DNA of 64,000 bases from Saccharothrix espanaensis DSM 44229 (GTDB lineage Bacteria > Actinomycetota > Actinomycetes > Mycobacteriales > Pseudonocardiaceae), in the NCBI RefSeq assembly GCF_000328705.1, contig NC_019673.1:3038001-3102000 (forward strand), written 5' to 3'. The notes under the pieces were generated by a model. That model was not told where the DNA came from and searched no databases. It saw only the letters and a list, made by a program, of their open reading frames with translations. Shown here piece after piece: positions 1-64,000 of the stretch (position 1 is the first letter of the stretch; each line of letters begins with the position of its first letter). The translations under genes and the position numbers were made by a program.

Positions 1-94
1 CTTGCAGCTAGCCATAGATGCCTCGGTACTGCCGACGCGGCCAGCCAACGTTGTCCGCCGCCGCCACTGTTGCCGACGACGGCGAAACGGACGG

Positions 95-628
95 TCAGGA
101 GGGTCGGCCGACGTTCTCCGCAAACTGCCCGGCGATGTTCCCCTGCGGGGCGTACCGGGCGACGACGTACACCGACGGCTGGGAGAAGATGGTGCCGGCA
201 GGGCAGTTCACGACGGCCACTGTCACCGAGGTGGTGGCCTTCCAGACCATCTGCGTGAAGTGCCCGGTCTCGGGGGAGAAGCGCGGCTGGTCGTAGTCGT
301 AGCCGGCTGCCTCCGCCATCCAGGCGTCGGTGGCGTCGCGGACGCTCGTGTCGGGGTTCTCGCTCGCATAGAGGTTCTCGCCGTACTGGCCCTGGTGGTC
401 GGAGTGGGCGAACTTGCACTGCTTCGCGTACTCCGTGGTGGAGGCAGTCAGGGCATCGTTCCAAGTCAAGGCCGCAGCGCCGTGCCGCGCCCTCGCGGTG
501 TTGTGTTCCGCGAGGGCCTGGTCGCGCAGGTCGTCGGCGACCGCGTGAAAGGGCGCGGAACCAAGGCACAGCGCCGTTGTCAGAGTCACAACTGTTCCCG
601 CCATGGCGAAGCTGCTTTTACCGTTCAC
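95..628 (-). CDS. Secreted CAP/SCP-family protein (PR-1 like)
   Basis: A 177-residue exported protein. The GTG start at 628 is chosen because AAGGAGAG lies just upstream at good spacing; a longer frame to 697 has no such site. Residues 1-31 form a Sec signal peptide (basic start, hydrophobic core, AVA-D cleavage region). The rest is a CAP domain: LAEHNTARARHG, the GENLY motif, and the GHFTQMVWKATT block that carries the conserved His/Glu-type pocket. Bacterial CAP proteins are secreted single-domain proteins of uncertain biochemical role (lipid or metal binding has been proposed for relatives). It appears monocistronic. The family call is firm; the function is not known. Confidence 0.85.
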   Translation of the reverse strand: MNGKSSFAMAGTVVTLTTALCLGSAPFHAVADDLRDQALAEHNTARARHGAAALTWNDALTASTTEYAKQCKFAHSDHQGQYGENLYASENPDTSVRDATDAWMAEAAGYDYDQPRFSPETGHFTQMVWKATTSVTVAVVNCPAGTIFSQPSVYVVARYAPQGNIAGQFAENVGRPS

Positions 629-1344
629 CGCACTCTCCTTGTCAACGAGTTGGTGCCCTCGGATACCCAGGACCGGCCGCCACCCCGGCATCCTCATCCC
701 ATCGAGTGACCGCTACAGAATCGCCCTGCTCCGCGCATCACCCTCCGAGCATTCCCCGGCGGGGCAGGATGAGCCGGCGTGTTGCCTTACCGCCGGTCCG
801 GAAGCACAACCGGTTCTCCCGCAGTGCTTCGGCGCGATCCTGCAGCTCACCGAGCACGCGGGCAAGCCGCAGCGTCCAGAGGTTGACGAGCCAGAAACAA
901 GCCTCCCGACGGCACCAGAGGGAGTAGAGCGAGGTTCCGTCCGAGCGGGCCGCCGAGGAGGGGGAGTGAGCAAAAGCTCTGATCCGGCGGAACATTTGGG
1001 TCCATCCGTGCGACGCGGTGATGCCGTTCGCGGACCCGAAGTTGCACGACGAGCATGCCGAGCTGTCGATGGCGTCGTAATTCGCAACGTTCTCCACGAT
1101 CGTGAACGCCGCCATACGGGCGAAGGTGGTCCGGGCGTCTGCTGAAGGCCCACGCGGACGCATCGCCGTCGAGCCCGACCGGACAGCCGATGTGTCTCGG
1201 GTCATCACAGCGCGGTCCAGCGCCCGCTGGATCGCGCTGGGCTCACTGATCTTCCAGCTCTATTCGAAGGTTCCACCGGCGAGTTGGTGCACCGGATCGA
1301 CATGCGTACCGGTCGGCTGGTGGAACGAGAGCGACCGAGGACGT
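629..1344. other. Intergenic stretch without a supported gene
   Basis: Several overlapping open frames exist on both strands (for example a minus frame at 738-1208), but none has a recognisable domain, consistent third-position GC bias or a good ribosome site. It is best read as decayed DNA between the CAP gene and the deaminase gene. Confidence 0.4.
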
Positions 1345-1461
1345 TATGGCGGGTTGCGGGACGTGCTGTCGGGGCTGGCAGGGGCCGCCGCGCAGCACCC
1401 GGACGACGTGGTGTGGGAGGTGGTGTTTCCGGTGGTCGGTGAAAGGATGCTCCGCTACTGG
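1345..1461 (+). pseudogene. Possible Tn3-family transposase fragment
   Basis: A short plus-strand stretch reads GGLRDVLSGLAG followed by HPDDVVWEVVFPVVGERMLR. It resembles the segment of Tn3-type transposases that precedes the DDE domain (pattern ...VV.EV.FPVVGE..LR). Nothing before or after continues the homology, so it would be an isolated remnant. The match is from memory of the family and is weak. Confidence 0.25.
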
Positions 1462-2903
1462 AAATCGAGGGTTCGGCTGCTTTTACCTCCCTTGCAGTCC
1501 TGGCCAGCGCGGCTTTGACCTTTCGGGATTTTGTGCCGTGCCAGGCCACGTTGGTCGTAGTCGACCTTCTGCTGGCATTGAGGGCAGGTTTCCTTGGGCG
1601 CTCTGGGCGCTCTGGGCGGCTGTGACCGGCCGGTACTCCGGCGCTTGGCGATATTCTTCGCTGGGGGCGTGGGTCGCACCGTGGTGACGTGCGTGGTGGT
1701 CCTGCCGTTCGGTTCTTTGGTCGTGGTCGTGGTTGTGGTCGTGGTGGTCCCGTGGGGGCGGGTGACCACCTCCGTGGTGACCGTCTTCCGGCTCTTCTCC
1801 GCGGTCGCGGCACGGCCTAGCGAGGCGGGTGTGGTGGTTCGGCCGGCCGATGTGGTCGTGGTGGTCGTGGTGGTGACGGACGCACCGGGGCGTGCGCTGG
1901 TCGCCGGGCCGGGTGTGGGTGGGTGCGGCGTGGTGGTGGGCAGGTAGGGCCCGGGTGTGGGTGGGTGCGGTGCGGGCGCGGCCAGGGGCGGATGGCCTGT
2001 TCGGGGGCCGGGGATGGTGCCCGGGATCGCGGCCGCCCCGCGCCCGGCAAGCCGCTGTGCCCTGATGATCCTTTTTTCCAGGCCAAGGACAGCATCCGCC
2101 CACTCGGCCCGGGTGTCCTCGACCCACTTGCGGACGGCTTCCTCGGTGCCCTGTCCGGTCGCGGTGGCGCCGTCGATCCGCGTGTCGACGATATGATCGC
2201 GGACGGCCGTCCAGACCTCAGTCAGACCGTAGGTCGCGGCTTGGCCACTGAACTTGTCCAGCCACTGGAGCGAGGCGTTGCGGGCGTCCCACAGGCGCGC
2301 CGAAAAGCCGGCCAGCGAGTTTGGCTGGAGGTAGTGGGCCGTCCACGACACGGTGACGTTCTCGTGCAGATTGGCGTGAAGCCAGTCCTTACAGGCGCCG
2401 CACGGGGCCAGTTCGGTGTAGAGGGACAGGATGCGTGGACGGTCGAGTTCGTCGGGTGCCGCCGGGCCGGTGCCACCGGCGGCCCCGTACCCGGCGGTGG
2501 TGGCCGCGGCGACGGCGAGCCGCTCGGCGTGCCCGCTCCCCCCGGGTTCGCCGTAGCTGCTCCACCTGGCGAAATTTCTGGTGGTGTCCGCGGAGCCGGC
2601 ATCGGCCACGTAGACGACCGCGAAGTTCGCCTTCGACCTCACCGACTTGCTGCGCGCCTCGGCCGCGACGGGGTCGCTCTGGACCACCGCCTCGCGGTAG
2701 CGCTGCACGGCCGCGGTCACCGCGCGGTTGCCGGCCGAGCGCTGCAGGGCGAGCACCGCCGGAAGCCGGGCGGGTGACGCCGCGGCGGCCTGGGTCGTGG
2801 CCCCCAGCACCGCGGGACGCTGTCGCTCTGCGTGCATGTAGCGAGCGTGACCTCGTCTGCGACCGTCGTGACCGTCGGCGCGGACGGACGACGGGGAAGC
2901 CAT
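1455..2903 (-). CDS. Orphan toxin-like deaminase with injection-system cargo motif
   Basis: About 482 residues. Around residues 43-60 it has LALQRSAGNRAV followed by LQR-like AAVQR, the short repeat common in DUF4157-type proteins encoded with actinobacterial extracellular contractile injection systems (eCIS). Next comes a cytidine-deaminase-fold zinc site: HAE near residue 125 (GHAERLA) and PCGAC near 167-171, as in toxin deaminases. A long low-complexity Pro/Thr linker follows, then a C-terminal candidate zinc knuckle (CPQC, a later His, then DCKGG). The start at 2903 follows AGAGGGG; ATG 2837 is a shorter alternative closer to the usual start of eCIS cargo. No eCIS structural genes and no obvious immunity gene lie nearby. 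Deaminase fold is likely; toxin role is inferred. Confidence 0.72.
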   Translation of the reverse strand: MASPSSVRADGHDGRRRGHARYMHAERQRPAVLGATTQAAAASPARLPAVLALQRSAGNRAVTAAVQRYREAVVQSDPVAAEARSKSVRSKANFAVVYVADAGSADTTRNFARWSSYGEPGGSGHAERLAVAAATTAGYGAAGGTGPAAPDELDRPRILSLYTELAPCGACKDWLHANLHENVTVSWTAHYLQPNSLAGFSARLWDARNASLQWLDKFSGQAATYGLTEVWTAVRDHIVDTRIDGATATGQGTEEAVRKWVEDTRAEWADAVLGLEKRIIRAQRLAGRGAAAIPGTIPGPRTGHPPLAAPAPHPPTPGPYLPTTTPHPPTPGPATSARPGASVTTTTTTTTSAGRTTTPASLGRAATAEKSRKTVTTEVVTRPHGTTTTTTTTTTKEPNGRTTTHVTTVRPTPPAKNIAKRRSTGRSQPPRAPRAPKETCPQCQQKVDYDQRGLARHKIPKGQSRAGQDCKGGKSSRTLDFQ

Positions 2904-3141
2904 GTCCGCCCCTCTCAGCGCCCCCACGCGCCGGAGCGGCGGCACACACCTCCACCCGCAGCCGTCTCTACCTCGGCCGTGGTTCGGGGCGGTCGTACGC
3001 GACGCTGCCGGGCGCGACGGTCGCCGGCCGGCGGTCACACCGGAGGTTAGGACGGTGCCGCGGATGACGGACTCACAGACCTGTTGCGCCGCGTGGTCAT
3101 GCTGCTGGGCGGTGCGGTTCGACGACGCCCCGCCCAGCAGC

Positions 3142-3340
3142 ATGACCCACAGCCAGATGCGGCTGTTGGGTACGCTGGAGGAGATCGAATCGGCGAGGCA
3201 GCACCGCTTGGCGCAAGCGCTGTCGGTGTCCGACCCGGCGATCCCCCGGGCGCTGCGGCCACTCGAAGCGGACGGCCTGATACAGGTCGCCGTCGCCCCC
3301 GAACACGCGCGGCGACGCCTCGGCTGGCCGCCGATCACAC
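3142..3340 (+). pseudogene. MarR-family regulator fragment
   Basis: Reads LLGTLEEIESARQHRLAQAL, then SVSDPAIPRALRPLEADGLI and PEHARRRLGW, the recognition-helix and wing portion of a MarR protein. The N-terminal dimerisation part and the C-terminus are missing, and the frame runs straight into integrase-like sequence near 3360, so two fragments have been joined. Confidence 0.55.
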
Positions 3341-3360
3341 TCCACCGATCCTTCCTGTTC

Positions 3361-3662
3361 ACCTTCCGTGAAGCACGTCACACGCATGCGACTTGGATGG
3401 CCGAGGACGGCATCACGGTGGTTGCTCGACGGCCCGGCTCGGTCAGAAGATGAAGGGCATCGCCCGAACCTACGGCCATGTGACAGAGGTCATGCTGGAG
3501 CAGATCGACGACGCGCTTGAACGGCGGTGGGCAGCCGCGCTGCTCGCGCTCTCTCGGGACGAGCGGGCCCGAATCATCGGATGGTTCCCCCACCTGGCGG
3601 CCACGGTGGAGGAGGCGCGAGCACTACCGTCGGCGGAGCCATCGCCTTCTCATCGCCTTTGA
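3361..3662 (+). pseudogene. C-terminal fragment of a tyrosine recombinase
   Basis: FREARHTHATWMAEDG carries the HxxR box. After a frameshift near 3428 the sequence continues in another frame as ARLGQKMKGIARTYGHV, which carries the catalytic Tyr, then MLEQIDDALERRW. The catalytic Arg region and the N-terminal domains are absent. It lies directly next to the tRNA cluster, a usual integration target, so it is probably the scar of an old integrative element. Confidence 0.65.
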
Positions 3663-3678
3663 TCTTGCACCACACGCA

Positions 3679-3713
3679 AGAAGCCCGGCCTCAAGATCGA
3701 GGACCGGGCTTCT
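3679..3713 (-). terminator. Hairpin terminator of the tRNA cluster
   Basis: AGAAGCCCGG pairs perfectly with CCGGGCTTCT across a 15-nt loop, immediately after the last tRNA of the leftward cluster. Confidence 0.7.
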
Positions 3714-3732
3714 GAGCTGCGTACTTCGTTGG

Positions 3733-3804
<72 letters not shown>

Positions 3805-3805
3805 G

Positions 3806-3877
3806 AGGCGGAGACGGGAATCGAACCCGTGTACAGGGCTTTGCAGGCCCTTGCCTAAGCCACTCGGCCACTCCGCC
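3806..3877 (-). tRNA. tRNA-Cys (anticodon GCA)
   Basis: Acceptor GGCGGAG pairs with CTCCGCC. The anticodon loop in GGGCC-TGCAAAG-CCC shows GCA, and the T-arm is CGGGTTCGATTCCCG. Middle gene of a Gly-Cys-Val cluster. Confidence 0.95.
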
Positions 3878-3935
3878 ATGATTCCTGAAGGCTAGCACCA
3901 GGACTTCTGGCCTGAGCCCAAGGGGCCCTCTGCCG

Positions 3936-4008
3936 AGCGGATGACGAGACTCGAACTCGCGACCCTCACCTTGGCAAGGTGATGCGCTACCAACTGCGCT
4001 ACATCCGC
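3936..4008 (-). tRNA. tRNA-Gly (anticodon GCC)
   Basis: Acceptor GCGGATG pairs with the CATCCGC 3' strand. The anticodon stem-loop is CACCT-TGCCA-AGGTG, giving GCC, with a normal T-arm. First gene of the leftward cluster. Confidence 0.95.
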
Positions 4009-4152
4009 ATGCCCCGTGATTTTCCGGACTTCCGGCCCTTTGGGGCTTTCCGTTCCGTCTTCCCCGGTGCGAGAGGAACTTTATTACATCCCCCGCCGTT
4101 GGATCAAATCGGGGGTCCCCGCAGCCCCTCGCGGGGCCTGTCACCTGCGCTT

Positions 4153-4578
4153 TCAGGTCAGATCGTTGGAGATCAGGTGGGTCAGGGCCTCGTCCACGTC
4201 GACCCACAGGTGCTCGTTGCCGGGCACCACCACGTCGTACGTGCGGTCCAGGAAGTCGGCCAACTCTTGGGCCGACGCCTCGAACATGGCGTGGCCGGAC
4301 GGTGAACTCAGTTCGATCACGACGACCTCGGGGTCGTCAGCGGCCGGGCGGATCCGGACGTCGCCGTCTCCCGCGTCGGCGATCAGGCCGTCGGCCAGCA
4401 GGTCGCGGGCGTACACCCATTCGACCCAGCCGGCACGTCCTGTGCGGAACGCGGCCACTACTGCGTAGGGATCTTTCGTGTCATAACGAAGCTCCACCTG
4501 CACCGGGACAGCCGGGGTCCTGGGTGCCAGCAGGTCGAAGACCGCTGTTGAGCGGAGCGTCACGTGGTCATTGCGCAT
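4153..4578 (-). CDS. ssgB: SsgA-family sporulation/cell-division protein, SsgB type
   Basis: A 141-residue SALP protein (SsgA-like), a family restricted to morphologically complex actinobacteria. The order of family segments is right: N-terminal beta region with VELRYDTKDPYAVVAAF, central WVEWVYARDLLADGL, and C-terminal FLDRTYDVVVPGNE. SsgB marks future septum sites and recruits FtsZ in Streptomyces sporulation; in Pseudonocardiaceae the single conserved SALP is usually the SsgB orthologue. Start ATG 4578 has GAGGG upstream. It is divergent from the sigma-factor gene. The family is certain; the SsgB subtype is inferred from length and the MRND start. Confidence 0.9.
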   Translation of the reverse strand: MRNDHVTLRSTAVFDLLAPRTPAVPVQVELRYDTKDPYAVVAAFRTGRAGWVEWVYARDLLADGLIADAGDGDVRIRPAADDPEVVVIELSSPSGHAMFEASAQELADFLDRTYDVVVPGNEHLWVDVDEALTHLISNDLT

Positions 4579-4822
4579 CGTCGTTACCCTCTTCTCCCTT
4601 CCCGGTCAAGGAAACGACCGAGCTCTCCACTTGTGACGTATATGTGGCGAGGAACGCTCGACATCGAGGCATTTGTCACCCGTTCGGGGTCATGTAACTC
4701 CTCTGGGCTACCATCTCGCTGCGTTCCGTGTCCACCCAACCCGTGCCGCCCCACATCTTGCTGGGTTTAACCTGAACCCGGTACCGGCTGTTGCGCGAAT
4801 GTTGGACGTGAGGACAACTCTG

Positions 4823-5461
4823 GTGGCTGACTCACCCGCTCCGGCGCCCCGACCCGAGCCTGACGGGCGTCCTTCCGACGCGTCGCTGGTCGAGCGGGTT
4901 TCCGCCGGTGACCGGGGTGCGTTCGGAGAACTGTACGACCGCTATGCCCGGCCGGCCTATTCGCTCGCGAGGCGAATATGCGTCGATCCGGACCTGGCGG
5001 AGGACGTCGTCCAAGAGGCGTTCCTCGCGCTGTGGCGCAATCCCGCCGGCTACGACCGGGCACGGGGTGGCTTCGGCACGTGGTTGATGACCGTGGTGCA
5101 CCACCGCGCGGTGGACGCCGTGCGTCGGGAGAACACGCAGCGTCGACGAAACGTGCCGCTGACCGACGAGGCGTCCGAACGCAACGTGCCGCCCGCGGAC
5201 GGTGCGGACCACGCGGCGCTGACCGGCGTCGTGGGCGCCGAGGTACGGGAGGCACTCAAACGGCTTCCCGAGGACCAGCGGCAGGTGATCGCCTTGGCCT
5301 ACCTGGGCGGCTACACGCAGATAGAAGTCGCGGCCCTGACCGGAATACCCCTGGGGACGGTCAAGTCGCGCACGTTCGCCGCGATCCGCAGGCTGCGGAC
5401 CTCGCTGCGATCGGTATGGGCCGGGGAGACCGGCGGCGAGACGACGGGAGCACATCGGTGA
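4823..5461 (+). CDS. ECF RNA polymerase sigma factor
   Basis: About 212 residues. The sigma-2 region (ERVSAGDRGAFGELYDRYAR through AEDVVQEAFLALWRNP) is followed by sigma-4 (LPEDQRQVIALAYLGGYTQI...GIPLGTVKSRTFAAIRRLR). The GTG start at 4823 follows GAGGAC at good spacing; ATG 4799 lacks a ribosome site. The stop overlaps the next start (GTGA), so it is translationally coupled to its RskA-type anti-sigma, the SigK/RskA-like arrangement. It would be held at the membrane and released by anti-sigma proteolysis or inactivation; the signal is unknown. Confidence 0.92.
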   Translation: MADSPAPAPRPEPDGRPSDASLVERVSAGDRGAFGELYDRYARPAYSLARRICVDPDLAEDVVQEAFLALWRNPAGYDRARGGFGTWLMTVVHHRAVDAVRRENTQRRRNVPLTDEASERNVPPADGADHAALTGVVGAEVREALKRLPEDQRQVIALAYLGGYTQIEVAALTGIPLGTVKSRTFAAIRRLRTSLRSVWAGETGGETTGAHR

Positions 5462-6312
5462 CCGGGGAGCAGAGGGACGAGTGCCCTCAGGAGGAGCTCG
5501 CGGTCGGTTGGGCGATGCACTCGCTCGAACCGGACGAGGAGGCGCGGCTGCGCGCCCACCTGCCGGGCTGCGCGCGGTGCCGGCGAACGGTTCGGGCCAC
5601 CGAAGAGGTGACCGCCGCGCTAGGTGGTTCGGTGCGCCAGTACGAACCGCCGGCCCGCCTGAAGTCGCGTCTGATGGCCGAGATCGAGCACACACCGCAG
5701 GAGCACGTCGCACCGGGCCGTCCGTCGGCCCCGTCGGCCCCGTCGGTTCGGTCGGCACCTTCGGTTCCGTCGACGCCTTCGGTTCCGTCGACGCCGCCCG
5801 CGCCGGTCCGGCTGGACGAGCGGCGCAAAACCGGCATCGGACGTCGGTTGCTCGCGGCGGCCGCGGTGGTCGTGGCGCTGGCTGCGGTCGGTGTCGCGGG
5901 AGTGCGGTACAGCCAGCTGGACGCCCAGATCGCGGCGCAGCAGCAGCAGAACCAGGAGCTGTCCAAGGCCCTGGAACTCGCGGCGAACCCGCGAACGAAC
6001 CGGGCCGTGCTGCGCTCGCCGTCCGGTGATCCGATCGCGACCGTGCTGTCCGCCGATGCCGAGGCCGCCGTGATGGAGCTGAAGCTCGCGCCGAACGCGA
6101 CCGACCAGACCTACGTGATGTGGGGCAAGAGCACGCCGGAGCCGGTCGCGCTGGCCACGTTCAGCGTGAAGTCGGGCGCGAACATGCAGTTCCTGAGCTG
6201 GACGAGCAACGCGCACCAGCACAAGGTGTTCGCGATTTCCCTGGAGCCCGGCCAAGTTGCACCTGCCAAGCCGTCCGATGTGCTGGCCTCGGGTCAGGTG
6301 GGCAACGCGTGA
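5458..6312 (+). CDS. RskA-family transmembrane anti-sigma factor
   Basis: 284 residues. The N-terminal zinc-finger-type anti-sigma domain carries the HLPGCARC motif (H-x3-C-x2-C) near residues 34-41. A Ser/Ala/Pro repeat linker (SAPS, VPSTPS) leads to one membrane helix (LLAAAAVVVALAAVGVAGV) and an extracytoplasmic anti-sigma-K C-terminal domain (AEAAVMELKLAP...YVMWGKSTPEPVALATF). It should bind the upstream sigma factor in the cytoplasm. Both ends are coupled to neighbours through GTGA overlaps. Confidence 0.92.
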   Translation: MTGEQRDECPQEELAVGWAMHSLEPDEEARLRAHLPGCARCRRTVRATEEVTAALGGSVRQYEPPARLKSRLMAEIEHTPQEHVAPGRPSAPSAPSVRSAPSVPSTPSVPSTPPAPVRLDERRKTGIGRRLLAAAAVVVALAAVGVAGVRYSQLDAQIAAQQQQNQELSKALELAANPRTNRAVLRSPSGDPIATVLSADAEAAVMELKLAPNATDQTYVMWGKSTPEPVALATFSVKSGANMQFLSWTSNAHQHKVFAISLEPGQVAPAKPSDVLASGQVGNA

Positions 6313-6755
6313 GCGATGATGTGCCGATGACCGCTGAGAAGCGCGACGAGCAGACCGAGCCGAGCGGCCACCGCCACCGGTTCCGCCGCAACCCTGCGCT
6401 GAACCTGACCTACCGCATCGGGGTGGGCGTCGTCGGCGGCCTGGTGCTGGTCGGCGGGATCCTGATGATCCCGTACCCCGGGCCGGGTTGGCTGGTGGTG
6501 TTCGCCGGGTTGGCGATCCTGGCGACGGAGTTCGAGTGGGCGGGCCGCGTGCTGCGGTTCGCGAAGCGGTACTACGACGCGTGGGTCGAGTGGCTCAAGC
6601 GCCAGAACCTCCTCGTGAAGGCGCTCGTCCTGGCCGCCACCGCCCTCGTGGTCGCCGTGACGTGCTGGCTGCTCGGGGCGTTCGCGCTGGTCGGAGGCTG
6701 GTTCGGGCTCGACTGGCCGTGGTTGCAGAGCCCGATTTTTGGATCCAAGGGTTGA
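6309..6755 (+). CDS. PGPGW-motif (TIGR02611-type) membrane protein
   Basis: 148 residues with three hydrophobic segments. The family signature IPYPGPGWLVVFAGLAILAT is intact, followed by EFEWAGRVLRFAKRYYD. This family is widespread in actinobacteria and its role is unknown. Start GTG 6309 overlaps the stop of the anti-sigma gene, making it the third gene of the sigma-factor operon. Confidence 0.85.
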   Translation: MSDDVPMTAEKRDEQTEPSGHRHRFRRNPALNLTYRIGVGVVGGLVLVGGILMIPYPGPGWLVVFAGLAILATEFEWAGRVLRFAKRYYDAWVEWLKRQNLLVKALVLAATALVVAVTCWLLGAFALVGGWFGLDWPWLQSPIFGSKG

Positions 6756-6803
6756 TGTTGTAAGGTATGAGCACACCGCGAGAGCGGGGGAACAAACGAA
6801 TAC

Positions 6804-6875
6804 GGGCGATTAGCTCAGCGGGAGAGCGCTTCGTTCACACCGAAGAGGTCACAGGTTCGATCCCTGTATCGCCCA
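6804..6875 (+). tRNA. tRNA-Val (anticodon CAC)
   Basis: Acceptor GGGCGAT pairs with ATCGCCC. The anticodon stem-loop is CTTCG-TTCACAC-CGAAG, giving CAC, and the T-arm is CAGGTTCGATCCCTG. CCA is not encoded. The gene points at the integrase gene that begins the accessory zone, the usual geometry for tRNA-targeted integration. Confidence 0.95.
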
Positions 6876-6885
6876 CAGTGTGTTT

Positions 6886-6906
6886 TACCAGGTCAACGGC
6901 TCGTAG
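6886..6906. repeat. 21-bp direct repeat, copy 1 (possible att core)
   Basis: Eleven bases after the tRNA-Val end, a 21-bp block beginning TACCAGGTCAACGG is repeated exactly at 15169-15189. Weaker similarity continues beyond it into the integrase 3' end at both sites. Confidence 0.7.
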
Positions 6907-6992
6907 GCGATCTTTGTCTGCGGGCCGTTGATCGTTGCGGGGAGCAATGTGGGAGCGGATGATCTTGACCACCTCCATATTTGCGAAGGTAG

Positions 6993-8108
6993 TCACGGGT
7001 TCGTGCTTCCCGTTTGCTCCCGTGTTTGCTCCCAGCGGTATTGGAGTCCGGCGAGCATGGCATCGATCATGGGTCGGGTGACGTGGGAGTAGACACCCAT
7101 GACCCCGTGGAACTTGTGGCCGATGCGTTTGTGCTGGAGGACTTCGGGGACGCCGTCCTCGATGAGCCAGGTCTTGTGGGTGTGGCGCAGGTCGTGGAAG
7201 TGCATGTCGGGGTTGATCCGCGGTCGGCCGGTGGCGGTGTCGCCGCGGAGCGCGGGTAGCCAGACGCGGCGGCGGAAGTTGGAACGTCGGTGTAGTGCCC
7301 CGTCGCCTCCGGTGAAGACGAAGCGGGCGGTGGGGTGGCGGTCGTGGTGGTCGTCGAGCAGGTCGGCCAGGAACCGGGGTAGATGGACGGTGCGGACGCT
7401 GGCGGGCGTCTTGGGCGGTCCGAGGGTGAGTTTGCCGCCGACCTCGTGCAGGGCACCGTCTTTGCCGTCGATGCGGATCTCCCGGTTGGCCGTGTCGACC
7501 CGTGTCCATTGCAGGCCGGTCAGTTCACCCCAGCGCATGCCGGTGTAGGCGGCTGTGACGATCAGGGCGGCGTTGCCGGGGGACACGCGGTCGGCCAGGC
7601 CGGCGATCTGGGCGGCGGTGGCGTGGGGTCGTTCGGGTTGGTCACCGGTGGCGAGGCGGAGTTTGCGGCAGGGGTTGGCGCCGATCAGTTCCTCGTCGAC
7701 GGCTTCGCCCATGATCCGCGACAGGAGGTTGACCACGTCGTCGACGCTGCGTTCGCTGAGCTCGCGTCGTAGCTGCTTGGCCCAGACCTTGATCGTCATC
7801 CGGGTGATGTCGCCCAGTTCGGGGTCGGCGAAGCGGGGCAGGATGTGGTTGCGCAGGTGCGAGTCGTAGGTGGCCCAGGTGACGGCGCTGACGTCGTGGG
7901 CCTGGACCCATTCGCGCACCCAGTCGCCGAACCGGGTCTGCGCCAGCCGGGGGTCGACGAACTTTCCGCGTCGCTGGTCGGACTCCACGTCCCGGATCCG
8001 GTTCTCCGCTTCTTCGCGTGTGTCGAAGCCGTTCTCGGTGAACAGGGATCCGTCCGGCAACCGGTAGCGCACCCGGAACCCGTCACCGCGTTTCTCCACC
8101 CAGCCCAT
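6993..8108 (-). CDS. Tyrosine recombinase / integrase of an integrative element
   Basis: 371 residues, the usual size for actinobacterial phage and AICE-type integrases. It has an N-terminal AP2-like arm-binding segment (GDGFRVRYRLPDGS), a SAM-like core-binding region, and a catalytic domain with Arg in TGMRWGELTGLQW, HxxR in HDLRHTHKTW, and Tyr in MGVYSHVTRP. Start ATG 8108 follows GAGGAAGAGGAG. It faces tRNA-Val(CAC), about 120 bp away, so that tRNA is the likely attB. The excisionase-like gene upstream completes an int-xis pair. Confidence 0.92.
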   Translation of the reverse strand: MGWVEKRGDGFRVRYRLPDGSLFTENGFDTREEAENRIRDVESDQRRGKFVDPRLAQTRFGDWVREWVQAHDVSAVTWATYDSHLRNHILPRFADPELGDITRMTIKVWAKQLRRELSERSVDDVVNLLSRIMGEAVDEELIGANPCRKLRLATGDQPERPHATAAQIAGLADRVSPGNAALIVTAAYTGMRWGELTGLQWTRVDTANREIRIDGKDGALHEVGGKLTLGPPKTPASVRTVHLPRFLADLLDDHHDRHPTARFVFTGGDGALHRRSNFRRRVWLPALRGDTATGRPRINPDMHFHDLRHTHKTWLIEDGVPEVLQHKRIGHKFHGVMGVYSHVTRPMIDAMLAGLQYRWEQTREQTGSTNP

Positions 8109-8205
8109 CACGTACTCCTCTTCCTCGGTGTGTCCGTCCGCCGTCGTGGACGACGGCGGACGGACAGTGACGCTCCATATCCGTTGGAGAGCAACCGAAA
8201 TGTGT

Positions 8206-8565
8206 TCAGGCCACCCTGCGCCGTAGATGCGGGTCGTGGTTTTCGTGCCCGGTCGCGCGGTCCCCTCGGGCGGGTCGGGATCCCCGTTGGACGATGGAAC
8301 GCAGGTCCGCGTCGGAGAACCGCAGGTGCTTGCCCACGAACGTGCACGCGATCTCGCGCCGTCCCGCCATCCGACGCAGCCACGACTGCCGCACCGCCAA
8401 CAGCCGGGCGGCCTCGGCGGGGGTGTGCAACAGCCTGGCCGGGGCCGCGACGACCTCGGTCTCGGGCGAGGTCTCCGACTGCGGTGCCACCGGTTCGGAC
8501 ACGTCGCCGGACACCGAAGATGAAGAGGTAATGGCGAACAGGCGATCACCGTAGGGGTAGTCCAC
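8206..8565 (-). CDS. Excisionase-type helix-turn-helix protein
   Basis: 119 residues. The GTG start at 8565 is set by GGAGG five bases upstream. The C-terminal half is a MerR-like excisionase HTH: RLLHTPAEAARLLAVRQSWL, then CTFVGKHLRFSDADLRSIV. The N-terminal 50 residues are Ser/Glu-rich and unstructured. It would act as directionality factor for the neighbouring integrase, or as an accessory DNA-binding protein. Confidence 0.75.
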   Translation of the reverse strand: MDYPYGDRLFAITSSSSVSGDVSEPVAPQSETSPETEVVAAPARLLHTPAEAARLLAVRQSWLRRMAGRREIACTFVGKHLRFSDADLRSIVQRGSRPARGDRATGHENHDPHLRRRVA

Positions 8566-8713
8566 GCGGACCTCCGGGAGTGCAACGGACGCGGACTCCG
8601 ACGCCGCACCCTGGACACCCCTGAACTCCGCAAAAACGGGCCCGAAGGGACATGCGCAGAACAACTTTTGCTCTTGACCGATACCGACCGCGACCGCACT
8701 ACCTGGGGGTCAA

Positions 8714-8745
8714 GGGGTCGCAGGTCCAAATCCTGTCGTCCCGAC
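8714..8745 (+). repeat. tRNA 3'-end-like remnant
   Basis: GGGGTCGCAGGTCCAAATCC followed by TGTCGTCCCGAC has the T-arm and acceptor 3' strand of a tRNA, but no matching 5' half lies upstream. Such tRNA-tail fragments are typical remains of integration events. It is not a copy of the 3' end of tRNA-Val(CAC), so it came from another target. Confidence 0.5.
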
Positions 8746-8754
8746 GGTCTGAAG

Positions 8755-8798
8755 AAGCCCGCTCGATCTGGATGAAAGCCCAGTTCAGCGGGCTTTTT
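8755..8798 (+). terminator. Rho-independent terminator-like hairpin
   Basis: AAGCCCGCT pairs with AGCGGGCTT and is followed by a short T run on the plus strand. It lies just after the tRNA-like remnant and may be its original terminator. Confidence 0.6.
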
Positions 8799-9427
8799 CG
8801 CGCACTCATTTCGATCTTGAGTCGACTGTCCACAGTGGTCTGTACTGGTCGGTAACCGTGCGTTTGGGAGGATTTTGGGAGGATCGGTTTGCGCGGGGCG
8901 AAATGGGGTCGCGTTGGCTAAAGCGAATCGTATCCTCCATTCGGGTGTTCTTCCTGGCCGTGGTCGACGCGTGCGGCGCGTTGTCCGGAAGGTCCTGGCT
9001 GGTGTTCTCATGGATCGTGTACACGGCACCAGACGCTGCGCAGGTACCCGGCGGGTCGGAGCAGGTGTTCCTAGCGCAGCGGCCGTCTGGGAGGAGCGGG
9101 TCACGCTGACGAGCCAGTGAACCGCAGGGCCGCGGCGTCGTGGGCGGTCCTGATTAGTTACGTGATCGACCGAAGCTCGGTCTTGATCGCTTGCTCGCGG
9201 CTGAAGACGGTGAGGGCCGAGCTGGTCCGTTGGCTGTTCGTTGGGTGACCACAGTCGATCTTGCGGGCTCTGTATGTAGACCTGGTCTCAAAACTCGGCG
9301 TGTCGCTAGGTGAACCAACGGCCTGCCCCTGGCTCCGTACCGCCCGCCCGTGGGCCCGGCCCGACGGACCGGAAGTCCGTCAGAGAGACTGGGGGCCAGT
9401 GCCCGCCCTCTCGACCTGGAGCCTTTG
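8799..9427. other. Intergenic stretch before the cold-shock gene
   Basis: Short overlapping frames (for example 8858-9109) show no known motif. Base composition around 9130-9300 is less GC-rich than the neighbours. The promoter of the following gene must lie here, but no clear boxes could be picked. Confidence 0.4.
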
Positions 9428-10375
9428 ATGCCGCAAGGGACCGTCCGTTGGTTCGACGCCGAACGTGGTTTCGGCTTCCTCGCGCCCGAGGACGGCTCGC
9501 CGGACGTGTTCGTGCACGCCTCCGAGATCGTCGAGGACGGCGGCGCGAAAGTGCTCCGCGAGGGTCAGGCCGTGGTGTTCGAGGTCGGCGAGAACGACCG
9601 CGGGCCCCAGGCGCTGCGCGTTCGTGTCACCGCCGATGCGGCCACCGGCAGCGCCGTGGGCCTGCTCGGCACCGTCAACTGGTACGAGCCGGGCAAGGGG
9701 TACGGCTTCGCGTCGCCGGACGGCGGCGGCGCCGACATCTTCGTGCACAGCTCCGCCATCGTGACCGGCGGCGTGGTCACCGAGGGGCAGCGGGTGGCAT
9801 TCCTGATCGTCGAAGGCGAGCGCGGCCCGCAGGCCGGGCACGTGATCCCGCTGGGAGCAGGGGCCGGCTCACCCGCTGCGGCTGGTATCTCGGACGGTGC
9901 CGACGGCACGGTGGCCTGGTACGACGAGGACAAGGGCTTCGGTTTCATCAACCCCGACTCCGGCGCCGGGGACATCTTCGTTCACGCCCAGGCCCTGGCC
10001 GAGGGGCTGACGTGGCTCGCGGAGGGCGACCGCGTCGCCTACGAGGTGGCTAGTGGGGACAAGGGCCCGCAGGCCCGCGACGTGCACCTGGTCCGGAGCG
10101 CCGAGCCCCAGACGGCGCCGCGGCGGTCGGCACCTGCCGCGGCCGCAGGGCCGGCCGCGCGGGACGTGCCCGTACGAGGCGGCGAGGGCGTCGTCGCGCG
10201 CTACGACGGCGACCGCGGCTTCGGCTTCATCACCCCGGACGCAGGCGGCGACGATCTCTTCGCCCACGTGTCCGTGATCATGGGGTCGGAGCCGCTGCAG
10301 AAGGGTGACCGGGTCCGGTACGCGGTGCGTCAGAGCGACCGGGGCCCGCAGGCCGACCGCATCGAACGCCTCTGA
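9428..10375 (+). CDS. Protein made of four tandem cold-shock domains
   Basis: 315 residues holding four consecutive cold-shock (CspA-like) domains. Each begins with a GTV.WYD/GVVARYD strand and has RNP1 and RNP2: RGFGF/VFVH (residues ~1-67), KGYGF/IFVH (~78-142), KGFGF/IFVH (~160-226), RGFGF/LFAH (~250-315). Every domain ends with a near-identical GPQA(L/G/R/D) segment, pointing to internal duplication. Single Csp proteins have about 67 residues and bind single-stranded RNA or DNA; a bacterial four-fold array is unusual. ATG 9428 follows TGGAG. An Ala/Pro linker separates domains 3 and 4. Likely a multivalent RNA-binding protein. Confidence 0.9.
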
Positions 10376-10603
10376 AGAGGCGGCCCCACCGATGGCTGAT
10401 CACTTCCCGACGAGAGTGCTCGTTCATCCCCGTCGATGGTGCCGTCAGCAACGCGGCTGCAGCCTCCTCCAGGAGATCGATCTCCCTCGTGGTGACGAGG
10501 CCCCGTGCCGACCCGAGGACCTGCTCCGCGCTCAGAAGCTCACCAGTCACCCCACCCAACGACACAGAGCCACCGATGTGTCCCCAACGAGTGAATGGAT
10601 GCG

Positions 10604-11440
10604 TTAGACCTGGTCGCAGAGCTCGATCTTTATGAGCCGGCGGACGTTGATCACGGTGCGGGCCGGCGTGGGTAGCGCCGGCGTGGTGCGTTCGGTCCGG
10701 TCGTAGCGCAGCCCGAGGCGTTTGAACCGCAGCAGCCAGGAGATGGTGCGTTCGACGACCCAGCGGACCCGGCCGAGGCGGGACTTGCCCTCAATCCCGC
10801 GCCGGGCGATACGGACCTTGATACCGCGGCGGGTCATGTAGCGGCGGCAGCGGCGGTAGTCGTAGCCCTTGTCGGCGTGCAACTTGTCCGGTCGGCATCG
10901 TGGCCGGCCCGCCCGTGGTGGCCACGCACGGTCGGGTTCGTGTCCGGCAGCGGCTCGAACAGCATGCTGTCGTGGGTGTTTGCCGCCGACAACATGATGT
11001 GCAGCGGTAGCCCGTTCGCGTCGCACAGAACGTGGTACTTGGAGCCGGCTTTACCCCGGTCAGTGGGGCTGCGGCCGGTCAGCTCGCCCCTCTTTTCGAC
11101 CGCACCGACACCGCGTCGATGCAGCCTCTGGTGCAGTCGAGTTCGTCGATGTTGGACAGCTCGTCGAGCACGAGCTGGTGCAGCCGGTCCCACACACCAG
11201 CGTCCTGCCACTCACGTAACCGCCGCCACGCGGTGTGCCCCGGAAACCGCATCCGAGCTGCTCGGGTAGGTCTCGCCAGCGGCAGCCGGTGTCGAGCACG
11301 AACAAGATCCCCTCTAGCGCGGCGCGGTCATCGATCCGGGGCCGCCCACCCGGACCGCGCGGCGCTGGTCGGGACGGGATCAGGGGTTCGATCAACTCCC
11401 AGAGCCGGTCTTCGACCCTGTGCTTGCCGAAAATGTCGTC
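10604..11440 (-). mobile_element. Decayed IS5-family insertion sequence (transposase pseudogene)
   Basis: Reading leftward, the transposase starts with VEDRLWELIEPLIPSRPAP and continues to GCRWRDLPEQLGCGF, shifts frame near 11245, continues with KRGELTGRSPTDRGKAGSKY and SAANTHDSM, shifts again near 10915, and ends with ADKGYDYRRCRRYM and VERTISWLLRFKRL. All parts of an IS5-type DDE transposase are present in three frames. One shift could be programmed in such elements; two indicate decay. Terminal inverted repeats could not be assigned. Confidence 0.8.
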
Positions 11441-11448
11441 CGTGCTGG

Positions 11449-12544
11449 TCAGGCGGCGTGGTGGTACTCGTTGAGGATTCCGCCCAGTCGCGGTCGTCGG
11501 CGGATGTCGAGGTGGGTGATGGTTGCTTGATCGGTGGCCGGTTGTGGCAGCGGCTGCAATGGTCGGGCGTTGGCGATGCCTTGGTGGGGTCGGTGGGTGT
11601 TGTAGAAGTGCTCGTAGTGGCGTAGTGCGTGGAGTAGGTGCTGTTGGTTCCGGATGAGGGTTCGGTCGAGGAGTTCGTGGCGGCAGCTGCGGATCCAGCG
11701 TTCCATGATCGCGTTCATCCGCGGGATGCGGACTCCGCTGAGGACGACCTGGATGTCCGCGTCGGCGAGGACGTCGTCGAACAGGGCTGGGAACTTCCCG
11801 TCCCGGTCGCGGATCAGGAACCGCACGTGTCGGCCCTCGTCTTCGAGGTCCATGACGAGGTTCCTGGCGGCCTGGGTGACCCAGGAGGCGGTCGGGTGGG
11901 TGGTGGCACCCAGGATGCGGATCCGGCGGCTGGCGTGCTCGATGACCGCGAGTACGTACAGGCGGGTGCCGTTCAGGGTGGTGGTCTCGAAGAAGTCGCA
12001 GGCCAGCAGGGCGCTGGCCTGCGAGTGGAGGAAGGCCGACCAGGTCGTCGTGGTGCGTTCGGGTGCCGGGTCGATTCCGGCGTCTTTGAGGATCTGCCAG
12101 ACGGTGGATGCGGCGATCGTGATGCCGAGCACGAGGAGTTCGCCGTGGATGCGGCGGTAGCCCCAGGTGGGGTTCTCGTGTCAGGCGCAGCACCAAGAGT
12201 CGGATCGAGCGGATGGTTCGTGGTCGGCCGGGCCGTTTGGGGCGGGATTTGGCTGCGTGGCGGCGTGCGATGAGGTCGCGGTGCCACCGCAGCACCGTCT
12301 CTGGACGGACCAGCAGTCGGAGCCGACGAAGCGTGGCGACGGGAAGTCGGTGCAGCAATGCTGCGAGGAGCGCCCGGTCGCTGGGGGAGAACCGCGGACG
12401 GCCATTGCCCGGTTCGCGTTCCAGGATCGTGATGTGGTGCCGCAGCACCAGGATCTCCACGTCCTTGTCCCGATCGCTAAAAGGCAGCACGCGCAGCAAT
12501 GCGAAGGCGTTGGTCACGCCGAGGTAGGCCAGTCGGAGCAGCAC
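11449..12544 (-). mobile_element. Frameshifted rve-type (IS3/IS481-like) transposase
   Basis: The N-terminal part (KDVEILVLRHHITILEREPG, then RPETVLRWHRDLIARRH) reads from 12544. A one-base shift near 12175, within ENPTWGYRRIHGEL, moves the rest to another frame. The integrase-core domain follows with Asp in ACDFFETTTLNGTRLYVLAV, Asp in FLIRDRDGKFPALF, and Glu in RMNAIMERWIRSCRHELL, ending near HRPHQGI. The element is complete in length apart from the shift and abuts the IS5 copy, so the insertions are nested. Confidence 0.8.
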
Positions 12545-12649
12545 AGCCGGTCATCGTGCCGCGCTGGTCGACGTTACGGCGGATGGCAGCCGTCCCCGTG
12601 AGCGCTTGACGTCTCTTGGGCTTGTACGTCCTCTACCTGCATGGATGGA

Positions 12650-13003
12650 GTTGTCGGCAGGCACAGGGCCAGGTGCCGGCCGACCGTGCGCACCGACACG
12701 GCCACGCCTTCTGCGGTGAGTTCCAGGGCGATGCGGCGGGCCGGCCATTTGCGGTCCCGACGCAGCCGCTCGATCCGGACCACCACCTCGCCGGGGTGGC
12801 GGTGGGCTGCCGGTGCGGAGTGCTGGGGCGGTCGGCCAGGCCGGCCTCGCCGAAGCGGCGAGGGCGGTTGACCCACTTGGAGGCGCACTGCCGGGAGATG
12901 CCCAACTCGGCCGCGACATGGTTGATCGGGCGGGTGCGGCAGCGTTGGACCAGGCGGTGGCGGCCTTCGACGGACAGCGGGGCGTTACGGTGGGGCACGG
13001 ACG
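12650..13003 (-). mobile_element. IS481-family transposase N-terminal remnant
   Basis: NAPLSVEGRHRLVQRC and AAELGISRQCASKWVNR are the leading HTH of IS481 transposases. After a frameshift near 12800 the reading continues as EVVVRIERLRRDRKWPARRI and VSVRTVGRHLAL, then homology stops abruptly. The catalytic domain is lost, apparently at the junction with the next element. Confidence 0.75.
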
Positions 13004-13163
13004 GGTCTTTCCGCTCGGCGGATGTGTTGGTCGCACTTCTCATCCTGCCGCCGAAAGACCCGTCCCCCGTCTCAGGCCCTACCAGCCGTCATCAACGTCA
13101 TGACCCGCAACAACTAGGGGTGCATGGTCGTGGACGATCGTCGCTGGATGTTCGGATTCCTCA

Positions 13164-13361
13164 TCACTTGTCCACTTGCTGGTCCTCGGCCATGCGGTTG
13201 CGGAGCAGGATGGTGAGCACGGAGCGGGCGTCGCATCGTTGTTGTGGAGTGGGGGCGAACAGTGCGGTGAGGGTGGCGGTGGTAACGGTGACTGTGTAGA
13301 GCACCGTGCTGATACCTGCGGCGAGGGCTCCGTCGTGTATCAGTGCGAGGGCGGTGGACAT
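13164..13361 (-). CDS. Small membrane-associated protein upstream of a STAND gene
   Basis: 65 residues from ATG 13361, with AGGGAG six bases upstream. Residues ~12-37 form one hydrophobic segment (AAGISTVLYTVTVTTATLTA). The C-terminal part is RSVLTILLRNR followed by a charged tail. Small proteins of this pattern often sit divergently next to HTH/NB-ARC regulators in actinobacteria, as here. Function unknown. Confidence 0.5.
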   Translation of the reverse strand: MSTALALIHDGALAAGISTVLYTVTVTTATLTALFAPTPQQRCDARSVLTILLRNRMAEDQQVDK

Positions 13362-13528
13362 CGAGGACTCCCTGACCGTTCGTGTGGGTGGTGTCCTTCG
13401 GTTTTCAGGTGTCCGAGGGGTGTCCGCCGAGGCCGTGTTGGTTACGGTTCGATCGTGTGCAGCTCAACGGCGGTGGTGGAGTGTCCGGTCCGGTCCGCAT
13501 CGTGTCCGGACTCGGACGGTGGTGTGCG

Positions 13529-14779
13529 ATGACGGAGAGCCCGCCCTCTGCTGCCGAGCAGTGGTTCACCGCGCTGGGAGAGCTACGGCAGGCGACTGTC
13601 GCCGTCTCCTACACCATGTTGGCGCGGCGAGCTGCTGCCCTTCAGCCACCGCTGAAAATCAGCGGCAAGCGGTTGAGCGACTGGTTCCTCGGCAAGGCGG
13701 TGCCTGCCGATCCTGCCATCGTGCGCTTCCTGGTCGAATGTCTCCAACCGCGTGCCAGCAGTGCCAATGGCTACCAGCAGCGTCCGCTCTCGTGGTGGCT
13801 GGACCTCCACCAGCACGCCGTGCGGCAGCGGCAGGCCATGCGCGATGATGCCGGGCACAGCGCCTTGCCGAGATCGCAGCGGATGCCCAGGGCATGGCGG
13901 GTGCCCACCCGGAATGCCTCGTTCACTGGCCGAGAAGAGGCCTTGAGTACCCTGCGGCTAACATTGCAGACGGGTATGACTCCGTCCATCGCTGTGTTGC
14001 ACGGAATCGGCGGAGTAGGTAAGACCAGTCTTGCCGTCGAGTACGCCCACCGACACGCTGATCAGTTGGATGTCGTCTGGTGGGTCGACGCGGAGGAACC
14101 TGCGTCGGCTGTTGACCAGATCGCGGCGCTGGCCGTCGAACTGGGCGTCACGTCCGAGCACTACATGGCCAATCGTGGTGCCGCCGAGGCTCGCAACTGG
14201 CTGCAAGGCCATGTTCGTTGGCTCGTGGTCTTGGACGACGTACCGGGTCCCGACTTGGCCCACGAGCTCATTCCGGCCGGACCGGGCCGGGTACTCATCA
14301 CCTCCAGGGACACTCGATGGAGCACAATTGGGTCGGTGATTGACGTGGACGTGTTCTCCCGTGGAGAGTCAATCTCTCTTTTGAAAAGCCACAACCCTGC
14401 TTTGAGCGATTCCGACGCGGACCGCATCGCTGCGGCCGTCAGCGACCCGCCCTTGGCCGTGGCGCAGGCGGCGGGGTTCATCAGTGAGACCGGGATACCA
14501 GCCAGCGACTACATCAGCGAGCTGGAGACGCACGCGAAAGATCTGTTGGCCGAGGGTCGTCCCCCGACCTATCCGCAGTCGGCGGCCTCGGTCGTGACGC
14601 TCTCCGTCGAGCGGCTGACCGGAACGGACCAAGAGGCTCTCAAGCTGCTGCACGCTCGATCCAATCGAATGGCGCGCGCGGGACGCTCCTGCGGAGCACG
14701 GTGCCCTTCTGTCGGGTCTCGATGGTTGCCACCCCTGCCGACCGCTGTCCGCTCGGTCGCTGTCATCGGAATTCGATGA
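13529..14779 (+). CDS. Truncated HTH/NB-ARC STAND ATPase
   Basis: 416 residues from ATG 13529. The N-terminal ~80 residues form an HTH-like regulator module (AVSYTMLARRAAALQPPLKI, then GKRLSDWFLGKAVP). A STAND ATPase follows: NASFTGREEAL, Walker A GIGGVGKTSLAVEYAH, WWVDAEE, Walker B WLVVLDDV, sensor ITSRDT. Full-length members carry a C-terminal TPR or other sensor array of several hundred residues. Here the frame leaves the family pattern after GTDQEALKLLHA (about 14660) and ends with unrelated Arg/Ser-rich sequence, so the gene is truncated, probably non-functional. It borders an IS graveyard. Confidence 0.75.
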   Translation: MTESPPSAAEQWFTALGELRQATVAVSYTMLARRAAALQPPLKISGKRLSDWFLGKAVPADPAIVRFLVECLQPRASSANGYQQRPLSWWLDLHQHAVRQRQAMRDDAGHSALPRSQRMPRAWRVPTRNASFTGREEALSTLRLTLQTGMTPSIAVLHGIGGVGKTSLAVEYAHRHADQLDVVWWVDAEEPASAVDQIAALAVELGVTSEHYMANRGAAEARNWLQGHVRWLVVLDDVPGPDLAHELIPAGPGRVLITSRDTRWSTIGSVIDVDVFSRGESISLLKSHNPALSDSDADRIAAAVSDPPLAVAQAAGFISETGIPASDYISELETHAKDLLAEGRPPTYPQSAASVVTLSVERLTGTDQEALKLLHARSNRMARAGRSCGARCPSVGSRWLPPLPTAVRSVAVIGIR

Positions 14780-14975
14780 AGTAATCGAACCTCGTCGGGT
14801 CCAGACCTTCCGCAGACATGTTCATCAATCGGCTGAGACTTTCCCCGACGACAGGAAATGAATCCCCCTTGAGGTTCGGATAGTCTCCAACGAGAGACTT
14901 GACGGTGGCTGAATCGATCTCTGCGGGTAGCTCCACCTGTGACACGAAGGCGTCGTCCGAAATATTATACGCCAT
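14763..14975 (-). CDS. Hypothetical small acidic protein
   Basis: 70 residues starting MAYNISDDAFVSQVELPAEI and ending GLDPTRFDYFIEFR. No domain recognised. The stretch is richer in A and T than the surrounding DNA, which suggests recent transfer. It runs convergently into the end of the truncated STAND gene (17-bp overlap). The start at 14975 has only a weak GGG-type ribosome site; a longer frame to 14999 is possible. Confidence 0.45.
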   Translation of the reverse strand: MAYNISDDAFVSQVELPAEIDSATVKSLVGDYPNLKGDSFPVVGESLSRLMNMSAEGLDPTRFDYFIEFR

Positions 14976-15168
14976 GAGAACCCAACTCAACGTCCACACT
15001 CCCTCCCGGGTGCAAGTCCCTTGGGTTGACCCTTTTGTCAGTGCGCATCTCGCCAGTGTTGGTCGGTACCCTAACCTGTGTGTCGACGGTTGTCGCGAGA
15101 TTTTTCCGTGCTCTCATCCTGCTCGTCCGCGCATCTCGTGACCTGCGGGCGGAACTCCGAGAGAGTTC

Positions 15169-15189
15169 TACCAGGTCAACGGCTCGTAG
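15169..15189. repeat. 21-bp direct repeat, copy 2
   Basis: Exact second copy of the block at 6886-6906. As at the first site, an integrase 3' end lies about 85 bp to the right, but here no tRNA gene precedes it. Confidence 0.7.
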
Positions 15190-15274
15190 ACGGTCATCGT
15201 CTGCGGGTCGTTGATCGCGTATGGGAGCAAAATGGGAGCACGCGATCTTGACCTCAAATGCTGCTCCGAAGAGT

Positions 15275-15462
15275 TCACACCATTCTGCTCCCATATTGCT
15301 CCCACCTGAGCTGCAGTGCTTCGAGCATGGTGTCGATCATGGGTCGGGTGACGTGGAAGTAGACGCCCATGACGCTGCGGAACTTGTGGCCGATGCGCTT
15401 GTGTTGGAGGACTTCGGGGACGTGGTCTTCGATGAGCCAGGTCTGGCGTGCGTGCCGTGACA
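15275..15462 (-). pseudogene. C-terminal remnant of a second, related integrase
   Basis: TWLIEDHVPEVLQHKRIGHK and VMGVYFHVTRPMIDTMLEAL match the C-terminus of the intact integrase at 6993-8108 almost residue for residue, including the catalytic Tyr. Homology ends at SRHARQ, within the HxxR box; the rest of the gene is missing. With the 21-bp repeat this marks a deleted sister element. Confidence 0.85.
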
Positions 15463-15929
15463 TCCGAACAGGAAGAGCACTCATCCCACCGGTCGCGAAC
15501 ATGTCCGGCTGGTTCGGGTCGATGATCGGTCCTCCGGAGGAGTGCTTGAGGATCAGGTACCTGCGCTGATTCAGCCATACGTTCCTGTCACCGCACTGGG
15601 TCTGGAAGCCGTTGACGTTGTCCGCTTCATGGGAAGGCGGTCGGGCGAACCTCGCCCAGTTCCCGGAAACCCGAGCGGCAGCGATTGTGTGACCGAGCAG
15701 ACGGCTCGAGATCACGGTCCACGTGGATCGACCGTACCGCCGTGCTGGAAAGAACACCAGGAAAGACGTCCGTTGTGAGGCCAGGTCGTGGTGTCCGAAG
15801 GCGTTGAGGGAACAGGACTGCATCGCACCGGGCGAGGTGCTGGAATCGCGGGGAGGGTTTCCGGCGGCGGTGTCCGGACGAGCCTGATGACGACGGAGGA
15901 GCCCGCCGGGGTCACGTGCGCGCGGCACC
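15463..15929. other. Degraded stretch between integrase and PfpI remnants
   Basis: Open frames exist on both strands, but no family motif was recognised. The composition and the flanking pseudogenes indicate decayed mobile or accessory DNA. Confidence 0.4.
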
Positions 15930-16378
15930 AGGTTCGACGTCGAGAACGTCTGGTCGCTCGGTGACGCAGGCGTCGTCGTGGTGTCGGGCGGCGGTTACAA
16001 CCGCGACGACGGGTCCGGCGTGCGGAAGGTCCTCGCGGACGAGGACTTCCTGCGCCGGCTGGCCGCCGCGCCGGTCCTGCCGGTCGGCATCTGCACCGGC
16101 GTCATGGTGCTGTCCGCCGCAGAGATCACCCGTGTCCGCAACACGACCACGCACCACGCCGCGAAGGCGAACCTCGCCGCCCGGAACGCGACGGTGATCA
16201 ACGCACGCGTGGCCGACGACGGCGAGCCGATCAGCGGCGGCATCACCTCGGGGCTGGACGTCGTGCTGTGGCTGGTCGAACGGTTCCCCGGTGTGGCCGC
16301 CCACCAGGTGGAGACGGTGATGGAGTACGAATGCCGGGGAGCCCTGTGGCGCTGGTGGTTGCTGGCGTGCCGCTTGTG
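15930..16378 (+). pseudogene. DJ-1/PfpI-family protein, both ends lost
   Basis: FDVENVWSLGDAGVVVVSGG, the nucleophile-elbow Cys in LPVGICTGVMVLSAAEI, the TTHHAAKANL segment and SGGITSGLDVVLWLVERFPG are all typical of GATase1-like DJ-1/PfpI proteins. The N-terminal ~60 residues are absent, and after VMEYECRGALWRW the normal stop is missing, so the frame runs into the antisense of the next gene. Likely inactive. Confidence 0.7.
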
Positions 16379-16379
16379 G

Positions 16380-16787
16380 TCAGTCGACGACCGCAGTGAC
16401 CTCGGCCTCGACCAGGATGCCCGGCTCGAAGAGGATCTCGACGCCGATCAGCGCCGTAGGCGGGGTCGCCGTGATGCCCAGTTCCGTCGCTGCCTGCTCG
16501 GCGCCGGCGAGGAACGCGTCGTACATCTTCCGCTTCCAGCCGGCCGCGTACCAGGTGAAGCGGACGACGTCGTCGAACGTCGCCCCTGCCGCCGCCAGTG
16601 ACTTCGCGACGTTGCGGTACACCTGCGCGACCTGTCCTGCCAAGTCGCCGGGCGCGACCAGCTCGCCGTTGCCGTCCCAGGCGACCTGGCCGGCGACGTG
16701 GATCTGCTTGCTGCCGGTTGCCACGGCCACGTGGTGGTAGAGCGGCACCTGGACGTGTCCGTCGGGGTTGATCAGGGAAACCGTCAT
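16380..16787 (-). CDS. RidA-family (YjgF/UK114) protein
   Basis: 135 residues, the normal family length. Contains YHHVAVATGSKQIHVAGQVA, VYRNVAKSLAAAGATFDDVV, and the C-terminal TALIGVEILFEPGILVEAEV with the glutamate of the trimer-interface pocket. RidA proteins hydrolyse reactive enamine/imine intermediates; paralogues in accessory DNA may have other substrates, and the conserved Arg of true RidA was not confirmed. ATG 16787 follows GAGGAG. Divergent from a MarR gene, with two palindromic operators between them. Confidence 0.85.
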   Translation of the reverse strand: MTVSLINPDGHVQVPLYHHVAVATGSKQIHVAGQVAWDGNGELVAPGDLAGQVAQVYRNVAKSLAAAGATFDDVVRFTWYAAGWKRKMYDAFLAGAEQAATELGITATPPTALIGVEILFEPGILVEAEVTAVVD

Positions 16788-16814
16788 GACTGCGCACTCC
16801 TCAGACCGTAAGTT

Positions 16815-16871
16815 GGGATGACTTCACCCTTGAAGTCATCCCATGATGCAGTGACTTCAAGGGTGAAGTCA
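16815..16871. promoter_or_regulatory. Twin palindromic operators between ridA-like and marR genes
   Basis: Site 1 (16815-16842) is an 11-bp inverted repeat, GGGATGACTTC and GAAGTCATCCC around a 6-bp centre. Site 2 (16852-16871) is TGACTTCAAGGGTGAAGTCA. The 20-bp core of site 1 is the exact reverse complement of site 2. This is typical of MarR operators controlling a divergent pair; binding is inferred. Confidence 0.75.
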
Positions 16872-16895
16872 AATCGGTCCCGGTAGGGTGTCCCG

Positions 16896-17402
16896 GTGTC
16901 CTCAGAACGGGAAGCCGACCGAGACGCTTCGACGGAGCCGCGCTGGCTCGACGCCGCCGAGAAGGAAGCGTGGACCGGCCTCATCTCGATGGCGCTGCTG
17001 ATGCCGGGCCGCTTGGAAGCGCCCCTGCACCAGGAGTCCGGCCTGACGCTGTTCGAGTACATGACGCTGAGCCAGATCTCCGAAGCACCGGGGCGCGTGA
17101 TCCGCATGAGCGAGCTGGCCTACCTGACCAACGGCTCGCTGTCCCGGCTGTCGAACGTCGTCAAACGGCTCGAACAGCGGGGCTTGGTGACGCGCTCACC
17201 CGACCCGGCGGACGGCCGCTACACACTCGCCACCCTCACCAGCAGCGGTTACGAACTCCTCGTCGCCGCCGCGCCGGTGCACCTGCGCGCGGTGCGGGAG
17301 CTCGTGCTCGACCCGCTCAGTAAGGCCGACCGGCGGGCGCTGGCCCGCATCGCCGCCAAGCTCCGCACCCGTCCGTCGGACTACCACCAGGACGCGCGTT
17401 GA
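16896..17402 (+). CDS. MarR-family transcriptional regulator
   Basis: 168 residues, full length. The winged helix is visible: SGLTLFEYMTLSQISEAPGR, MSELAYLTNGSLSRLSNVVK, RLEQRGLVTRSPDPADGRYT. GTG 16896 follows AGGG at 7 bp. It is most likely an autorepressor that also controls the divergent RidA-like gene through the palindromes at 16815-16871, with an unknown ligand. Confidence 0.9.
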   Translation: MSSEREADRDASTEPRWLDAAEKEAWTGLISMALLMPGRLEAPLHQESGLTLFEYMTLSQISEAPGRVIRMSELAYLTNGSLSRLSNVVKRLEQRGLVTRSPDPADGRYTLATLTSSGYELLVAAAPVHLRAVRELVLDPLSKADRRALARIAAKLRTRPSDYHQDAR

Positions 17403-17519
17403 GACTGGCTGAACCGCTCACGGTGCTCGTGGAACTCCGCATCCCGTCGTAGCTCGGGGGAGGAATCCCGGCAACAACAGATCGAGAACCTGCTCTCCGC
17501 CATGCCGGACTCCACCGCC

Positions 17520-18360
17520 AGCCTCTCGCCCCGGCGCTGCCCGCACTCATCGCCGAGGCGAAAGACGACGCCGGCACTCTGACCGCGCTCGCCATCGTGG
17601 CCTGGATCCCGGACCAGACCGCCTTGGCCGCCAAGACCTTTGACGAGGCGTGTGCTCATGCGCTCGATGTGACGGCGCTCGCACTGCTTGGCGAGCCGGC
17701 CGACGTCCGACACCGCGCCGAGCAGGCACTGATCCTGGCCGACCCTCTGGAAAGCCGCTCCGTCGCGGTCTTCGTACGCCGTGCCATTGGCCTAGCAGCC
17801 GCGGCCCAGGGCGACTACGCCACCGCCTATGTTCAATTCCGCTCCGCTTTCACCGACGACGGCGAGCCCGTCCATTGCGACGTCTCGCACACCGTCCTGG
17901 CCGAACTCGCTGCTGCAGCCGTCCGCCGAGGAAGGCAAAGGACGCCGCCGAACTGCTGGAGCGATCGACTCGGCGCCTGGGTACGGCCATGTCGGCACGG
18001 ATTACCGCACTGCTCGACCGAGGCCGCGCCCTGCTCGCAGACGAAGCCCGGCCGCTGCTGACCGCGGCACTCGTCATCTTCCAACGACTCGGCACGCAGT
18101 CATGGATCGAGCGGACGAAGGCAGAACTGCGAGCCGCCGGCATCGAGGCCGCCGACAGCGTGGTGCCCAGTGCCTTCACCGAACTCAGCCCTCAGCAGCA
18201 GCAGATCGTTCAGCTCGCCGCCCACGGCCTGACGAACCGTGAGATCGGCGAAAAGCTCTTCCTCTCACCGCGCACGGTCGGCTCCCACCTCTACCGTGTG
18301 TTCCCCAAACTGGGCATCACTGCCCAGTCGCAGCTCCGCGACGTGGTCGAAGGGTCTGCC
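17520..18360 (+). pseudogene. LuxR-type (LAL-like) regulator, 3' part with frameshift
   Basis: Starts within LAPALPALIAEAKDDAG and continues through helical repeats (EQALILADPLESRSVAVFVR) to about 17935, where the frame changes. The new frame gives KDAAELLERSTRRLG and a complete LuxR HTH: LSPQQQQIVQLAAHGLTNRE, IGEKLFLSPRTVGSHLYRVF. The N-terminal ATPase half is missing, and the 3' end is cut at SQLRDVVEG by IS5-like sequence. Confidence 0.75.
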
Positions 18361-18720
18361 CGGCCCGGTGTGGGCCCCTTCGGGTGCGCGGAGATGGGTG
18401 GAATCGACCAGGGCGGCGGACAGGTTCAGTAACCCTGCGGTGCGCAGTTCGGCGAGCAACCGCTCAGGCAGTTGCTGCCAGACGCCAGCCTCATGCCACT
18501 CGGTCGACCGCCGCCAGCAGGTCGCGCCCGAGGCGCCGAAACAAGGCTGTGGGCAGCCGGTTCCAGCCGATCCCGGTGCGCACCGCATACAGGACGCCCT
18601 CCAGCGCGACTCGGTCGTCAACACGCCTGCGACTCGGATAGCGGAAATGCCCGGGGGCATCGGGATCAACGGTTCCAGCCGAGCCCACAGGTCGTCGGCC
18701 AGGACCTCAGCACGCACGCC
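18361..18720 (-). mobile_element. IS5-family transposase remnant
   Basis: Leftward fragments in mixed frames: VLADDLWARLEPLIPMPPG, FRYPSRRRVDDRVALEGVLY, AVRTGIGWNRLPTALF, WHEAGVWQQLPERLLAELR, and DSTHLRAPEGAHTGP. This is the N-terminal third of an IS5-type transposase; the catalytic remainder is absent. It truncates the LuxR remnant. Confidence 0.7.
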
Positions 18721-19322
18721 ATGATCTTGAAACGCCCTGCGCCGCTGGCAAAGCCGACACGCCGGCTCTCCTGCGGAACGAGGGCTGGTGGCGTGTCCTC
18801 GTCGGAAAGGTGGTCAGTCTCGTCGCGCAGAGCGATGACGGTGGTGCCCGGCCGACGCTGTACGCGGCCGTCCGGGCGGCAGCTATGCGGCCCCCGGGCG
18901 GTCCTGCAGGTGTGGGGGCGCACCGAAACTGGTCGGCCGCTCGGCGAAGGCGCAGGGCGCTGAGGTGGCCCGCCGCCTATGGGAGCTTTCCGATGAGTTG
19001 ACGGGCGTTGCTGCCTTGCCTCGGCGTTCTCTCCAGGCACGCGCGGACACCTGAACCGGCGCCGACGGCTGTTACGAAGGACCCGGACAACAGCGGAGGC
19101 GCGTACGGCCCCTCGCCGGTCATGCCGTGCATCATCGGGATCAGTGTGGCCGCTGCGATCGCGGTCTTCCCTCACGACGGGAAAAGTGCGGGGCGGTTAC
19201 GCACCAGGCGTCATACCGGGGAGCCGGCAGGGGGTGGACGGGGCCTGTCTCGCTGGTGTGGCAACACGATGGCGGGACCTTGGCGGTGAGGTCGCGCCGC
19301 CCGCGGTCCCACCCGGGGCGGC
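18721..19322. other. Intergenic stretch without a supported gene
   Basis: Frames such as 18666-19175 (minus) are Arg/Pro-rich shadows without motifs. No RNA gene or clear repeat seen. It closes the degraded zone before the TetR gene. Confidence 0.4.
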
Positions 19323-20018
19323 TTAGGCGTTCGCCGCTTCGAGGATGGTGGCGGAGGTCGTGAACACCTGAAGGACCTCGGCCGCGACGGCGTTGGCGTC
19401 CGTCGTGGCTTCGTTCTCAACGCCTAGCAGTGCCGCTACGGCGGCCGCGAGGACGTCCTCGGGCGGCATGGTGGTGCTGGGGCTGATGTGCTTGCGCACC
19501 CGCATCTCCAGGTGCCCGAGGGTAAGGCTTTGCAACGCGTAAGCCTGGTCGTCCAGTTCCCAGTCCGTGCGAACCAGGCCGTGCCGACGCCAGATCGGCA
19601 GAAGAGCTTTGATCAGGGCCGGCGCCCCGTGCTGCTTGACCAGATCCTGACTGCGGGGATGGTCGATGACGAGACCGAGCACGTCGGCGTCGTTTGCTTG
19701 AAGAGCCCGGACCAGGGGCCTTTCGAGCGCGGATCGGACGAGGTACGAACAGAGCCGGTGCGGCAGGGTGAGCTCGATGTTCCGCGTCGCCGCCTCGCGG
19801 AAGCCGTTGATGAGTGTGAGGACGTCGCGGGTGAGCAGTTCGAGGAAGACGTCTTCCTTCGTGCTCCAGTACAGATAGACCGTGCCCTTACCGACGTGCG
19901 CGCGTTCCGCGATATCGGCGATGGTGACTCCGCGAAAGCCGCGCTTCAGAAGTAGCTCCTCGGCGGAAGCGAGAATACGCGTGACCTTCTCCGCACTTCG
20001 TCCCGCGCGTGTCACCAT
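19323..20018 (-). CDS. TetR-family transcriptional regulator
   Basis: 231 residues. The N-terminal HTH is textbook: ILASAEELLLKRGFRGVTIA, DIAERAHVGKGTVYLYWSTK. The ligand-binding C-terminal domain is intact in length. ATG 20018 is the only sensible start. Divergent from the FAD monooxygenase gene, with a candidate operator at 20207-20235, so it probably represses the oxidoreductase set to its right. Confidence 0.9.
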   Translation of the reverse strand: MVTRAGRSAEKVTRILASAEELLLKRGFRGVTIADIAERAHVGKGTVYLYWSTKEDVFLELLTRDVLTLINGFREAATRNIELTLPHRLCSYLVRSALERPLVRALQANDADVLGLVIDHPRSQDLVKQHGAPALIKALLPIWRRHGLVRTDWELDDQAYALQSLTLGHLEMRVRKHISPSTTMPPEDVLAAAVAALLGVENEATTDANAVAAEVLQVFTTSATILEAANA

Positions 20019-20206
20019 GTGTCGTCAACTCCGATTCCGCCCCATGTAAGCGTCGCCTGTGCTCCACGCAAGCGACGCCCTGACGTGCTCGTCATACCAC
20101 ATTCGCAGCGCGGCGCCTCGTCCTGCGATCTGAGTGGATGTCCCTGCCCTGTGCGCGCACACCCCGACGGGTCAGCCCGCGAACTCTCAGTGTGACCTAC
20201 GTCATG

Positions 20207-20235
20207 AACTGACTGTATGACGCATCCGGTCAGTT
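20207..20235. promoter_or_regulatory. Candidate TetR operator upstream of the monooxygenase
   Basis: AACTGAC and GTCAGTT form a perfect 7-bp inverted repeat with a 15-bp spacer, ending 17 bp before the ATG at 20253. Repressor binding here would block the monooxygenase promoter. Confidence 0.5.
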
Positions 20236-20252
20236 GGTCATACGCTGGTGGC

Positions 20253-21491
20253 ATGACTTCATCGGCCGACACCCCCAAGGCCCTGGTCGTCGGCCTCGGG
20301 ATCAGTGGCATCTCCGCAGCCATCGCGCTGCGGAAGGCGGGCTGGACTCCAGTCGTGATCGAGAAGGCGCCGGGCCGGAGGCGGGGCGGCTACTTCATCG
20401 GCCTGTTCGGTGTGGGGCGCAACGCGGCGCATCGGTTGGGAATCTCGCACGGGCTCGAAGACCGCACCCCGGCGAACCGGATCACCTACCAGCTGGACCG
20501 GAAGGGCGGCAAGCGGCCGACCACGGGGTTCTCGGACCAGCCGGGAGGCCCGGCGCTCATGGTGCGAGGCGATGTGGAGCAGGCGGCGTTCGCCGCGCTG
20601 GATCCGGACATCGAGGTCCGCTACTCGACCGTGCCCGTCGTGATCCACCAGCATGCCCGCGGTGTCGCGGTCACCACGCGCAACGCGGTGGACGGGACGG
20701 AGCGCACCGAGCGCTTCGAGCTCGTCATCGGGGCGGACGGCCTGCGCTCCACCGTGCGCAAGCTGGTGTTCGGGCCGGATGAGGACTACCTGCGCCGGCT
20801 GAACTACATGATCGCGGCCTACCAGCTCCCGGGCGACCTTCCTGGTCTCGCGCCGGGTGAAGGGGCAACCTTGGCCGAGCCTGGCCGCTCCTTCTGGCTG
20901 TTCCCCTTCACCGACCAGCCGCCGGCCGTGCTGTTCTCCTACCGGACCACCAACGTCGACGCGGAGTTCGCGATCCCGGCGGCCCGACGCATCCGCGAGG
21001 TCTACGGGCCAGAGCCCCTGGGGTCGACCTTGGAACAGGCCGTGCGATTCCTGGAGGACACCGACCAGTACCTGTTCGACTCGGTCGAACAGGTACACCT
21101 CGACTCCTGGCATCGCGGCCGCGTCGTGCTCGTCGGCGACTCCGCATGGTGCGTCACCCTCTACGCGGGCATGGGCGTGTCCAACGGGATCGCCGGCGCG
21201 GAGCTCCTCGGGACGATGCTCACCCGCTACCCGGAAGATCCGGGGAGGGCGCTGCTCGAATGGGAGAAGACGACGCGTCCCTACGTGGAGTACTTCCAGA
21301 CCTTCGCATCGCGCGGTCGATTGATCTTCACTCCGGCCAACCGGCCGGAGGCCGTACTCCGATCGGCGATGCTGCGCCTGGCGCGCTCACCGTTGGCCGG
21401 CACGGTGCAGCGGCTGGTCGGCGTGAACGGCAAAGCATTCACGATGCGCAACGCCGACCTTGAAGAGGCCGCCCGTCTGATCAAGCGCTGA
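20253..21491 (+). CDS. FAD-dependent aromatic monooxygenase (PHBH-type)
   Basis: 412 residues. An N-terminal Rossmann FAD motif (ALVVGLGISGISAAIALRKA) is followed by GADGLRSTVRKLVF (the DG motif) and GRVVLVGDSAWCVTLYAGMG (the GD motif that contacts the ribityl chain). This is group A flavoprotein monooxygenase architecture, as used in hydroxylating antibiotics or polyketides, and in TetX-like drug inactivation. ATG 20253 is preceded by GGTGG. It opens a rightward set with a P450 and an MDR reductase. Substrate unknown. Confidence 0.88.
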   Translation: MTSSADTPKALVVGLGISGISAAIALRKAGWTPVVIEKAPGRRRGGYFIGLFGVGRNAAHRLGISHGLEDRTPANRITYQLDRKGGKRPTTGFSDQPGGPALMVRGDVEQAAFAALDPDIEVRYSTVPVVIHQHARGVAVTTRNAVDGTERTERFELVIGADGLRSTVRKLVFGPDEDYLRRLNYMIAAYQLPGDLPGLAPGEGATLAEPGRSFWLFPFTDQPPAVLFSYRTTNVDAEFAIPAARRIREVYGPEPLGSTLEQAVRFLEDTDQYLFDSVEQVHLDSWHRGRVVLVGDSAWCVTLYAGMGVSNGIAGAELLGTMLTRYPEDPGRALLEWEKTTRPYVEYFQTFASRGRLIFTPANRPEAVLRSAMLRLARSPLAGTVQRLVGVNGKAFTMRNADLEEAARLIKR

Positions 21492-21504
21492 TCGCGGACA
21501 TGTG

Positions 21505-21686
21505 ACGGTTGATCCGCGGCGTGGGTTGTTCACCGAAATGGCCCGGCTCGCCGAGAGCGGCAAGCAGCGGCCCGTTGTGGACACGGTTCATTCCCTTTCG
21601 GGCATCGCCGTTGCTCATCGAGCCCTGGAGCCCGTGGTGCGGGAAACACATCATCGAGATCGATCGATCTGTTGAGGAGATTGACA
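21505..21686 (+). pseudogene. C-terminal remnant of an MDR quinone oxidoreductase
   Basis: LFTEMARLAESGKQRPVVDT, VHSLSGIAVAHRALE and, after a frameshift, GKHIIEID correspond to the last ~55 residues of the MDR enzyme encoded at 23035-24051 (there LFAELVQLAEDGEVRPVVDT, IAAAHAALE, GKHIIEVT). It occupies the gap between the monooxygenase and the P450, so an MDR gene once stood here or a duplication was lost. Confidence 0.75.
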
Positions 21687-21687
21687 C

Positions 21688-22884
21688 ATGACGGTGACCG
21701 GGCAGCATCGGTACGCTTTCCCGCTCTCGCGCTCCTGTCCGTTCGCTCCGCCGCCGGAGTACCGCGAGATCCGCGAGGAACACGGAGTGGTCAAGGTCGA
21801 CCTGCCGTTCGGCGGGTGGGCCTGGGTCGTGTCTCGCCACGAGGACGTGCGGCGAGTGCTGGGCGACCGCCGGTTCAGCTCGAACCGCCTGCACCCCGAC
21901 TTCCCCGTCATCGCACCGGGCGGACTGTCCGACGAAAAATCCATGATCATGATGGATCCGCCGGAGCACGGACACGCTCGGCGCGCCGTGTCCGGCGACT
22001 TCACGGTTCGCCGCGTGGACAAGCTTCGACCGCGGATCCAGCACATCGTCGACGAGCACGTGGCCGGTCTGCTGGCCGGACCGAAACCGGTCGACCTCGT
22101 CCTCGCGCTGGCGTTGCCGGTGCCGTCCCTGGTCATCTGCGACATCCTCGGCGTTCCCCATGCCGACCAGGACTTCTTCCAGCGCAACACGGCGAAGTTC
22201 CTGCTGCGGGGGACACCGTCACAGGAACGGGTAGCCGCATTCGGCGCGATCAGCTCGTACCTGGACGAGCTGATCGGCACGAAGGAGACCAACCCGGACG
22301 AACAGCTGCTCAGCCGTCAGGTCCAGCGGCGCAGGACCGACGGCGGCTACCGACGCGAGTCATTGGTCGCGGAAGCGTTGCTGCTCCTGGTCGCCGGGCA
22401 CGAGACAACCGCGAACATGATCGCGCTCGGCACTTCGGCCCTGTTGGAGAATCCCGACCAGCTCGCCATGATCGTCGCTGATCCGGCCAAGACGCCTGCT
22501 GCTGTCGAGGAGTTGCTGCGGTACTTGACCATCGTCGACATAGCTGTGACGCGACTGTGCGTCGAGGACTCCGAGATCGGCGGTGTGACGATCCGTGCGG
22601 GCGAAGGCGTGCTGGTTCTGGGCCACGCCGCCAACAGAGACCCCGCGGTGTTCGACAACCCGGACGACCTGGACCTCGAACGCGGCGCCCGTCACCACGT
22701 CGCATTCGGCTACGGCCCTCACCAGTGCCTGGGCCAGAACCTCGCCAGAGCGGAACTTGAGATCGTCTTCGACACCCTGTTCCGCCGAATTCCCACGCTG
22801 GAACTGGCCAAGCCGATCACGCACGAGACACTCAAGAACGACTCGGCCGTTTTCGGCCTCCACGAACTCATGGTCACCTGGTAG
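21688..22884 (+). CDS. Cytochrome P450
   Basis: 398 residues, the usual bacterial length. The heme-thiolate loop is FGYGPHQCLGQNLAR, with Cys near residue 347. The I-helix oxygen-activation motif is LLVAGHETTANM, and EELLR supplies ExxR. MDPPEHGHARRAV is the substrate-recognition/B-C region typical of CYP105/CYP107-like actinobacterial enzymes. ATG 21688 follows GAGGAG. No ferredoxin gene is adjacent, so electrons must come from elsewhere. Likely oxidises the same compound family as the neighbouring monooxygenase. Confidence 0.92.
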   Translation: MTVTGQHRYAFPLSRSCPFAPPPEYREIREEHGVVKVDLPFGGWAWVVSRHEDVRRVLGDRRFSSNRLHPDFPVIAPGGLSDEKSMIMMDPPEHGHARRAVSGDFTVRRVDKLRPRIQHIVDEHVAGLLAGPKPVDLVLALALPVPSLVICDILGVPHADQDFFQRNTAKFLLRGTPSQERVAAFGAISSYLDELIGTKETNPDEQLLSRQVQRRRTDGGYRRESLVAEALLLLVAGHETTANMIALGTSALLENPDQLAMIVADPAKTPAAVEELLRYLTIVDIAVTRLCVEDSEIGGVTIRAGEGVLVLGHAANRDPAVFDNPDDLDLERGARHHVAFGYGPHQCLGQNLARAELEIVFDTLFRRIPTLELAKPITHETLKNDSAVFGLHELMVTW

Positions 22885-23034
22885 AAGACGACACCCACGA
22901 GCCGTCCCGAACGCCTGACCCGATGGCGGTTCACCTGGTCGGCCCGCCGGTCCGCATCTTGTCGCGCGCAGGCTTCGTGACCAGCTCGATCCACATCGCG
23001 ACCACCCCGGACAGTCGTCCGAGAGGAGCTATTC

Positions 23035-24051
23035 ATGACCCCCGTGGACCATGATCAGACGGCGGAGAGCGAGATGCGTGCAGCGCTTTTCGACCGCTAC
23101 GGCCCGCCATCGGTGCTGTATGAGGCCAAGGTGCCCATTCCGCGCCACACATCGAAAGAGATCAGGGTGCGCGTGCATGCCACGACCGTCAACGGTGGCG
23201 AGCTCGCCGCTCGCGCCGGAGAACTGAGGCTGTTGATGGGGCGCCGGTTCCCCAGGTACATCGGCATGGATTTCGTCGGCGAGGTCGTGGACGTCGGCAG
23301 CTCGGTCACCGATGCCCGGAACGGCGAATTCGTGTGTGGCGTGCTGCCACGCTCCACCGAGCTGATCGGACGAAGGGGAAGTGCGGCGGAATACGTCACC
23401 GTCAAGCCGAACCGGGTCACCCGGAAGCCGCGGAACCTGACGTCTGTCGAGGCTGCTTCCATACTGGGCGGAGGCACCACGTCGATCACCGCGTTGCGCG
23501 ATGTCGCTCATCTCCAGCCGGGCGAACGCCTGCTGATCCGCGGGGCCAGCGGGGGTGTCGGAAGCATGGCCGTTCAGATCGGCAAGGCGTTCGGTGCGCA
23601 CGTGACCGGCCTGGCCGGAAAGTCCAATCTGGACTTCGTGCGCGATCTGGGCGCTGACGAGGTCTTCGACTACCGCACGACGCAGCCTGGGCAGCTTGGG
23701 CGCTTCGACGTCGTGCTGGACACCGTAGGCACAGATCACGCCACCTACCGCCGGTTGTTGACCCGAACCGGCCGCATGGTCGCCATCGCGTTCGACACAT
23801 CACACCTCGTCCGCAGCGTCGGTTACCTGCTGGCGTCCACTGTGCACGGTTCCAAACGAGTCCGTTTCTTCAGTGGCAACCCACAACGCGAGTTGTTCGC
23901 CGAACTCGTGCAGCTGGCCGAAGACGGCGAGGTACGCCCGGTCGTGGATACCGTCCACCAGCTCTCGGACATCGCAGCGGCACACGCGGCGCTCGAAGCG
24001 GGCGGCGTCCGGGGAAAGCACATCATCGAAGTCACGCCACACCCAGAGTGA
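23035..24051 (+). CDS. NAD(P)-dependent MDR oxidoreductase (quinone-reductase-like)
   Basis: 338 residues of the zinc-independent medium-chain dehydrogenase family. GroES-like N-terminal domain (FPRYIGMDFVGEVVDVGSSV) and Rossmann domain (LLIRGASGGVGSMAVQIGKA), with GVRGKHIIEV at the C-terminus. ATG 23035 follows AGGAG. Such enzymes reduce quinones or enones; here it may act with the P450 and monooxygenase. It is paralogous to the remnant at 21505-21686. Confidence 0.88.
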   Translation: MTPVDHDQTAESEMRAALFDRYGPPSVLYEAKVPIPRHTSKEIRVRVHATTVNGGELAARAGELRLLMGRRFPRYIGMDFVGEVVDVGSSVTDARNGEFVCGVLPRSTELIGRRGSAAEYVTVKPNRVTRKPRNLTSVEAASILGGGTTSITALRDVAHLQPGERLLIRGASGGVGSMAVQIGKAFGAHVTGLAGKSNLDFVRDLGADEVFDYRTTQPGQLGRFDVVLDTVGTDHATYRRLLTRTGRMVAIAFDTSHLVRSVGYLLASTVHGSKRVRFFSGNPQRELFAELVQLAEDGEVRPVVDTVHQLSDIAAAHAALEAGGVRGKHIIEVTPHPE

Positions 24052-24496
24052 CGATGAGGACGGGTCGGCGCCGATCGGCAAGACCAACGAGGCGGGGCCG
24101 GTCCCCGGCAGTTCGCTGACCGAGAAGTTCAGCACCGGCGAACAAGACCGCGGTCGCAGGGAAGAGCGTGGCACCGCCCTTGCCGGTCAGTACGCGATGC
24201 TTGGGCCCGCGACGCTGGCTCCGGAAACCAGCCGAGGCGTCGATCGACGGCGCAGTACTGGTGGTGGTCGCCGACGAGGAGGACGTGGCGGTCGACGTTC
24301 CGCCACCGCACGCGCCGACGAGCAGGGCGGGAGCAGTTCTGTTCACGCACCGCAGCGCAAGTGGCCGGCGTCGGCCGTCCGGCCTCGGCGCGGTGGCACC
24401 AGCCTCGGCCACGACCGCCGTCAGGCGTCGAGCGGCCGAACGCCCGCACCATCGCGGGTGCGGGCGTTCGGCTGCCTCCTCGGGTGGGCCGGCTCA
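24052..24496 (-). other. Non-coding stretch with a possible lipoprotein remnant
   Basis: On the minus strand a frame reads RTAPALLVGACGGGTSTATS and, further on, GATLFPATAVLFAGAELLG, then changes frame to LPGTGPASLVLPIGADPSSS. This looks like a lipobox N-terminus and parts of an exported protein broken by frameshifts, but no family is recognised. Confidence 0.3.
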
Positions 24497-25528
24497 TCAC
24501 CCGACCGGGTAGCGCTCGACCTCCAGGCGCGGCTGCGGGTCGTTGTTGTGCCGGGTGACCACGAACAGCGTCCGCTGGTCCGCCGACCACGCCAAGCCGC
24601 GCGGCTGCACCGTCTCGCCGCTGTCCAGCGAGACGGTGTTCACCGGCGTCGCGCCGCCGACGCGGTAGACCAGCACGTCATTGGCGTCGCCGGTCAGCGC
24701 TCCCGCGGCCACGTACGCGCTGTCCGGCGACAACGACACCGCGGCCGGTCGGGGTCGGGTCGCGTACGCACCCCGGCGCGCCAGGTCCGCCGTCGCGAAC
24801 GCCTCCACCCGGTCACGGGACCCGGCCGCGCTGAACAGCGTCGCCCCGTCACCGGTCACGTCGAGGTCCGTCAGCCCGGCGCCGACCCCGTCGCCGGACG
24901 TCCCGGCGGTCAGCGCTCCATCCGAGACGGTGTAGACCTGCACCGTCGACAGGCTCAACGACAGCTGCCCGGCCACCAGCGGCCCCGCCGCGGCACCGGA
25001 GGAGGCCAACAGCGGAGCCCGCTGGAACCGCGGCGCGCCCTGCTGCTCGCCCTGCACCGGCTCGGCCGCCGCCGGGTCCAGCTTGCCGATCTTGCCCGAC
25101 CAGTTGCCGTCCGCGCAGCCGTACCCGAACCACACCACACCACCCGTGCGGGCCAGGTGCGTCGGGCACGTCCCCGCTCCGGTGGCGTACCGCGCGGTCT
25201 CGGCCAGGGTCGACGTGTCGATCACCGAGATGCCGTCGCCCGCGGACAGCGCCACGAACAGCCGCGTGCCGTCCGCGCTCAGCTCCAGCCCGTCCGCGCC
25301 CGGCTGGTTCTCGACCACCGTGCGCACCCGGCCGGAGAAGTCGGTCACCGCCACGCCGTTGGACGACGCGCCACCGGAGATGAACACCCGCTGGCGCGCG
25401 CTGTCGACCGCCACGTCGCCGAAACCCGACAGCGGCAACGCCGCGGCCGCTGACGCCGCCGGCGCCATCACCATCGAGGCCACCGCCAGCACGGCGACCC
25501 CGAGACCCGCAGAAGCAGTCCGCCTCAT
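24497..25528 (-). CDS. Secreted YncE-like beta-propeller protein
   Basis: 343 residues from ATG 25528 (GAGGGGGAG upstream). A Sec signal peptide ends near residue 30 (APAASAAAA). The mature part is a seven-bladed-type repeat of SADGTRLFVALS, VTGDGATLFSAA, LSPDSAYVAAGA and WSADQRTLFVVT units, as in YncE/YVTN proteins. It has two extra Cys residues (GTCPTHL, YGCADG) that may form a disulfide. Related proteins in actinobacteria often carry further Ig-like domains; this one ends after the propeller. Role outside the cell unknown. Confidence 0.75.
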   Translation of the reverse strand: MRRTASAGLGVAVLAVASMVMAPAASAAAALPLSGFGDVAVDSARQRVFISGGASSNGVAVTDFSGRVRTVVENQPGADGLELSADGTRLFVALSAGDGISVIDTSTLAETARYATGAGTCPTHLARTGGVVWFGYGCADGNWSGKIGKLDPAAAEPVQGEQQGAPRFQRAPLLASSGAAAGPLVAGQLSLSLSTVQVYTVSDGALTAGTSGDGVGAGLTDLDVTGDGATLFSAAGSRDRVEAFATADLARRGAYATRPRPAAVSLSPDSAYVAAGALTGDANDVLVYRVGGATPVNTVSLDSGETVQPRGLAWSADQRTLFVVTRHNNDPQPRLEVERYPVG

Positions 25529-25580
25529 CTTGCTCCCCCTCGTCACTGACACGTTCCGCCCCGTCACCACGGGGACACGA

Positions 25581-25901
25581 TCACCACGTGACCCTCTTGA
25601 GCAGGTACAGATCCGGTGCGCCCGCGAGCTTCCCCACCAGCTCGTCGCCCCGCTCGGTCTCCTCGATCTCGACGATGACCGCGTGGCCCGCGAACTCCGG
25701 GTAGGTCACCTCGCCGTCACCGTCCTCGACGGAGTTGTCGACCACCTTGATCTCCTCGTCCAGCTCCGTGGTGACGGTCAGGTACCCGCCACCGAAGTAC
25801 GAGCTCTCGTGCGGTTCGAGGGCGACACCGAGCAGGCGGTCCACCTGCCCGCCCACCTCGTCGATGCTCGCGTTGCCGGATCCGCAGATGATTGTTTCCA
25901 C
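25581..25901 (-). CDS. Putative immunity protein for the RHS toxin
   Basis: 106 residues, acidic, with no signal peptide. METIICGSGNASIDEVGGQV starts the protein; the middle is Asp/Glu-rich (VEDGDGEVTYPEFAGHAVIV). No known domain recognised. It begins three bases after the toxin stop codon, in the same direction, the standard place for the cognate immunity gene of a polymorphic toxin. Neutralisation of the toxin tip is inferred from position, size and charge only. Confidence 0.65.
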   Translation of the reverse strand: METIICGSGNASIDEVGGQVDRLLGVALEPHESSYFGGGYLTVTTELDEEIKVVDNSVEDGDGEVTYPEFAGHAVIVEIEETERGDELVGKLAGAPDLYLLKRVTW

Positions 25902-25904
25902 GAC

Positions 25905-28900
25905 CTACCTCGGGATCGTCATGCTCGCTCCGCGACCGGTGGCGTCCTCCACCGAGCGGTACACCATGAAGTTCACCTTCCGGCCCGCCATTCTGCTCAG
26001 TTCGCCGCGCAGGCCGGAAAGCCCGAGGGCGCGCAGGGCGCGTCGGTCGAGCGGACCGGTGCGGATGCCGCCGGACCTGGTCGCCAGGCCGGCCCCCTTC
26101 GCGGCGCCGAAGATGTCGTCGCCGGCCAGCGCCACGTCGAAGTCGCTGCGCCTGCCGACGTCGAACGGCGCGCCGGTGGTGTACTTGCGCCCGGTCACGG
26201 CGCTGCCCTGCATGACGCCCTGGGCGCCGGGGTAGCCGGCCCGTGCCAGACCGTCGTGCAGCGACCGGCCGAAGCTCTCGAAGTCGCCCCGGTTCGAGAA
26301 ACCGTGCGGCGTTTCGCCGCAGTTGTGCACCAGCACGTCCTCGTCGGCGACACCGACGTAGTAGGTGTGGACGCCGTGCACGGTGAGGTTGTGGACCTTG
26401 CGGTGCTGGGTCCACTGCCGGGTGGCGAGGACCTCCCGACGCTCGCCGTCGGCGGTCAGGACCTGGTCTCCGACCCGCAGTTGCCCGGCATCGGCCCAAC
26501 GGCCCTGGTCGTCGACCCAGAACGGGTGTTCGGCGGTCGCGACCACGGTCCCGGAGGTGTGACCCGCCTCGATCGTGATCTCGACCAGTTCCTTGGCACC
26601 CTCGCCGACGATCAGCGCGGTGACCGGGCGGACGGCGGTCGCCCCGGTGTCCGGGTCGCCGGCGAGGACCTCATCGCCCTCGCGCACGTCCTCGATCGGG
26701 CGGTGCGTTCCGTCGGCCATGAGCACCGGGGTGCCGGGGGCGAAGCTGTTGCGGCACGCGCCCGATCCGCCCTTGGTGGCGCTGGTGCCACCGCCGTTGG
26801 CCGCCTTGCCGCCCCCTGAGCCGCCGCCGGAGGCGTTCTTGCCGGTCGACGCCGTGCCGCCGGCTTTGCCGCCTCCGCCACCGGAGGGTTTGCCGCCGCT
26901 CGGTCCGCCCGCCTTCGGTGCCGGTTTCGGCGCGGGCGCCGCCTTCGCGCCGTTGGCCCCGGCATCGGCCGCCTGGCCGGCCGTCTTCGCCGCGCTCTGC
27001 CCGGCGTCGGCGGCCTTCGCCCCGCCCTGCGCCGCCTCGGCGCCCTTGACCGCGTACTTGCCCGCCTTGACCGCGGTGGCACCCCACCCGGCGAAGGGCA
27101 CCGCCGCCGCGGCCGACAGCGCGGCGTTGGCGTAGTCCCCCTCTGCGGCGTACCAGGCCGAGTTCGCGAGGTCCGCGGCCTCGCCGACCACGGGGATCAC
27201 GCCGGCGACGTCGAGCGCCGCGTGCCCGACCTCCTTGGCGTTGTCCTTCACCCAGTCCGCGGCGTCGTCGAGCCACCCGTGGCCGTCGATCTCCACCTGG
27301 GACAGCGGGTTGCCGGCGCCGAAGGCGTACCGGTTGTTCGTCCACGGGTCGGTGGTCATCCCGAGGTCCGCGAGCGCCCCGTTGTACAGGTCGAGCGTCA
27401 GAAACCTGTTCAGGCCGGGGGAGTAGTCCCGGAACCCCATGTCGTAGGTGTCGGTGCTCTTGTCGTGCCGGGTGGTGTTGAACCGGTACGAGTTCTCCTC
27501 CGGCTTGTCCGGGTTCGCCTGGTCGGGCTTGTCCTCGCCGGAGAACTCCTTCTCGTCGTCCTTGCCGTAGGCGGTGTAGCCGTAGGTGGACTTCGCGTCG
27601 CCCTGGGAGTCGGTGACCTGCTCGACGTCGGAGTGCGGGTTGAACCCGTAGACCGAGTCCTCCTCCTTGCCGTCGTCGGAGTACTTGACCTGCGCGAGCA
27701 GCTCGCCGTCGTTGGAGTACTGGTACGCCTTGCGCAGCTTGCCGTTCTCGTCCTCGGTCAGGACCTGGTCGGACAGTCCGAGGTAGTGGAACGCAGTGGT
27801 CTTGTCACCCTCGACCCTGGTCTGCTGCCGGTCCAGCGGGTCGTAGGTGTACTTGGTGGTCTTCGGCCCGGTGCCCTGGTCCTTGACGTGCTCCACCTTG
27901 CGGTCGAACCCGTCGTAGGTGTACTTCTCCACCTGCTTGCCGGACTGCGTCACCTGGTGCAGGCGGCCGAACGCGTCGTAGTCGTAGTTCGCCTGCTGCC
28001 CGTCCGTGGTGGACGACAGCAGCCGGTTGCGGTCGTAGTCGAACGCGGTGTGCGCGCCGTCGACCCGCTGGTCCCAGACGTTGCCGTTGTCGTCGTGCTT
28101 GTACTCCTCGGTGCGCTCGCCCTCGCCACCCTTCTTCGTCACCTTCCGCACCCGGTCGCGCGGGTCGTGGGTGTACGTCGCGTCGGCGTTGATGGTCGCG
28201 CCGTGGTCGTCCGCGTTCTGCTTGCGCCCATCGTCGCGGATCTTGTTGGAGTTGGAGTCGTACGCGAGGTTGTGCTCGACGACGACCTGCCCGCCGTCCT
28301 TCTTCTTCTCCAGCTGCCGGCGCAGCAGCCCGTCGAGGTAGTAGGTGTAGTCGACGGTGTTGCCGTTGCTCTTGACGTGCCTCTCGACGTGCCCGCGCGA
28401 GGTGTAGGTGAAGGAATTGATCTTGCCCTGGTCCGCGTCGTCCTTCTTGTTGGTGACCTTCGTGACCAGGTCGCGCGCGTTGTACTCGTAGAGCGCCGAC
28501 TTGCCGTCGAACTTGGCGAACGTCAGGTTGTCGTTCTCGTCGTAGCGGTAGTCGGTGGTGTGCTTGACCGCGCCGGCCTTGAGCTCCTCGACCTTCTCCG
28601 CCAGGTTCACCGCGTTGTAGGCGACGCGGTAGGCGTCGACCGGCGTGTTCGGCGTGGAGTCGGTCATCTCCACCAGGTTGTCGTTCGGGTCGTACCGGTG
28701 CTCGAAGACCTTCTTCTCGTCGTCGGCGTCCGCACTGTTGTCGCGCACCAGCTGCACGGCGTCGGCGGCCACGGTGCCGTCGGCCTTGCCGGACAGCGTG
28801 ATGGTGCGGGACTGCCCCCCTGACATGGCGTACTTGCCGATGCTGGTCCACTCACCGGCCCGCTGCGTCTGGTCGACGCGCGCGGTGCTCGTGCCGCCGT

Positions 28901-31900
28901 TGTGCTCGACGGTGTACGCGGCGTCCGTCGCCGTGGCACCGGGATGGCGCACCAGCACGTCGTAGGTGCCGTCGGCCGGAACGGCGGCCTTCCAGGTGAA
29001 CGCGGCGTCGTCGGCGTCGGTGGCGCGGTACGCGGCGTCCTGGAACCCCCTGCCCGACTCCTCGGTGCGCCAGTTCCCCTTCACCTGGGTGCGCGCCGCG
29101 TCGGAGTTGTCGACGACGACCACGTTGCGGCCCACCGGGACGCCTTCGTCGGAGCGCTTCTTGAGTTTCCCGTCGGGGAAGTACTCCCACGTCTCCACGC
29201 GCTGCGCCCCACCGCCGGCGCTGGTCACCGTGCGGTTGGACTGCTGCCCGGTGGCGGTGTAGTCGTAGGCGGTCTTGATGTCCCACGGGTCGGTGGACGT
29301 GCGCAGCCAACCGTTGTCGTAGTACGTCTGCCTGGTGACGTTGCGGGCCGACTCGCCGTGCGACGGCGGCGCGCTGACCTCGACCAGGTCGCCGACCCCG
29401 TTGTAGGTCTTGATCGTGCCGACCGGCGTCTTGTGCTCCGCGTCGTCCGGGTCGTAGGGCAGGATCTCCTCGCGCACCCGGTTGAGCTCGTCGTAGACCG
29501 TCTCGCTGACGAAGTCGTCGCCCTTGTCCGGCGTGTCCACCCCGCGCGGGTTGACGGTGCGGGTCAGGTTGCCGACCTGGTCGTACTCGTACCTGGTGGT
29601 GAAGTACCGGATTTCGCCGTTGTCGGAGCTGTGCGGGGAGCGGACCTCGCGCTGCAGGCCGCGCTCGTCCAGTTCGATGAGCGTCTCGTTGCCCTGCTCG
29701 TCGATGCCGGCGACGACGTTGCCGTCGCGGTCGTACCGCGTCTTCGCCGAGTGGCCGTCCGCGTCGACGGTCTCCACCACCTGGTGGTTGGCGTCGAAGA
29801 CGTACCGGGTGGTGAAGTCGTTGGGGTCCGGTGTCTTGTACTTGCGCGCGTCGACCTCTTTGACGAGGTTGCCGACGTCGTCGTACTCCGCGCTGATCAC
29901 GTTGCCGTTGACGTCGGTGGCCCGGATGACCCGGTCGAGCTCGTCGTAGGTGAAGGAGTAGGTGAAGTCGTCCGGTTCCCCCGGGGTCAGCATCCCCTTG
30001 GGTTCGGTCTGCTCCAGCAGGTTGCCGACGGCGTCGTAGGCGAACGTGGTCAGCTTCTCCGGACCGCCCGGGTCGTCCTTGGGCGCGTAGACGCCGACCT
30101 GCCGGTCCATCGCGTCGTAGGCGACGCGGGTGACGGCGCCGTTGGCCGCGGTGCTGGTCACCACGTTGTCGTTGCGGTCGTAGCGCGGTCCCGGCGTGAC
30201 GATGTAGGCGCCGGCTGCCTGGTCCTTCGGCTCGCGCGTGTCCAGCGGGCGCTTGAAGACGTCGTAGGTGTACGTGCCGGTCTTGCCGTGCGCGTCGGTG
30301 ACGGAGGTGACGTTGCCGACGTCGTCGTAGCGGTAGGCCGTGGTGCAGTTGAGCGGGTCGGTGATCAGCCGCGGGTAGCCGTTGGCGTCGTAGTCGCCGT
30401 ACTTCGTGGTGTTGCCGTTGGCGTCGGTCTGCTCGATCAGGTGGCCGAAGCCGTCGTAGGAGTAGCGCGACGTGTAGTCGTTCTGGTCCGGGGTCGCGTT
30501 GCCCTTCGGGTCGGTGACGGCGAGCAGGTTGCCCTTGTCGTCGTACGCGAACGTCCACTTGCGACCTTCGGGGGTGACCTTCTCGGTCAGGTCGGCGACG
30601 TGCCCGCCGAGCTCGGTGCGGTAGGCCAGGCGGGTGGCCGGGCCGTTCGTCCGGTTGGCCTCGGCGTCGCGGATCTCCAGCGGGAAGCCGGTCTTCTGGT
30701 CGTAGGACCAGGTCTGCGTGGCGCCGTTGTGCTCGACCAGGCGGACGACGTTGTTGTCGGCGTCCCAGTGCACCTGGGTGGTCTCGTTCTTGGCGTTGGT
30801 GATGCGCTCCGACCGCCCGTAGCCGTCGAGCAGGGTGCGGGTGGTGTGGCCGTTGCCGTCCACCAGGGCGGAGTCGACCTTCGAGCCCTTGTCGGCGTCC
30901 GGGTCGACGTAGTCGAAGCCGGTCGTGGCCTGGCCCCGGTCGGTGATGGTCCGGACGTTCCACCTGCGCAGCGCTTCACCGGCGCCGGTGAAGTAGTCCA
31001 CCCTGGTGGTGCCGCCGTTCGGGTCCACCACGGACAGCAGCTTGGCGTTGGCCTCGTCGTAGAAGAACGTGAAGGGCTTGGCGTCCGGGTTGCCCAGCCC
31101 GTCCACGACCTCACCCAGGTGCCCCTTGTCGGTGTAGGTCAACGCCACCACCCGACCGGACACGTCGGTGACGGACTTGAGCTTGTTGATGATGAACAGG
31201 TTGTCCAGGTTCGTCCCGGTCAGCTTCCTGCCGCCGAGGATGTACGAGAACGCGTCGCCGCGCTGGTAGTAGTCCAGCGTCAGCGTGCGGCGGCCGGTGG
31301 CGTCGGTGACGTGCTTCAGCACACCGGTGTTGCGGTTGCCCAGCAGCGCCCGCTCGTAGGTGAACGACATGGTGTTGCCGCTCTTGTCCACCGTCGCCGT
31401 GTGGTAGCCCTGCGCGTCGAAGAAGAACTCCGTGCGCTCCGGCGTGGTGAACACCCAGCGCCGCTGGTCATCGCCGCCCGGGAGGTACCGCAGGTACAGG
31501 TGCACGCCGGCCGGCGCGTCGTAGGTCCAGTTCCGGCTGTCGGCGCTGTCGTGCTTGTTCAGCTCGAACAGGTGCCCGGTGCCGTCGCCGTCGACCAGGC
31601 TCACCGTGGTCGGCCAACCGAGCAGCCCCGGCAGGAGGCCGCCGAACTCCAGCGGTGTGCCGAGCCGGTTCAGCGTCGACGCCGTGACCGACCACCCGGG
31701 GCCGGCGTAGGAGTTCGAGGTGTCCGAGGAGTTGTAGGACAGCCGGCTGAAGCTCGCCAGGCCGCGGCTGGGGTTGGTCAGCACGTCGTAGTTCCACACG
31801 GCGTTGCCGGAGAACTGGTTGACCGACAGGTTTCCGCCCGCGCCGGTGGCCAGGCCGGCGTAGGAGTAGAAGTGCTCCAGCCCGAGCTGGTCGGAAGTGG

Positions 31901-32501
31901 GCCGCTCCACGCGCACGTCCAGGTCGAGCGTGGGCACGCCCGCCGTCTCGGACAGCCACCTGCGGGTGCTGGTGTCGTAGACGTCCCACCGCAGCGTGAA
32001 CTGCTCGCGGTCGTTGCCGATGTCGGCCGGCGCCGGGGCCTTCACGCGTGCGTCGAGGGTGACCTCCGCGCCCGGCGCCAGGTTCGCCGGCAACGCCGTG
32101 TCCAGCCGGTTGCCCGCCGTGGCGTCGCCGCCGTCGGGCAGGGTCCAGTGGTAGGACAGCACGTGCCTGCCCGCCACCAGCGGTGACTGCGTGGTGTTGC
32201 GGACGGTCACCCGCACCGGGTGCTCGTCGCCCGGGATCATCCGCCGCGGCGTGTCCGGCGCCGCGTAGGCGGCGGACGCCTGATCAGCCTGGATCGGCCT
32301 GCTCTCAGGAGCCTGCGCGGACGATTCGGCCGCCTCCGCCGCCACAGCCACCTGGGTGCACCTCGGTGACGGTGGCGCGGCCACCCTGGGCGCGGTCTCC
32401 GCGGCTCTCGCGGCCGGTGCCGGCACCGGTGACAATCCTGCCGCCACCAGTGCGAGCAGCGAAGCGGCAGACCAGAACAGACGTGCTTTCCCCTTGTTCA
32501 C
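25905..32501 (-). CDS. Secreted RHS/YD-repeat polymorphic toxin with Hint and nucleotidyltransferase-like tip
   Basis: About 2198 residues from GTG 32501 (GGGGGG upstream). A signal peptide covers residues 1-36 (AASLLALVAAGLSPVPAPAA). Dozens of YD repeats fill ~300-1700 (YDELDRVIRATDVNGNV type). A golvesin/Xly-type carbohydrate-binding-like module is inserted at ~1120-1255 (GTYDVLVRHPG). The RHS core hallmark MGFRDYSPGLNRFLTLDLYN lies near 1700. A Gly/Ala/Lys linker leads to a Hint autoprocessing domain (~1915-2060: FAPGTPVLMADGTHRPIEDV to DEDVLVHNC). The final ~140 residues contain GSAVTG and SDFDVALAG, the GS and DxD pattern of pol-beta nucleotidyltransferases. Contact-dependent antibacterial toxicity is inferred from family knowledge. 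Confidence 0.88.
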   Translation of the reverse strand: MNKGKARLFWSAASLLALVAAGLSPVPAPAARAAETAPRVAAPPSPRCTQVAVAAEAAESSAQAPESRPIQADQASAAYAAPDTPRRMIPGDEHPVRVTVRNTTQSPLVAGRHVLSYHWTLPDGGDATAGNRLDTALPANLAPGAEVTLDARVKAPAPADIGNDREQFTLRWDVYDTSTRRWLSETAGVPTLDLDVRVERPTSDQLGLEHFYSYAGLATGAGGNLSVNQFSGNAVWNYDVLTNPSRGLASFSRLSYNSSDTSNSYAGPGWSVTASTLNRLGTPLEFGGLLPGLLGWPTTVSLVDGDGTGHLFELNKHDSADSRNWTYDAPAGVHLYLRYLPGGDDQRRWVFTTPERTEFFFDAQGYHTATVDKSGNTMSFTYERALLGNRNTGVLKHVTDATGRRTLTLDYYQRGDAFSYILGGRKLTGTNLDNLFIINKLKSVTDVSGRVVALTYTDKGHLGEVVDGLGNPDAKPFTFFYDEANAKLLSVVDPNGGTTRVDYFTGAGEALRRWNVRTITDRGQATTGFDYVDPDADKGSKVDSALVDGNGHTTRTLLDGYGRSERITNAKNETTQVHWDADNNVVRLVEHNGATQTWSYDQKTGFPLEIRDAEANRTNGPATRLAYRTELGGHVADLTEKVTPEGRKWTFAYDDKGNLLAVTDPKGNATPDQNDYTSRYSYDGFGHLIEQTDANGNTTKYGDYDANGYPRLITDPLNCTTAYRYDDVGNVTSVTDAHGKTGTYTYDVFKRPLDTREPKDQAAGAYIVTPGPRYDRNDNVVTSTAANGAVTRVAYDAMDRQVGVYAPKDDPGGPEKLTTFAYDAVGNLLEQTEPKGMLTPGEPDDFTYSFTYDELDRVIRATDVNGNVISAEYDDVGNLVKEVDARKYKTPDPNDFTTRYVFDANHQVVETVDADGHSAKTRYDRDGNVVAGIDEQGNETLIELDERGLQREVRSPHSSDNGEIRYFTTRYEYDQVGNLTRTVNPRGVDTPDKGDDFVSETVYDELNRVREEILPYDPDDAEHKTPVGTIKTYNGVGDLVEVSAPPSHGESARNVTRQTYYDNGWLRTSTDPWDIKTAYDYTATGQQSNRTVTSAGGGAQRVETWEYFPDGKLKKRSDEGVPVGRNVVVVDNSDAARTQVKGNWRTEESGRGFQDAAYRATDADDAAFTWKAAVPADGTYDVLVRHPGATATDAAYTVEHNGGTSTARVDQTQRAGEWTSIGKYAMSGGQSRTITLSGKADGTVAADAVQLVRDNSADADDEKKVFEHRYDPNDNLVEMTDSTPNTPVDAYRVAYNAVNLAEKVEELKAGAVKHTTDYRYDENDNLTFAKFDGKSALYEYNARDLVTKVTNKKDDADQGKINSFTYTSRGHVERHVKSNGNTVDYTYYLDGLLRRQLEKKKDGGQVVVEHNLAYDSNSNKIRDDGRKQNADDHGATINADATYTHDPRDRVRKVTKKGGEGERTEEYKHDDNGNVWDQRVDGAHTAFDYDRNRLLSSTTDGQQANYDYDAFGRLHQVTQSGKQVEKYTYDGFDRKVEHVKDQGTGPKTTKYTYDPLDRQQTRVEGDKTTAFHYLGLSDQVLTEDENGKLRKAYQYSNDGELLAQVKYSDDGKEEDSVYGFNPHSDVEQVTDSQGDAKSTYGYTAYGKDDEKEFSGEDKPDQANPDKPEENSYRFNTTRHDKSTDTYDMGFRDYSPGLNRFLTLDLYNGALADLGMTTDPWTNNRYAFGAGNPLSQVEIDGHGWLDDAADWVKDNAKEVGHAALDVAGVIPVVGEAADLANSAWYAAEGDYANAALSAAAAVPFAGWGATAVKAGKYAVKGAEAAQGGAKAADAGQSAAKTAGQAADAGANGAKAAPAPKPAPKAGGPSGGKPSGGGGGKAGGTASTGKNASGGGSGGGKAANGGGTSATKGGSGACRNSFAPGTPVLMADGTHRPIEDVREGDEVLAGDPDTGATAVRPVTALIVGEGAKELVEITIEAGHTSGTVVATAEHPFWVDDQGRWADAGQLRVGDQVLTADGERREVLATRQWTQHRKVHNLTVHGVHTYYVGVADEDVLVHNCGETPHGFSNRGDFESFGRSLHDGLARAGYPGAQGVMQGSAVTGRKYTTGAPFDVGRRSDFDVALAGDDIFGAAKGAGLATRSGGIRTGPLDRRALRALGLSGLRGELSRMAGRKVNFMVYRSVEDATGRGASMTIPR

Positions 32502-33602
32502 GCGTTTCCCCCCGCGCCGTGCGCAGGCACGCTCCACCCACCAGCGGTCCCCGAAGAACGCCGCCGACGTGAGCAACCTGCGTTCCACCCCTACGAACAC
32601 CAAGGCCCTCATGATCCCCACCAAGGCGGCCTCGCGAGCATTCAAGCACAGCGGACGTGGTCGGTAATGGGCTTTCCAGGTGACGAAACGACCGTCGTAG
32701 ACCTACTCCGCGTAGAGCCGGCACCCACGTGCGCATTCCACGTGGGGAGGGCAGAAGTGCATACCTACCAACAGTTCATCGCTGGAAGGAACGATCCAGT
32801 CGGTCCGAACCGGCGGGCTCGGCGAGCACGTCCGCCACGGAGAGGCCCGTCTTTTGGCTGACGGCGTACCGCTCGGCCGACGAGAGTCGCCGGGACAGCG
32901 TCTCCTGGGTCTGCTGGAACCGAGCCCGCTCCTGCGCGGGCACCGGCACTCCCAGCGCCGGGGGAGCGTGTTGCGAGTCGGTTCCGGTAGTTCGGTCGGC
33001 CGCACACCGAGCTGTCCGAACAGATCGTCGACGGCGCGGGCGAACTTGCCCGCGTCCGGCGATGCCGGTTCACCTAGGGCGCCGGGATCGTCGTCCTGCT
33101 GGCCAACGGCGGTGTCCGGGGCGACACACCGGAGGCGACCAATGCCGCCTCCCGCCGCCGTCCCGCTCGGCGCGGCGCTCCGCTGAGAAACCGTGGACCC
33201 ACCCCTCCCGGGCCGGGCGGAGCACCGGCGCACGGCGTCGCGCAACCATCGCTGGGCTCCGTCGGCGGTGGGGCGCGGGTGCCAGTCCACGCCGATCGTC
33301 AGGGGTGGTGGGCACCAGGCCGACCGCGTCGGCGACGGCGGCCGGTGTCGGTGCTAAAGCTTCGATCTGGCATTCGTCCAGGAGCGCGGACCCTGTTGCA
33401 CGGTCTTGACTCGCACCCTCGGGGGGATCGGCCGTTGGCGGCTGGCCCCGCCCCCGTGAACGGCCTGTGCCGCTCCGATACGCGGGGCGGGGCGCTTCTC
33501 CATCGGGTTGGCGCGGTCCGATCGCCCGGCCGGGGGTGTGGGCGTGGGTCACCAACCGCCCTGCGGCGGTGCGGGCGCGGACAGGTGGCGGCTGTTGACG
33601 GC
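32502..33602. other. Degraded stretch between the RHS toxin and the NmrA gene
   Basis: Contains the upstream region of the RHS gene and one recognisable remnant (32790-33062). Other frames, such as 33070-34056 minus, are Arg/Pro-rich shadows. Nothing else supported. Confidence 0.4.
32790..33062 (-). pseudogene. Broken coding remnant, family unknown
   Basis: Minus-strand reading GKFARAVDDLFGQLGVRPTE changes frame near 32955 and continues PAQERARFQQTQETLSRRLS, SAERYAVSQKTGLSVADVLA, EPAGSD. Both halves have strong coding character (amphipathic helices, GC-rich third positions), so this was once a gene. No family is assigned with confidence. Confidence 0.4.
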
Positions 33603-34523
33603 TTAGCCGGACGACCGGTTGCGCAGGGTGTTCCTCGTCCAGTCGGTGAAGGTCGTCGTTGGTACACCCAGGTGTGCGGCGAACCTCGGACGCGCCGGCG
33701 CGGGATGGGCGCTCATGTGCTGCTGCGCTTGGAAGAGCGCGGTGAGGAGGCCGTCCGCGCGAGCGGGTGCCGGGCTGGGGGCGAGTTCGATGGGGGTCCC
33801 GAGTTCCCGGGACAGGACCTGTGCGGCGTCGCGGAAGCTCAGGACGTCTCCGGCCAGTTCCAGTTCGACGCCGTGGAAGCGTTCCGGCTCTGCGAACGCC
33901 GCGGCGGCGGCTGTTCCGATGTCGTCCACCGCGACCAAAGGGTGTTCGACGTCGGGGTCGACGGCGGCGACGAGTCGGTTCGAGGTCATGTCGGCGAAGT
34001 AGGGCGATGGCCGGGCGAAGTTCTCCATGAACGTGGCCGGCCTGAGGATCGTCCACTGTGGAAAGCCGGCGGTGCGCACGAAGTTCTCGATGGCGGCTTT
34101 GCTGCGGTAGTAGTGCCGGGTGAAGGAACCCCAGCGCCGCTCGTCGAAGTGCTCGCCGTCGATCGTGCCGACGCCCGAGACCGAGGTGTGCACCACGTGC
34201 CCTATCTGCGCCTGTCGGGCGGCCTTGATCAGGTTGTGGCCGTGGCGGACTTCGGAGTCGCCCTGCAGGTCGCTGATGTCGGGCGTCTGCACCGAGAACA
34301 CCGCGTGAGCGTTGTCAAGGGCCGCCTCCAACGACGGGGCGTCGTCCAGGTCGCCTCGCACGAGAACGGCTCCGAGTTCACGCAGGGCGGCGGCGCGCTC
34401 GGTGTCGGTGTCTCGCACCAGAGCGTGAACCCGGAGGTGGGAGGCCAGTAGCGCGCGAACGACGGCGCCCCCCTGTTTGCCGGTCGCTCCGGTGACCAGC
34501 ACGAACGACGGTGATGTGGGCAC
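33603..34523 (-). CDS. NmrA-family NAD(P)-binding protein
   Basis: 306 residues. GTG 34523 is set by GGAGGGG. N-terminal Rossmann motif VLVTGATGKQGGAVVRALLA, then LVRDTDTERAAALRELGAVL, LDNAHAVFSVQTPD, HVVHTSVSG, YYRSKAAIENFVR and WTILRPATFMENF, all typical of NmrA-like atypical short-chain dehydrogenases. These act as NADP(H) sensors or as reductases. Divergent from a TetR gene with palindromes between, so probably its target. Promoter sites lie at 34545-34593. Confidence 0.88.
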   Translation of the reverse strand: MPTSPSFVLVTGATGKQGGAVVRALLASHLRVHALVRDTDTERAAALRELGAVLVRGDLDDAPSLEAALDNAHAVFSVQTPDISDLQGDSEVRHGHNLIKAARQAQIGHVVHTSVSGVGTIDGEHFDERRWGSFTRHYYRSKAAIENFVRTAGFPQWTILRPATFMENFARPSPYFADMTSNRLVAAVDPDVEHPLVAVDDIGTAAAAAFAEPERFHGVELELAGDVLSFRDAAQVLSRELGTPIELAPSPAPARADGLLTALFQAQQHMSAHPAPARPRFAAHLGVPTTTFTDWTRNTLRNRSSG

Positions 34524-34544
34524 GGCTGCCCCTCCGATCAGTAA

Positions 34545-34593
34545 GTGGGGTACCACACCGTTTTCTGTCCGCTACGATATGGGGTGGCACCCC
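34545..34593. promoter_or_regulatory. Paired palindromes between nmrA-like and tetR genes
   Basis: GTGGGGTACCACACC (from 34545) and GGGGTGGCACCCC (34581-34593) are two related inverted repeats sharing TGGGGT and CAC/CACC halves. They flank a TACGATAT box that may be the -10 of the TetR gene. Likely TetR operators. Confidence 0.5.
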
Positions 34594-34618
34594 GTTTGTC
34601 TAGCGAGAGGTCGTCCCG

Positions 34619-35176
34619 ATGGCGAGCAGTGGGTCCAGGTCGCAGCGGGCGGACTGGCAGCGCAACCACGAGCGACTCCTGGCGGCGGCCCGGCCCCTCG
34701 TCGCCCGGGACGGGGCCCGGGTCTCCTTCGAGGAGGTCGCCCGCGAGGCCGGAGTGGGTTCGGCCACGCTGCACCGGCACTTCTCGTCTCGGCGCGTGTT
34801 GCTCGACGAGGTCTTCCGCGAGGCCGTCGAGCGCTTGCGCCGCAGAGGTGACGAATTGGCCGGCGGTGACCCCGGCACGGGGCTGCTCGCGTGGCTGGAG
34901 GAGCTGACCGTGACCGCTGTGGAGACCCGTGGCCTGACCGCGTCGTTGGAGGGTGACGCGGACGGGGGGCCGTCCTCGGCCGACGGCTGCCACGGCGTGG
35001 TGCGGGAGGCGACCGTGAACCTGGTGGACGCAGCGCTCGCGGCGGGTGCCGTACGTCCGGGAACCTCACCGGACGACCTGCTCGCCCTCGTGACGGCCAT
35101 TTCCCTGGCCAACGAAGGTGATCCGGCAGCGGCACGCCGGCTGCTGCGCCTCGCCTGCGACGGCGTCCGGCCCTGA
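34619..35176 (+). CDS. TetR-family transcriptional regulator
   Basis: 185 residues. HTH: RLLAAARPLVARDGARVSFE, EVAREAGVGSATLHRHFSSR. Short C-terminal ligand domain. ATG 34619 has GAGAGG upstream. Divergent partner of the NmrA-like gene; together they resemble a small xenobiotic- or redox-responsive switch. Confidence 0.88.
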   Translation: MASSGSRSQRADWQRNHERLLAAARPLVARDGARVSFEEVAREAGVGSATLHRHFSSRRVLLDEVFREAVERLRRRGDELAGGDPGTGLLAWLEELTVTAVETRGLTASLEGDADGGPSSADGCHGVVREATVNLVDAALAAGAVRPGTSPDDLLALVTAISLANEGDPAAARRLLRLACDGVRP

Positions 35177-35367
35177 GCGGCGGCCACCGGGCGCGGCCAT
35201 TGGGCGCGGCCATTGGGTGTTGCCCGAACGTCGTCTACGCGGTCAGGTCACCAGGCCGTGGCGGAAGGCTGGGACGAGGCTTGGACGCGGTCGCGTAGGC
35301 CGGGTTCGGTGGGGATACGGCGAAGCTGGGGTGCGGGGTCCGCCTTGATGCGAACGGTCATGGCGGG

Positions 35368-36159
35368 TCAGGAAGTGTTGTCGACGGGGAGGGTGACTCG
35401 GACCGTGGTGCCCTGGCCGGGTGTTGAGGTGACGCCGACCGTGCCGCCGTGTGCGGTCACGATCGCCTCCACTATGGCCAGGCCCAGACCTGATGAGCCT
35501 CCGTTGTCGCGGCGGCGGCCGGGGTCGGCGCGGTAGAAGCGCTCGAAGACGTGCGGCAGGTGTTCGGGTTCGATCCCGTCACCGTCGTCGTGTACCGCGA
35601 TCGTCACTTCTGCGTCCTGGCGGGTGACGGTGACCGTGACCGGCGTGCCGGGTCTGGTGTGCTGGACCGCGTTTCCGACGAGGTTGCGCAGGACTTGCTG
35701 GATGCGCGGGCCGTCCGCGTCGATGACCGCTTCCGCCGCCCCGTGCAGGGTGATGACCCGGTCGGCGCTGACGACCTGGGCGTCGTCGACGACCTCGCCG
35801 GCCAGCGCGACGACGTCCACCGGCTCGCGGTCGAGCGGACGGGCCGCGTCGAGGTGGGCCAGCAACGCCAGTTCATCGACGAGCAGTCGCATCCGGCCCA
35901 CCTCGGCCTGCATTCGCTCCATGGCGTGGTCGAGTTGGGCGGGGTCATGCAGGGCGCCTTGGACGTACAGGTCGATCCAGCCCTGCATGGTCGCCAGCGG
36001 CGTGCGCAGTTCGTGGCCGGCGTCGGCGACGAAGCTGCGCAGCCGGTCCTGTGCCCGCCGCTGGGCGTCGAACGCACGCTTGACCGCGGTGGCGATGGCG
36101 GCTTCCGGCCCGGCGAGCAGCAGGACGAGGGCGAGCCGCCATCGGGAGGGCCGGTTCAT
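35368..36159 (-). CDS. Histidine kinase core lacking its sensor domain
   Basis: 263 residues. HisKA with phospho-acceptor His in VADAGHELRTPLATMQGW, N box NLVGNAVQHTRPG, G1 DDGDGIEPEHLPHVFERFYR, and G2 GSSGLGLAIVEAIV are all intact. Related OmpR-partner kinases have two membrane helices and a periplasmic domain (400-500 residues). Here a short hydrophobic start (WRLALVLLLAG) runs directly into the end of a HAMP-like helix (AVKRAFDAQRRAQDRLRSFV), as if the sensor had been deleted in frame. ATG overlaps the regulator stop (ATGA). It may be constitutive or inactive. Confidence 0.85.
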   Translation of the reverse strand: MNRPSRWRLALVLLLAGPEAAIATAVKRAFDAQRRAQDRLRSFVADAGHELRTPLATMQGWIDLYVQGALHDPAQLDHAMERMQAEVGRMRLLVDELALLAHLDAARPLDREPVDVVALAGEVVDDAQVVSADRVITLHGAAEAVIDADGPRIQQVLRNLVGNAVQHTRPGTPVTVTVTRQDAEVTIAVHDDGDGIEPEHLPHVFERFYRADPGRRRDNGGSSGLGLAIVEAIVTAHGGTVGVTSTPGQGTTVRVTLPVDNTS

Positions 36160-36836
36160 TCTTGCACCGCCCGCAGGTTGTAGCCGAACCCCCGGACGGT
36201 GTGGATCAGCGAAGGCCCGCCGAAGTCGATCTTGCGCCGCAGGTTGGAGACGAACCGCTCGACCACGCCCGTGTCGCCGCCGAAGTCGTACTGCCAGACG
36301 TGGTCAAGGATCTGGGCCTTGGAGACGACCCGCCCGGAGTTGGCCAACAGATAGCGCAGCAGCCGGAACTCGGTGGGTGAGAGCTCGACCGGGCGCCCGT
36401 TCCGGGTCACCTCGTGCCGGGCCTCGTCCATCACCAGGTCGCCGCAGCGCCACCTGTCCTCTGGTGACACCCGGCGGGAACGCCGCAGCAGCGCCTCCAG
36501 CCGCGCGGCGACCTCCACCACGTGGAACGGCTTGGTGAGGTAGTCGTCGCCACCGAGGCGCAGCCCACGCACGCGGTCATCCAGCTCGTCGCGGGCGGTC
36601 AGGAACATCACCGGCACGGTGACGCCCCGCGTGTGCAGCAAGTGCAGCAGGTCGAAACCGCTCGTGCCGGGCAGCATCACGTCGAGCACGATCGCGTCGG
36701 GCGTGCGGGCTTCTATCGCGGCCAGCGCGGCCGGCACGTCACCGACCGCCTCGACCTCGAACCCCGCGAAACGCAATGCGGCCAGCAACAGCTCCCGCAG
36801 GCCCGGGTCGTCATCCACCACCAGAATGAAGTCCAC
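36156..36836 (-). CDS. OmpR-family response regulator
   Basis: 226 residues from GTG 36836, the codon giving the family-typical N-terminus before FILVVDDDPGLREL. Receiver: DDD acidic pocket, phospho-Asp in PDAIVLDVMLPGTSGFDLL, Thr in FLTARDELDDRV, Lys in DDYLTKPF. C-terminal winged helix: LSPTEFRLLRYLLANSGRVV, SKAQILDHVWQYDF, FVSNLRRKID, HTVRGFGYNLR. Operon with the sensor-less kinase; divergent from the oxidase gene at 37061, a possible target. Confidence 0.92.
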   Translation of the reverse strand: MDFILVVDDDPGLRELLLAALRFAGFEVEAVGDVPAALAAIEARTPDAIVLDVMLPGTSGFDLLHLLHTRGVTVPVMFLTARDELDDRVRGLRLGGDDYLTKPFHVVEVAARLEALLRRSRRVSPEDRWRCGDLVMDEARHEVTRNGRPVELSPTEFRLLRYLLANSGRVVSKAQILDHVWQYDFGGDTGVVERFVSNLRRKIDFGGPSLIHTVRGFGYNLRAVQE

Positions 36837-37060
36837 CTCCCCATCACACCACCCTGGCGGAGATCGGACGATGCCCGCCGCGGTCCGGCGAGCCGTGCGT
36901 CCGTCGCCGGCGTGTCGCACCGTCCGCGTCGGGGCGGCTTGGCACACCCGAACCTGATGGTTCCCTGCCGGTTGCCTGACGGTCGCCCCGTTTCGATGGT
37001 GTGTCCGACCGGCTGCTCCTAGCGTTTTCCTTGGCACACCAACACACAGAGGGGGAAACG

Positions 37061-38674
37061 ATGTCTGGTACCACCCGTCGTGGATTCATCGCCGGCACCG
37101 CGGCCGTGGGCGGTGCCGCGCTGGTCGGAAGTCCGACCGGCGCGGCCGTGGCGATGGAGGAAGGCGTGCGCGACTCGGCCGTGATCGCGCCGCACGACGC
37201 CCGCTATGAAGACCTCGTGCTGCGCCGGACGAGCGAGCGGTTCTTCCCCCGGCCCGCGTGCTTCCGGCTGCCCACCACGACCGAGCAGGTCGTGCGCGCG
37301 GTGGACGAGGCCGTGCGGCAGGGGAAGCGGGTTACCGTCCGCAGCGGTGGGCACTGCTACGAGAACTTCGTGGGCGACGGCGCGGAGGTGATCATCGACA
37401 TGTCGGCGATGCGGCAGGTCACGTTCGACCGGCGCCGCGCCGCGTTCATGATCGAGCCCGGCGCCAGCCTGTGGTCGGTGTTCGAACGGCTCTACCTCGG
37501 TTGGGGTGTCACGATCCCCGGTGGGCAGTGCGGGGGCGTGGCCGCGGGCGGCCACATCCAAGGTGGCGGTTACGGTTCGCTGTCCCGACAGTTCGGCTCG
37601 GTGGTGGACCACCTCTACGCCGTGGAAGTCGTCGTGGTGGACCGCTCGGGACGGGCACGGGCGGTGGTCGCCACCCGGGAACCGGGCGACGACAACCGCG
37701 ACCTGTGGTGGGCGCACACGGGAGGCGGGGGCGGGAACTTCGGCGTGGTCACCCGGTATTGGTTGCGTTCGCCCGGTGCCAACGGCAACGATCCCTCCCG
37801 CCTGTTGCCGAAGCCTCCCGCTACGACCCTGGGCGCGACCCTCTGGTGGAGTTGGCGGGATGTCACCGAAGAGTCGTTCCACCGTCTGCTGCGCAACTAC
37901 GGCGAGTGGCACGAGCGGAACAGTGCGCCCGACTCGCGTTACGCCAGCCTCTTCAGCCCGTTGCTGATCACCCGGCGCAACACCGGCGCCGACCCCGGCG
38001 GATTCGCCATGGTGCCCGCGTTGGACGGGAGCCTGCCCGACGCCGACCGGCTGCTGCGCGACTACCTCGCGGAGGTCACCGAGGGCGTCCCCGGCACGAT
38101 CACGGTAACGCCGCCCCATCGGCTGCCGTGGCTGGCGGCGGTGAAGGCCGGGTCGCTGAGCCAGTCCGACGAATCCGGGATGTTCAAGGCGAAAGCAGCC
38201 TACCTGCGCAGGCGATTCACCGACGAGCAGATCAGGACCGCCTACACCCACCTGACGAGCACCGACCACGACAACGAACGCGCACTGCTGCTGCTGGTCT
38301 CCTACGGCGGCAAGGTCAACACCGTGGCGCCCGACGCGACCGCCTTGTCCCAGCGGGACAGCATCATGAAAGTGATCTACACCGTCACCTGGACCGATCC
38401 GAATCGCGAGCAGGCGAACCTCGACTGGATCCGACGCTGGTACAGCGCCATGTACCGGGACACCGGAGGCGTGCCGGTCCCGAACAGCGTGAACGACGGC
38501 TCCTACATCAACTACCCGGACGTCGACACCACCGATCCGAAGTGGAACAAATCCGGAATCCCTTGGCACACCCTGTACTACAAGGACAACTACCGCAGGT
38601 TGCAGCAGGTCAAGCAGCGCTGGGACCCGCGCGACGTGTTCCACCACGCCATGTCGATCACGCTGCCGCACTAG
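37061..38674 (+). CDS. Exported berberine-bridge-type FAD oxidase
   Basis: 537 residues. N-terminal twin-arginine signal (TTRRGFIAGTAAVGGAALVG). FAD-binding PCMH domain with VTVRSGGHCYENF (His near 98) and TIPGGQCGGVAAGGHIQGGG (Cys near 157), the His/Cys pair of bicovalently flavinylated oxidases. C-terminal berberine-bridge segment: NDGSYINYPDVD, LYYKDNYRRLQQVKQRWDPR. Secreted relatives oxidise carbohydrates (glucooligosaccharide oxidases) or natural products; the substrate is unknown. ATG follows GAGGGGG. Confidence 0.9.
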   Translation: MSGTTRRGFIAGTAAVGGAALVGSPTGAAVAMEEGVRDSAVIAPHDARYEDLVLRRTSERFFPRPACFRLPTTTEQVVRAVDEAVRQGKRVTVRSGGHCYENFVGDGAEVIIDMSAMRQVTFDRRRAAFMIEPGASLWSVFERLYLGWGVTIPGGQCGGVAAGGHIQGGGYGSLSRQFGSVVDHLYAVEVVVVDRSGRARAVVATREPGDDNRDLWWAHTGGGGGNFGVVTRYWLRSPGANGNDPSRLLPKPPATTLGATLWWSWRDVTEESFHRLLRNYGEWHERNSAPDSRYASLFSPLLITRRNTGADPGGFAMVPALDGSLPDADRLLRDYLAEVTEGVPGTITVTPPHRLPWLAAVKAGSLSQSDESGMFKAKAAYLRRRFTDEQIRTAYTHLTSTDHDNERALLLLVSYGGKVNTVAPDATALSQRDSIMKVIYTVTWTDPNREQANLDWIRRWYSAMYRDTGGVPVPNSVNDGSYINYPDVDTTDPKWNKSGIPWHTLYYKDNYRRLQQVKQRWDPRDVFHHAMSITLPH

Positions 38675-38717
38675 ACCAGGCGCTGCCCTGCAGGTGATCG
38701 GTGCAGAACGAGTTGGG

Positions 38718-38930
38718 GTGTTGTCGGCACGCCTGGAACCGCTGATCCCGGTGTGCCCACGACACTTCCGTCCCCCCGGCCGCAAGCGTGCCGCCGACCG
38801 GGCCACCCTGGAGGGCATCCTGTACGCGGTGCGCACCGGCATCGGCGCTGAAGCCGGCTGTCCGCAGCGCTGTTCGGCGCCTCGGGTGCGACGTGTCGGC
38901 GGCGGCCGGCCGAGGGGCACTCGGGGGTGC
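38718..38930 (+). mobile_element. IS5-family transposase N-terminal remnant
   Basis: VLSARLEPLIPVCPRHFRPP, GRKRAADRATLEGILYAVRT and GIG are the first ~55 residues of an IS5-type transposase similar to the remnant at 18361-18720. Homology decays after that. Confidence 0.65.
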
Positions 38931-40037
38931 TCAATGCGGCGCTGTCGCCACCATGACGCCGCAAGCGCTGTTGTCGTTGCCTGAGAAGAAAGAAGCGAGT
39001 TCCCTGCCTTGCTCGGCGACGGCGGTGTGCTCGGCCCTGGTGAACGGGCGCAGCGGCGTGACCGTCACGGTTCCTTTCGTCGCCGTCCACGTGCCGGCGA
39101 CGCGACCGTCGACCAGGACGAAGCGTGCGCCGGTGACCGAGAGGCCGCGGTGGGCGTCGTCGATGATCCGGCCGCGGTCGTGGTAGCCGAGCACCGCATT
39201 GTCGAAGGCGGGGAGGAACCGGACGGGGGCGGGCGTGTCCGGGTCCGGCCGCGGCGCGTCGGGGAGGTCGAGCAGTTGCCTGCCCCGTTCGTCGCGGAAG
39301 GTCACCAGCTTCTCGCGGATCGCCGCGACCGCGCCGGGCAGTCCGGCGAGCCCGCACCAGGCGCGCACATCGGCCGCAGTGGCAGGCCCGAAAGCGGCCA
39401 GGTAGCGCATGACCAGTGTTTCGCCGACCGGGTCGGTGCCGTCCGGGGCCGGCGGGTCGATCTCCCGGCCCAGCCAGGAGGCGAGCGACGCCGTACGTGC
39501 GCCCGCCTTCGTCCGCCAGAGCCCGCGCGGTGGCAACTGGACAGTCGGGACGAGGGCGACGACCGCCATCTCGCCCAGCGCCCGCGGTCCGGCGGCAGGC
39601 CACCGCGCGGCAAGTATCCGACCGACTTCGGGCATCGTGCGGGGTTCGTCCTCGGCGAACACCACCCGGGCCGCCGCCGCGAGTTCTTCGAGGTCCACCC
39701 CGTCGAACTCGTGGCGGTAGACGCCGAGTACCCGTTGGCGCAGCATGAGTTCGTGGCGGGCGCGCCACTCCACGGCGTCCCGGGCAGTGACCAGGTGAAC
39801 GGTGCGGCGCATGAGGTGGGTCCGCACTACAGGACGCCCGGTCAACAGATGGTCCAGTGTCGCCGGGTCGAACGCGTGCAGCCGTGACCAGAGACCCACG
39901 AACGGTTCTTGAGGTTCCTGCGCTTGCATACCGCACAGGTGCGCCACGGCGTCGAGCACCGGCAGTTCGACACGCTCGAGCAGTAGCTGCCGGGCGAGCG
40001 TCGTCCGGTTGAGCGCCCGGGTGCTCAGCACCGTCAT
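38931..40037 (-). CDS. Winged-helix DNA-binding domain protein (HTH_42/YcaQ-like)
   Basis: 368 residues. CGMQAQEPQEPFVGLWSRLH, VVRTHLMRRTVHLVTARDAV, VMRYLAAFGPATAADVRAWC, VRFLPAFDNAVLGYHDRGRI and VDGRVAGTW are the conserved blocks of the actinobacterial winged-helix family related to YcaQ/AlkX-type DNA glycosylases. Catalytic activity of this branch is not established. ATG 40037; the aldo/keto reductase stop lies two bases upstream, suggesting an operon. Confidence 0.85.
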   Translation of the reverse strand: MTVLSTRALNRTTLARQLLLERVELPVLDAVAHLCGMQAQEPQEPFVGLWSRLHAFDPATLDHLLTGRPVVRTHLMRRTVHLVTARDAVEWRARHELMLRQRVLGVYRHEFDGVDLEELAAAARVVFAEDEPRTMPEVGRILAARWPAAGPRALGEMAVVALVPTVQLPPRGLWRTKAGARTASLASWLGREIDPPAPDGTDPVGETLVMRYLAAFGPATAADVRAWCGLAGLPGAVAAIREKLVTFRDERGRQLLDLPDAPRPDPDTPAPVRFLPAFDNAVLGYHDRGRIIDDAHRGLSVTGARFVLVDGRVAGTWTATKGTVTVTPLRPFTRAEHTAVAEQGRELASFFSGNDNSACGVMVATAPH

Positions 40038-40039
40038 CG

Positions 40040-41071
40040 TCAGCCCGCTGCCCGTTCAGCGGCGTGGCGACGGCGCAACGCCGGGTCTTCGAGAGCCGGT
40101 GGTGTGTAGGAGATGTCGAGCGGGCCGAGGTCGGTGCCCGGCGGCACGATCCGGTCGATCCGGTCGAGCACCTCGTCGTCCAGGGTGGTGGTGGCGCCGG
40201 CCAGCAGGTCCTCGAGCTGCTGCATGGTCCGCGGGCCGATGATCGCGGCGGTGACGCCGGGGTGGGTCACGGCGAAGGCCATCGCCAGGTGGGTCAGCGA
40301 GAGGCCGGCGTCCTGGGCCAGGGGAAGCAGTTCCTCCACCGCGTCGCGCTTGCGCTCGTCGGTCATGTGCCGGGGCACCCAGTGCATCTTCTGCGGGTCC
40401 TGCACCGGGTCGCCCTTGCGGTAGCGGCCGGTGAGCAGGCCCATCGCCAGCGGGCTCCAGACCAGCACACCCATGCCGAAGCGCGAGCAGGTGGGCAGGA
40501 TCTCGCGCTCGATGCCGCGGTTGAGGATGGAGTACGTCGGCTGCTCGGTGCGGAAGCGCTGCAACCCGCGGCGGTCTGCGACCCACTGCGCCTCGACGAT
40601 CTCCGAGACCGGCAGGTTGGACGAACCGATGGCGCGGACCTTGCCGCTGCGGACCAGGTCGGTCAGTGCGGACAGGCTTTCTTCAAGATCGGTCCCCGGG
40701 TCGGGGTGGTGGATTTGGTAGAGGTCGATGTGGTCGGTTTGCAGGCGCCGCAGCGAGTGCTCGACCTCGCTGATGATCCAGCGCCGCGAGCTGCCGCGGC
40801 GGTTGGGGTCGTCTCCCATCGGGCCGTTGACCTTCGTGGCCAGCACCACGTCATCGCGACGCCCCCGAAGCGCGGCGCCCACGATCTCCTCGGAGACCCC
40901 GTGGGGGCCGTAGACGTCGGCGGTGTCGACGAAGTTGATTCCAGCGTCCAACGCCCGGTGGATGATCCGGGCGCAGTCATCACGGTCGGGGTTGCCGATG
41001 CCGAAGTTCATGGTGCCGAGGCAGTAGGGGCTGACCTGGATCCCCGTACGGCCGAGTGGGCGCGTCCTCAT
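40040..41071 (-). CDS. Aldo/keto reductase
   Basis: 343 residues, TIM-barrel NADPH-dependent reductase. Signature blocks: LGRTGIQVSPYCLGTMNFG, catalytic Asp/Tyr in NFVDTADVYGPHGVSEEIVG, Lys in VVLATKVNG, His in IDLYQIHHPDPGT, and cofactor loop VTAAIIGPRTMQQLEDLL. ATG 41071 follows AGGA at a long distance. Its downstream partner is the winged-helix gene. Probably reduces aldehydes or ketones of unknown origin. Confidence 0.92.
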   Translation of the reverse strand: MRTRPLGRTGIQVSPYCLGTMNFGIGNPDRDDCARIIHRALDAGINFVDTADVYGPHGVSEEIVGAALRGRRDDVVLATKVNGPMGDDPNRRGSSRRWIISEVEHSLRRLQTDHIDLYQIHHPDPGTDLEESLSALTDLVRSGKVRAIGSSNLPVSEIVEAQWVADRRGLQRFRTEQPTYSILNRGIEREILPTCSRFGMGVLVWSPLAMGLLTGRYRKGDPVQDPQKMHWVPRHMTDERKRDAVEELLPLAQDAGLSLTHLAMAFAVTHPGVTAAIIGPRTMQQLEDLLAGATTTLDDEVLDRIDRIVPPGTDLGPLDISYTPPALEDPALRRRHAAERAAG

Positions 41072-41188
41072 TGCGGTGGTGTCCTAACAGTGTGGGCGGT
41101 GGCTGTGGCCAGGGAAGACCACTCGCGGCGAGGGCGAACGCCGCTCCATACGCCCACTGTCTCAGCGGAAGCGGCCTGTTTACGTCCG

Positions 41189-41400
41189 CTACTCGACGCC
41201 CGCAAGTGATCCCGTCGGTGCCGGATTCTCGGCGCCGGACAGCGTCGGCACGTCGTCCTCGAACCAGGAGTAGCGGAAACCGGGGGTGGGCGGCCAGCGG
41301 TACACCTCCACCCCGGCCGCGACGAGCAGTGAAACGTGCTGCGTCAGCAGTCTGACTTCCCCAGTGGGAAGTGCAGCTCGAGCCCCGCGTAGATAGCCCT
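41189..41400 (-). pseudogene. Possible glycosyltransferase fragment
   Basis: LPTGEVRLLTQHVSLLVAAG, VEVYRWPPTPGFRYSWFEDD, VPTLSG read as a coherent protein segment resembling the N-terminal region of some actinobacterial GT-B glycosyltransferases. There is no start, and it ends after about 60 residues. The family call is from memory and weak. Confidence 0.3.
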
Positions 41401-41625
41401 GCCCGACACAACCCCCCCCGCATCGCACACCGCGAGCCCGGTCGAACTGGACCTCGACCATGATCGCAGTCGGCCTGCAACGGCCTCCGCAAGGCGCAAG
41501 CTGGTGGGCTGTCCGCCCGAAGGCGTGGTGCGACGGCCTGCCCGGACAGGCAGCCGTCACCGGACCACTCGCCACCCTGGGTTACGTCTATTTACCGATG
41601 ACCGCTGTCGAGGGCTGGGCCGGTG

Positions 41626-42054
41626 TCAGAACCACTCGTTGCCCCGTTCGGCGGCCTGGGTGTCGGTCTCGGCCGTCGCACGGTGGGTCAGCACGGCCAC
41701 CGCCTCCTCCAGGCCGCGCTGGACGTCCGGTCCGCCCGCGCGCTCGGTGTGCAGGGTGATGGCGACCTCGCTCCGCCCTGCGCCGTGGTCGGACACGGTC
41801 AGCTCGCCGTGGTAGTCGTCCTCACCAGGCGTGCCCCAGGACAGGGTGTGCCGGTCGCGGTCCACGCGCAGCCACCCCTCGGCCGTGATGTGCTTGCCGC
41901 CCACGTCCGCCTCGACGTGCACCCGGTCTCCGCCCACCGGCTCGACCTCGGTCAACTTCGGCATGTACTGGGGCAGGGTGCGGGGGTCGGCGAGGAAGTC
42001 GAACAGCCGGTCCGCGGGCAGGTCCACCTCGGCTTGGTGCGTGTAGCTGGCCAC
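41626..42054 (-). CDS. SRPBCC (START-like) family protein
   Basis: 142 residues from GTG 42054 (GGGAGCGG upstream). VDLPADRLFDFLADPRTLPQ, VHVEADVGGKHITAEGWLRV, LSWGTPGEDDYHGELTV and RGLEEAVAVLTHR give the helix-grip fold of the polyketide-cyclase/SRPBCC superfamily. Binds a hydrophobic ligand in known relatives; ligand and role unknown here. It appears to be a single gene. Confidence 0.85.
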   Translation of the reverse strand: MASYTHQAEVDLPADRLFDFLADPRTLPQYMPKLTEVEPVGGDRVHVEADVGGKHITAEGWLRVDRDRHTLSWGTPGEDDYHGELTVSDHGAGRSEVAITLHTERAGGPDVQRGLEEAVAVLTHRATAETDTQAAERGNEWF

Positions 42055-42550
42055 GAGTCCGCTCCCTTGACGTTCGGTGCTGTGGAACCGTCGGGTACCC
42101 GGACAGTTGGGCTCCACACGCCACCATCGGGTCAGCCGAGGGTGCCCAACACTCAAACTTCCGCAACTTACTCAACGGCCTCCTGAGTCTCGCTGTCGCT
42201 CAAACCTCTTCGGCTTTCTTGCACACGAATGATGAGCTTCTGGACAGGTTCGCTCGGCTCCACTCCGCCGTTCCGATCAACGAAGCGGAGGGGTCGATTC
42301 CCATCGACTTCACCTCACCCGCGGTTCAGCGGCGGGTGAGTCGAGGGTATAAACAGCTGACCACCGAGCCGGATGAAGGTCAGATAAAGCAGTCGTGACG
42401 CCTCACCTCACGATCATGCCCTGGACGCTCAGGGTGCGGGATCGTCGCAGCTCAGCGTTCCGGTGCAGAGTTTTGGTACCTCATCGGAAGCCTTTGCGGA
42501 GTCCTTTCTGCCGGGGCGCGGGAGCCGTCGAGTGATAGCGACTCGGCTGT
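42055..42550. other. Intergenic stretch with an open but start-less frame
   Basis: Between about 42130 and 42397 the plus strand has an open frame (HTNDELLDRFARLHSAVPIN, SIPIDFTSPAVQRRVSRGYK) without ATG or GTG start and with lower GC. It may be the tail of a lost gene. No family recognised. Confidence 0.35.
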
Positions 42551-42982
42551 TCATCCCACGGCGATGCCGCGGGCCTTGAGGATGTCCTCGGCGCCGGGGG
42601 CGGCCATCATGGCCTCGTCGCCGCCGTGGATCACGCGGAGGTTGGGCAGCAGGGCGAGGTCGTCCAGTGAGGTGACGTCGAAGAGGTCGTCCTCTCCGTC
42701 CCAGAACGGCGAGCACTGGTGGTAGATCTCCAGGCCGCCGTCGGTGGTCAGTTCATCCACGGCGGCCAATTGGTCGGGGGTGATCTCCAAGTCGGTGAAG
42801 TACTGGCGGGCTTCCTCGAGGACGGTGTACAGCAGGTCCTGTTCGTACAGGTACTTCCACAGGTCGCCGGTGGCGCCCTTGGCGTGGAGAACGTCGGCGA
42901 TCCGGAAACGGGGCTGGATCACCTTGTCCTGGTACATGAGCTTGTCGATGACCAGCAGCTTGAAGTTGAAGTCGCGGAACAT
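42551..42982 (-). CDS. DUF6892-type protein
   Basis: 143 residues starting MFRDFNFKLLVIDKLMYQDK. ITPDQLAAVDELTTDGGLEI, YHQCSPFWDGEDDLFDVTSL and LPNLRVIH follow the pattern of a family common next to hypothetical or toxin-related genes in bacteria. No catalytic motif evident. Start ATG 42982. DUF number given from memory. Confidence 0.65.
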   Translation of the reverse strand: MFRDFNFKLLVIDKLMYQDKVIQPRFRIADVLHAKGATGDLWKYLYEQDLLYTVLEEARQYFTDLEITPDQLAAVDELTTDGGLEIYHQCSPFWDGEDDLFDVTSLDDLALLPNLRVIHGGDEAMMAAPGAEDILKARGIAVG

Positions 42983-43161
42983 GCCCCACTATCTACCAGA
43001 CCGCCCCGACAATGCGGGCAGTCAACACCGCCTCCTGATCGGCGAATCGTGCACACTGACGCCCGCCCCGGCGGACAAGTCGGGCTGACTGCCGACCAGG
43101 CGGCGCCCCTCTGCGGACTCCGTCTGGCCAGTACGTGCGGGCGGGGTCCCCGTTCTGGACA

Positions 43162-43199
43162 CCGACCGACGTCACCACGGCCGTGGTGACGTCGGTCGG
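43162..43199. repeat. Perfect 38-bp palindrome
   Basis: Two 19-bp arms, the left one being CCGACCGACGTCACCACGG, meet without any spacer. No T run follows and no gene end is close on the right, so it is not an ordinary terminator. Confidence 0.9.
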
Positions 43200-44273
43200 C
43201 ACAGCAGCACTGGTCAGCACGCTGCCGCTGGCACCGGTCCGGGTGTCGTTCCGCTGTCATATGAGCCATTCGAGGTCGGACCGGGTAGCGCTTCTGAGCT
43301 TGTCTTTCAGACGGTTCGACTTGGTTGGTGCACGTTCGTGGTGGGCGGGTCTGGTGTATGCCTGGCCGATGGCCAGGGCGCGTCCGACGTCGGAGCGTTG
43401 TGCCGCAACGCGGTTCCTCGTTCCGGAAGGTCTTCCCGGTCCGGGTGGGACAGGTTTCGGTGTCGCCACTGGGCGGGCGACGGTCGGGTGGAGGTGCGGA
43501 ACCCGCGCCGGACGTGGGCCGGGAGTCAATCGGGCAGGTTTGGTTTGCTGGAATCGGTATGGTTCCCGTTTCCTGCCTGATTCGGTGCTGCTCCGGGATG
43601 ATGTGTGCGGAGTGCGCGGGGAGCACGTGGGAGCGGGTTGTAGCAGTATGGGAGGCGTTGGATTTGTCGGTCGGTGCTGAATCGCGTCCAGCGGCTCCTG
43701 ATGGTCGGGCTCTCGTGCGGTGCGGCTTCTTCACGCACAGCCGTCGAGCGCGTCGTGCTGCCGTGCGGTCTCTATCGTCAACTTTCTTGGCCGGTTCGGA
43801 CCACCCGGTCATCGCCAACCTGCCCTGGCTGCTGCCACTGGTCATCGTGGCGGGCCTGGGGACGGCCTGGTGGCTGCGTCGCAACTGGCCGTCGGTCTAC
43901 GAGGCGCTGGGCGCCGACCTGGAACGCGACCCGACCCCGTCGGACCGCGTGCCGGCGGAACCACCGACTGACTCCGGGCTCCGGCCGGTCGGCACGCGGT
44001 CCAGCGGGCTGCGGACCGACCGGCCGCAGGGGCGGGACCTGGTTGCCGGCCTGTGTTTCCGTTTTGATGACTCGGATTCCGGCTGCACTTACGGTCTGGT
44101 ATCCGGCAAATGGTCGCCGATTCCCTGTGGCGTGGGGAATTCTCGCCATCGGCGGGCGTTCGGTCCACGGCGGACGGCGGATCGCCCCGCTGTCGAAGAG
44201 GTCAGGGAACGCGGTCGGCCCTTGCCCGAAACGGCCGTTTCGGACGGGTTGTCGGACTGTCAGGATCGCCGTC
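43200..44273. other. Degraded stretch with one possible membrane segment
   Basis: Around 43795-44050 the plus strand encodes VIANLPWLLPLVIVAGLGTA, WWLRRNWPSVYEALGADLER, a plausible membrane helix plus cytoplasmic tail, but the frame has no credible start and no family match. The rest holds overlapping shadow frames. Confidence 0.4.
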
Positions 44274-44558
44274 ATGAGACCACTCATCCTGTCGGCCGCG
44301 GTCTTCGCGGCCATGCTGCTGCCGGTTTCCGCCGCCTCCGCCGCCGACTACACGGTGCCCCGTGCCGCGTCGGGATCCGCGACCACGCGGAGCCCCAACT
44401 CGGCCATCGAATCCGCCGGCGCCAGCGCGCGCGGCGCCGTTCTGGCGGCCGGCGTCGACTGCGTGGGCTGGCGCTACAAGATTCTCAGGCTTGAGGAGCT
44501 GCCGAGCGTCGCCCTGTACTCGGCCACCGTGGAGGCGAGCGCGATCTGCGTGAGCTGA
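44274..44558 (+). CDS. Small secreted protein
   Basis: 94 residues from ATG 44274 (AGGATCGCC upstream). The signal peptide is MRPLILSAAVFAAMLLPVSA, followed by SAADYT. The mature ~68 residues contain two Cys (AGVDCVGWRY and ASAICVS), likely a disulfide. No family recognised; small exported proteins of this type are common in actinobacteria. Confidence 0.6.
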   Translation: MRPLILSAAVFAAMLLPVSAASAADYTVPRAASGSATTRSPNSAIESAGASARGAVLAAGVDCVGWRYKILRLEELPSVALYSATVEASAICVS

Positions 44559-45282
44559 ACCCGGACGACCGCGCCGGGCGACCGGGTTCATCGGGCTTTC
44601 GGGCTCACCGGCCGGTAGACGGAACCGTTCAGCGGCGCGAGGACCTTCCAATCGAGCGTCTTTGTCGGCGGTCAGGTTGCGGACGTACGTGACGTAGTCG
44701 GCGGTCTCGACGGTGGCGGTGTAGTCGTCCGGTTTGGGCGCGGGTGACGGGCGCAGGTGGACGGCCATCAGGAAGCACGGCACGGTCGTCGCAGCGGGTC
44801 AAGCACCAGTGCTGGCGGCCGTGGCGCAGCAGGAAGCGGTTGTAGGGCCGGAATCAGCATGCGGCGAGGGGTTCGCGTCCGGGCTGGTGAGCAGGTCCGC
44901 CGCGTTGGCCGCCAGCGCCGCCCGGGCGTGGCGGCGAACAGCGACCTGACCTGCTCGCAGGCGGCGGCCAACCTGGGCTTCGCGGGGGCCTGGCGTTGGC
45001 GAAGTCGGTGGGGAGTTGGGTTGTTACCTGACGTCAGGGTGAAGTCACCCGATGTCAGGGCGAATGGGTTGGTGGGGGCTGGGTGGCCGGGGTTCTGTGG
45101 ATGTCGAGTTCTGTCAATGGTCGGGTTGGGGCTTGCCGCCGGGCGACATCTGAGGTCAACTTGTCGCCGGTGGCACCACCTGGGTGTGGTGTTTCGGCGA
45201 TCACGGGAACCACTGTGAGAGCACATGATCTTCGTCCGGGTGCGAACGGGGCGCACTCGGACTTGGCCTTATGGAGAGCCCC
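44559..45282. other. Intergenic stretch without a supported gene
   Basis: Shadow frames only. It includes a 12-bp palindrome CCTGACGTCAGG near 45027 followed by two imperfect echoes (GATGTCAGG, GTGAAGTCAC), and the promoter region of the exported glycosidase-like gene. Confidence 0.4.
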
Positions 45283-46698
45283 GTGTCAAAGCGTGTGATC
45301 GGACTGATCGCGGCCGTCGTCCTGGTAGTCGTCGGCTTGGTCGTCGTCTCGCCGTGGGACTCGCCTTCGGAGTCCGCCGCGGGCGGTGGTGTGCCCTCTT
45401 GCACGGCCGGCTCGGTGGGGGAGTGTCCGGTTGTGACGTCGTCGTCGTCGGCGGCGGTTACGGCCTCCGCGTCTTCGGCTACGCCGTCGACCACCACACC
45501 ACCGGTGACGACGACCGTGCCTCCGCGTGACGAGTTGGACCTCCCGTTGGTTCCTTGGGAGGGCGGCCCGAAGTACTACGGGCAGTTCGCCAAGGCCGGG
45601 GCGTGGACGGATCCGAACTTCTTCCCCGTCGCGGTGTGGGGTGCCACCGTCGGGACGCAGGAGGACGTGGACCTCGACAAGGCGGTCGGGATCAACACGT
45701 ACCTGGAGCTCTACGACACCCCGCGGCTCGACCTCATCCGCAAGGCGGGCATGTTCGCGCTGCACGACCAGACGACCAACCCGCACCTCGGGTCGGAGAC
45801 CGTGGGGTGGCTGCTGGCCGACGAGCCCGAGCAGTTCGGCCAGGGTGACGCGCTGAACCTGCTGCGGGCCAACGCCTCCGCCCTGCCGAACGACGGGCGG
45901 ATGCGCTACACGAACTTCACGGCGAACATGATCTGGCCGAACTACGCCCCCGAAGGCGAAACCGCCGAGCAGTGGCTCGACGTGAACAGCGCGGCGTCGC
46001 TCGACACCTACTGGTACGGCCGGTACATGGGCTGCGACCGACTGTCCTACCCGGACCTGCCCGCCCTCAACCAGAGCCTGTTGACCGAGGCCGAGTGCTA
46101 CCGGCCCTTCAACTACGGCTACGGCGTGACGAAGCAGCGGGAGATCGCGGCCTCGTCGGGCAAGATGGAGAGCGTGTTCGGGTTCGTCGAGAACGGCCGT
46201 CCCTACGCCGAGAACGCGGCGATCAAACCCGATCAACTCCGCGGGTCGGTGATGAGCATGCTCATCCACGGCGCGCGGGGCATCAACTACTTCAACCACA
46301 CCTACGGCGACTGGTGCACGAGCAGCAACAACTTCCGTTACACCGCTCAGCAGGGCGGCGACTGCTACGCCGAGATGACCAAGGCCGCGACCAAGGTCAA
46401 CGGCCAGATCAAGGCACTCGCCCCGGTCCTCAACACCCAGAGCTACCAGTGGGAACTCAACCCGTCGCTGGACACCATGCTCAAGCTGCACGACGGGAAC
46501 GCCTACGTCTTCGCGATGGGCAAGGGCATCCCGGGCGGGACCGCGACCGGGAGCTTCGACCTGACGCTGCCCGCGGACGTTCGCGGCACCTCGGTGGAGG
46601 TCGTGGACGAGGGGCGCACCATCCCGGTCGTGAGCGGCAAGTTCACCGACACGTTCGCTTCCGACACCACCTACCACATCTACAAGGTGCGGGCGTGA
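45283..46698 (+). CDS. Exported glycoside-hydrolase-like protein
   Basis: 471 residues from GTG 45283, chosen because GGAG lies 6 bp upstream (ATG 45271 is an alternative). An N-terminal membrane anchor/signal (VIGLIAAVVLVVVGLVVVSP) is followed by a Ser/Thr/Pro linker. The globular part looks like a TIM-barrel glycosidase: DLDKAVGINTYLELYD, WLLADEPEQFG, YTNFTANM, MSMLIHGARGINYFNH, with the C-terminal beta domain YVFAMGKGIPGG. Asp-Glu in LADEP is a candidate acid/base. Specific family not assigned. It converges on capA across a strong hairpin. Confidence 0.6.
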   Translation: MSKRVIGLIAAVVLVVVGLVVVSPWDSPSESAAGGGVPSCTAGSVGECPVVTSSSSAAVTASASSATPSTTTPPVTTTVPPRDELDLPLVPWEGGPKYYGQFAKAGAWTDPNFFPVAVWGATVGTQEDVDLDKAVGINTYLELYDTPRLDLIRKAGMFALHDQTTNPHLGSETVGWLLADEPEQFGQGDALNLLRANASALPNDGRMRYTNFTANMIWPNYAPEGETAEQWLDVNSAASLDTYWYGRYMGCDRLSYPDLPALNQSLLTEAECYRPFNYGYGVTKQREIAASSGKMESVFGFVENGRPYAENAAIKPDQLRGSVMSMLIHGARGINYFNHTYGDWCTSSNNFRYTAQQGGDCYAEMTKAATKVNGQIKALAPVLNTQSYQWELNPSLDTMLKLHDGNAYVFAMGKGIPGGTATGSFDLTLPADVRGTSVEVVDEGRTIPVVSGKFTDTFASDTTYHIYKVRA

Positions 46699-46744
46699 GT
46701 GTGCGCACCTGTGGCCGGGGTGGTTGACAGCCTGTACTGACCCG

Positions 46745-46776
46745 CCGGCGGGTGGACTTCGCGGTCCACCCGCCGG
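46745..46776. terminator. Bidirectional hairpin terminator
   Basis: CCGGCGGGTGGAC pairs perfectly with GTCCACCCGCCGG around a TTCGCG loop. It lies between two convergent genes, a natural shared terminator. Confidence 0.75.
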
Positions 46777-46803
46777 AAAGGACAGTCCACAATGGACTAG
46801 AGG

Positions 46804-49272
<2,469 letters not shown>

Positions 49273-49387
49273 ACAGAACCCTTTCGCAGTAACGGATTTC
49301 CCAGGACGTGACAACAGCGTGGTCGGCACGGCACGGGTCGAGGAAGGTCGGCCGGCCCGGGTGGACGCCCGCGCCGGCGGTGTCACG

Positions 49388-50326
49388 TCAACCGCCGTCC
49401 AGCGCCTCGGCCAGGACGCGGACCACGTCGTCCCGGCCGGTGGGGGAGTCCCGGGTGGTCCGGTTGATCTCGACGTGGGCGAAGAAGGCCCCGTGCTCCG
49501 CCGCCGCCCCGCCCTGGCGGTTGTGCCGGCCCTCCAGCTCGCCGCAGTCGCGCGTCCACGCCCGGCACACCCGCAGCGACCGGTCGAGGCCGTCGGCGAT
49601 CTCCTCGATCCGCGGGGTCCGCGCGGTCGCGCCGGGGGAGAGCACCAGGTCGGCGGAGTCGAGGCTGGCGTCGTCGAACCCGTGCAGCTGCACCTGGGGC
49701 AGGTGGTCGCGCGAGTGGCGTTCGGCCAGGGCGTGGAACATCGAGTCCGCGCGGTGCGCGACGTCGCCCGCGCCCGCCGCGACCCGGCGGTGCGTGCCCG
49801 CCACGGCGAGCACGGCGCCCGGCACGCGGCGGAACAGTTCCAGCCCGATGTCGGCTGTGCGCAGGTCGTTGGCGGGGTGGGGCACCTGCACCGCGAGCCG
49901 CGCCGAATGCCCGAGGTCCACCAGGTACAGGCCCCAGCCCTGCTCCGCGTCGGGTTCGGTGGCGGCGATCGCGTAGGGGCGTCCGGTCCGCTCGTCGACG
50001 CCGCGCGCCACGGCGAGGCCCAGCGACCGCAATTCGTCGTCGGCGGCCGACGGGGTCGCCCCGAGGCGGGTCAGCGATTCGGTGAACGCCTGCCGCTGGG
50101 TGTCGTTCGGCGGGCGGTAAGGCGCGTCCTCGTGCAATGCGGACGCGTAATCGCGCACGCGATCGGCGAGGTCGGCCGGAGCCGTCGTGGGGTTCGGCGC
50201 ATCGTCGGAAGGCCCTCCGGCGTGACACCCGATCAAGGAGATGCTGATCACGGCGAGAACAAACCGGAAGCGCAGCGGGAACCGTAAATCGGTCACCGAA
50301 TGTAGTCGGATTCGCTCGGTCGACAC
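49388..50326 (-). CDS. Lipoprotein of the capsule locus, putative zinc hydrolase
   Basis: 312 residues from GTG 50326 (GGAGGCGGG upstream). Lipobox LIGC after FVLAVISISLIG. The domain has QVPHPANDLRTADIGLELFR, VLAVAGTHRR, MFHALAERHSRDHLPQVQLH, GFDDASLDSADLVLSPGAT. The PHP..D..T..IG..E pattern and a later LHGF His resemble phage-type poly-gamma-glutamate hydrolases (PghP/YndL, a zinc carboxypeptidase fold), but this link is inferred. It lies in the same direction as capA, 115 bp upstream, and divergent from the sensor-pgsBC operon. A trimming enzyme for the polymer would fit. Confidence 0.55.
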   Translation of the reverse strand: MSTERIRLHSVTDLRFPLRFRFVLAVISISLIGCHAGGPSDDAPNPTTAPADLADRVRDYASALHEDAPYRPPNDTQRQAFTESLTRLGATPSAADDELRSLGLAVARGVDERTGRPYAIAATEPDAEQGWGLYLVDLGHSARLAVQVPHPANDLRTADIGLELFRRVPGAVLAVAGTHRRVAAGAGDVAHRADSMFHALAERHSRDHLPQVQLHGFDDASLDSADLVLSPGATARTPRIEEIADGLDRSLRVCRAWTRDCGELEGRHNRQGGAAAEHGAFFAHVEINRTTRDSPTGRDDVVRVLAEALDGG

Positions 50327-50449
50327 ACTTCCCGCCTCCGCATGGTCTAGCCGTCTGCTAAATTCCGGTGCAGAATTTACGCTTTGTATCAAAGTGGAAG
50401 CGCGATCGGGGGGCGCACCCACTACAAGGGTGACGGTCGGAGAGAGTTC

Positions 50450-52684
50450 GTGCGCCACAAAAACACTACTGTCCGTGACGAACGGCTGCGCCGTTTGCAA
50501 GATCAACTGTGGGAGGCGAGGTTCCCGGCGGCGGTCCGGCGGATGCCCGCGGCGCTGCTCGTCCTGCTGCTCGCGCTGGCGGCGGCCACCGCCGTGCTGC
50601 TGAGCGCGGACACCGACGAGGAGGTGCCCGCCGCGTTCCGCCTGTCACAGCAGGAGATCGCCGCCGGGGTGGCCCGCTCGATCGGCGCGTCGGCCAACCA
50701 GAGCCTGAACGACCTGCGTGCGGCGTCGGTGGGCACCCGCGGCGAACCGGGCCAGGTGCTGGACGCGCTGGTGCGCAACCGGCGGTGGCGCGGTGCCGCG
50801 GTGCTCGCCGAACCCGGCCGCTCGCTGCTGGCAGCCCGCGGTGAACAGGTTCCCGTGCAGGCGATCCCGGCGAAGGTCGAGGGCACTTCGGTGACCGCGA
50901 CGGTCGCCGTCAACGGCGAACCGGTGCTGCTCGCCACCACCGTGCTGCCCGACGGGCGACTGCTGACCGCGACCACCGCGCTGCGGCTGCCCGAGCCCGA
51001 CACCGACCCGACCCTGCGGCAGTCGTTCCTGCTCGCCACGTTGTCCGGCAAGGTGGTCGACGCGGCGGGCCCGCTCGGGCAAGGCCGGACCCCGCAGGTC
51101 GACCGGCTGGTCGCCGACGCCGCCAAGGCCGCGGCCGAGGAACCCGGCGTGTTCCTCGGGTCGCCGGTGGACCGCGTCCAGCCGACCTTCGCCCACGTCC
51201 GGGTGGCGCCGGCGGGCAGCCCGGGTGCCCTGGACCTCGCCGTGGTCGCCGTCGCCGACGGCCCGCTGCACCGCGGCTCGCCCGAAGGCTCGGGCCTGGT
51301 CCCCGCCACGATCCTCGCCGCGCTCGCCGTCGCCGGGTTCGTGATCGCGCGCCGCGTGATCACCGCGCCGGTCGTCGCCGCGCGGGCCGACCTGCTCGCG
51401 CTGGCCTCCGGCGACCTGGACACCGTCGTGCGGCCGGCCAAGCCGGCCGAGGCGGCCCGGATCGTCGCCGCCGCCAACCTCTGCCTGGACCGGCTGACCG
51501 GCGGCCCCGGCGACGTGGCACCGGTCGAAGGGCGGCGGATCACCGCCCGTGCCACCGCGGTCGCCCTCGCCGCCGCCGTCTTCGCCTGGTCGGCGGGGGT
51601 GCTGGTGGCCTACCGCCCGGCCGAGGTGGACATCCCCGCCGGCGTCGTGGCCAGCGTGCGCGCCCAGACCGCCAAGGCCACCGAAGCGTTGCGCCGCAGC
51701 ATGAACGACGGGCTGGCCGACCTGGAAGCCCTGGCCGCCGCCACCAGCTCGCCGGACGCCCTGCGGGCCGCGCTGGTCCAGGTGATGACCGACCAGACCC
51801 GCTACCGCAGCCTCTACCTGGTCGACTCCTCCGGCCGGCCGCAGGAGCCCGTCGGCCGCCCGCCGCTGCGCATCGGCGAACCGCCGGCCGCCGACGCGGG
51901 CCTGCGCCAGCAGAACCAGGCCGGTCGCGTGCCGGTGATCTTCGCCGAGGTGCCGCTGCCCGGCGGCTCGACGCTGATCGGCGAGTTCGACCTGGAGCAC
52001 TTGGTCGGCCTGCTGCGCCAGGTGCCCGGTGACGCCCGCCTGGTCGACGCCGACTTCCGCACCATCAGCGCCACCACCGGGTTCATCGCGTTCTCCCAGA
52101 TCACCGACCAGGGCCTGCGCGACAGCGCGGGTCGGGCCCGCGGCGGCGCCCCGGTCGGCGACGTGCAGACCGGCGAGGACGGGGTCGGCATCGTCTCGGC
52201 CGCCGCCGTCGTCGGTGGCGAGGTCGGCGGGCTGGGCTGGACCGTGGTCTCCACCAAGGAGGGCTCGGAACTCGCGCTGCCGGTCAACGACGCCCGCAAG
52301 TACGCCCAGCTGGTCGCCCTCGTCGCGGCGCTGATCGCGCTGTTCGGCTACGGCTGGCTGGTGTTCTCGGTGCTCGGCCCGCTGCGCCGGGCGTCGCACG
52401 CCGCCGACCGGCTGGTCCGCGGCGACCTGAAGTCGGTCATCTACCCGCAGCGGCACGACGAGGTCGGCACCATCGCGTCGTGCCTGGAGATCTGCCGCCA
52501 GGCGGTGACCCAGGGCCCCGACCGGCTCGGCGAGGTGCGCCGGCCGCGCGGCGCGGCCACCGACCCCACCCAGCTGATGAAGCCGGTCGACAAGCCGGCC
52601 GGACGCGTCCCGCCGCCCCGCCCGGCCCGGCCGCGCCCGGCCGAGCGCCGCCCGTCCGCGAGAGCCGGGAAGGGGCCGGCGTGA
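50450..52684 (+). CDS. Double-sensor HAMP membrane protein without output domain
   Basis: 744 residues from GTG 50450 (GGAGAGAG upstream). The architecture is duplicated: helix (~32-52), extracytoplasmic domain, helix (~284-306, VPATILAALAVAGFVIARRV), HAMP-like segment; then helix (~367-390), second extracytoplasmic domain (YRSLYLVDSSGRPQEP, a Cache-like strand pattern), helix (~619-645), and HAMP (GPLRRASHAADRLVRGDLKS). No kinase, cyclase or MCP module follows; a Pro/Arg-rich tail ends the protein. The stop overlaps pgsB (GTGA). It may regulate polymer synthesis directly. Confidence 0.75.
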   Translation: MRHKNTTVRDERLRRLQDQLWEARFPAAVRRMPAALLVLLLALAAATAVLLSADTDEEVPAAFRLSQQEIAAGVARSIGASANQSLNDLRAASVGTRGEPGQVLDALVRNRRWRGAAVLAEPGRSLLAARGEQVPVQAIPAKVEGTSVTATVAVNGEPVLLATTVLPDGRLLTATTALRLPEPDTDPTLRQSFLLATLSGKVVDAAGPLGQGRTPQVDRLVADAAKAAAEEPGVFLGSPVDRVQPTFAHVRVAPAGSPGALDLAVVAVADGPLHRGSPEGSGLVPATILAALAVAGFVIARRVITAPVVAARADLLALASGDLDTVVRPAKPAEAARIVAAANLCLDRLTGGPGDVAPVEGRRITARATAVALAAAVFAWSAGVLVAYRPAEVDIPAGVVASVRAQTAKATEALRRSMNDGLADLEALAAATSSPDALRAALVQVMTDQTRYRSLYLVDSSGRPQEPVGRPPLRIGEPPAADAGLRQQNQAGRVPVIFAEVPLPGGSTLIGEFDLEHLVGLLRQVPGDARLVDADFRTISATTGFIAFSQITDQGLRDSAGRARGGAPVGDVQTGEDGVGIVSAAAVVGGEVGGLGWTVVSTKEGSELALPVNDARKYAQLVALVAALIALFGYGWLVFSVLGPLRRASHAADRLVRGDLKSVIYPQRHDEVGTIASCLEICRQAVTQGPDRLGEVRRPRGAATDPTQLMKPVDKPAGRVPPPRPARPRPAERRPSARAGKGPA

Positions 52685-54381
52685 CCTACCTGTACGTCGT
52701 CTTCGTCGTGCTGTGCACGGGGACGCTGGTCGCCGGCATCCTCGAACAGCGCCGCCACCTCGCCCAGCTCGACAGCATCGAGCACCGGGTCCTGGTCAAC
52801 GGCATCCGGGGCAAGAGCTCCATCACCCGGCTGTGCGCGGGCGCGCTGCGCGGCGGGGGCCTGGTCACCACCGCCAAGACCACCGGCACGGCCGCCCGGT
52901 TCATCCACCCCGACGGCAGCGAGGAACCCGTCTACCGCAAGTGGGACATCGCCAACGTGGTGGAGCAGATCGGCATCGTCCGCCGGGCCGCCGCCTACCG
53001 GTCCGACGTGCTGGTCATCGAGTGCATGGCCGTCATGCCCGACCTGCAGGAGATCAACCAGAGCAAGCTGATCCGGTCCACGATCGGCGTGCTGTGCAAC
53101 GTCCGGGAGGACCACCTGGCCGAGATGGGGCCGACCCTGGACGACGTGGCGCGCTCGCTGAGCCGGTCCATGCCGGTGGGCGGGGTGTGCGTGACCGCCG
53201 AGCGGGACCGGCTGCACATCCTGGAGCAGGAGGCGGCCAAGCGGGACTGCGAGCTGATCTCCGTCGACCCCGAGTCGGTCACCGACGAGGACATGGCGGG
53301 CTTCTCCTGGGTCACGTTCAAGGAGAACGTCGCCATCGCCCTCAAGGTGGCCGAATTGCTCGGCGTGAACCGGAGCCTCGCGCTGACCGGCATGTGGACC
53401 GCGCCGCCGGACCCCGGCGTGCTGTCGGTGCAGACCCGGGCGGTCGGCGACAAGCGGATCAAGCTGGCCAACGTCTTCGCGGCCAACGACCCGGAGTCGA
53501 CCCTGATGAACATCGAGCGGCTGCTGGAGCAGGGCGCCATCGCGCGGCCGCTGCACGTGGTCGTCAACTGCCGGCCGGACCGGGTGGAGCGCAACCGGCA
53601 GATGGGCGCGCTGATCGCCCGGATCGACCCGGACCGGGTGGTGCTCATCGGCGAACCGACCCGCAGCGCTTTGTCCACGGTGGACGAGCAGTGGCGGGAC
53701 CGGGTGACCGACCTGGGCGGCGCGCTGGGCCCGCAGGAACTGCTCGACGGGATCATGGCGAAGATCGACTCCACCGCGTCGTTGGTGGCCATCGGCAACA
53801 TCCACGGCCAGGGCGAGGTGCTGCTGGAGGTCATCGAGCACCTGGAGGAACCACCGGAGGCGCCACCGGTCGAGCCGGCGCGTGCCCAGGAGGTGCGTGC
53901 CCAGGAGGTGCGTGCCCAGGAGGTGCGTGCCCAGGAGGTGCGTGCCCAGGAGGTGCGTGCGCAGGAGGCCAGGCCTGAGCCGCCGCGAGCCCGCCCGGCC
54001 CGGCCCGGCAACGGCGCGCCGGTCCGCCCCGCGCCGGACGGTCCGCGGCGGCCCCAGCCCGACGCCCGCCGCGCGCCGGGTGACCGGCAGTCACCGCCGC
54101 GTCCCACGCCCTCGGACGCCGCGCGCAACGCGTCCGCCGAGACCCGGTACCTGGACCCCGGCCGGCCGGTCCGAGAGCGGTCGCCCCAGCCGCCGCAACC
54201 GCCCCAGCCGTCGATGCCGCTGCCGCGGCCCCAGCCGCGCCCGGCGCGCCGACCGGCCCCCGAGGTGCCCCGCGAAGTGCGCGGCAACCTGTTCGACCCC
54301 CCGGCGCACCAGCCGAACGGTCACCGCGCGCCGCGCCGACCCGACCAGCGCCCCGCACCCAGACCCCCGGAGCAGTCGTGA
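52681..54381 (+). CDS. pgsB: PgsB/CapB-type poly-gamma-glutamate ligase
   Basis: 566 residues. After a membrane-associated N-terminus (YLYVVFVVLCTGTLVAGILE) comes a Mur-ligase-like ATPase domain: P-loop VNGIRGKSSITRLCAGALRG, TTAKTTGTAARFIHPDG, VIECMAVMPDLQEINQSKLI, GVLCNVREDHLAEMGP, VVNCRPDRVERNRQ. These blocks are diagnostic for PgsB/CapB, which adds glutamate to the growing gamma-linked chain. Bacillus PgsB has about 390 residues; here ~170 extra residues follow, consisting of the RAQEV repeat and a Pro/Arg-rich, presumably disordered tail. Coupled by GTGA to both the sensor gene and pgsC. Confidence 0.92.
   Translation: MTYLYVVFVVLCTGTLVAGILEQRRHLAQLDSIEHRVLVNGIRGKSSITRLCAGALRGGGLVTTAKTTGTAARFIHPDGSEEPVYRKWDIANVVEQIGIVRRAAAYRSDVLVIECMAVMPDLQEINQSKLIRSTIGVLCNVREDHLAEMGPTLDDVARSLSRSMPVGGVCVTAERDRLHILEQEAAKRDCELISVDPESVTDEDMAGFSWVTFKENVAIALKVAELLGVNRSLALTGMWTAPPDPGVLSVQTRAVGDKRIKLANVFAANDPESTLMNIERLLEQGAIARPLHVVVNCRPDRVERNRQMGALIARIDPDRVVLIGEPTRSALSTVDEQWRDRVTDLGGALGPQELLDGIMAKIDSTASLVAIGNIHGQGEVLLEVIEHLEEPPEAPPVEPARAQEVRAQEVRAQEVRAQEVRAQEVRAQEARPEPPRARPARPGNGAPVRPAPDGPRRPQPDARRAPGDRQSPPRPTPSDAARNASAETRYLDPGRPVRERSPQPPQPPQPSMPLPRPQPRPARRPAPEVPREVRGNLFDPPAHQPNGHRAPRRPDQRPAPRPPEQS
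53881..53970 (+). repeat. Six tandem 15-bp repeats inside pgsB
   Basis: Unit CGTGCCCAGGAGGTG, five exact copies and a sixth diverged copy (CGTGCGCAGGAGGCC), encoding RAQEV five times then RAQEA. In-frame and prone to copy-number change. Confidence 0.95.
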
Positions 54382-54863
54382 CCAACGGAGCCCTCCTCCT
54401 GCCCGAGGTGGCCACCCTCGGCCTGGCCATCGGCCTGGTGTTCTCGCTGGCCTGCTACCTGACCACCAACCTGTCGCCCGGCGGCATGATCACCCCTGGC
54501 TGGCTGGCGCTGACGCTCGTGGAGGACTACCGGCGCGCGCTGCTGGTGGTGGTCATGAGCGCGGTCACCTTCGGGGCGGTGAAGCTGTTGCAGCGCGTGG
54601 TGATCCTGTACGGCAAGCGGCTGTTCGCCGCCGTGGTGCTCAGCGGCGTGCTGCTCCAGACCACCCTGTTCATGCTGATCCAGAGCGACTTCCCGCTGCT
54701 GTTCGCGCACCAGACCCTCGGGTTCGTGGTGCCCGGCCTGATCGCCTACCAGCTCGTCCGGCAACCACCGCTGGTCACCCTGCTGGCGACGGGTACCGTC
54801 AGCGCTGCCGGCTACGGTGTGCTGGCCAGCGGGGTGCTCATCGGACTCGTGCCCTCGGTCTGA
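54378..54863 (+). CDS. pgsC: PgsC/CapC-type poly-gamma-glutamate synthase membrane subunit
   Basis: 161 residues, close to the ~150 of Bacillus PgsC, with about five membrane helices. Starts LGLAIGLVFSLACYLTTNLS, then PGGMITPGWLALTLVEDYRR, the conserved PGG.I.PG(Y/W) motif of CapC, then VKLLQRVVILYGKRLFAAVV. With PgsB it forms the synthase complex at the membrane. GTG 54378 overlaps the pgsB stop. Confidence 0.92.
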   Translation: MTNGALLLPEVATLGLAIGLVFSLACYLTTNLSPGGMITPGWLALTLVEDYRRALLVVVMSAVTFGAVKLLQRVVILYGKRLFAAVVLSGVLLQTTLFMLIQSDFPLLFAHQTLGFVVPGLIAYQLVRQPPLVTLLATGTVSAAGYGVLASGVLIGLVPSV

Positions 54864-54885
54864 GGTTGCGGCGGGAGAGGTGCGG

Positions 54886-55899
54886 GTGGAACGGCGACCG
54901 GTTCTGGTGGTGTCGGTGGGGGTGGCGGTCGTCGCCGCGCTGGCGATCGGGGTGGCGGCCTGGTGGCCGGACGAGTCGTCCGAGGCCGGCCCGGCGTCGC
55001 CGCCCGCCTCGGTGGAGGTCGAGGCCGAGCACCTGGTGTACGAGCGCCTGGCGGACCCCGCCCGCACCGTCGTCCGCGACGACGCCGGCACCGTCCTGGC
55101 CGTGTTCACCGACGACGCGCGCACCGCGGTGCTCACCGGTCCGCGCCGGTCCTTCAGCGAACCCAAGGCGACCAAGGCGACCGTCAACACCTCGTCGTGG
55201 GTGCGGCTGCTGCCGCAGCCGTGGCGGCCCGGCGCGGAGGGCGAGCCGTGGTTCACCGAGTGGTACGCCGGCGCGCGCCACGACGTCAGCCCCGATGTGC
55301 TGGCCATCGCCACCGAGTACCTGATCGACACGCCCGCCGGCACCGACGACAAGGGCGTCCGGTTCCGCGGTGACGCCTCGTTCGGCCCGGTGAAGGCGTC
55401 CGGCGCGGGCCGTCAGGAGCAGTCGGACTTCTACGACTACCTCGGTGTGCCGTGGGACTTCCCCGACGGCGTCGCCGCACAGCCCGAGACCGGCCGCTAC
55501 GGCGCGGTCGACTGCTCGGGCTACGTGCGCCTGGTGTTCGGCTACCGCCTCGGCATGCCCCTGCTCGGCACCAACAACGCCGGGCCGGGCATCCCCCGGC
55601 GCGCCTACGCCATCTCCGAGTCCGGCCCGGGTGTGCCGCTGGTGCCCAACGAACGCCGCCGGGCCACCGACCCCAGCCGGTTGCAGGCCGGCGACCTGGT
55701 GTTCTTCGAGGTCGAGGACGACCCCGACACGCTCGACCACGTCGGCATCTACCTGGGCCTGGACGACGGCGGGCACCACCGCTTCGTCTCCAGCCGGGAA
55801 CGGATCGACGGCCCCACCCTGGGCGACGTCGGCGGCACGTCCCTGCTCGACGACGGCGGCTTCTACTCCACCGCCTGGCGCTCCGCCCGCCGGCTGTGA
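54886..55899 (+). CDS. Exported NlpC/P60 gamma-glutamyl hydrolase-like protein
   Basis: 337 residues from GTG 54886 (GGGAGAGG upstream; GTG 54880 possible). Signal/anchor: VVSVGVAVVAALAIGVAAWW. The C-terminal NlpC/P60 domain has the nucleophile in VDCSGYVRLVFGYRLG (Cys near 210), LQAGDLVFFEVED, and the catalytic His in LDHVGIYLGLDDG (near 285). NlpC/P60 enzymes cut gamma-D-glutamyl bonds; in Bacillus, relatives such as PgdS and CwlO-type enzymes act on poly-gamma-glutamate or peptidoglycan. Its position right after pgsC suggests release or trimming of the polymer. Confidence 0.85.
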   Translation: MERRPVLVVSVGVAVVAALAIGVAAWWPDESSEAGPASPPASVEVEAEHLVYERLADPARTVVRDDAGTVLAVFTDDARTAVLTGPRRSFSEPKATKATVNTSSWVRLLPQPWRPGAEGEPWFTEWYAGARHDVSPDVLAIATEYLIDTPAGTDDKGVRFRGDASFGPVKASGAGRQEQSDFYDYLGVPWDFPDGVAAQPETGRYGAVDCSGYVRLVFGYRLGMPLLGTNNAGPGIPRRAYAISESGPGVPLVPNERRRATDPSRLQAGDLVFFEVEDDPDTLDHVGIYLGLDDGGHHRFVSSRERIDGPTLGDVGGTSLLDDGGFYSTAWRSARRL

Positions 55900-56069
55900 T
55901 CCCGGCACACCGCCGCTCGACCTCGCGACCCGAACCACCGGGCATTCCCCAGGACCGACGCCCCGTCGAAATCCGCCTGGGCGTGATGACCTCCGGCCGG
56001 CGTGAAACAGAACGGTGCCGCGTGGCGATGGCTGGGTAGTCATGTTGCCTGCGCCAAGATCGGAAGCCG

Positions 56070-59000
56070 GTGCCGATTCTCCGATTGGCCGACGACCTCG
56101 ACCCCACCTCGACCGCCGGAGCAGTGCGCTGGACGTTGCACTCCGACACCGGAGCCGACCTCGGTTCCCACGTCTGCGCGGTGGACGACGGTGTCCGGGG
56201 TGTCGAGCGGGCGCTCGCGTTGTTCGAGGGCACGGCCGGCACCCCGGACGGCCGGTCCGAGGTGCCCGCGAACACCATCGCGACCACCGGCCGCTGGGTC
56301 CGTGACGCGGTCCTGGGCCCGTTGGCCGGCGTGCTCCGCAACTCCGGGGAACCGGTCGTCGTGGAGCTGCCGGTCAGGCACAGCGCACTTGCGGCACTCC
56401 CGCTGGAGTTGGCGCTCGCGGGGGACGACGGTGTCCCGCCGCCCGTCGTCTTCCGGCTGCTGCCGGAGAACGAGCGGGTACCGCCGGCCGAGGCGGGCAG
56501 CGGAGCGCTACGGGTGCTGGCGGTCCTGTGCGCGCCTCCGGGCTCGCCGGGCCTGGGCACGTGGCGTGAGCGGCGGATGCTCACCGAGCTTGCCCACCGC
56601 CACGGTTCGGGCGTCGAGCTGACGGTGTTGCAGTACGGCGTGACCGTCGAATCGTTGACGGCGTGCGCGGCGGACGATCGCGGCTGGGACGTCATCCACT
56701 TCGGCGGGCACGGCGACTCCGGCCACCTCGCGTTCGACGACAGGGCGGGCGGTGTCCGGAACGTGACCTCGACCGAACTGGCGACGGCGTTCGCGCCACT
56801 GCGCGGACGGGTCGGGCTGGTCGTCGCGGCCGCCTGCCACTCGGCCGCGGAAGCGCTGGCGGGGTTGCGGCTCTCGTTCGGGATGGCCGCGGAGCGCGCG
56901 TCCACGTCCCGGTACCGAGCCGAGGACGGCAGTGTCGCGAGCGTGCTGGCGACAGCGCTCGACACCACCGTGATCGCGTTCCGGCACCCGCTTGACGACG
57001 CCTACGCGATCGAGTTCTGCGGTCAGTTCTACCGGCAGGCCGTCGACCATGGAACGGACTTCGCCGCCGCCGCCCGTGCCGCGTTCGTCGCGGCTCGACC
57101 GCTCCTGCGGCACCCCGCGCTGGGTATGCCTGTCACGATGTCGTCAAGTTCTGCGCCGCAACGGCTTCGCCCCCTGACGGCGGGCGCTCCCGCCACCGGG
57201 CCGCTCGCCGCCGGGACCGTGTTCGCGGGTCGTGCCGGGGTGCTCACCGAGGCCGCGCGACTGGTGACCGGGCCGGTTCCGTCCCCAGTGCTCACCCTCG
57301 CCGGTCCACCCGGTGTCGGCACGTCGGCGTGCGCCGGTGAACTGGTCACCGCCAGGGCCGACCGGTTCGACCACGTCATCCGGCACGTGGTGCGGCGGGA
57401 GGGGCACGACGGCGAGTCGGCGTTCGCCGCCTTGGTGGTGGCGTTCGACGACGCCGTCGACGGCGCGGAACTGGGACGCCTGTTCGGCGGCCCGGACGGC
57501 TCGCGGGCCGCGTTCACCTGGCTGGCCGACATCGCCGCCCGCCGCCGGCTCCTGCTCGTGCTGGACGACGTCGATCCGCTGCTGGACGCGGACGGTCGCT
57601 GGAACGATCCGCGATGGCGTGCGTTCGTCTCGGCCATCACCGGGCAAAGCGGGCACGGCCGCGTCGTCCTCACGGCCCGGCAGCCGGTGCACGAGCACGA
57701 CGCGCACACCATCCCGGTACCGCTGCTGACCCAGGACGAAGCGCTGCTCCTGTTGCGGGAGTTACCGCACTTCGGCACGTTGCTCAGGCGGACCGCCGCC
57801 GAAGACCGGAAATCGATCACGGACCTCCTTCGCCGCATCCTGGTCCTGGCCGAGGGACGTCCGTACCCGTTGCTGCTGGCCGAGGCCGCCGCAGGCTCCG
57901 TCCACTCGCTCGCGGCCTTCGTGCACGGCGCACGGCCTGGTGACACCGGACTCGCAACGGACACCGCGATGTGGGTGGACCGCGTGTTCGCCGGACTGCC
58001 CGAACACCAGCAGGCGCTCCTGGTCGTCATCCACAACTTGGCCGAGTACGACCGCAACGACGAGGTCGCAGGCGCGGTGCTCGACGTGGTGGACCATCTG
58101 GCTGCCCACCTTGACGAGGAGCAAGGCAGCGCGTCCGAGAAGCCCGCTCTCGCGGTGAACCCGGTCGATGTCCGGCCCGCTGCCGCTGAACTGGTCAGAG
58201 CCGGCCTGTTGCAGGAAATCGGTACCGCGCCGAAGCAGTACCGGCTGCCCATCGCCGTCGCCGGCGTGTGCGACGCGGTCGCGGGCGAGTCTGCCCGCGA
58301 TCAGGTGCGGGTGGCCGCGGTGCTGTGGTGGCGCGGTGTTCTGCGTTCGGCCGTCACTCGTGACCACCGCGTCCTCGACGCGAACCGACAGGCTCAGGCC
58401 CTGGTCGCGATGGTTCCGTACCTGGCGGACTCCGACATCGACTCCGCGTTGCGGGCCGCGGAGCACGGCATCACCCTGGCCCCGGCGTACCGGACGGCAG
58501 CACGGCTGCACGAACCCGTCGAGGCGCTGAACGCAGGGCCTGGTGCGAACACGACCGCGAACATCGTGCTGGCGCGGCTGTTCATGCACCTGGCCCCGGA
58601 CCACGCCGCCGATCGACTTCGGGAGTTGTACTTCAGGTTCACGGCGGCACGGGAACCGCGTGCGGCGCTCGTCGCGGGGTTCCACCTGATCGAGCTGACC
58701 CGCCGTCGTGGCCGATGGACGGCGGAGTTGGTGGAGCTGGCCGATTCGCTGCCGGAACTGAGCGACGAGGCGGGTCTCGGCCCGTGGTCGGCGGTGTCCC
58801 AACGGGCCCGGCGCGCGGAAGTCTGGTTCGAGACCGGGCGGCGTGCGGAAGCGGCGCGCGAACTGGAGGCCGTCGAACGCCTCCTGCCGAACCTGCCTGC
58901 CTTCACCGGGCGGAACGAGAGCACCACCCCCGACAGCGTCCGCGTCGGCGTGACGCAACTGCGGCGCAACATCGAGTTCCGCTCCAGCGAGTGGGAACGC

Positions 59001-59837
59001 GCGCTGGAGAGCAACGCCGCGCTGCTCGCAGGCCAGCTGGCGCTCAAGGCCGACCTGACCACGTTGGCGAAGACCAAGTTCAACGACCACGAGCCGTTGC
59101 GACGGCTCAGCCGCCTGCCGGAGGCGGAAGTCCTGCTGCTCAGGTGCGCTCGCACGTTCCGCCAGGCGGGCGAGACCACCATGCTGGCCGCGGTGTACGG
59201 GGCGTTGGGTGACGTGGCCCGTGATCGCGGCGACCCGCGAGCCGCGCTCCTGCACCTGCGTGATGCGCTGCGGTACGCCTACCGGGTGGGCGACCTCGAA
59301 CTGATCGTCATCACGCACGTGAAGCTCGGCCACATCTACCTGGTACCGGAGAACAACTCGCCGCTGCACGCGCACGCACACCTGATCGCCGGTGTCGCGC
59401 TGAGCGAGGCCGCGAGCCGTGACCACCGAGACCCGTTGCGCACCGACGCCGAGGCGCTGCACGGACTGCCCGCGGGCGGGATCCCCGAGCCGGGCGCCGT
59501 GGCCCGGTTGATCGACGCGCCGCGCCGCGACGTCACGCGGGTGTGGCAACGGGCAGGTGTCACGGCGGATCACCTGACCGCCGCGACCGGGCACACCGTC
59601 ACGGCTGACTGGGCAGCCGCCGACATCGCGAAGATGACCACCCTCCTGGAAGAGGCGACTGGGTTGACCGACCCCTTGAAGGACGAACAGCGCCGCCACG
59701 AAGCCGAGGACGACATCGGCACGGCGGGAGATCGCGGCAGCCCGCCGAAGGAGGAGCTGTGCGGGTGGTGCGAGCGCCCGGTGGCGGGGAAGCACGAGGA
59801 GGGCTGCATCGCCGTCCCGCGAGGCGGCGCCCGGTGA
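56070..59837 (+). CDS. CHAT protease - STAND-like ATPase - TPR-like protein with zinc-knuckle tail
   Basis: 1255 residues. CHAT (caspase-like) domain ~1-360 with the catalytic dyad in WDVIHFGGHGDSGHLAF (His214) and GLVVAAACHSAAEALAG (Cys256). ATPase-like domain ~390-640: LTLAGPPGVGTSACAGELVT in the P-loop position has Thr instead of the essential Lys, while Walker B RRLLLVLDDVDPLLD and VVLTARQPV remain. Helical repeats follow (~740-1180), several TPR-like (LAAVYGALGDVARDRGDPRA). The C-terminus has CGWCERPVAGKHEEGC, a C2HC-type zinc-knuckle pattern. GTG 56070 has GGAAG upstream. Coupled by GTGA to a membrane protein. CHAT-STAND proteins are usually sensors in conflict systems. Confidence 0.88.
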   Translation: MPILRLADDLDPTSTAGAVRWTLHSDTGADLGSHVCAVDDGVRGVERALALFEGTAGTPDGRSEVPANTIATTGRWVRDAVLGPLAGVLRNSGEPVVVELPVRHSALAALPLELALAGDDGVPPPVVFRLLPENERVPPAEAGSGALRVLAVLCAPPGSPGLGTWRERRMLTELAHRHGSGVELTVLQYGVTVESLTACAADDRGWDVIHFGGHGDSGHLAFDDRAGGVRNVTSTELATAFAPLRGRVGLVVAAACHSAAEALAGLRLSFGMAAERASTSRYRAEDGSVASVLATALDTTVIAFRHPLDDAYAIEFCGQFYRQAVDHGTDFAAAARAAFVAARPLLRHPALGMPVTMSSSSAPQRLRPLTAGAPATGPLAAGTVFAGRAGVLTEAARLVTGPVPSPVLTLAGPPGVGTSACAGELVTARADRFDHVIRHVVRREGHDGESAFAALVVAFDDAVDGAELGRLFGGPDGSRAAFTWLADIAARRRLLLVLDDVDPLLDADGRWNDPRWRAFVSAITGQSGHGRVVLTARQPVHEHDAHTIPVPLLTQDEALLLLRELPHFGTLLRRTAAEDRKSITDLLRRILVLAEGRPYPLLLAEAAAGSVHSLAAFVHGARPGDTGLATDTAMWVDRVFAGLPEHQQALLVVIHNLAEYDRNDEVAGAVLDVVDHLAAHLDEEQGSASEKPALAVNPVDVRPAAAELVRAGLLQEIGTAPKQYRLPIAVAGVCDAVAGESARDQVRVAAVLWWRGVLRSAVTRDHRVLDANRQAQALVAMVPYLADSDIDSALRAAEHGITLAPAYRTAARLHEPVEALNAGPGANTTANIVLARLFMHLAPDHAADRLRELYFRFTAAREPRAALVAGFHLIELTRRRGRWTAELVELADSLPELSDEAGLGPWSAVSQRARRAEVWFETGRRAEAARELEAVERLLPNLPAFTGRNESTTPDSVRVGVTQLRRNIEFRSSEWERALESNAALLAGQLALKADLTTLAKTKFNDHEPLRRLSRLPEAEVLLLRCARTFRQAGETTMLAAVYGALGDVARDRGDPRAALLHLRDALRYAYRVGDLELIVITHVKLGHIYLVPENNSPLHAHAHLIAGVALSEAASRDHRDPLRTDAEALHGLPAGGIPEPGAVARLIDAPRRDVTRVWQRAGVTADHLTAATGHTVTADWAAADIAKMTTLLEEATGLTDPLKDEQRRHEAEDDIGTAGDRGSPPKEELCGWCERPVAGKHEEGCIAVPRGGAR

Positions 59838-60499
59838 ACCCCACCTCACCCGGCGCGGAGCGGCCGGCCGAGAACTGGCGCATCGACAACCCGGTGGGTG
59901 TCGTGGAAGCCGACCGCGCCACCAGCACGGCAGCCGCACCGATGCTCGCCGGTTTCTCCTTCGCGTCTGCGGTCGTGCTGCTGACCGCCGAGGACAAACC
60001 GCAGTGGACCGAGCCCGCGCTCACCTGCTTCTTCCTGGCGGCCGCCGCACTGCTGTTCGCCGTGCAGTTCGGAAACGCCGGCCTGATGTACAGCGCCGGC
60101 CCCGCCGAGCGCCTCGCCTGGTTGCCCGACCCCGACAACGTCGCCCACGTCGAACTCGCGAAACGGGTCCAGCACCGCGATTCCGCCGTGGCGGCGCGTT
60201 TCCGACGCCGTGCACGGGCCTGCTACGACACCGGCGTGGTGCTGCTCATGGTCGCGTTGACCGTGGCGAGCGTGCCCGCCGACTGGAACGTGTGGCGGAT
60301 CGTCGTGGTGGCGGTGCTCTCGGTGGTGGTAGTGCTCGAACTGCTGTGGATCGTCGGCGGCCGGACGCGTTTGCGGGCACGGTGGCTGTTGCCCGACTAC
60401 AAGTCCGTCGGCCGCCGCCTTCCACGACCGGCCGTCCCGCCGGCGGCTGACGAGCCGCAGGACGGGGAAGCGCGGCCGGATCGCCAGGCACCTTCGTAG
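59834..60499 (+). CDS. Four-helix membrane protein coupled to the CHAT protein
   Basis: 221 residues starting at GTG 59834 inside the CHAT stop region. Two helices near the N-terminus (MLAGFSFASAVVLLTAED; ALTCFFLAAAALLFAVQFGN), a ~55-residue polar middle (AKRVQHRDSAVAARFRRRAR), two more helices (GVVLLMVALTVASVP; WRIVVVAVLSVVVVLELLWI), and a cytoplasmic tail. No family recognised. The tight coupling suggests a substrate, regulator or membrane effector of the CHAT protease; that is inferred from context only. Confidence 0.75.
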   Translation: MNPTSPGAERPAENWRIDNPVGVVEADRATSTAAAPMLAGFSFASAVVLLTAEDKPQWTEPALTCFFLAAAALLFAVQFGNAGLMYSAGPAERLAWLPDPDNVAHVELAKRVQHRDSAVAARFRRRARACYDTGVVLLMVALTVASVPADWNVWRIVVVAVLSVVVVLELLWIVGGRTRLRARWLLPDYKSVGRRLPRPAVPPAADEPQDGEARPDRQAPS

Positions 60500-60564
60500 G
60501 AGCCGAGTTCTCGTTTTTGCTGCCGAAGGGGTGAACGGTTGGATCGGCGAAGGTCGAGCGATCG

Positions 60565-60753
60565 ATGGACGACGACAGCGCCTACCGGGTCGTCGCGGAA
60601 TTGGTGCGACAGCAGTCGTTAGGGGAAATCCTGCTGCTCAGCCGCGAGCACCACCTTGACGTGAGCGCGCGTCACCGTCTCGTCAAGTTCTACGCACTCT
60701 TGAAGTGCGCGGAGACCCTTCGGTACGACCAGTTCCGAGGTTTCCCGGCTTGA
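60565..60753 (+). CDS. Small protein downstream of the CHAT operon
   Basis: 62 residues, mostly helical: YRVVAELVRQQSLGEILLLS, RHRLVKFYALLKCAETLRYD. No known domain. It follows the membrane protein by 66 bp in the same direction and may be the third member of the module. The ribosome site is weak, so it could also be spurious. Confidence 0.45.
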   Translation: MDDDSAYRVVAELVRQQSLGEILLLSREHHLDVSARHRLVKFYALLKCAETLRYDQFRGFPA

Positions 60754-60861
60754 TGGACCGCTGCCACCCGCATGTCGATTCGGGTCGGGAGCCGCGAACG
60801 GCCTCATGAGCCTGCCGCTCACTCGCTGAGTGCGACAACCGGCACCCAGGACAACCGGCAC

Positions 60862-61302
60862 TCAGCGGCGGCCGGTGGACAGGACGACGAGGTACTGGCC
60901 GCCGCCCGCTTCGACGGCGGCGGTCACCGGTAGGGCCGGGGTCAGCCGGGAGAACCGGTCCACCAACCAGTCGGCTGCCTCCTGGGCGTCCTGTTCGGTC
61001 GGGCAGCGGGCGACCAGCTCGCGGCCTCCCTTGCGTTCCAGGCGTCCCGCGACGGTGATCAGGGGTGCCGGTTCGGCGACGTGCAGGCGGTCCGGCCAGG
61101 GGATGACGACCTTGACCGCGCCCTTGCGGGTGTTGCACCCGCGGTGTGCGAGCCGCTCGGCGAGCTTGGCCTTCCGGTCCGCGGTCCGGCTGTCGACGCT
61201 GGGGCCGCGCGGGTCGTTCACCGACATGTCGGGGTCGACCGGTTCGTCGCACACCCAGCAGCGCCAGCCGTCGCGTTCGGCCACGTCATCGAGGAGGCTC
61301 AT
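60862..61302 (-). CDS. HNH-like zinc protein
   Basis: 146 residues. WRCWVCDEPVDPDMSVND, then RLAHRGCNTRKG, gives two Cys pairs and the H..C-N.RKG pattern of HNH-type nuclease folds, but a canonical HNH triad is not complete. The C-terminal half is a separate alpha/beta segment (VARCPTEQDAQEAADWLVDR). ATG 61302. Nuclease activity uncertain. Converges toward the CHAT module. Confidence 0.65.
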   Translation of the reverse strand: MSLLDDVAERDGWRCWVCDEPVDPDMSVNDPRGPSVDSRTADRKAKLAERLAHRGCNTRKGAVKVVIPWPDRLHVAEPAPLITVAGRLERKGGRELVARCPTEQDAQEAADWLVDRFSRLTPALPVTAAVEAGGGQYLVVLSTGRR

Positions 61303-61393
61303 CCGGGCAAACTAGCCTGCCGGCCGCTGCCCGGCGCACCGCACCCACGTGAGCGCGGGCAGCCTGCTCGGCCGGGGTTTGACTTCCGGACCC

Positions 61394-61431
61394 GTTGGTT
61401 GCATGGTTAGCTACATGAGTAACGAACCAAC
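61394..61431. promoter_or_regulatory. Candidate GntR operator
   Basis: GTTGGTT and AACCAAC form a perfect inverted repeat over 38 bp with internal CATG echoes, 25 bp before the start of the YtrA-type regulator. This fits autoregulation. Confidence 0.55.
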
Positions 61432-61455
61432 GAACCGCTCGGTTCGGTGGTCGGC

Positions 61456-61818
61456 GTGAAGGACGACGGGCGACCGCTGTTCCTGCGGATCGCCGAGCAG
61501 GTCGAGAACTCGATCGTGGACGGCACGCTGGCGACGGAGGCACAGGTGCCGTCGACCAACGAGCTCGCCGCCTTCCACCGGATCAACCCGGCGACCGCGG
61601 CGAAAGGCGTCAACCAGCTCGTCACCGACGGGATCCTCTACAAGAAACGGGGAATCGGCATGTTCGTCGCGGAGGGTGCCCGCGAGCGGCTGCTGGAGCG
61701 CCGGCGCGAGAGCTTCGCCCGGCAGTACCTGGCGCCGCTGATGGCGGAGGCGGACAAGCTCGGCCTGGCCGCCGACGAGCTCAAGAAGATGATCGACGGG
61801 TGGGGGGACCGGACGTGA
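61456..61818 (+). CDS. GntR-family regulator, YtrA subfamily
   Basis: 120 residues. Winged HTH RPLFLRIAEQVENSIVDGTL, VPSTNELAAFHRINPATAAK, GVNQLVTDGILYKKRGIGMF, followed by the short helical tail of the YtrA subfamily (about 120-130 residues). GTG 61456 matches the usual family N-terminus; GTG 61447 is possible. The stop overlaps the ABC ATPase start (GTGA). YtrA regulators usually repress their own ABC-transporter operon, often cell-wall or peptide-antibiotic responsive. Confidence 0.88.
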   Translation: MKDDGRPLFLRIAEQVENSIVDGTLATEAQVPSTNELAAFHRINPATAAKGVNQLVTDGILYKKRGIGMFVAEGARERLLERRRESFARQYLAPLMAEADKLGLAADELKKMIDGWGDRT

Positions 61819-62708
61819 ACGTCGTGCGGATGGACCGGGTGACCAAGCGGTACGGCCGGGTCACCGCGCTCGACGGGGTCGGCATCACCCTCGCGGAGAA
61901 CACGATCCACGGCCTGCTCGGCCGCAACGGGGCCGGCAAGACCACGGTGATGCAGATCCTCACCGGCCAGCGGTCCGAGACCTCGGGCACGGTCGAGGTC
62001 TTCGGCCGGCACCCCTACGAGAACCCCGACGTGCTGGCGAACGTGTGCTTCGTCAAGGAGAGCCAGCGCTACCCGGACAAGTTCAAGGTCAAGCACGCGC
62101 TGCGGGCCGGCGGACTGCTGTTCCCGAACTGGGACGCCGATTTCGCCGCGTCCCTGGTCGCGGAGTTCGGGGTGCCGGTGAACCAGGTGATCGCGAAGCT
62201 GTCCCGGGGGCAGCTCTCGGCGGTCGGGGTGATCATCGGGCTGGCGTCGCGGGCGCCGCTGACCCTGTTCGACGAGCCCTACCTCGGCCTCGACGCGGTC
62301 GCCCGCCGGCTGTTCTACGACCGGCTGCTCGCCGACTACGCCGAGCGGCCGCGCACGGTGGTGCTGTCCACCCACCTGATCGACGAGGTCGGCGACCTGA
62401 TCGAGCACGTCGTGCTGATCGACCAGGGGCGCGTCCTCATCGACGCCGACGCCGAGACCCTGCGCGGGCAGACCGTGACGGTGACCGGGCCGGCCGACGC
62501 CGTCGACCGGTTCGTGGCCGGGCGCACCGAGCTGCACCGCGAACGGCTCGGCGGGGTCCTGCGGGTCACCCTGACCGGGGTGCCGGAGCGTCCCCTGGAC
62601 AGCGGGCTGGACTTCGAGCCGGTGTCGCTGCAACAACTCGTCGTGCGGGCCACGCAGCCGAACGGGCGGCCGGTCGCCGTCGACCCCGGACAGGGGCGGC
62701 ACCGATGA
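61815..62708 (+). CDS. ABC transporter ATP-binding protein
   Basis: 297 residues. Walker A LLGRNGAGKTTVMQ, signature AKLSRGQLSAVGVIIGLA (LSGGQ variant LSRGQ), Walker B LTLFDEPYLGLDAVARR, and switch His in VVLSTHLIDEVGDLIE. The C-terminal ~80 residues form an accessory domain. GTG 61815 is coupled to the GntR gene, and the stop overlaps the permease start. Confidence 0.93.
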   Translation: MNVVRMDRVTKRYGRVTALDGVGITLAENTIHGLLGRNGAGKTTVMQILTGQRSETSGTVEVFGRHPYENPDVLANVCFVKESQRYPDKFKVKHALRAGGLLFPNWDADFAASLVAEFGVPVNQVIAKLSRGQLSAVGVIIGLASRAPLTLFDEPYLGLDAVARRLFYDRLLADYAERPRTVVLSTHLIDEVGDLIEHVVLIDQGRVLIDADAETLRGQTVTVTGPADAVDRFVAGRTELHRERLGGVLRVTLTGVPERPLDSGLDFEPVSLQQLVVRATQPNGRPVAVDPGQGRHR

Positions 62709-63400
62709 ACCGCGTGCTCGACGTCGCGAGGATCCAGTTGGTCAACTGGGTGGTGGTGCTCTGCTTCCCCTTGGCACTGCTGGTCTGCCTGCCGGTGCTC
62801 GGCCTGGTCATCGACAGCGCCAACGCCGAACCCGGGACCACCGACCACCAGATCTTCCTGCTGCCGTCGCTCTACCTCATGGTCGGCCTGACCCACCTGC
62901 AGACGATGACCCAGGTGTTCCCGTTCGCGTTGGGGCTCAGCGTGACCCGCCGGACCTTCTACGCGGCCACCGCCCTGGTCGTCGTGGCCCAAGCGGTGCT
63001 GTTCGGCCTGCTCCTGCTGGTGTTCCAGCGGGTGGAGCGGATGACCGACGGCTGGGGCCGGCACATGCGGGTCTACGGGCTGGACTACCTGGTGCAGGAG
63101 AACCCGATCGCCCAGTGGTCTTCCTACGCCGCGCAGTTCGTCGCGGTGTCCGCGCTCGGCGTGTTCGCCGGTGTCGTGTTCCACCGCTGGCGGCAGACCG
63201 GGATCCTGGTCGCGATCGTCGGCGGCGTCTCGCTGTTGGCCGGTGCCGGTGCCCTGGTCACGAAGCAGGGCTGGTGGCCCGCGATCGGCCGGTTCTTCGC
63301 CGACCAGCCCGACATCGCCGTGGTCGCCGGCTACCCGCTCGCGCTCGCCGCGGTGATCGGCGGTGCCGGCTGGCTGGTGATCCGGCGCGCGACGCCCTGA
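62705..63400 (+). CDS. ABC transporter permease
   Basis: 231 residues with about six membrane helices (VNWVVVLCFPLALLVCLPVL; ALVVVAQAVLFGLLLLVF; FVAVSALGVFAGVVF; ILVAIVGGVSLLAGAGAL; PLALAAVIGGAGWLVI). ABC-2-like, without a large extracellular domain. ATGA overlap with the ATPase gene. Completes a GntR-ATPase-permease operon. Confidence 0.88.
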   Translation: MNRVLDVARIQLVNWVVVLCFPLALLVCLPVLGLVIDSANAEPGTTDHQIFLLPSLYLMVGLTHLQTMTQVFPFALGLSVTRRTFYAATALVVVAQAVLFGLLLLVFQRVERMTDGWGRHMRVYGLDYLVQENPIAQWSSYAAQFVAVSALGVFAGVVFHRWRQTGILVAIVGGVSLLAGAGALVTKQGWWPAIGRFFADQPDIAVVAGYPLALAAVIGGAGWLVIRRATP

Positions 63401-63527
63401 AGACCCGAGCGGCGCGCCGGTGGTCGGCGCGCCGGCCGGTGGTCGACCACGCCCGGCCGTATCACAGCGGCTCCCGGCGGCATCCGGTTGCTGTGGAGAA
63501 CACCGAAGGAGACCGCCGGGAGCGCAC

Positions 63528-63893
63528 ATGAGCAGGACAGTCATAGCCGTCGCGATCGTGTTGATGGCCACCGGATGCGTGCAGGGCAAGACCTCCCCGC
63601 CCGGACCCCGGAACCAGGCACCGACCGGCCCCGCCGCGCCGGCGCCCATCAAGATCCCGCAGTACCAACAGCTCGGCCTGCCGCTCACCGACGAGATCCG
63701 CGCCGGCATCGAGGACGACCTGAGGGCCGCCTGCGGTGACGGGACGCTGTGCGTGGACATCGCGTTCGAGGTCGCCGACCCGCCGCCGGAGTTCCCCTCG
63801 CAGGAGGGGGAGTGCGCGATCATCAAGTCCCCGTCGGGCACGGTGCAGCGCGGCGGGACGGTGACCTACGTCGTGGACGCCCCGTGTCCGTGA
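63528..63893 (+). CDS. Small lipoprotein
   Basis: 121 residues from ATG 63528 (GGGAG upstream). Lipobox in IVLMATGCVQGK; mature part Pro-rich, then LTDEIRAGIEDDLRAACGDG, TLCVDIAFEVADPPPEF and GECAIIKSPSG, with four Cys after the lipid-anchored one. Family unknown. Its stop overlaps the next start (GTGA). Confidence 0.75.
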   Translation: MSRTVIAVAIVLMATGCVQGKTSPPGPRNQAPTGPAAPAPIKIPQYQQLGLPLTDEIRAGIEDDLRAACGDGTLCVDIAFEVADPPPEFPSQEGECAIIKSPSGTVQRGGTVTYVVDAPCP

Positions 63894-64000
63894 CCGAGCC
63901 CGGCAAGGTGCTCGCGTCGATCGGCCAGGTCGTCGCCCCCACGACGGTGGCGACCGGGCTGATGTTCTTCTTCGGGTGGTCGCACGCGTTCTGGTTCTTC
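63890..64000 (+). CDS. Start of a membrane protein, cut by the window end
   Basis: GTG 63890 overlaps the lipoprotein stop. The 37 visible residues are VTEPGKVLASIGQVVAPTTV, ATGLMFFFGWSHAFWFF: a short cytoplasmic start entering the first membrane helix. Coupling to the lipoprotein gene implies a two-gene unit. Identity cannot be judged from this part. Confidence 0.7.
   Translation, partial: MTEPGKVLASIGQVVAPTTVATGLMFFFGWSHAFWFF

Follow-up and report, generated by a model that had tools for sequence, protein, structure and literature searches.

A CHAT protease with a STAND-like domain and its overlapping four-helix membrane protein gene in Saccharothrix espanaensis: a candidate two-gene conflict module

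Introduction

Some multicellular bacteria carry many caspase-like proteases, and to our knowledge a target is known for few of them. In the soil actinomycete Saccharothrix espanaensis DSM 44229 the gene of a large protein with a CHAT protease domain runs directly into the gene of a small membrane protein, which raises the question whether the two form a unit in which the protease acts on its neighbour. A first-pass annotation of the window, the whole stretch of 64,000 nucleotides analysed here, had proposed such a conflict module. We examined the architecture of both proteins, the distribution of the membrane protein family and its linkage to CHAT genes. The features of the locus are compiled in Table 1.

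Table 1. Features of the protease/membrane protein locus (window coordinates).
Feature	Position	Strand	Remarks
CHAT-STAND-TPR protein	56070..59837	+	ORF, 1255 aa, GTG start; AlphaFold2 and PDB comparison
CHAT protease domain core	56493..57185	+	residues 142-372
Codon of catalytic His214	56709..56711	+	His in 56/56 aligned rows
Codon of catalytic Cys256	56835..56837	+	Cys in 56/56 aligned rows
STAND / NB-ARC-like domain	57207..57989	+	residues 380-640
Degenerate Walker A	57303..57326	+	residues 412-419; codon 418 (57321-57323) ACG = Thr, not Lys
TPR-like repeat region	59097..59276	+	residues 1010-1069; TPR_12 E=3.9e-5, under curated cut-off
Possible zinc knuckle C-x2-C-x7-H-x3-C	59760..59807	+	residues 1231-1246, C-terminus; pattern scan
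GTGA stop/start overlap	59834..59837	+	sequence
Four-TM membrane protein, member of an unnamed family	59834..60499	+	221 aa
Arg-rich middle loop, predicted cytosolic	60074..60211	+	residues 81-126; charge count; conserved Trp96, Gln113
WLLPDY motif, start of C-tail	60383..60400	+	residues 184-189
62-aa ORF, outside the module	60565..60753	+	none matching in other fetched loci

Results

The protease retains the CHAT dyad and has lost the Walker A lysine

Modelling of protease residues 1-640 with AlphaFold2, for which 42 of the 53 eligible alignment rows were used, gave a pLDDT of 83.8. In a comparison with the PDB, the model resembled solved CHAT proteases, separase and caspases and, next, the NB-ARC domains of plant NLR proteins, and a caspase-like fold of the CHAT peptidase type is predicted on this basis. 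The His-Cys dyad of CHAT peptidases is present in conserved motifs and invariant in an alignment of the window protein with 55 of 72 relative loci, namely those with a gene call of at least 1100 aa and a summed BLAST score above 150. The intact dyad claimed by the first-pass annotation is thereby confirmed, including its numbering. The Pfam profile PF12770 is blind to divergent CHATs and gave no match at E≤1 to the window CHAT protein, and homologues at two loci reached 36.8 (L037) and 53.6 bits (L039) at a cut-off of 24 bits. Sixteen proteins of the S. espanaensis genome match this profile, to which the window protein has to be added. The PADLOC 'chat' model matched the latter at E=0.018 only. 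TPR-like repeats, also announced beforehand, were recovered by TPR_12, though its score of 24.2 bits falls short of the cut-off (30.1). The possible zinc knuckle at the C-terminus was detected by pattern scan in the window protein alone among 17 rows.

The 'ATPase-like core' of the first-pass annotation held in part. An NB-ARC-like fold as in STAND NTPases is predicted by the model, and the Walker B aspartate (Asp499) is present in all 56 rows. The Walker A lysine of STAND NTPases, found in the other 55 rows, is replaced by Thr418 in the window protein, and for this reason we refer to the domain as STAND-like rather than as an active STAND ATPase. The loss of the lysine suggests either a switch that is independent of ordinary ATP hydrolysis or a copy that is losing function. 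In the latter case the pair would be functional in relatives and decaying in S. espanaensis, or codon 418 would be a sequencing error; we consider this improbable. The degenerate Walker A motif and the long end branch of the window protein in the CHAT tree (1.76, median 0.36) are compatible with decay as well, Thr418 is unique among the aligned rows, and AAG and ACG differ by one base only. However, both reading frames are open, the overlap, the catalytic dyad, Asp499 and the WLLP motif of the membrane protein are all retained, and both genes have a strong codon bias (GC3 0.87).

The overlapping gene codes for a member of an unnamed four-TM family

The GTGA coupling of the protease gene to the 221-aa reading frame was found as described before. 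Four TM segments were predicted from Kyte-Doolittle hydropathy with a script of our own; the AlphaFold2 model is all-helical and poor (pLDDT 54.9). Pfam, NCBIfam and PADLOC contained no match above cut-off. The profile PF13796 (putative sensor) scored 20.0 bits, under its gathering score of 28.2, and reached E≤0.01 in one member of the 21-member family, and PDB sequence searches with the protein and its profile gave nothing useful. A four-helix protein of no recognised family, as proposed, is thus what the profile libraries and hydropathy support, and its topology excludes a gasdermin, again in agreement with the earlier proposal.

The adjacent 62-aa ORF, which had been listed along with the pair, exists, and its membership in the module was abandoned: it begins 65 nt past the membrane protein gene, has a GC3 of 0.79 compared with 0.87 in both module genes, and tblastn (E≤1) detected no relative of it among the loci retrieved up to then. 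Nothing found links it to the module. A promoter and terminator scan found none, and a plasmid search with the protease yielded nothing useful.

Early searches with the four-TM protein gave the picture of an orphan. At E≤1e-3 there were two matches in 200 family genomes, one being the own genome and the other a match of 59 residues (E 6.7e-4) inspected over its first 200 bases. At E≤0.01, three of 25 genus genomes matched, again including its own, and the other two hits (E about 0.01) contained internal stops; no homologue was seen in 43 pattern stretches of genome contigs or in plasmids. The orphan status was overturned by the genes adjoining CHAT-STAND relatives and by a search with their alignment. 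Four-TM relatives were detected in at least about 4% of 394 sampled genomes of the class, which is a lower bound since the searches scored at most 8, 16, 13 and 8 initial candidates per genome. Close relatives occur in two Nocardiopsis, in Streptomyces sedi and in one third genus, all downstream of CHAT-STAND genes: directly downstream at the two Nocardiopsis loci (L154, L181) and at L155 of genome G445, and as the second gene downstream in S. sedi (L106). Together with the window protein, these four proteins carry the WLLP motif, which is present in none of the 29 other family members; L193, also linked to a CHAT-STAND gene, is without it. As the five carriers group together on the four-TM tree, the motif may simply reflect shared ancestry.

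The four-TM family is associated with CHAT proteases of two architectures

In whole-genome searches, 11 of 32 four-TM loci had a CHAT gene at a distance of up to about 8 kb, compared with 0.20 expected; this count left out weak hits in three genomes (G534, G386 and G379). Without two loci ascertained through CHAT the result was 9 of 30 (0.19 expected), and after further removal of G445 and the CHAT-rich G324 it was 7 of 28 (0.16 expected). None of 200,000 simulations reached the observed linkage, in statistics that compare the near-CHAT set by eye, use rounded genome sizes and ignore contig ends and genome kinship. The association of the family with CHAT proteases is real. The linked proteins are of two architectures, with CHAT-STAND-TPR at six loci, the window and L106 included, and TPR-CHAT or another CHAT protein beside the four-TM gene at seven. 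The type of partner tracks the four-TM tree, with 6 changes compared with a mean of 12.0 after shuffling (0 of 200 shuffles as low). One relative adjoins a MoxR-type AAA gene and another an AAA protein. Genes were called with our own codon-bias script, which missed or mis-framed some of them, among them the four-TM gene in 6 of 34 loci and the CHAT gene of L182.

The first-pass annotation had named a membrane protein occurring mostly without CHAT neighbours as evidence against its proposal. Co-occurrence was found, and for the wider family the opposing observation literally applies as well, because 21 of 32 loci, including all 12 of genome family f21, lack a match within 8 kb to PF12770, the profile that also misses the window's own CHAT. 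These loci would be expected if, in a small number of lineages, an ordinary membrane protein merely trailed a CHAT-STAND gene by chance, as would the four loci of f21 that have other neighbour genes in common instead. Such a chance neighbourhood is already disfavoured and in our view very improbable, given the excess that persists in the reduced counts, the two CHAT architectures and the tight coupling in several genera. The arrangement varies within the linked set: CHAT and four-TM genes lie on opposite strands in 4 of 11 loci (L159, L182, L191 and L193), and at L188 the distance to the CHAT gene amounts to three genes.

Other CHAT-STAND lineages have different membrane partners

A single clade of the window CHAT with those of Nocardiopsis, G445 and S. 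sedi was not rejected (p 0.316; 0.0865 without L193), and both one origin and two origins of the CHAT/four-TM pairing are compatible with this test. Membrane partners of a second type (B) were found at 15 of 72 CHAT-STAND loci, and a third type (C) adjoins a paralogue in the S. espanaensis genome itself. A detectable common ancestry of the three types was rejected (hhalign probabilities of 1.2, 0.4 and 0.4%, with shallow alignments of B and C). None of the three stands beside 39 of the 59 CHAT-STAND proteins on the tree. In STAND-TPR relatives without a CHAT domain, an N-terminal TM segment was present in all five read, which come from one genus.

Discussion

In answer to the question raised by this locus, the reading that we judge best, at about even odds, is that the two genes form a conflict or cell-death module reaching from the cytoplasm to the membrane, with the CHAT protein controlling and probably cutting a membrane effector. 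The TPR repeats would sense a trigger, the STAND-like domain would hold the protein off or on, and the protease set free would be the CHAT domain at the N-terminus. The four-TM protein, whose two termini and middle loop are predicted to be cytosolic, would form the membrane output. CHAT may bind it, with the WLLPxY motif as the best candidate contact, and would most likely cut or release it in the loop or the C-tail, upon which it may alter the membrane.

We count in favour of the module the dyad and fold, the gene overlap, the linkage excess with two architectures, the tracking of partner type on the tree and the WLLP motif, as well as the AAA/MoxR neighbours, the unrelated partners elsewhere and the N-terminal TM segments of the CHAT-less relatives. 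Counted against it are the unlinked four-TM loci, the partnerless CHAT-STAND proteins, opposite strands, the gap at L188, the clustering of WLLP and the poor model of the membrane protein.

Several of these observations also bear on an alternative which we regard as unlikely but worth consideration. The four-TM protein may be a membrane anchor, or a sensor of membrane stress or of an intruder, that recruits or activates the protease, whose real target lies elsewhere. An N-terminal TM segment in CHAT-less relatives is expected if membrane attachment itself matters, unrelated families in the partner slot are permitted for an anchor, and the lost Walker A lysine fits a switch shifted to another partner. 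The same role is proposed for EACC1 beside its caspase-superfamily partner in passages of PMC7159879. However, the weak resemblance of some four-TM family members to SLATT hints at an effector, and an exchangeable output would account as well as a sensor for neighbours that include CHATs of both architectures and AAA/MoxR genes.

Returning to the module, we tentatively extend it to the family as a whole. Across actinomycetes, the four-TM proteins might serve as a common and exchangeable membrane output for CHATs of either architecture and for certain AAA/MoxR conflict ATPases, the window switch might work without the Walker A lysine, and CHAT-STAND proteins might have recruited at least three unrelated partner families. 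A protease plus a dedicated membrane protein would then be a general design, with gasdermins as one case. The linkage excess suggests a switch for cell death or defence that has been little studied in bacteria, and a family found across genera and protease architectures offers a concrete partner candidate for caspase-like proteases. If true, protease-triggered membrane control would extend beyond gasdermins, and this in soil bacteria that are harmless.

Comparison with known systems

Some CHAT proteases are paired with bacterial gasdermins, which are soluble and insert into the membrane after cutting. The window pair may work in an analogous way, as a CHAT-type protease beside a membrane-acting protein, but its partner is predicted to be four-TM helical from the outset, and gasdermin families are absent from the Pfam and PADLOC matches of this partner and of the 21-member family. 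In Craspase (TPR-CHAT Csx29 and Csx30), Csx29 is not known to have a STAND domain and the order is TPR then CHAT; its fold match spans just residues 1-362 of our model. Distant four-TM relatives do adjoin genes of the TPR-then-CHAT order. The SAVED-CHAT protease (PDB 8tl0) has, by its entry title, a SAVED domain where the window protein has STAND and TPR.

SLATT proteins are described in parts of PMC7159879 as small helical membrane proteins of conflict systems. The SLATT profile NF033634 of NCBIfam matched 3 of 21 four-TM family members weakly (best E 2.7e-4), at most with 20.9 bits compared with a cut-off of 41, and did not match the window protein. In two of the three rescanned (L158 and L162) the match covers the loop helix and TM3-TM4; in contrast to SLATT effectors, the four-TM family has two more TM segments.

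The four-TM family is named in no title or abstract opening of the open-access literature searched, and '4TM' is absent from the main texts of PMC7159879 and PMC8195603. A close parallel is the EACC1-caspase 'System 4' (Kaur et al. 2020, PMC7159879), described in the passages concerned as two genes prevalent in actinobacteria. EACC1 is the 5' gene and has one TM helix as well as alpha+beta extensions, and the N-terminal caspase-superfamily peptidase can be followed by STAND or repeat domains. The window shares with this description the two genes, the order of peptidase and STAND/repeats and the TM partner. Unlike EACC1, its partner is the 3' gene and has four TM segments, and the upstream position held by EACC1 is here taken by an NlpC/P60 gene, 170 nt away, as the next gene. 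The wider type of system is already known; new is the unnamed four-TM family that recurs beside CHAT proteases.

The membrane protein downstream of the CHAT-STAND protease

Saccharothrix espanaensis is a soil actinomycete. The window covers bases 3,038,001-3,102,000 of its single-contig genome of 9,360,653 bases, the exact size that PMC3469384 gives for strain DSM 44229. Features around the protease/membrane-protein pair and an own-genome paralogue of the protease are listed in the table.

Features of the pair, its surroundings and the own-genome protease paralogue
Feature	Position	Strand	Remarks
NlpC/P60 protein gene and CapC protein gene	upstream of pair		
CHAT-STAND-TPR protease gene	56070-59837	+	1255 aa; dyad His214/Cys256
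Membrane-protein gene	59834-60499	+	221 aa
ORF	60565-60753		62 aa; 3' of pair
Uncharacterised ORF	downstream of pair	opposite	
GntR regulator gene	downstream of pair		
Protease paralogue	L037:5040-9649		CHAT-STAND protein, Walker A intact

Other downstream genes presumably encode an ABC transporter, judging by their pattern. No relative of the 62-aa ORF was detected in the other fetched loci.

The direct coupling proposed in the first-pass annotation was confirmed, as the membrane-protein gene overlaps the protease gene by GTGA. Hydropathy likewise revealed the expected four transmembrane (TM) segments, and the absence of a recognised family held, since all Pfam, NCBIfam and PADLOC models stayed below their own cut-offs. 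An alignment of 21 family members displayed scattered weak profile matches only, among them SLATT_1 in three members (best E 2.7e-4) and a single PADLOC DruF4 match (E 0.0034). Lysines and arginines are concentrated in the middle loop (residues 81-126; 8) and the C-tail (10), with 3 in the N-terminal part and 1 in each of the two short outer loops. According to the positive-inside rule, N-terminus, middle loop and C-tail should therefore be cytosolic.

Linkage of four-TM genes to CHAT genes

A four-TM profile search yielded matches in 15 of 394 class genomes (E<=1e-3) and in 16 of 200 genomes from the family of Nocardiopsis. With a wider alignment (E<=1e-6), 12 of 249 genomes of one family (f21) were positive, as were 3/35 and 14/394 genomes in two further searches. 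Judging by size and gene content, f21 is probably Streptomycetaceae. No clear homologue was found in the 24 other genomes of the window's own genus.

Neighbourhoods were read for 32 loci in 31 genomes, and linkage was counted as a PF12770 (CHAT) match within about 8 kb of the four-TM locus. CHAT genes lay this close in 11 of 32 loci versus 0.20 expected from CHAT density. They encode CHAT-STAND proteins (G542, G717, G445, G744), TPR-CHAT proteins (G543, G324, G688, G765, G733 and the first G746 locus) or, 5.6 kb away in G754, another CHAT protein. Omission of G542 and G717, two Nocardiopsis ascertained through CHAT, left 9/30 (0.19 expected), and further omission of G445 and the CHAT-rich G324 left 7/28 (0.16 expected); each of the three values was reached in none of 200,000 simulations. 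The co-occurrence that the first-pass annotation suggested testing stands as linkage far above expectation, but most loci (21/32, including 12/12 in f21) lack a CHAT gene within 8 kb. Streptomyces sedi, which also has the pair but was found through CHAT, is outside this count. Four-TM and CHAT genes share a strand at L154, L155, L181, L156, L185 and L187, and also at L188, where they lie three genes apart; they are on opposite strands at L159, L182, L191 and L193.

In the four-TM tree, one group (93/87, not starred) unites five of the six CHAT-STAND-linked members and a single additional row. Another (91/77, not starred) has eight members, which include six of the seven linked to TPR-CHAT/CHAT. 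A MoxR-type AAA gene adjoins the four-TM gene in G420, as does an AAA protein gene at the second G746 locus. Five loci (L157, L182, L185, L188, L190) have in common an ORF of 91-144 aa directly 5' of the membrane gene; this ORF family occurs near TPR-CHAT, CHAT, MoxR or AAA genes and adjoins distant four-TM relatives. Its proteins from L157, L182, L185 and L188 gave no Pfam match.

Two further arrangements were observed. Genes of 61-102 aa and 294-321 aa are common to the CHAT-less loci L163, L165, L216 and L218, three of which also share metabolic neighbour genes. At L156, consecutive genes encode TPR-CHAT, a 134-aa ORF product and the four-TM protein; before them lie a gene whose start, by its motif, looks Hsp70-like and a gene for a TPR protein.

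Five members downstream of CHAT-STAND (window, L106, L154, L155, L181) carry WLLP at the start of the C-tail; the motif was not found in the other 29 of the 32 loci, including CHAT-STAND-linked L193. WLLP is a candidate CHAT contact and only a lead, not proof, because the five members are kin on the four-TM tree.

Membrane partners of the protease relatives

Protease relatives were found at 72 loci, mostly in actinomycetes, with some in Acidobacteriota, Chloroflexota, Planctomycetota and Proteobacteria and one in a Methanothrix bin. Reading of neighbour genes placed homologues of the four-TM protein (type A) beside CHAT-STAND at three of the 72. The two Nocardiopsis counted above as G542 and G717, N. 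suaedae and N. endophytica (L068, L096), have the homologue downstream of CHAT-STAND (36% identity, E 1.4e-18), whereas in S. sedi (L106) it is the second gene downstream (36%, E 4.8e-16). A different family of about 220 aa with three TM segments (type B) occurs beside CHAT-STAND at 15 of the 72 (L073, L078, L081, L083, L085, L086, L089, L091, L093, L107, L112, L115, L118, L134, L137) in Streptomyces, Wenjunlia, Microtetraspora, Microbispora and Actinomadura. Its gene is mostly second downstream, with a called ORF (about 50-64 aa) in between; at L107 it is upstream on the opposite strand. No Pfam match above cut-off was found. Upstream of the L037 paralogue, with a 4 bp gene overlap, lies the gene for a third kind of partner (type C); this protein has 167 aa, three predicted TM segments and no Pfam match. 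Pairwise comparison detected no homology among the three types.

A tree of CHAT-STAND proteins comprised 59 sequences. Type A is the neighbour of 6 of them, type B of 13 and type C of 1; the other 39 adjoin none of these. Partner type tracks the tree, requiring 6 changes versus a shuffled mean of 18.4 (0/200 shuffles as low). The window protease groups with L193 as two long branches meeting, so its placement is unsure.

Mechanism and comparison with known systems

Linkage, the conserved dyad and predicted topology lead us to favour a protease controlling a membrane output. Our first choice is that the CHAT protease would cut the four-TM protein. Second to cutting, the four-TM protein might instead recruit the protease and act as a sensor, by analogy with the role proposed for EACC1 in PMC7159879. 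Action at the membrane is supported by CHAT-less relatives of the STAND-TPR region (L047, L048, L049, L050, L028): all five read, from one genome genus, start with a predicted TM segment.

Searches of an open-access library listed nothing on the four-TM family, on its linkage to both CHAT architectures or on the three mutually unrelated families of partners. In kind, the pairing of a caspase-type protease and a dedicated membrane protein is already known.
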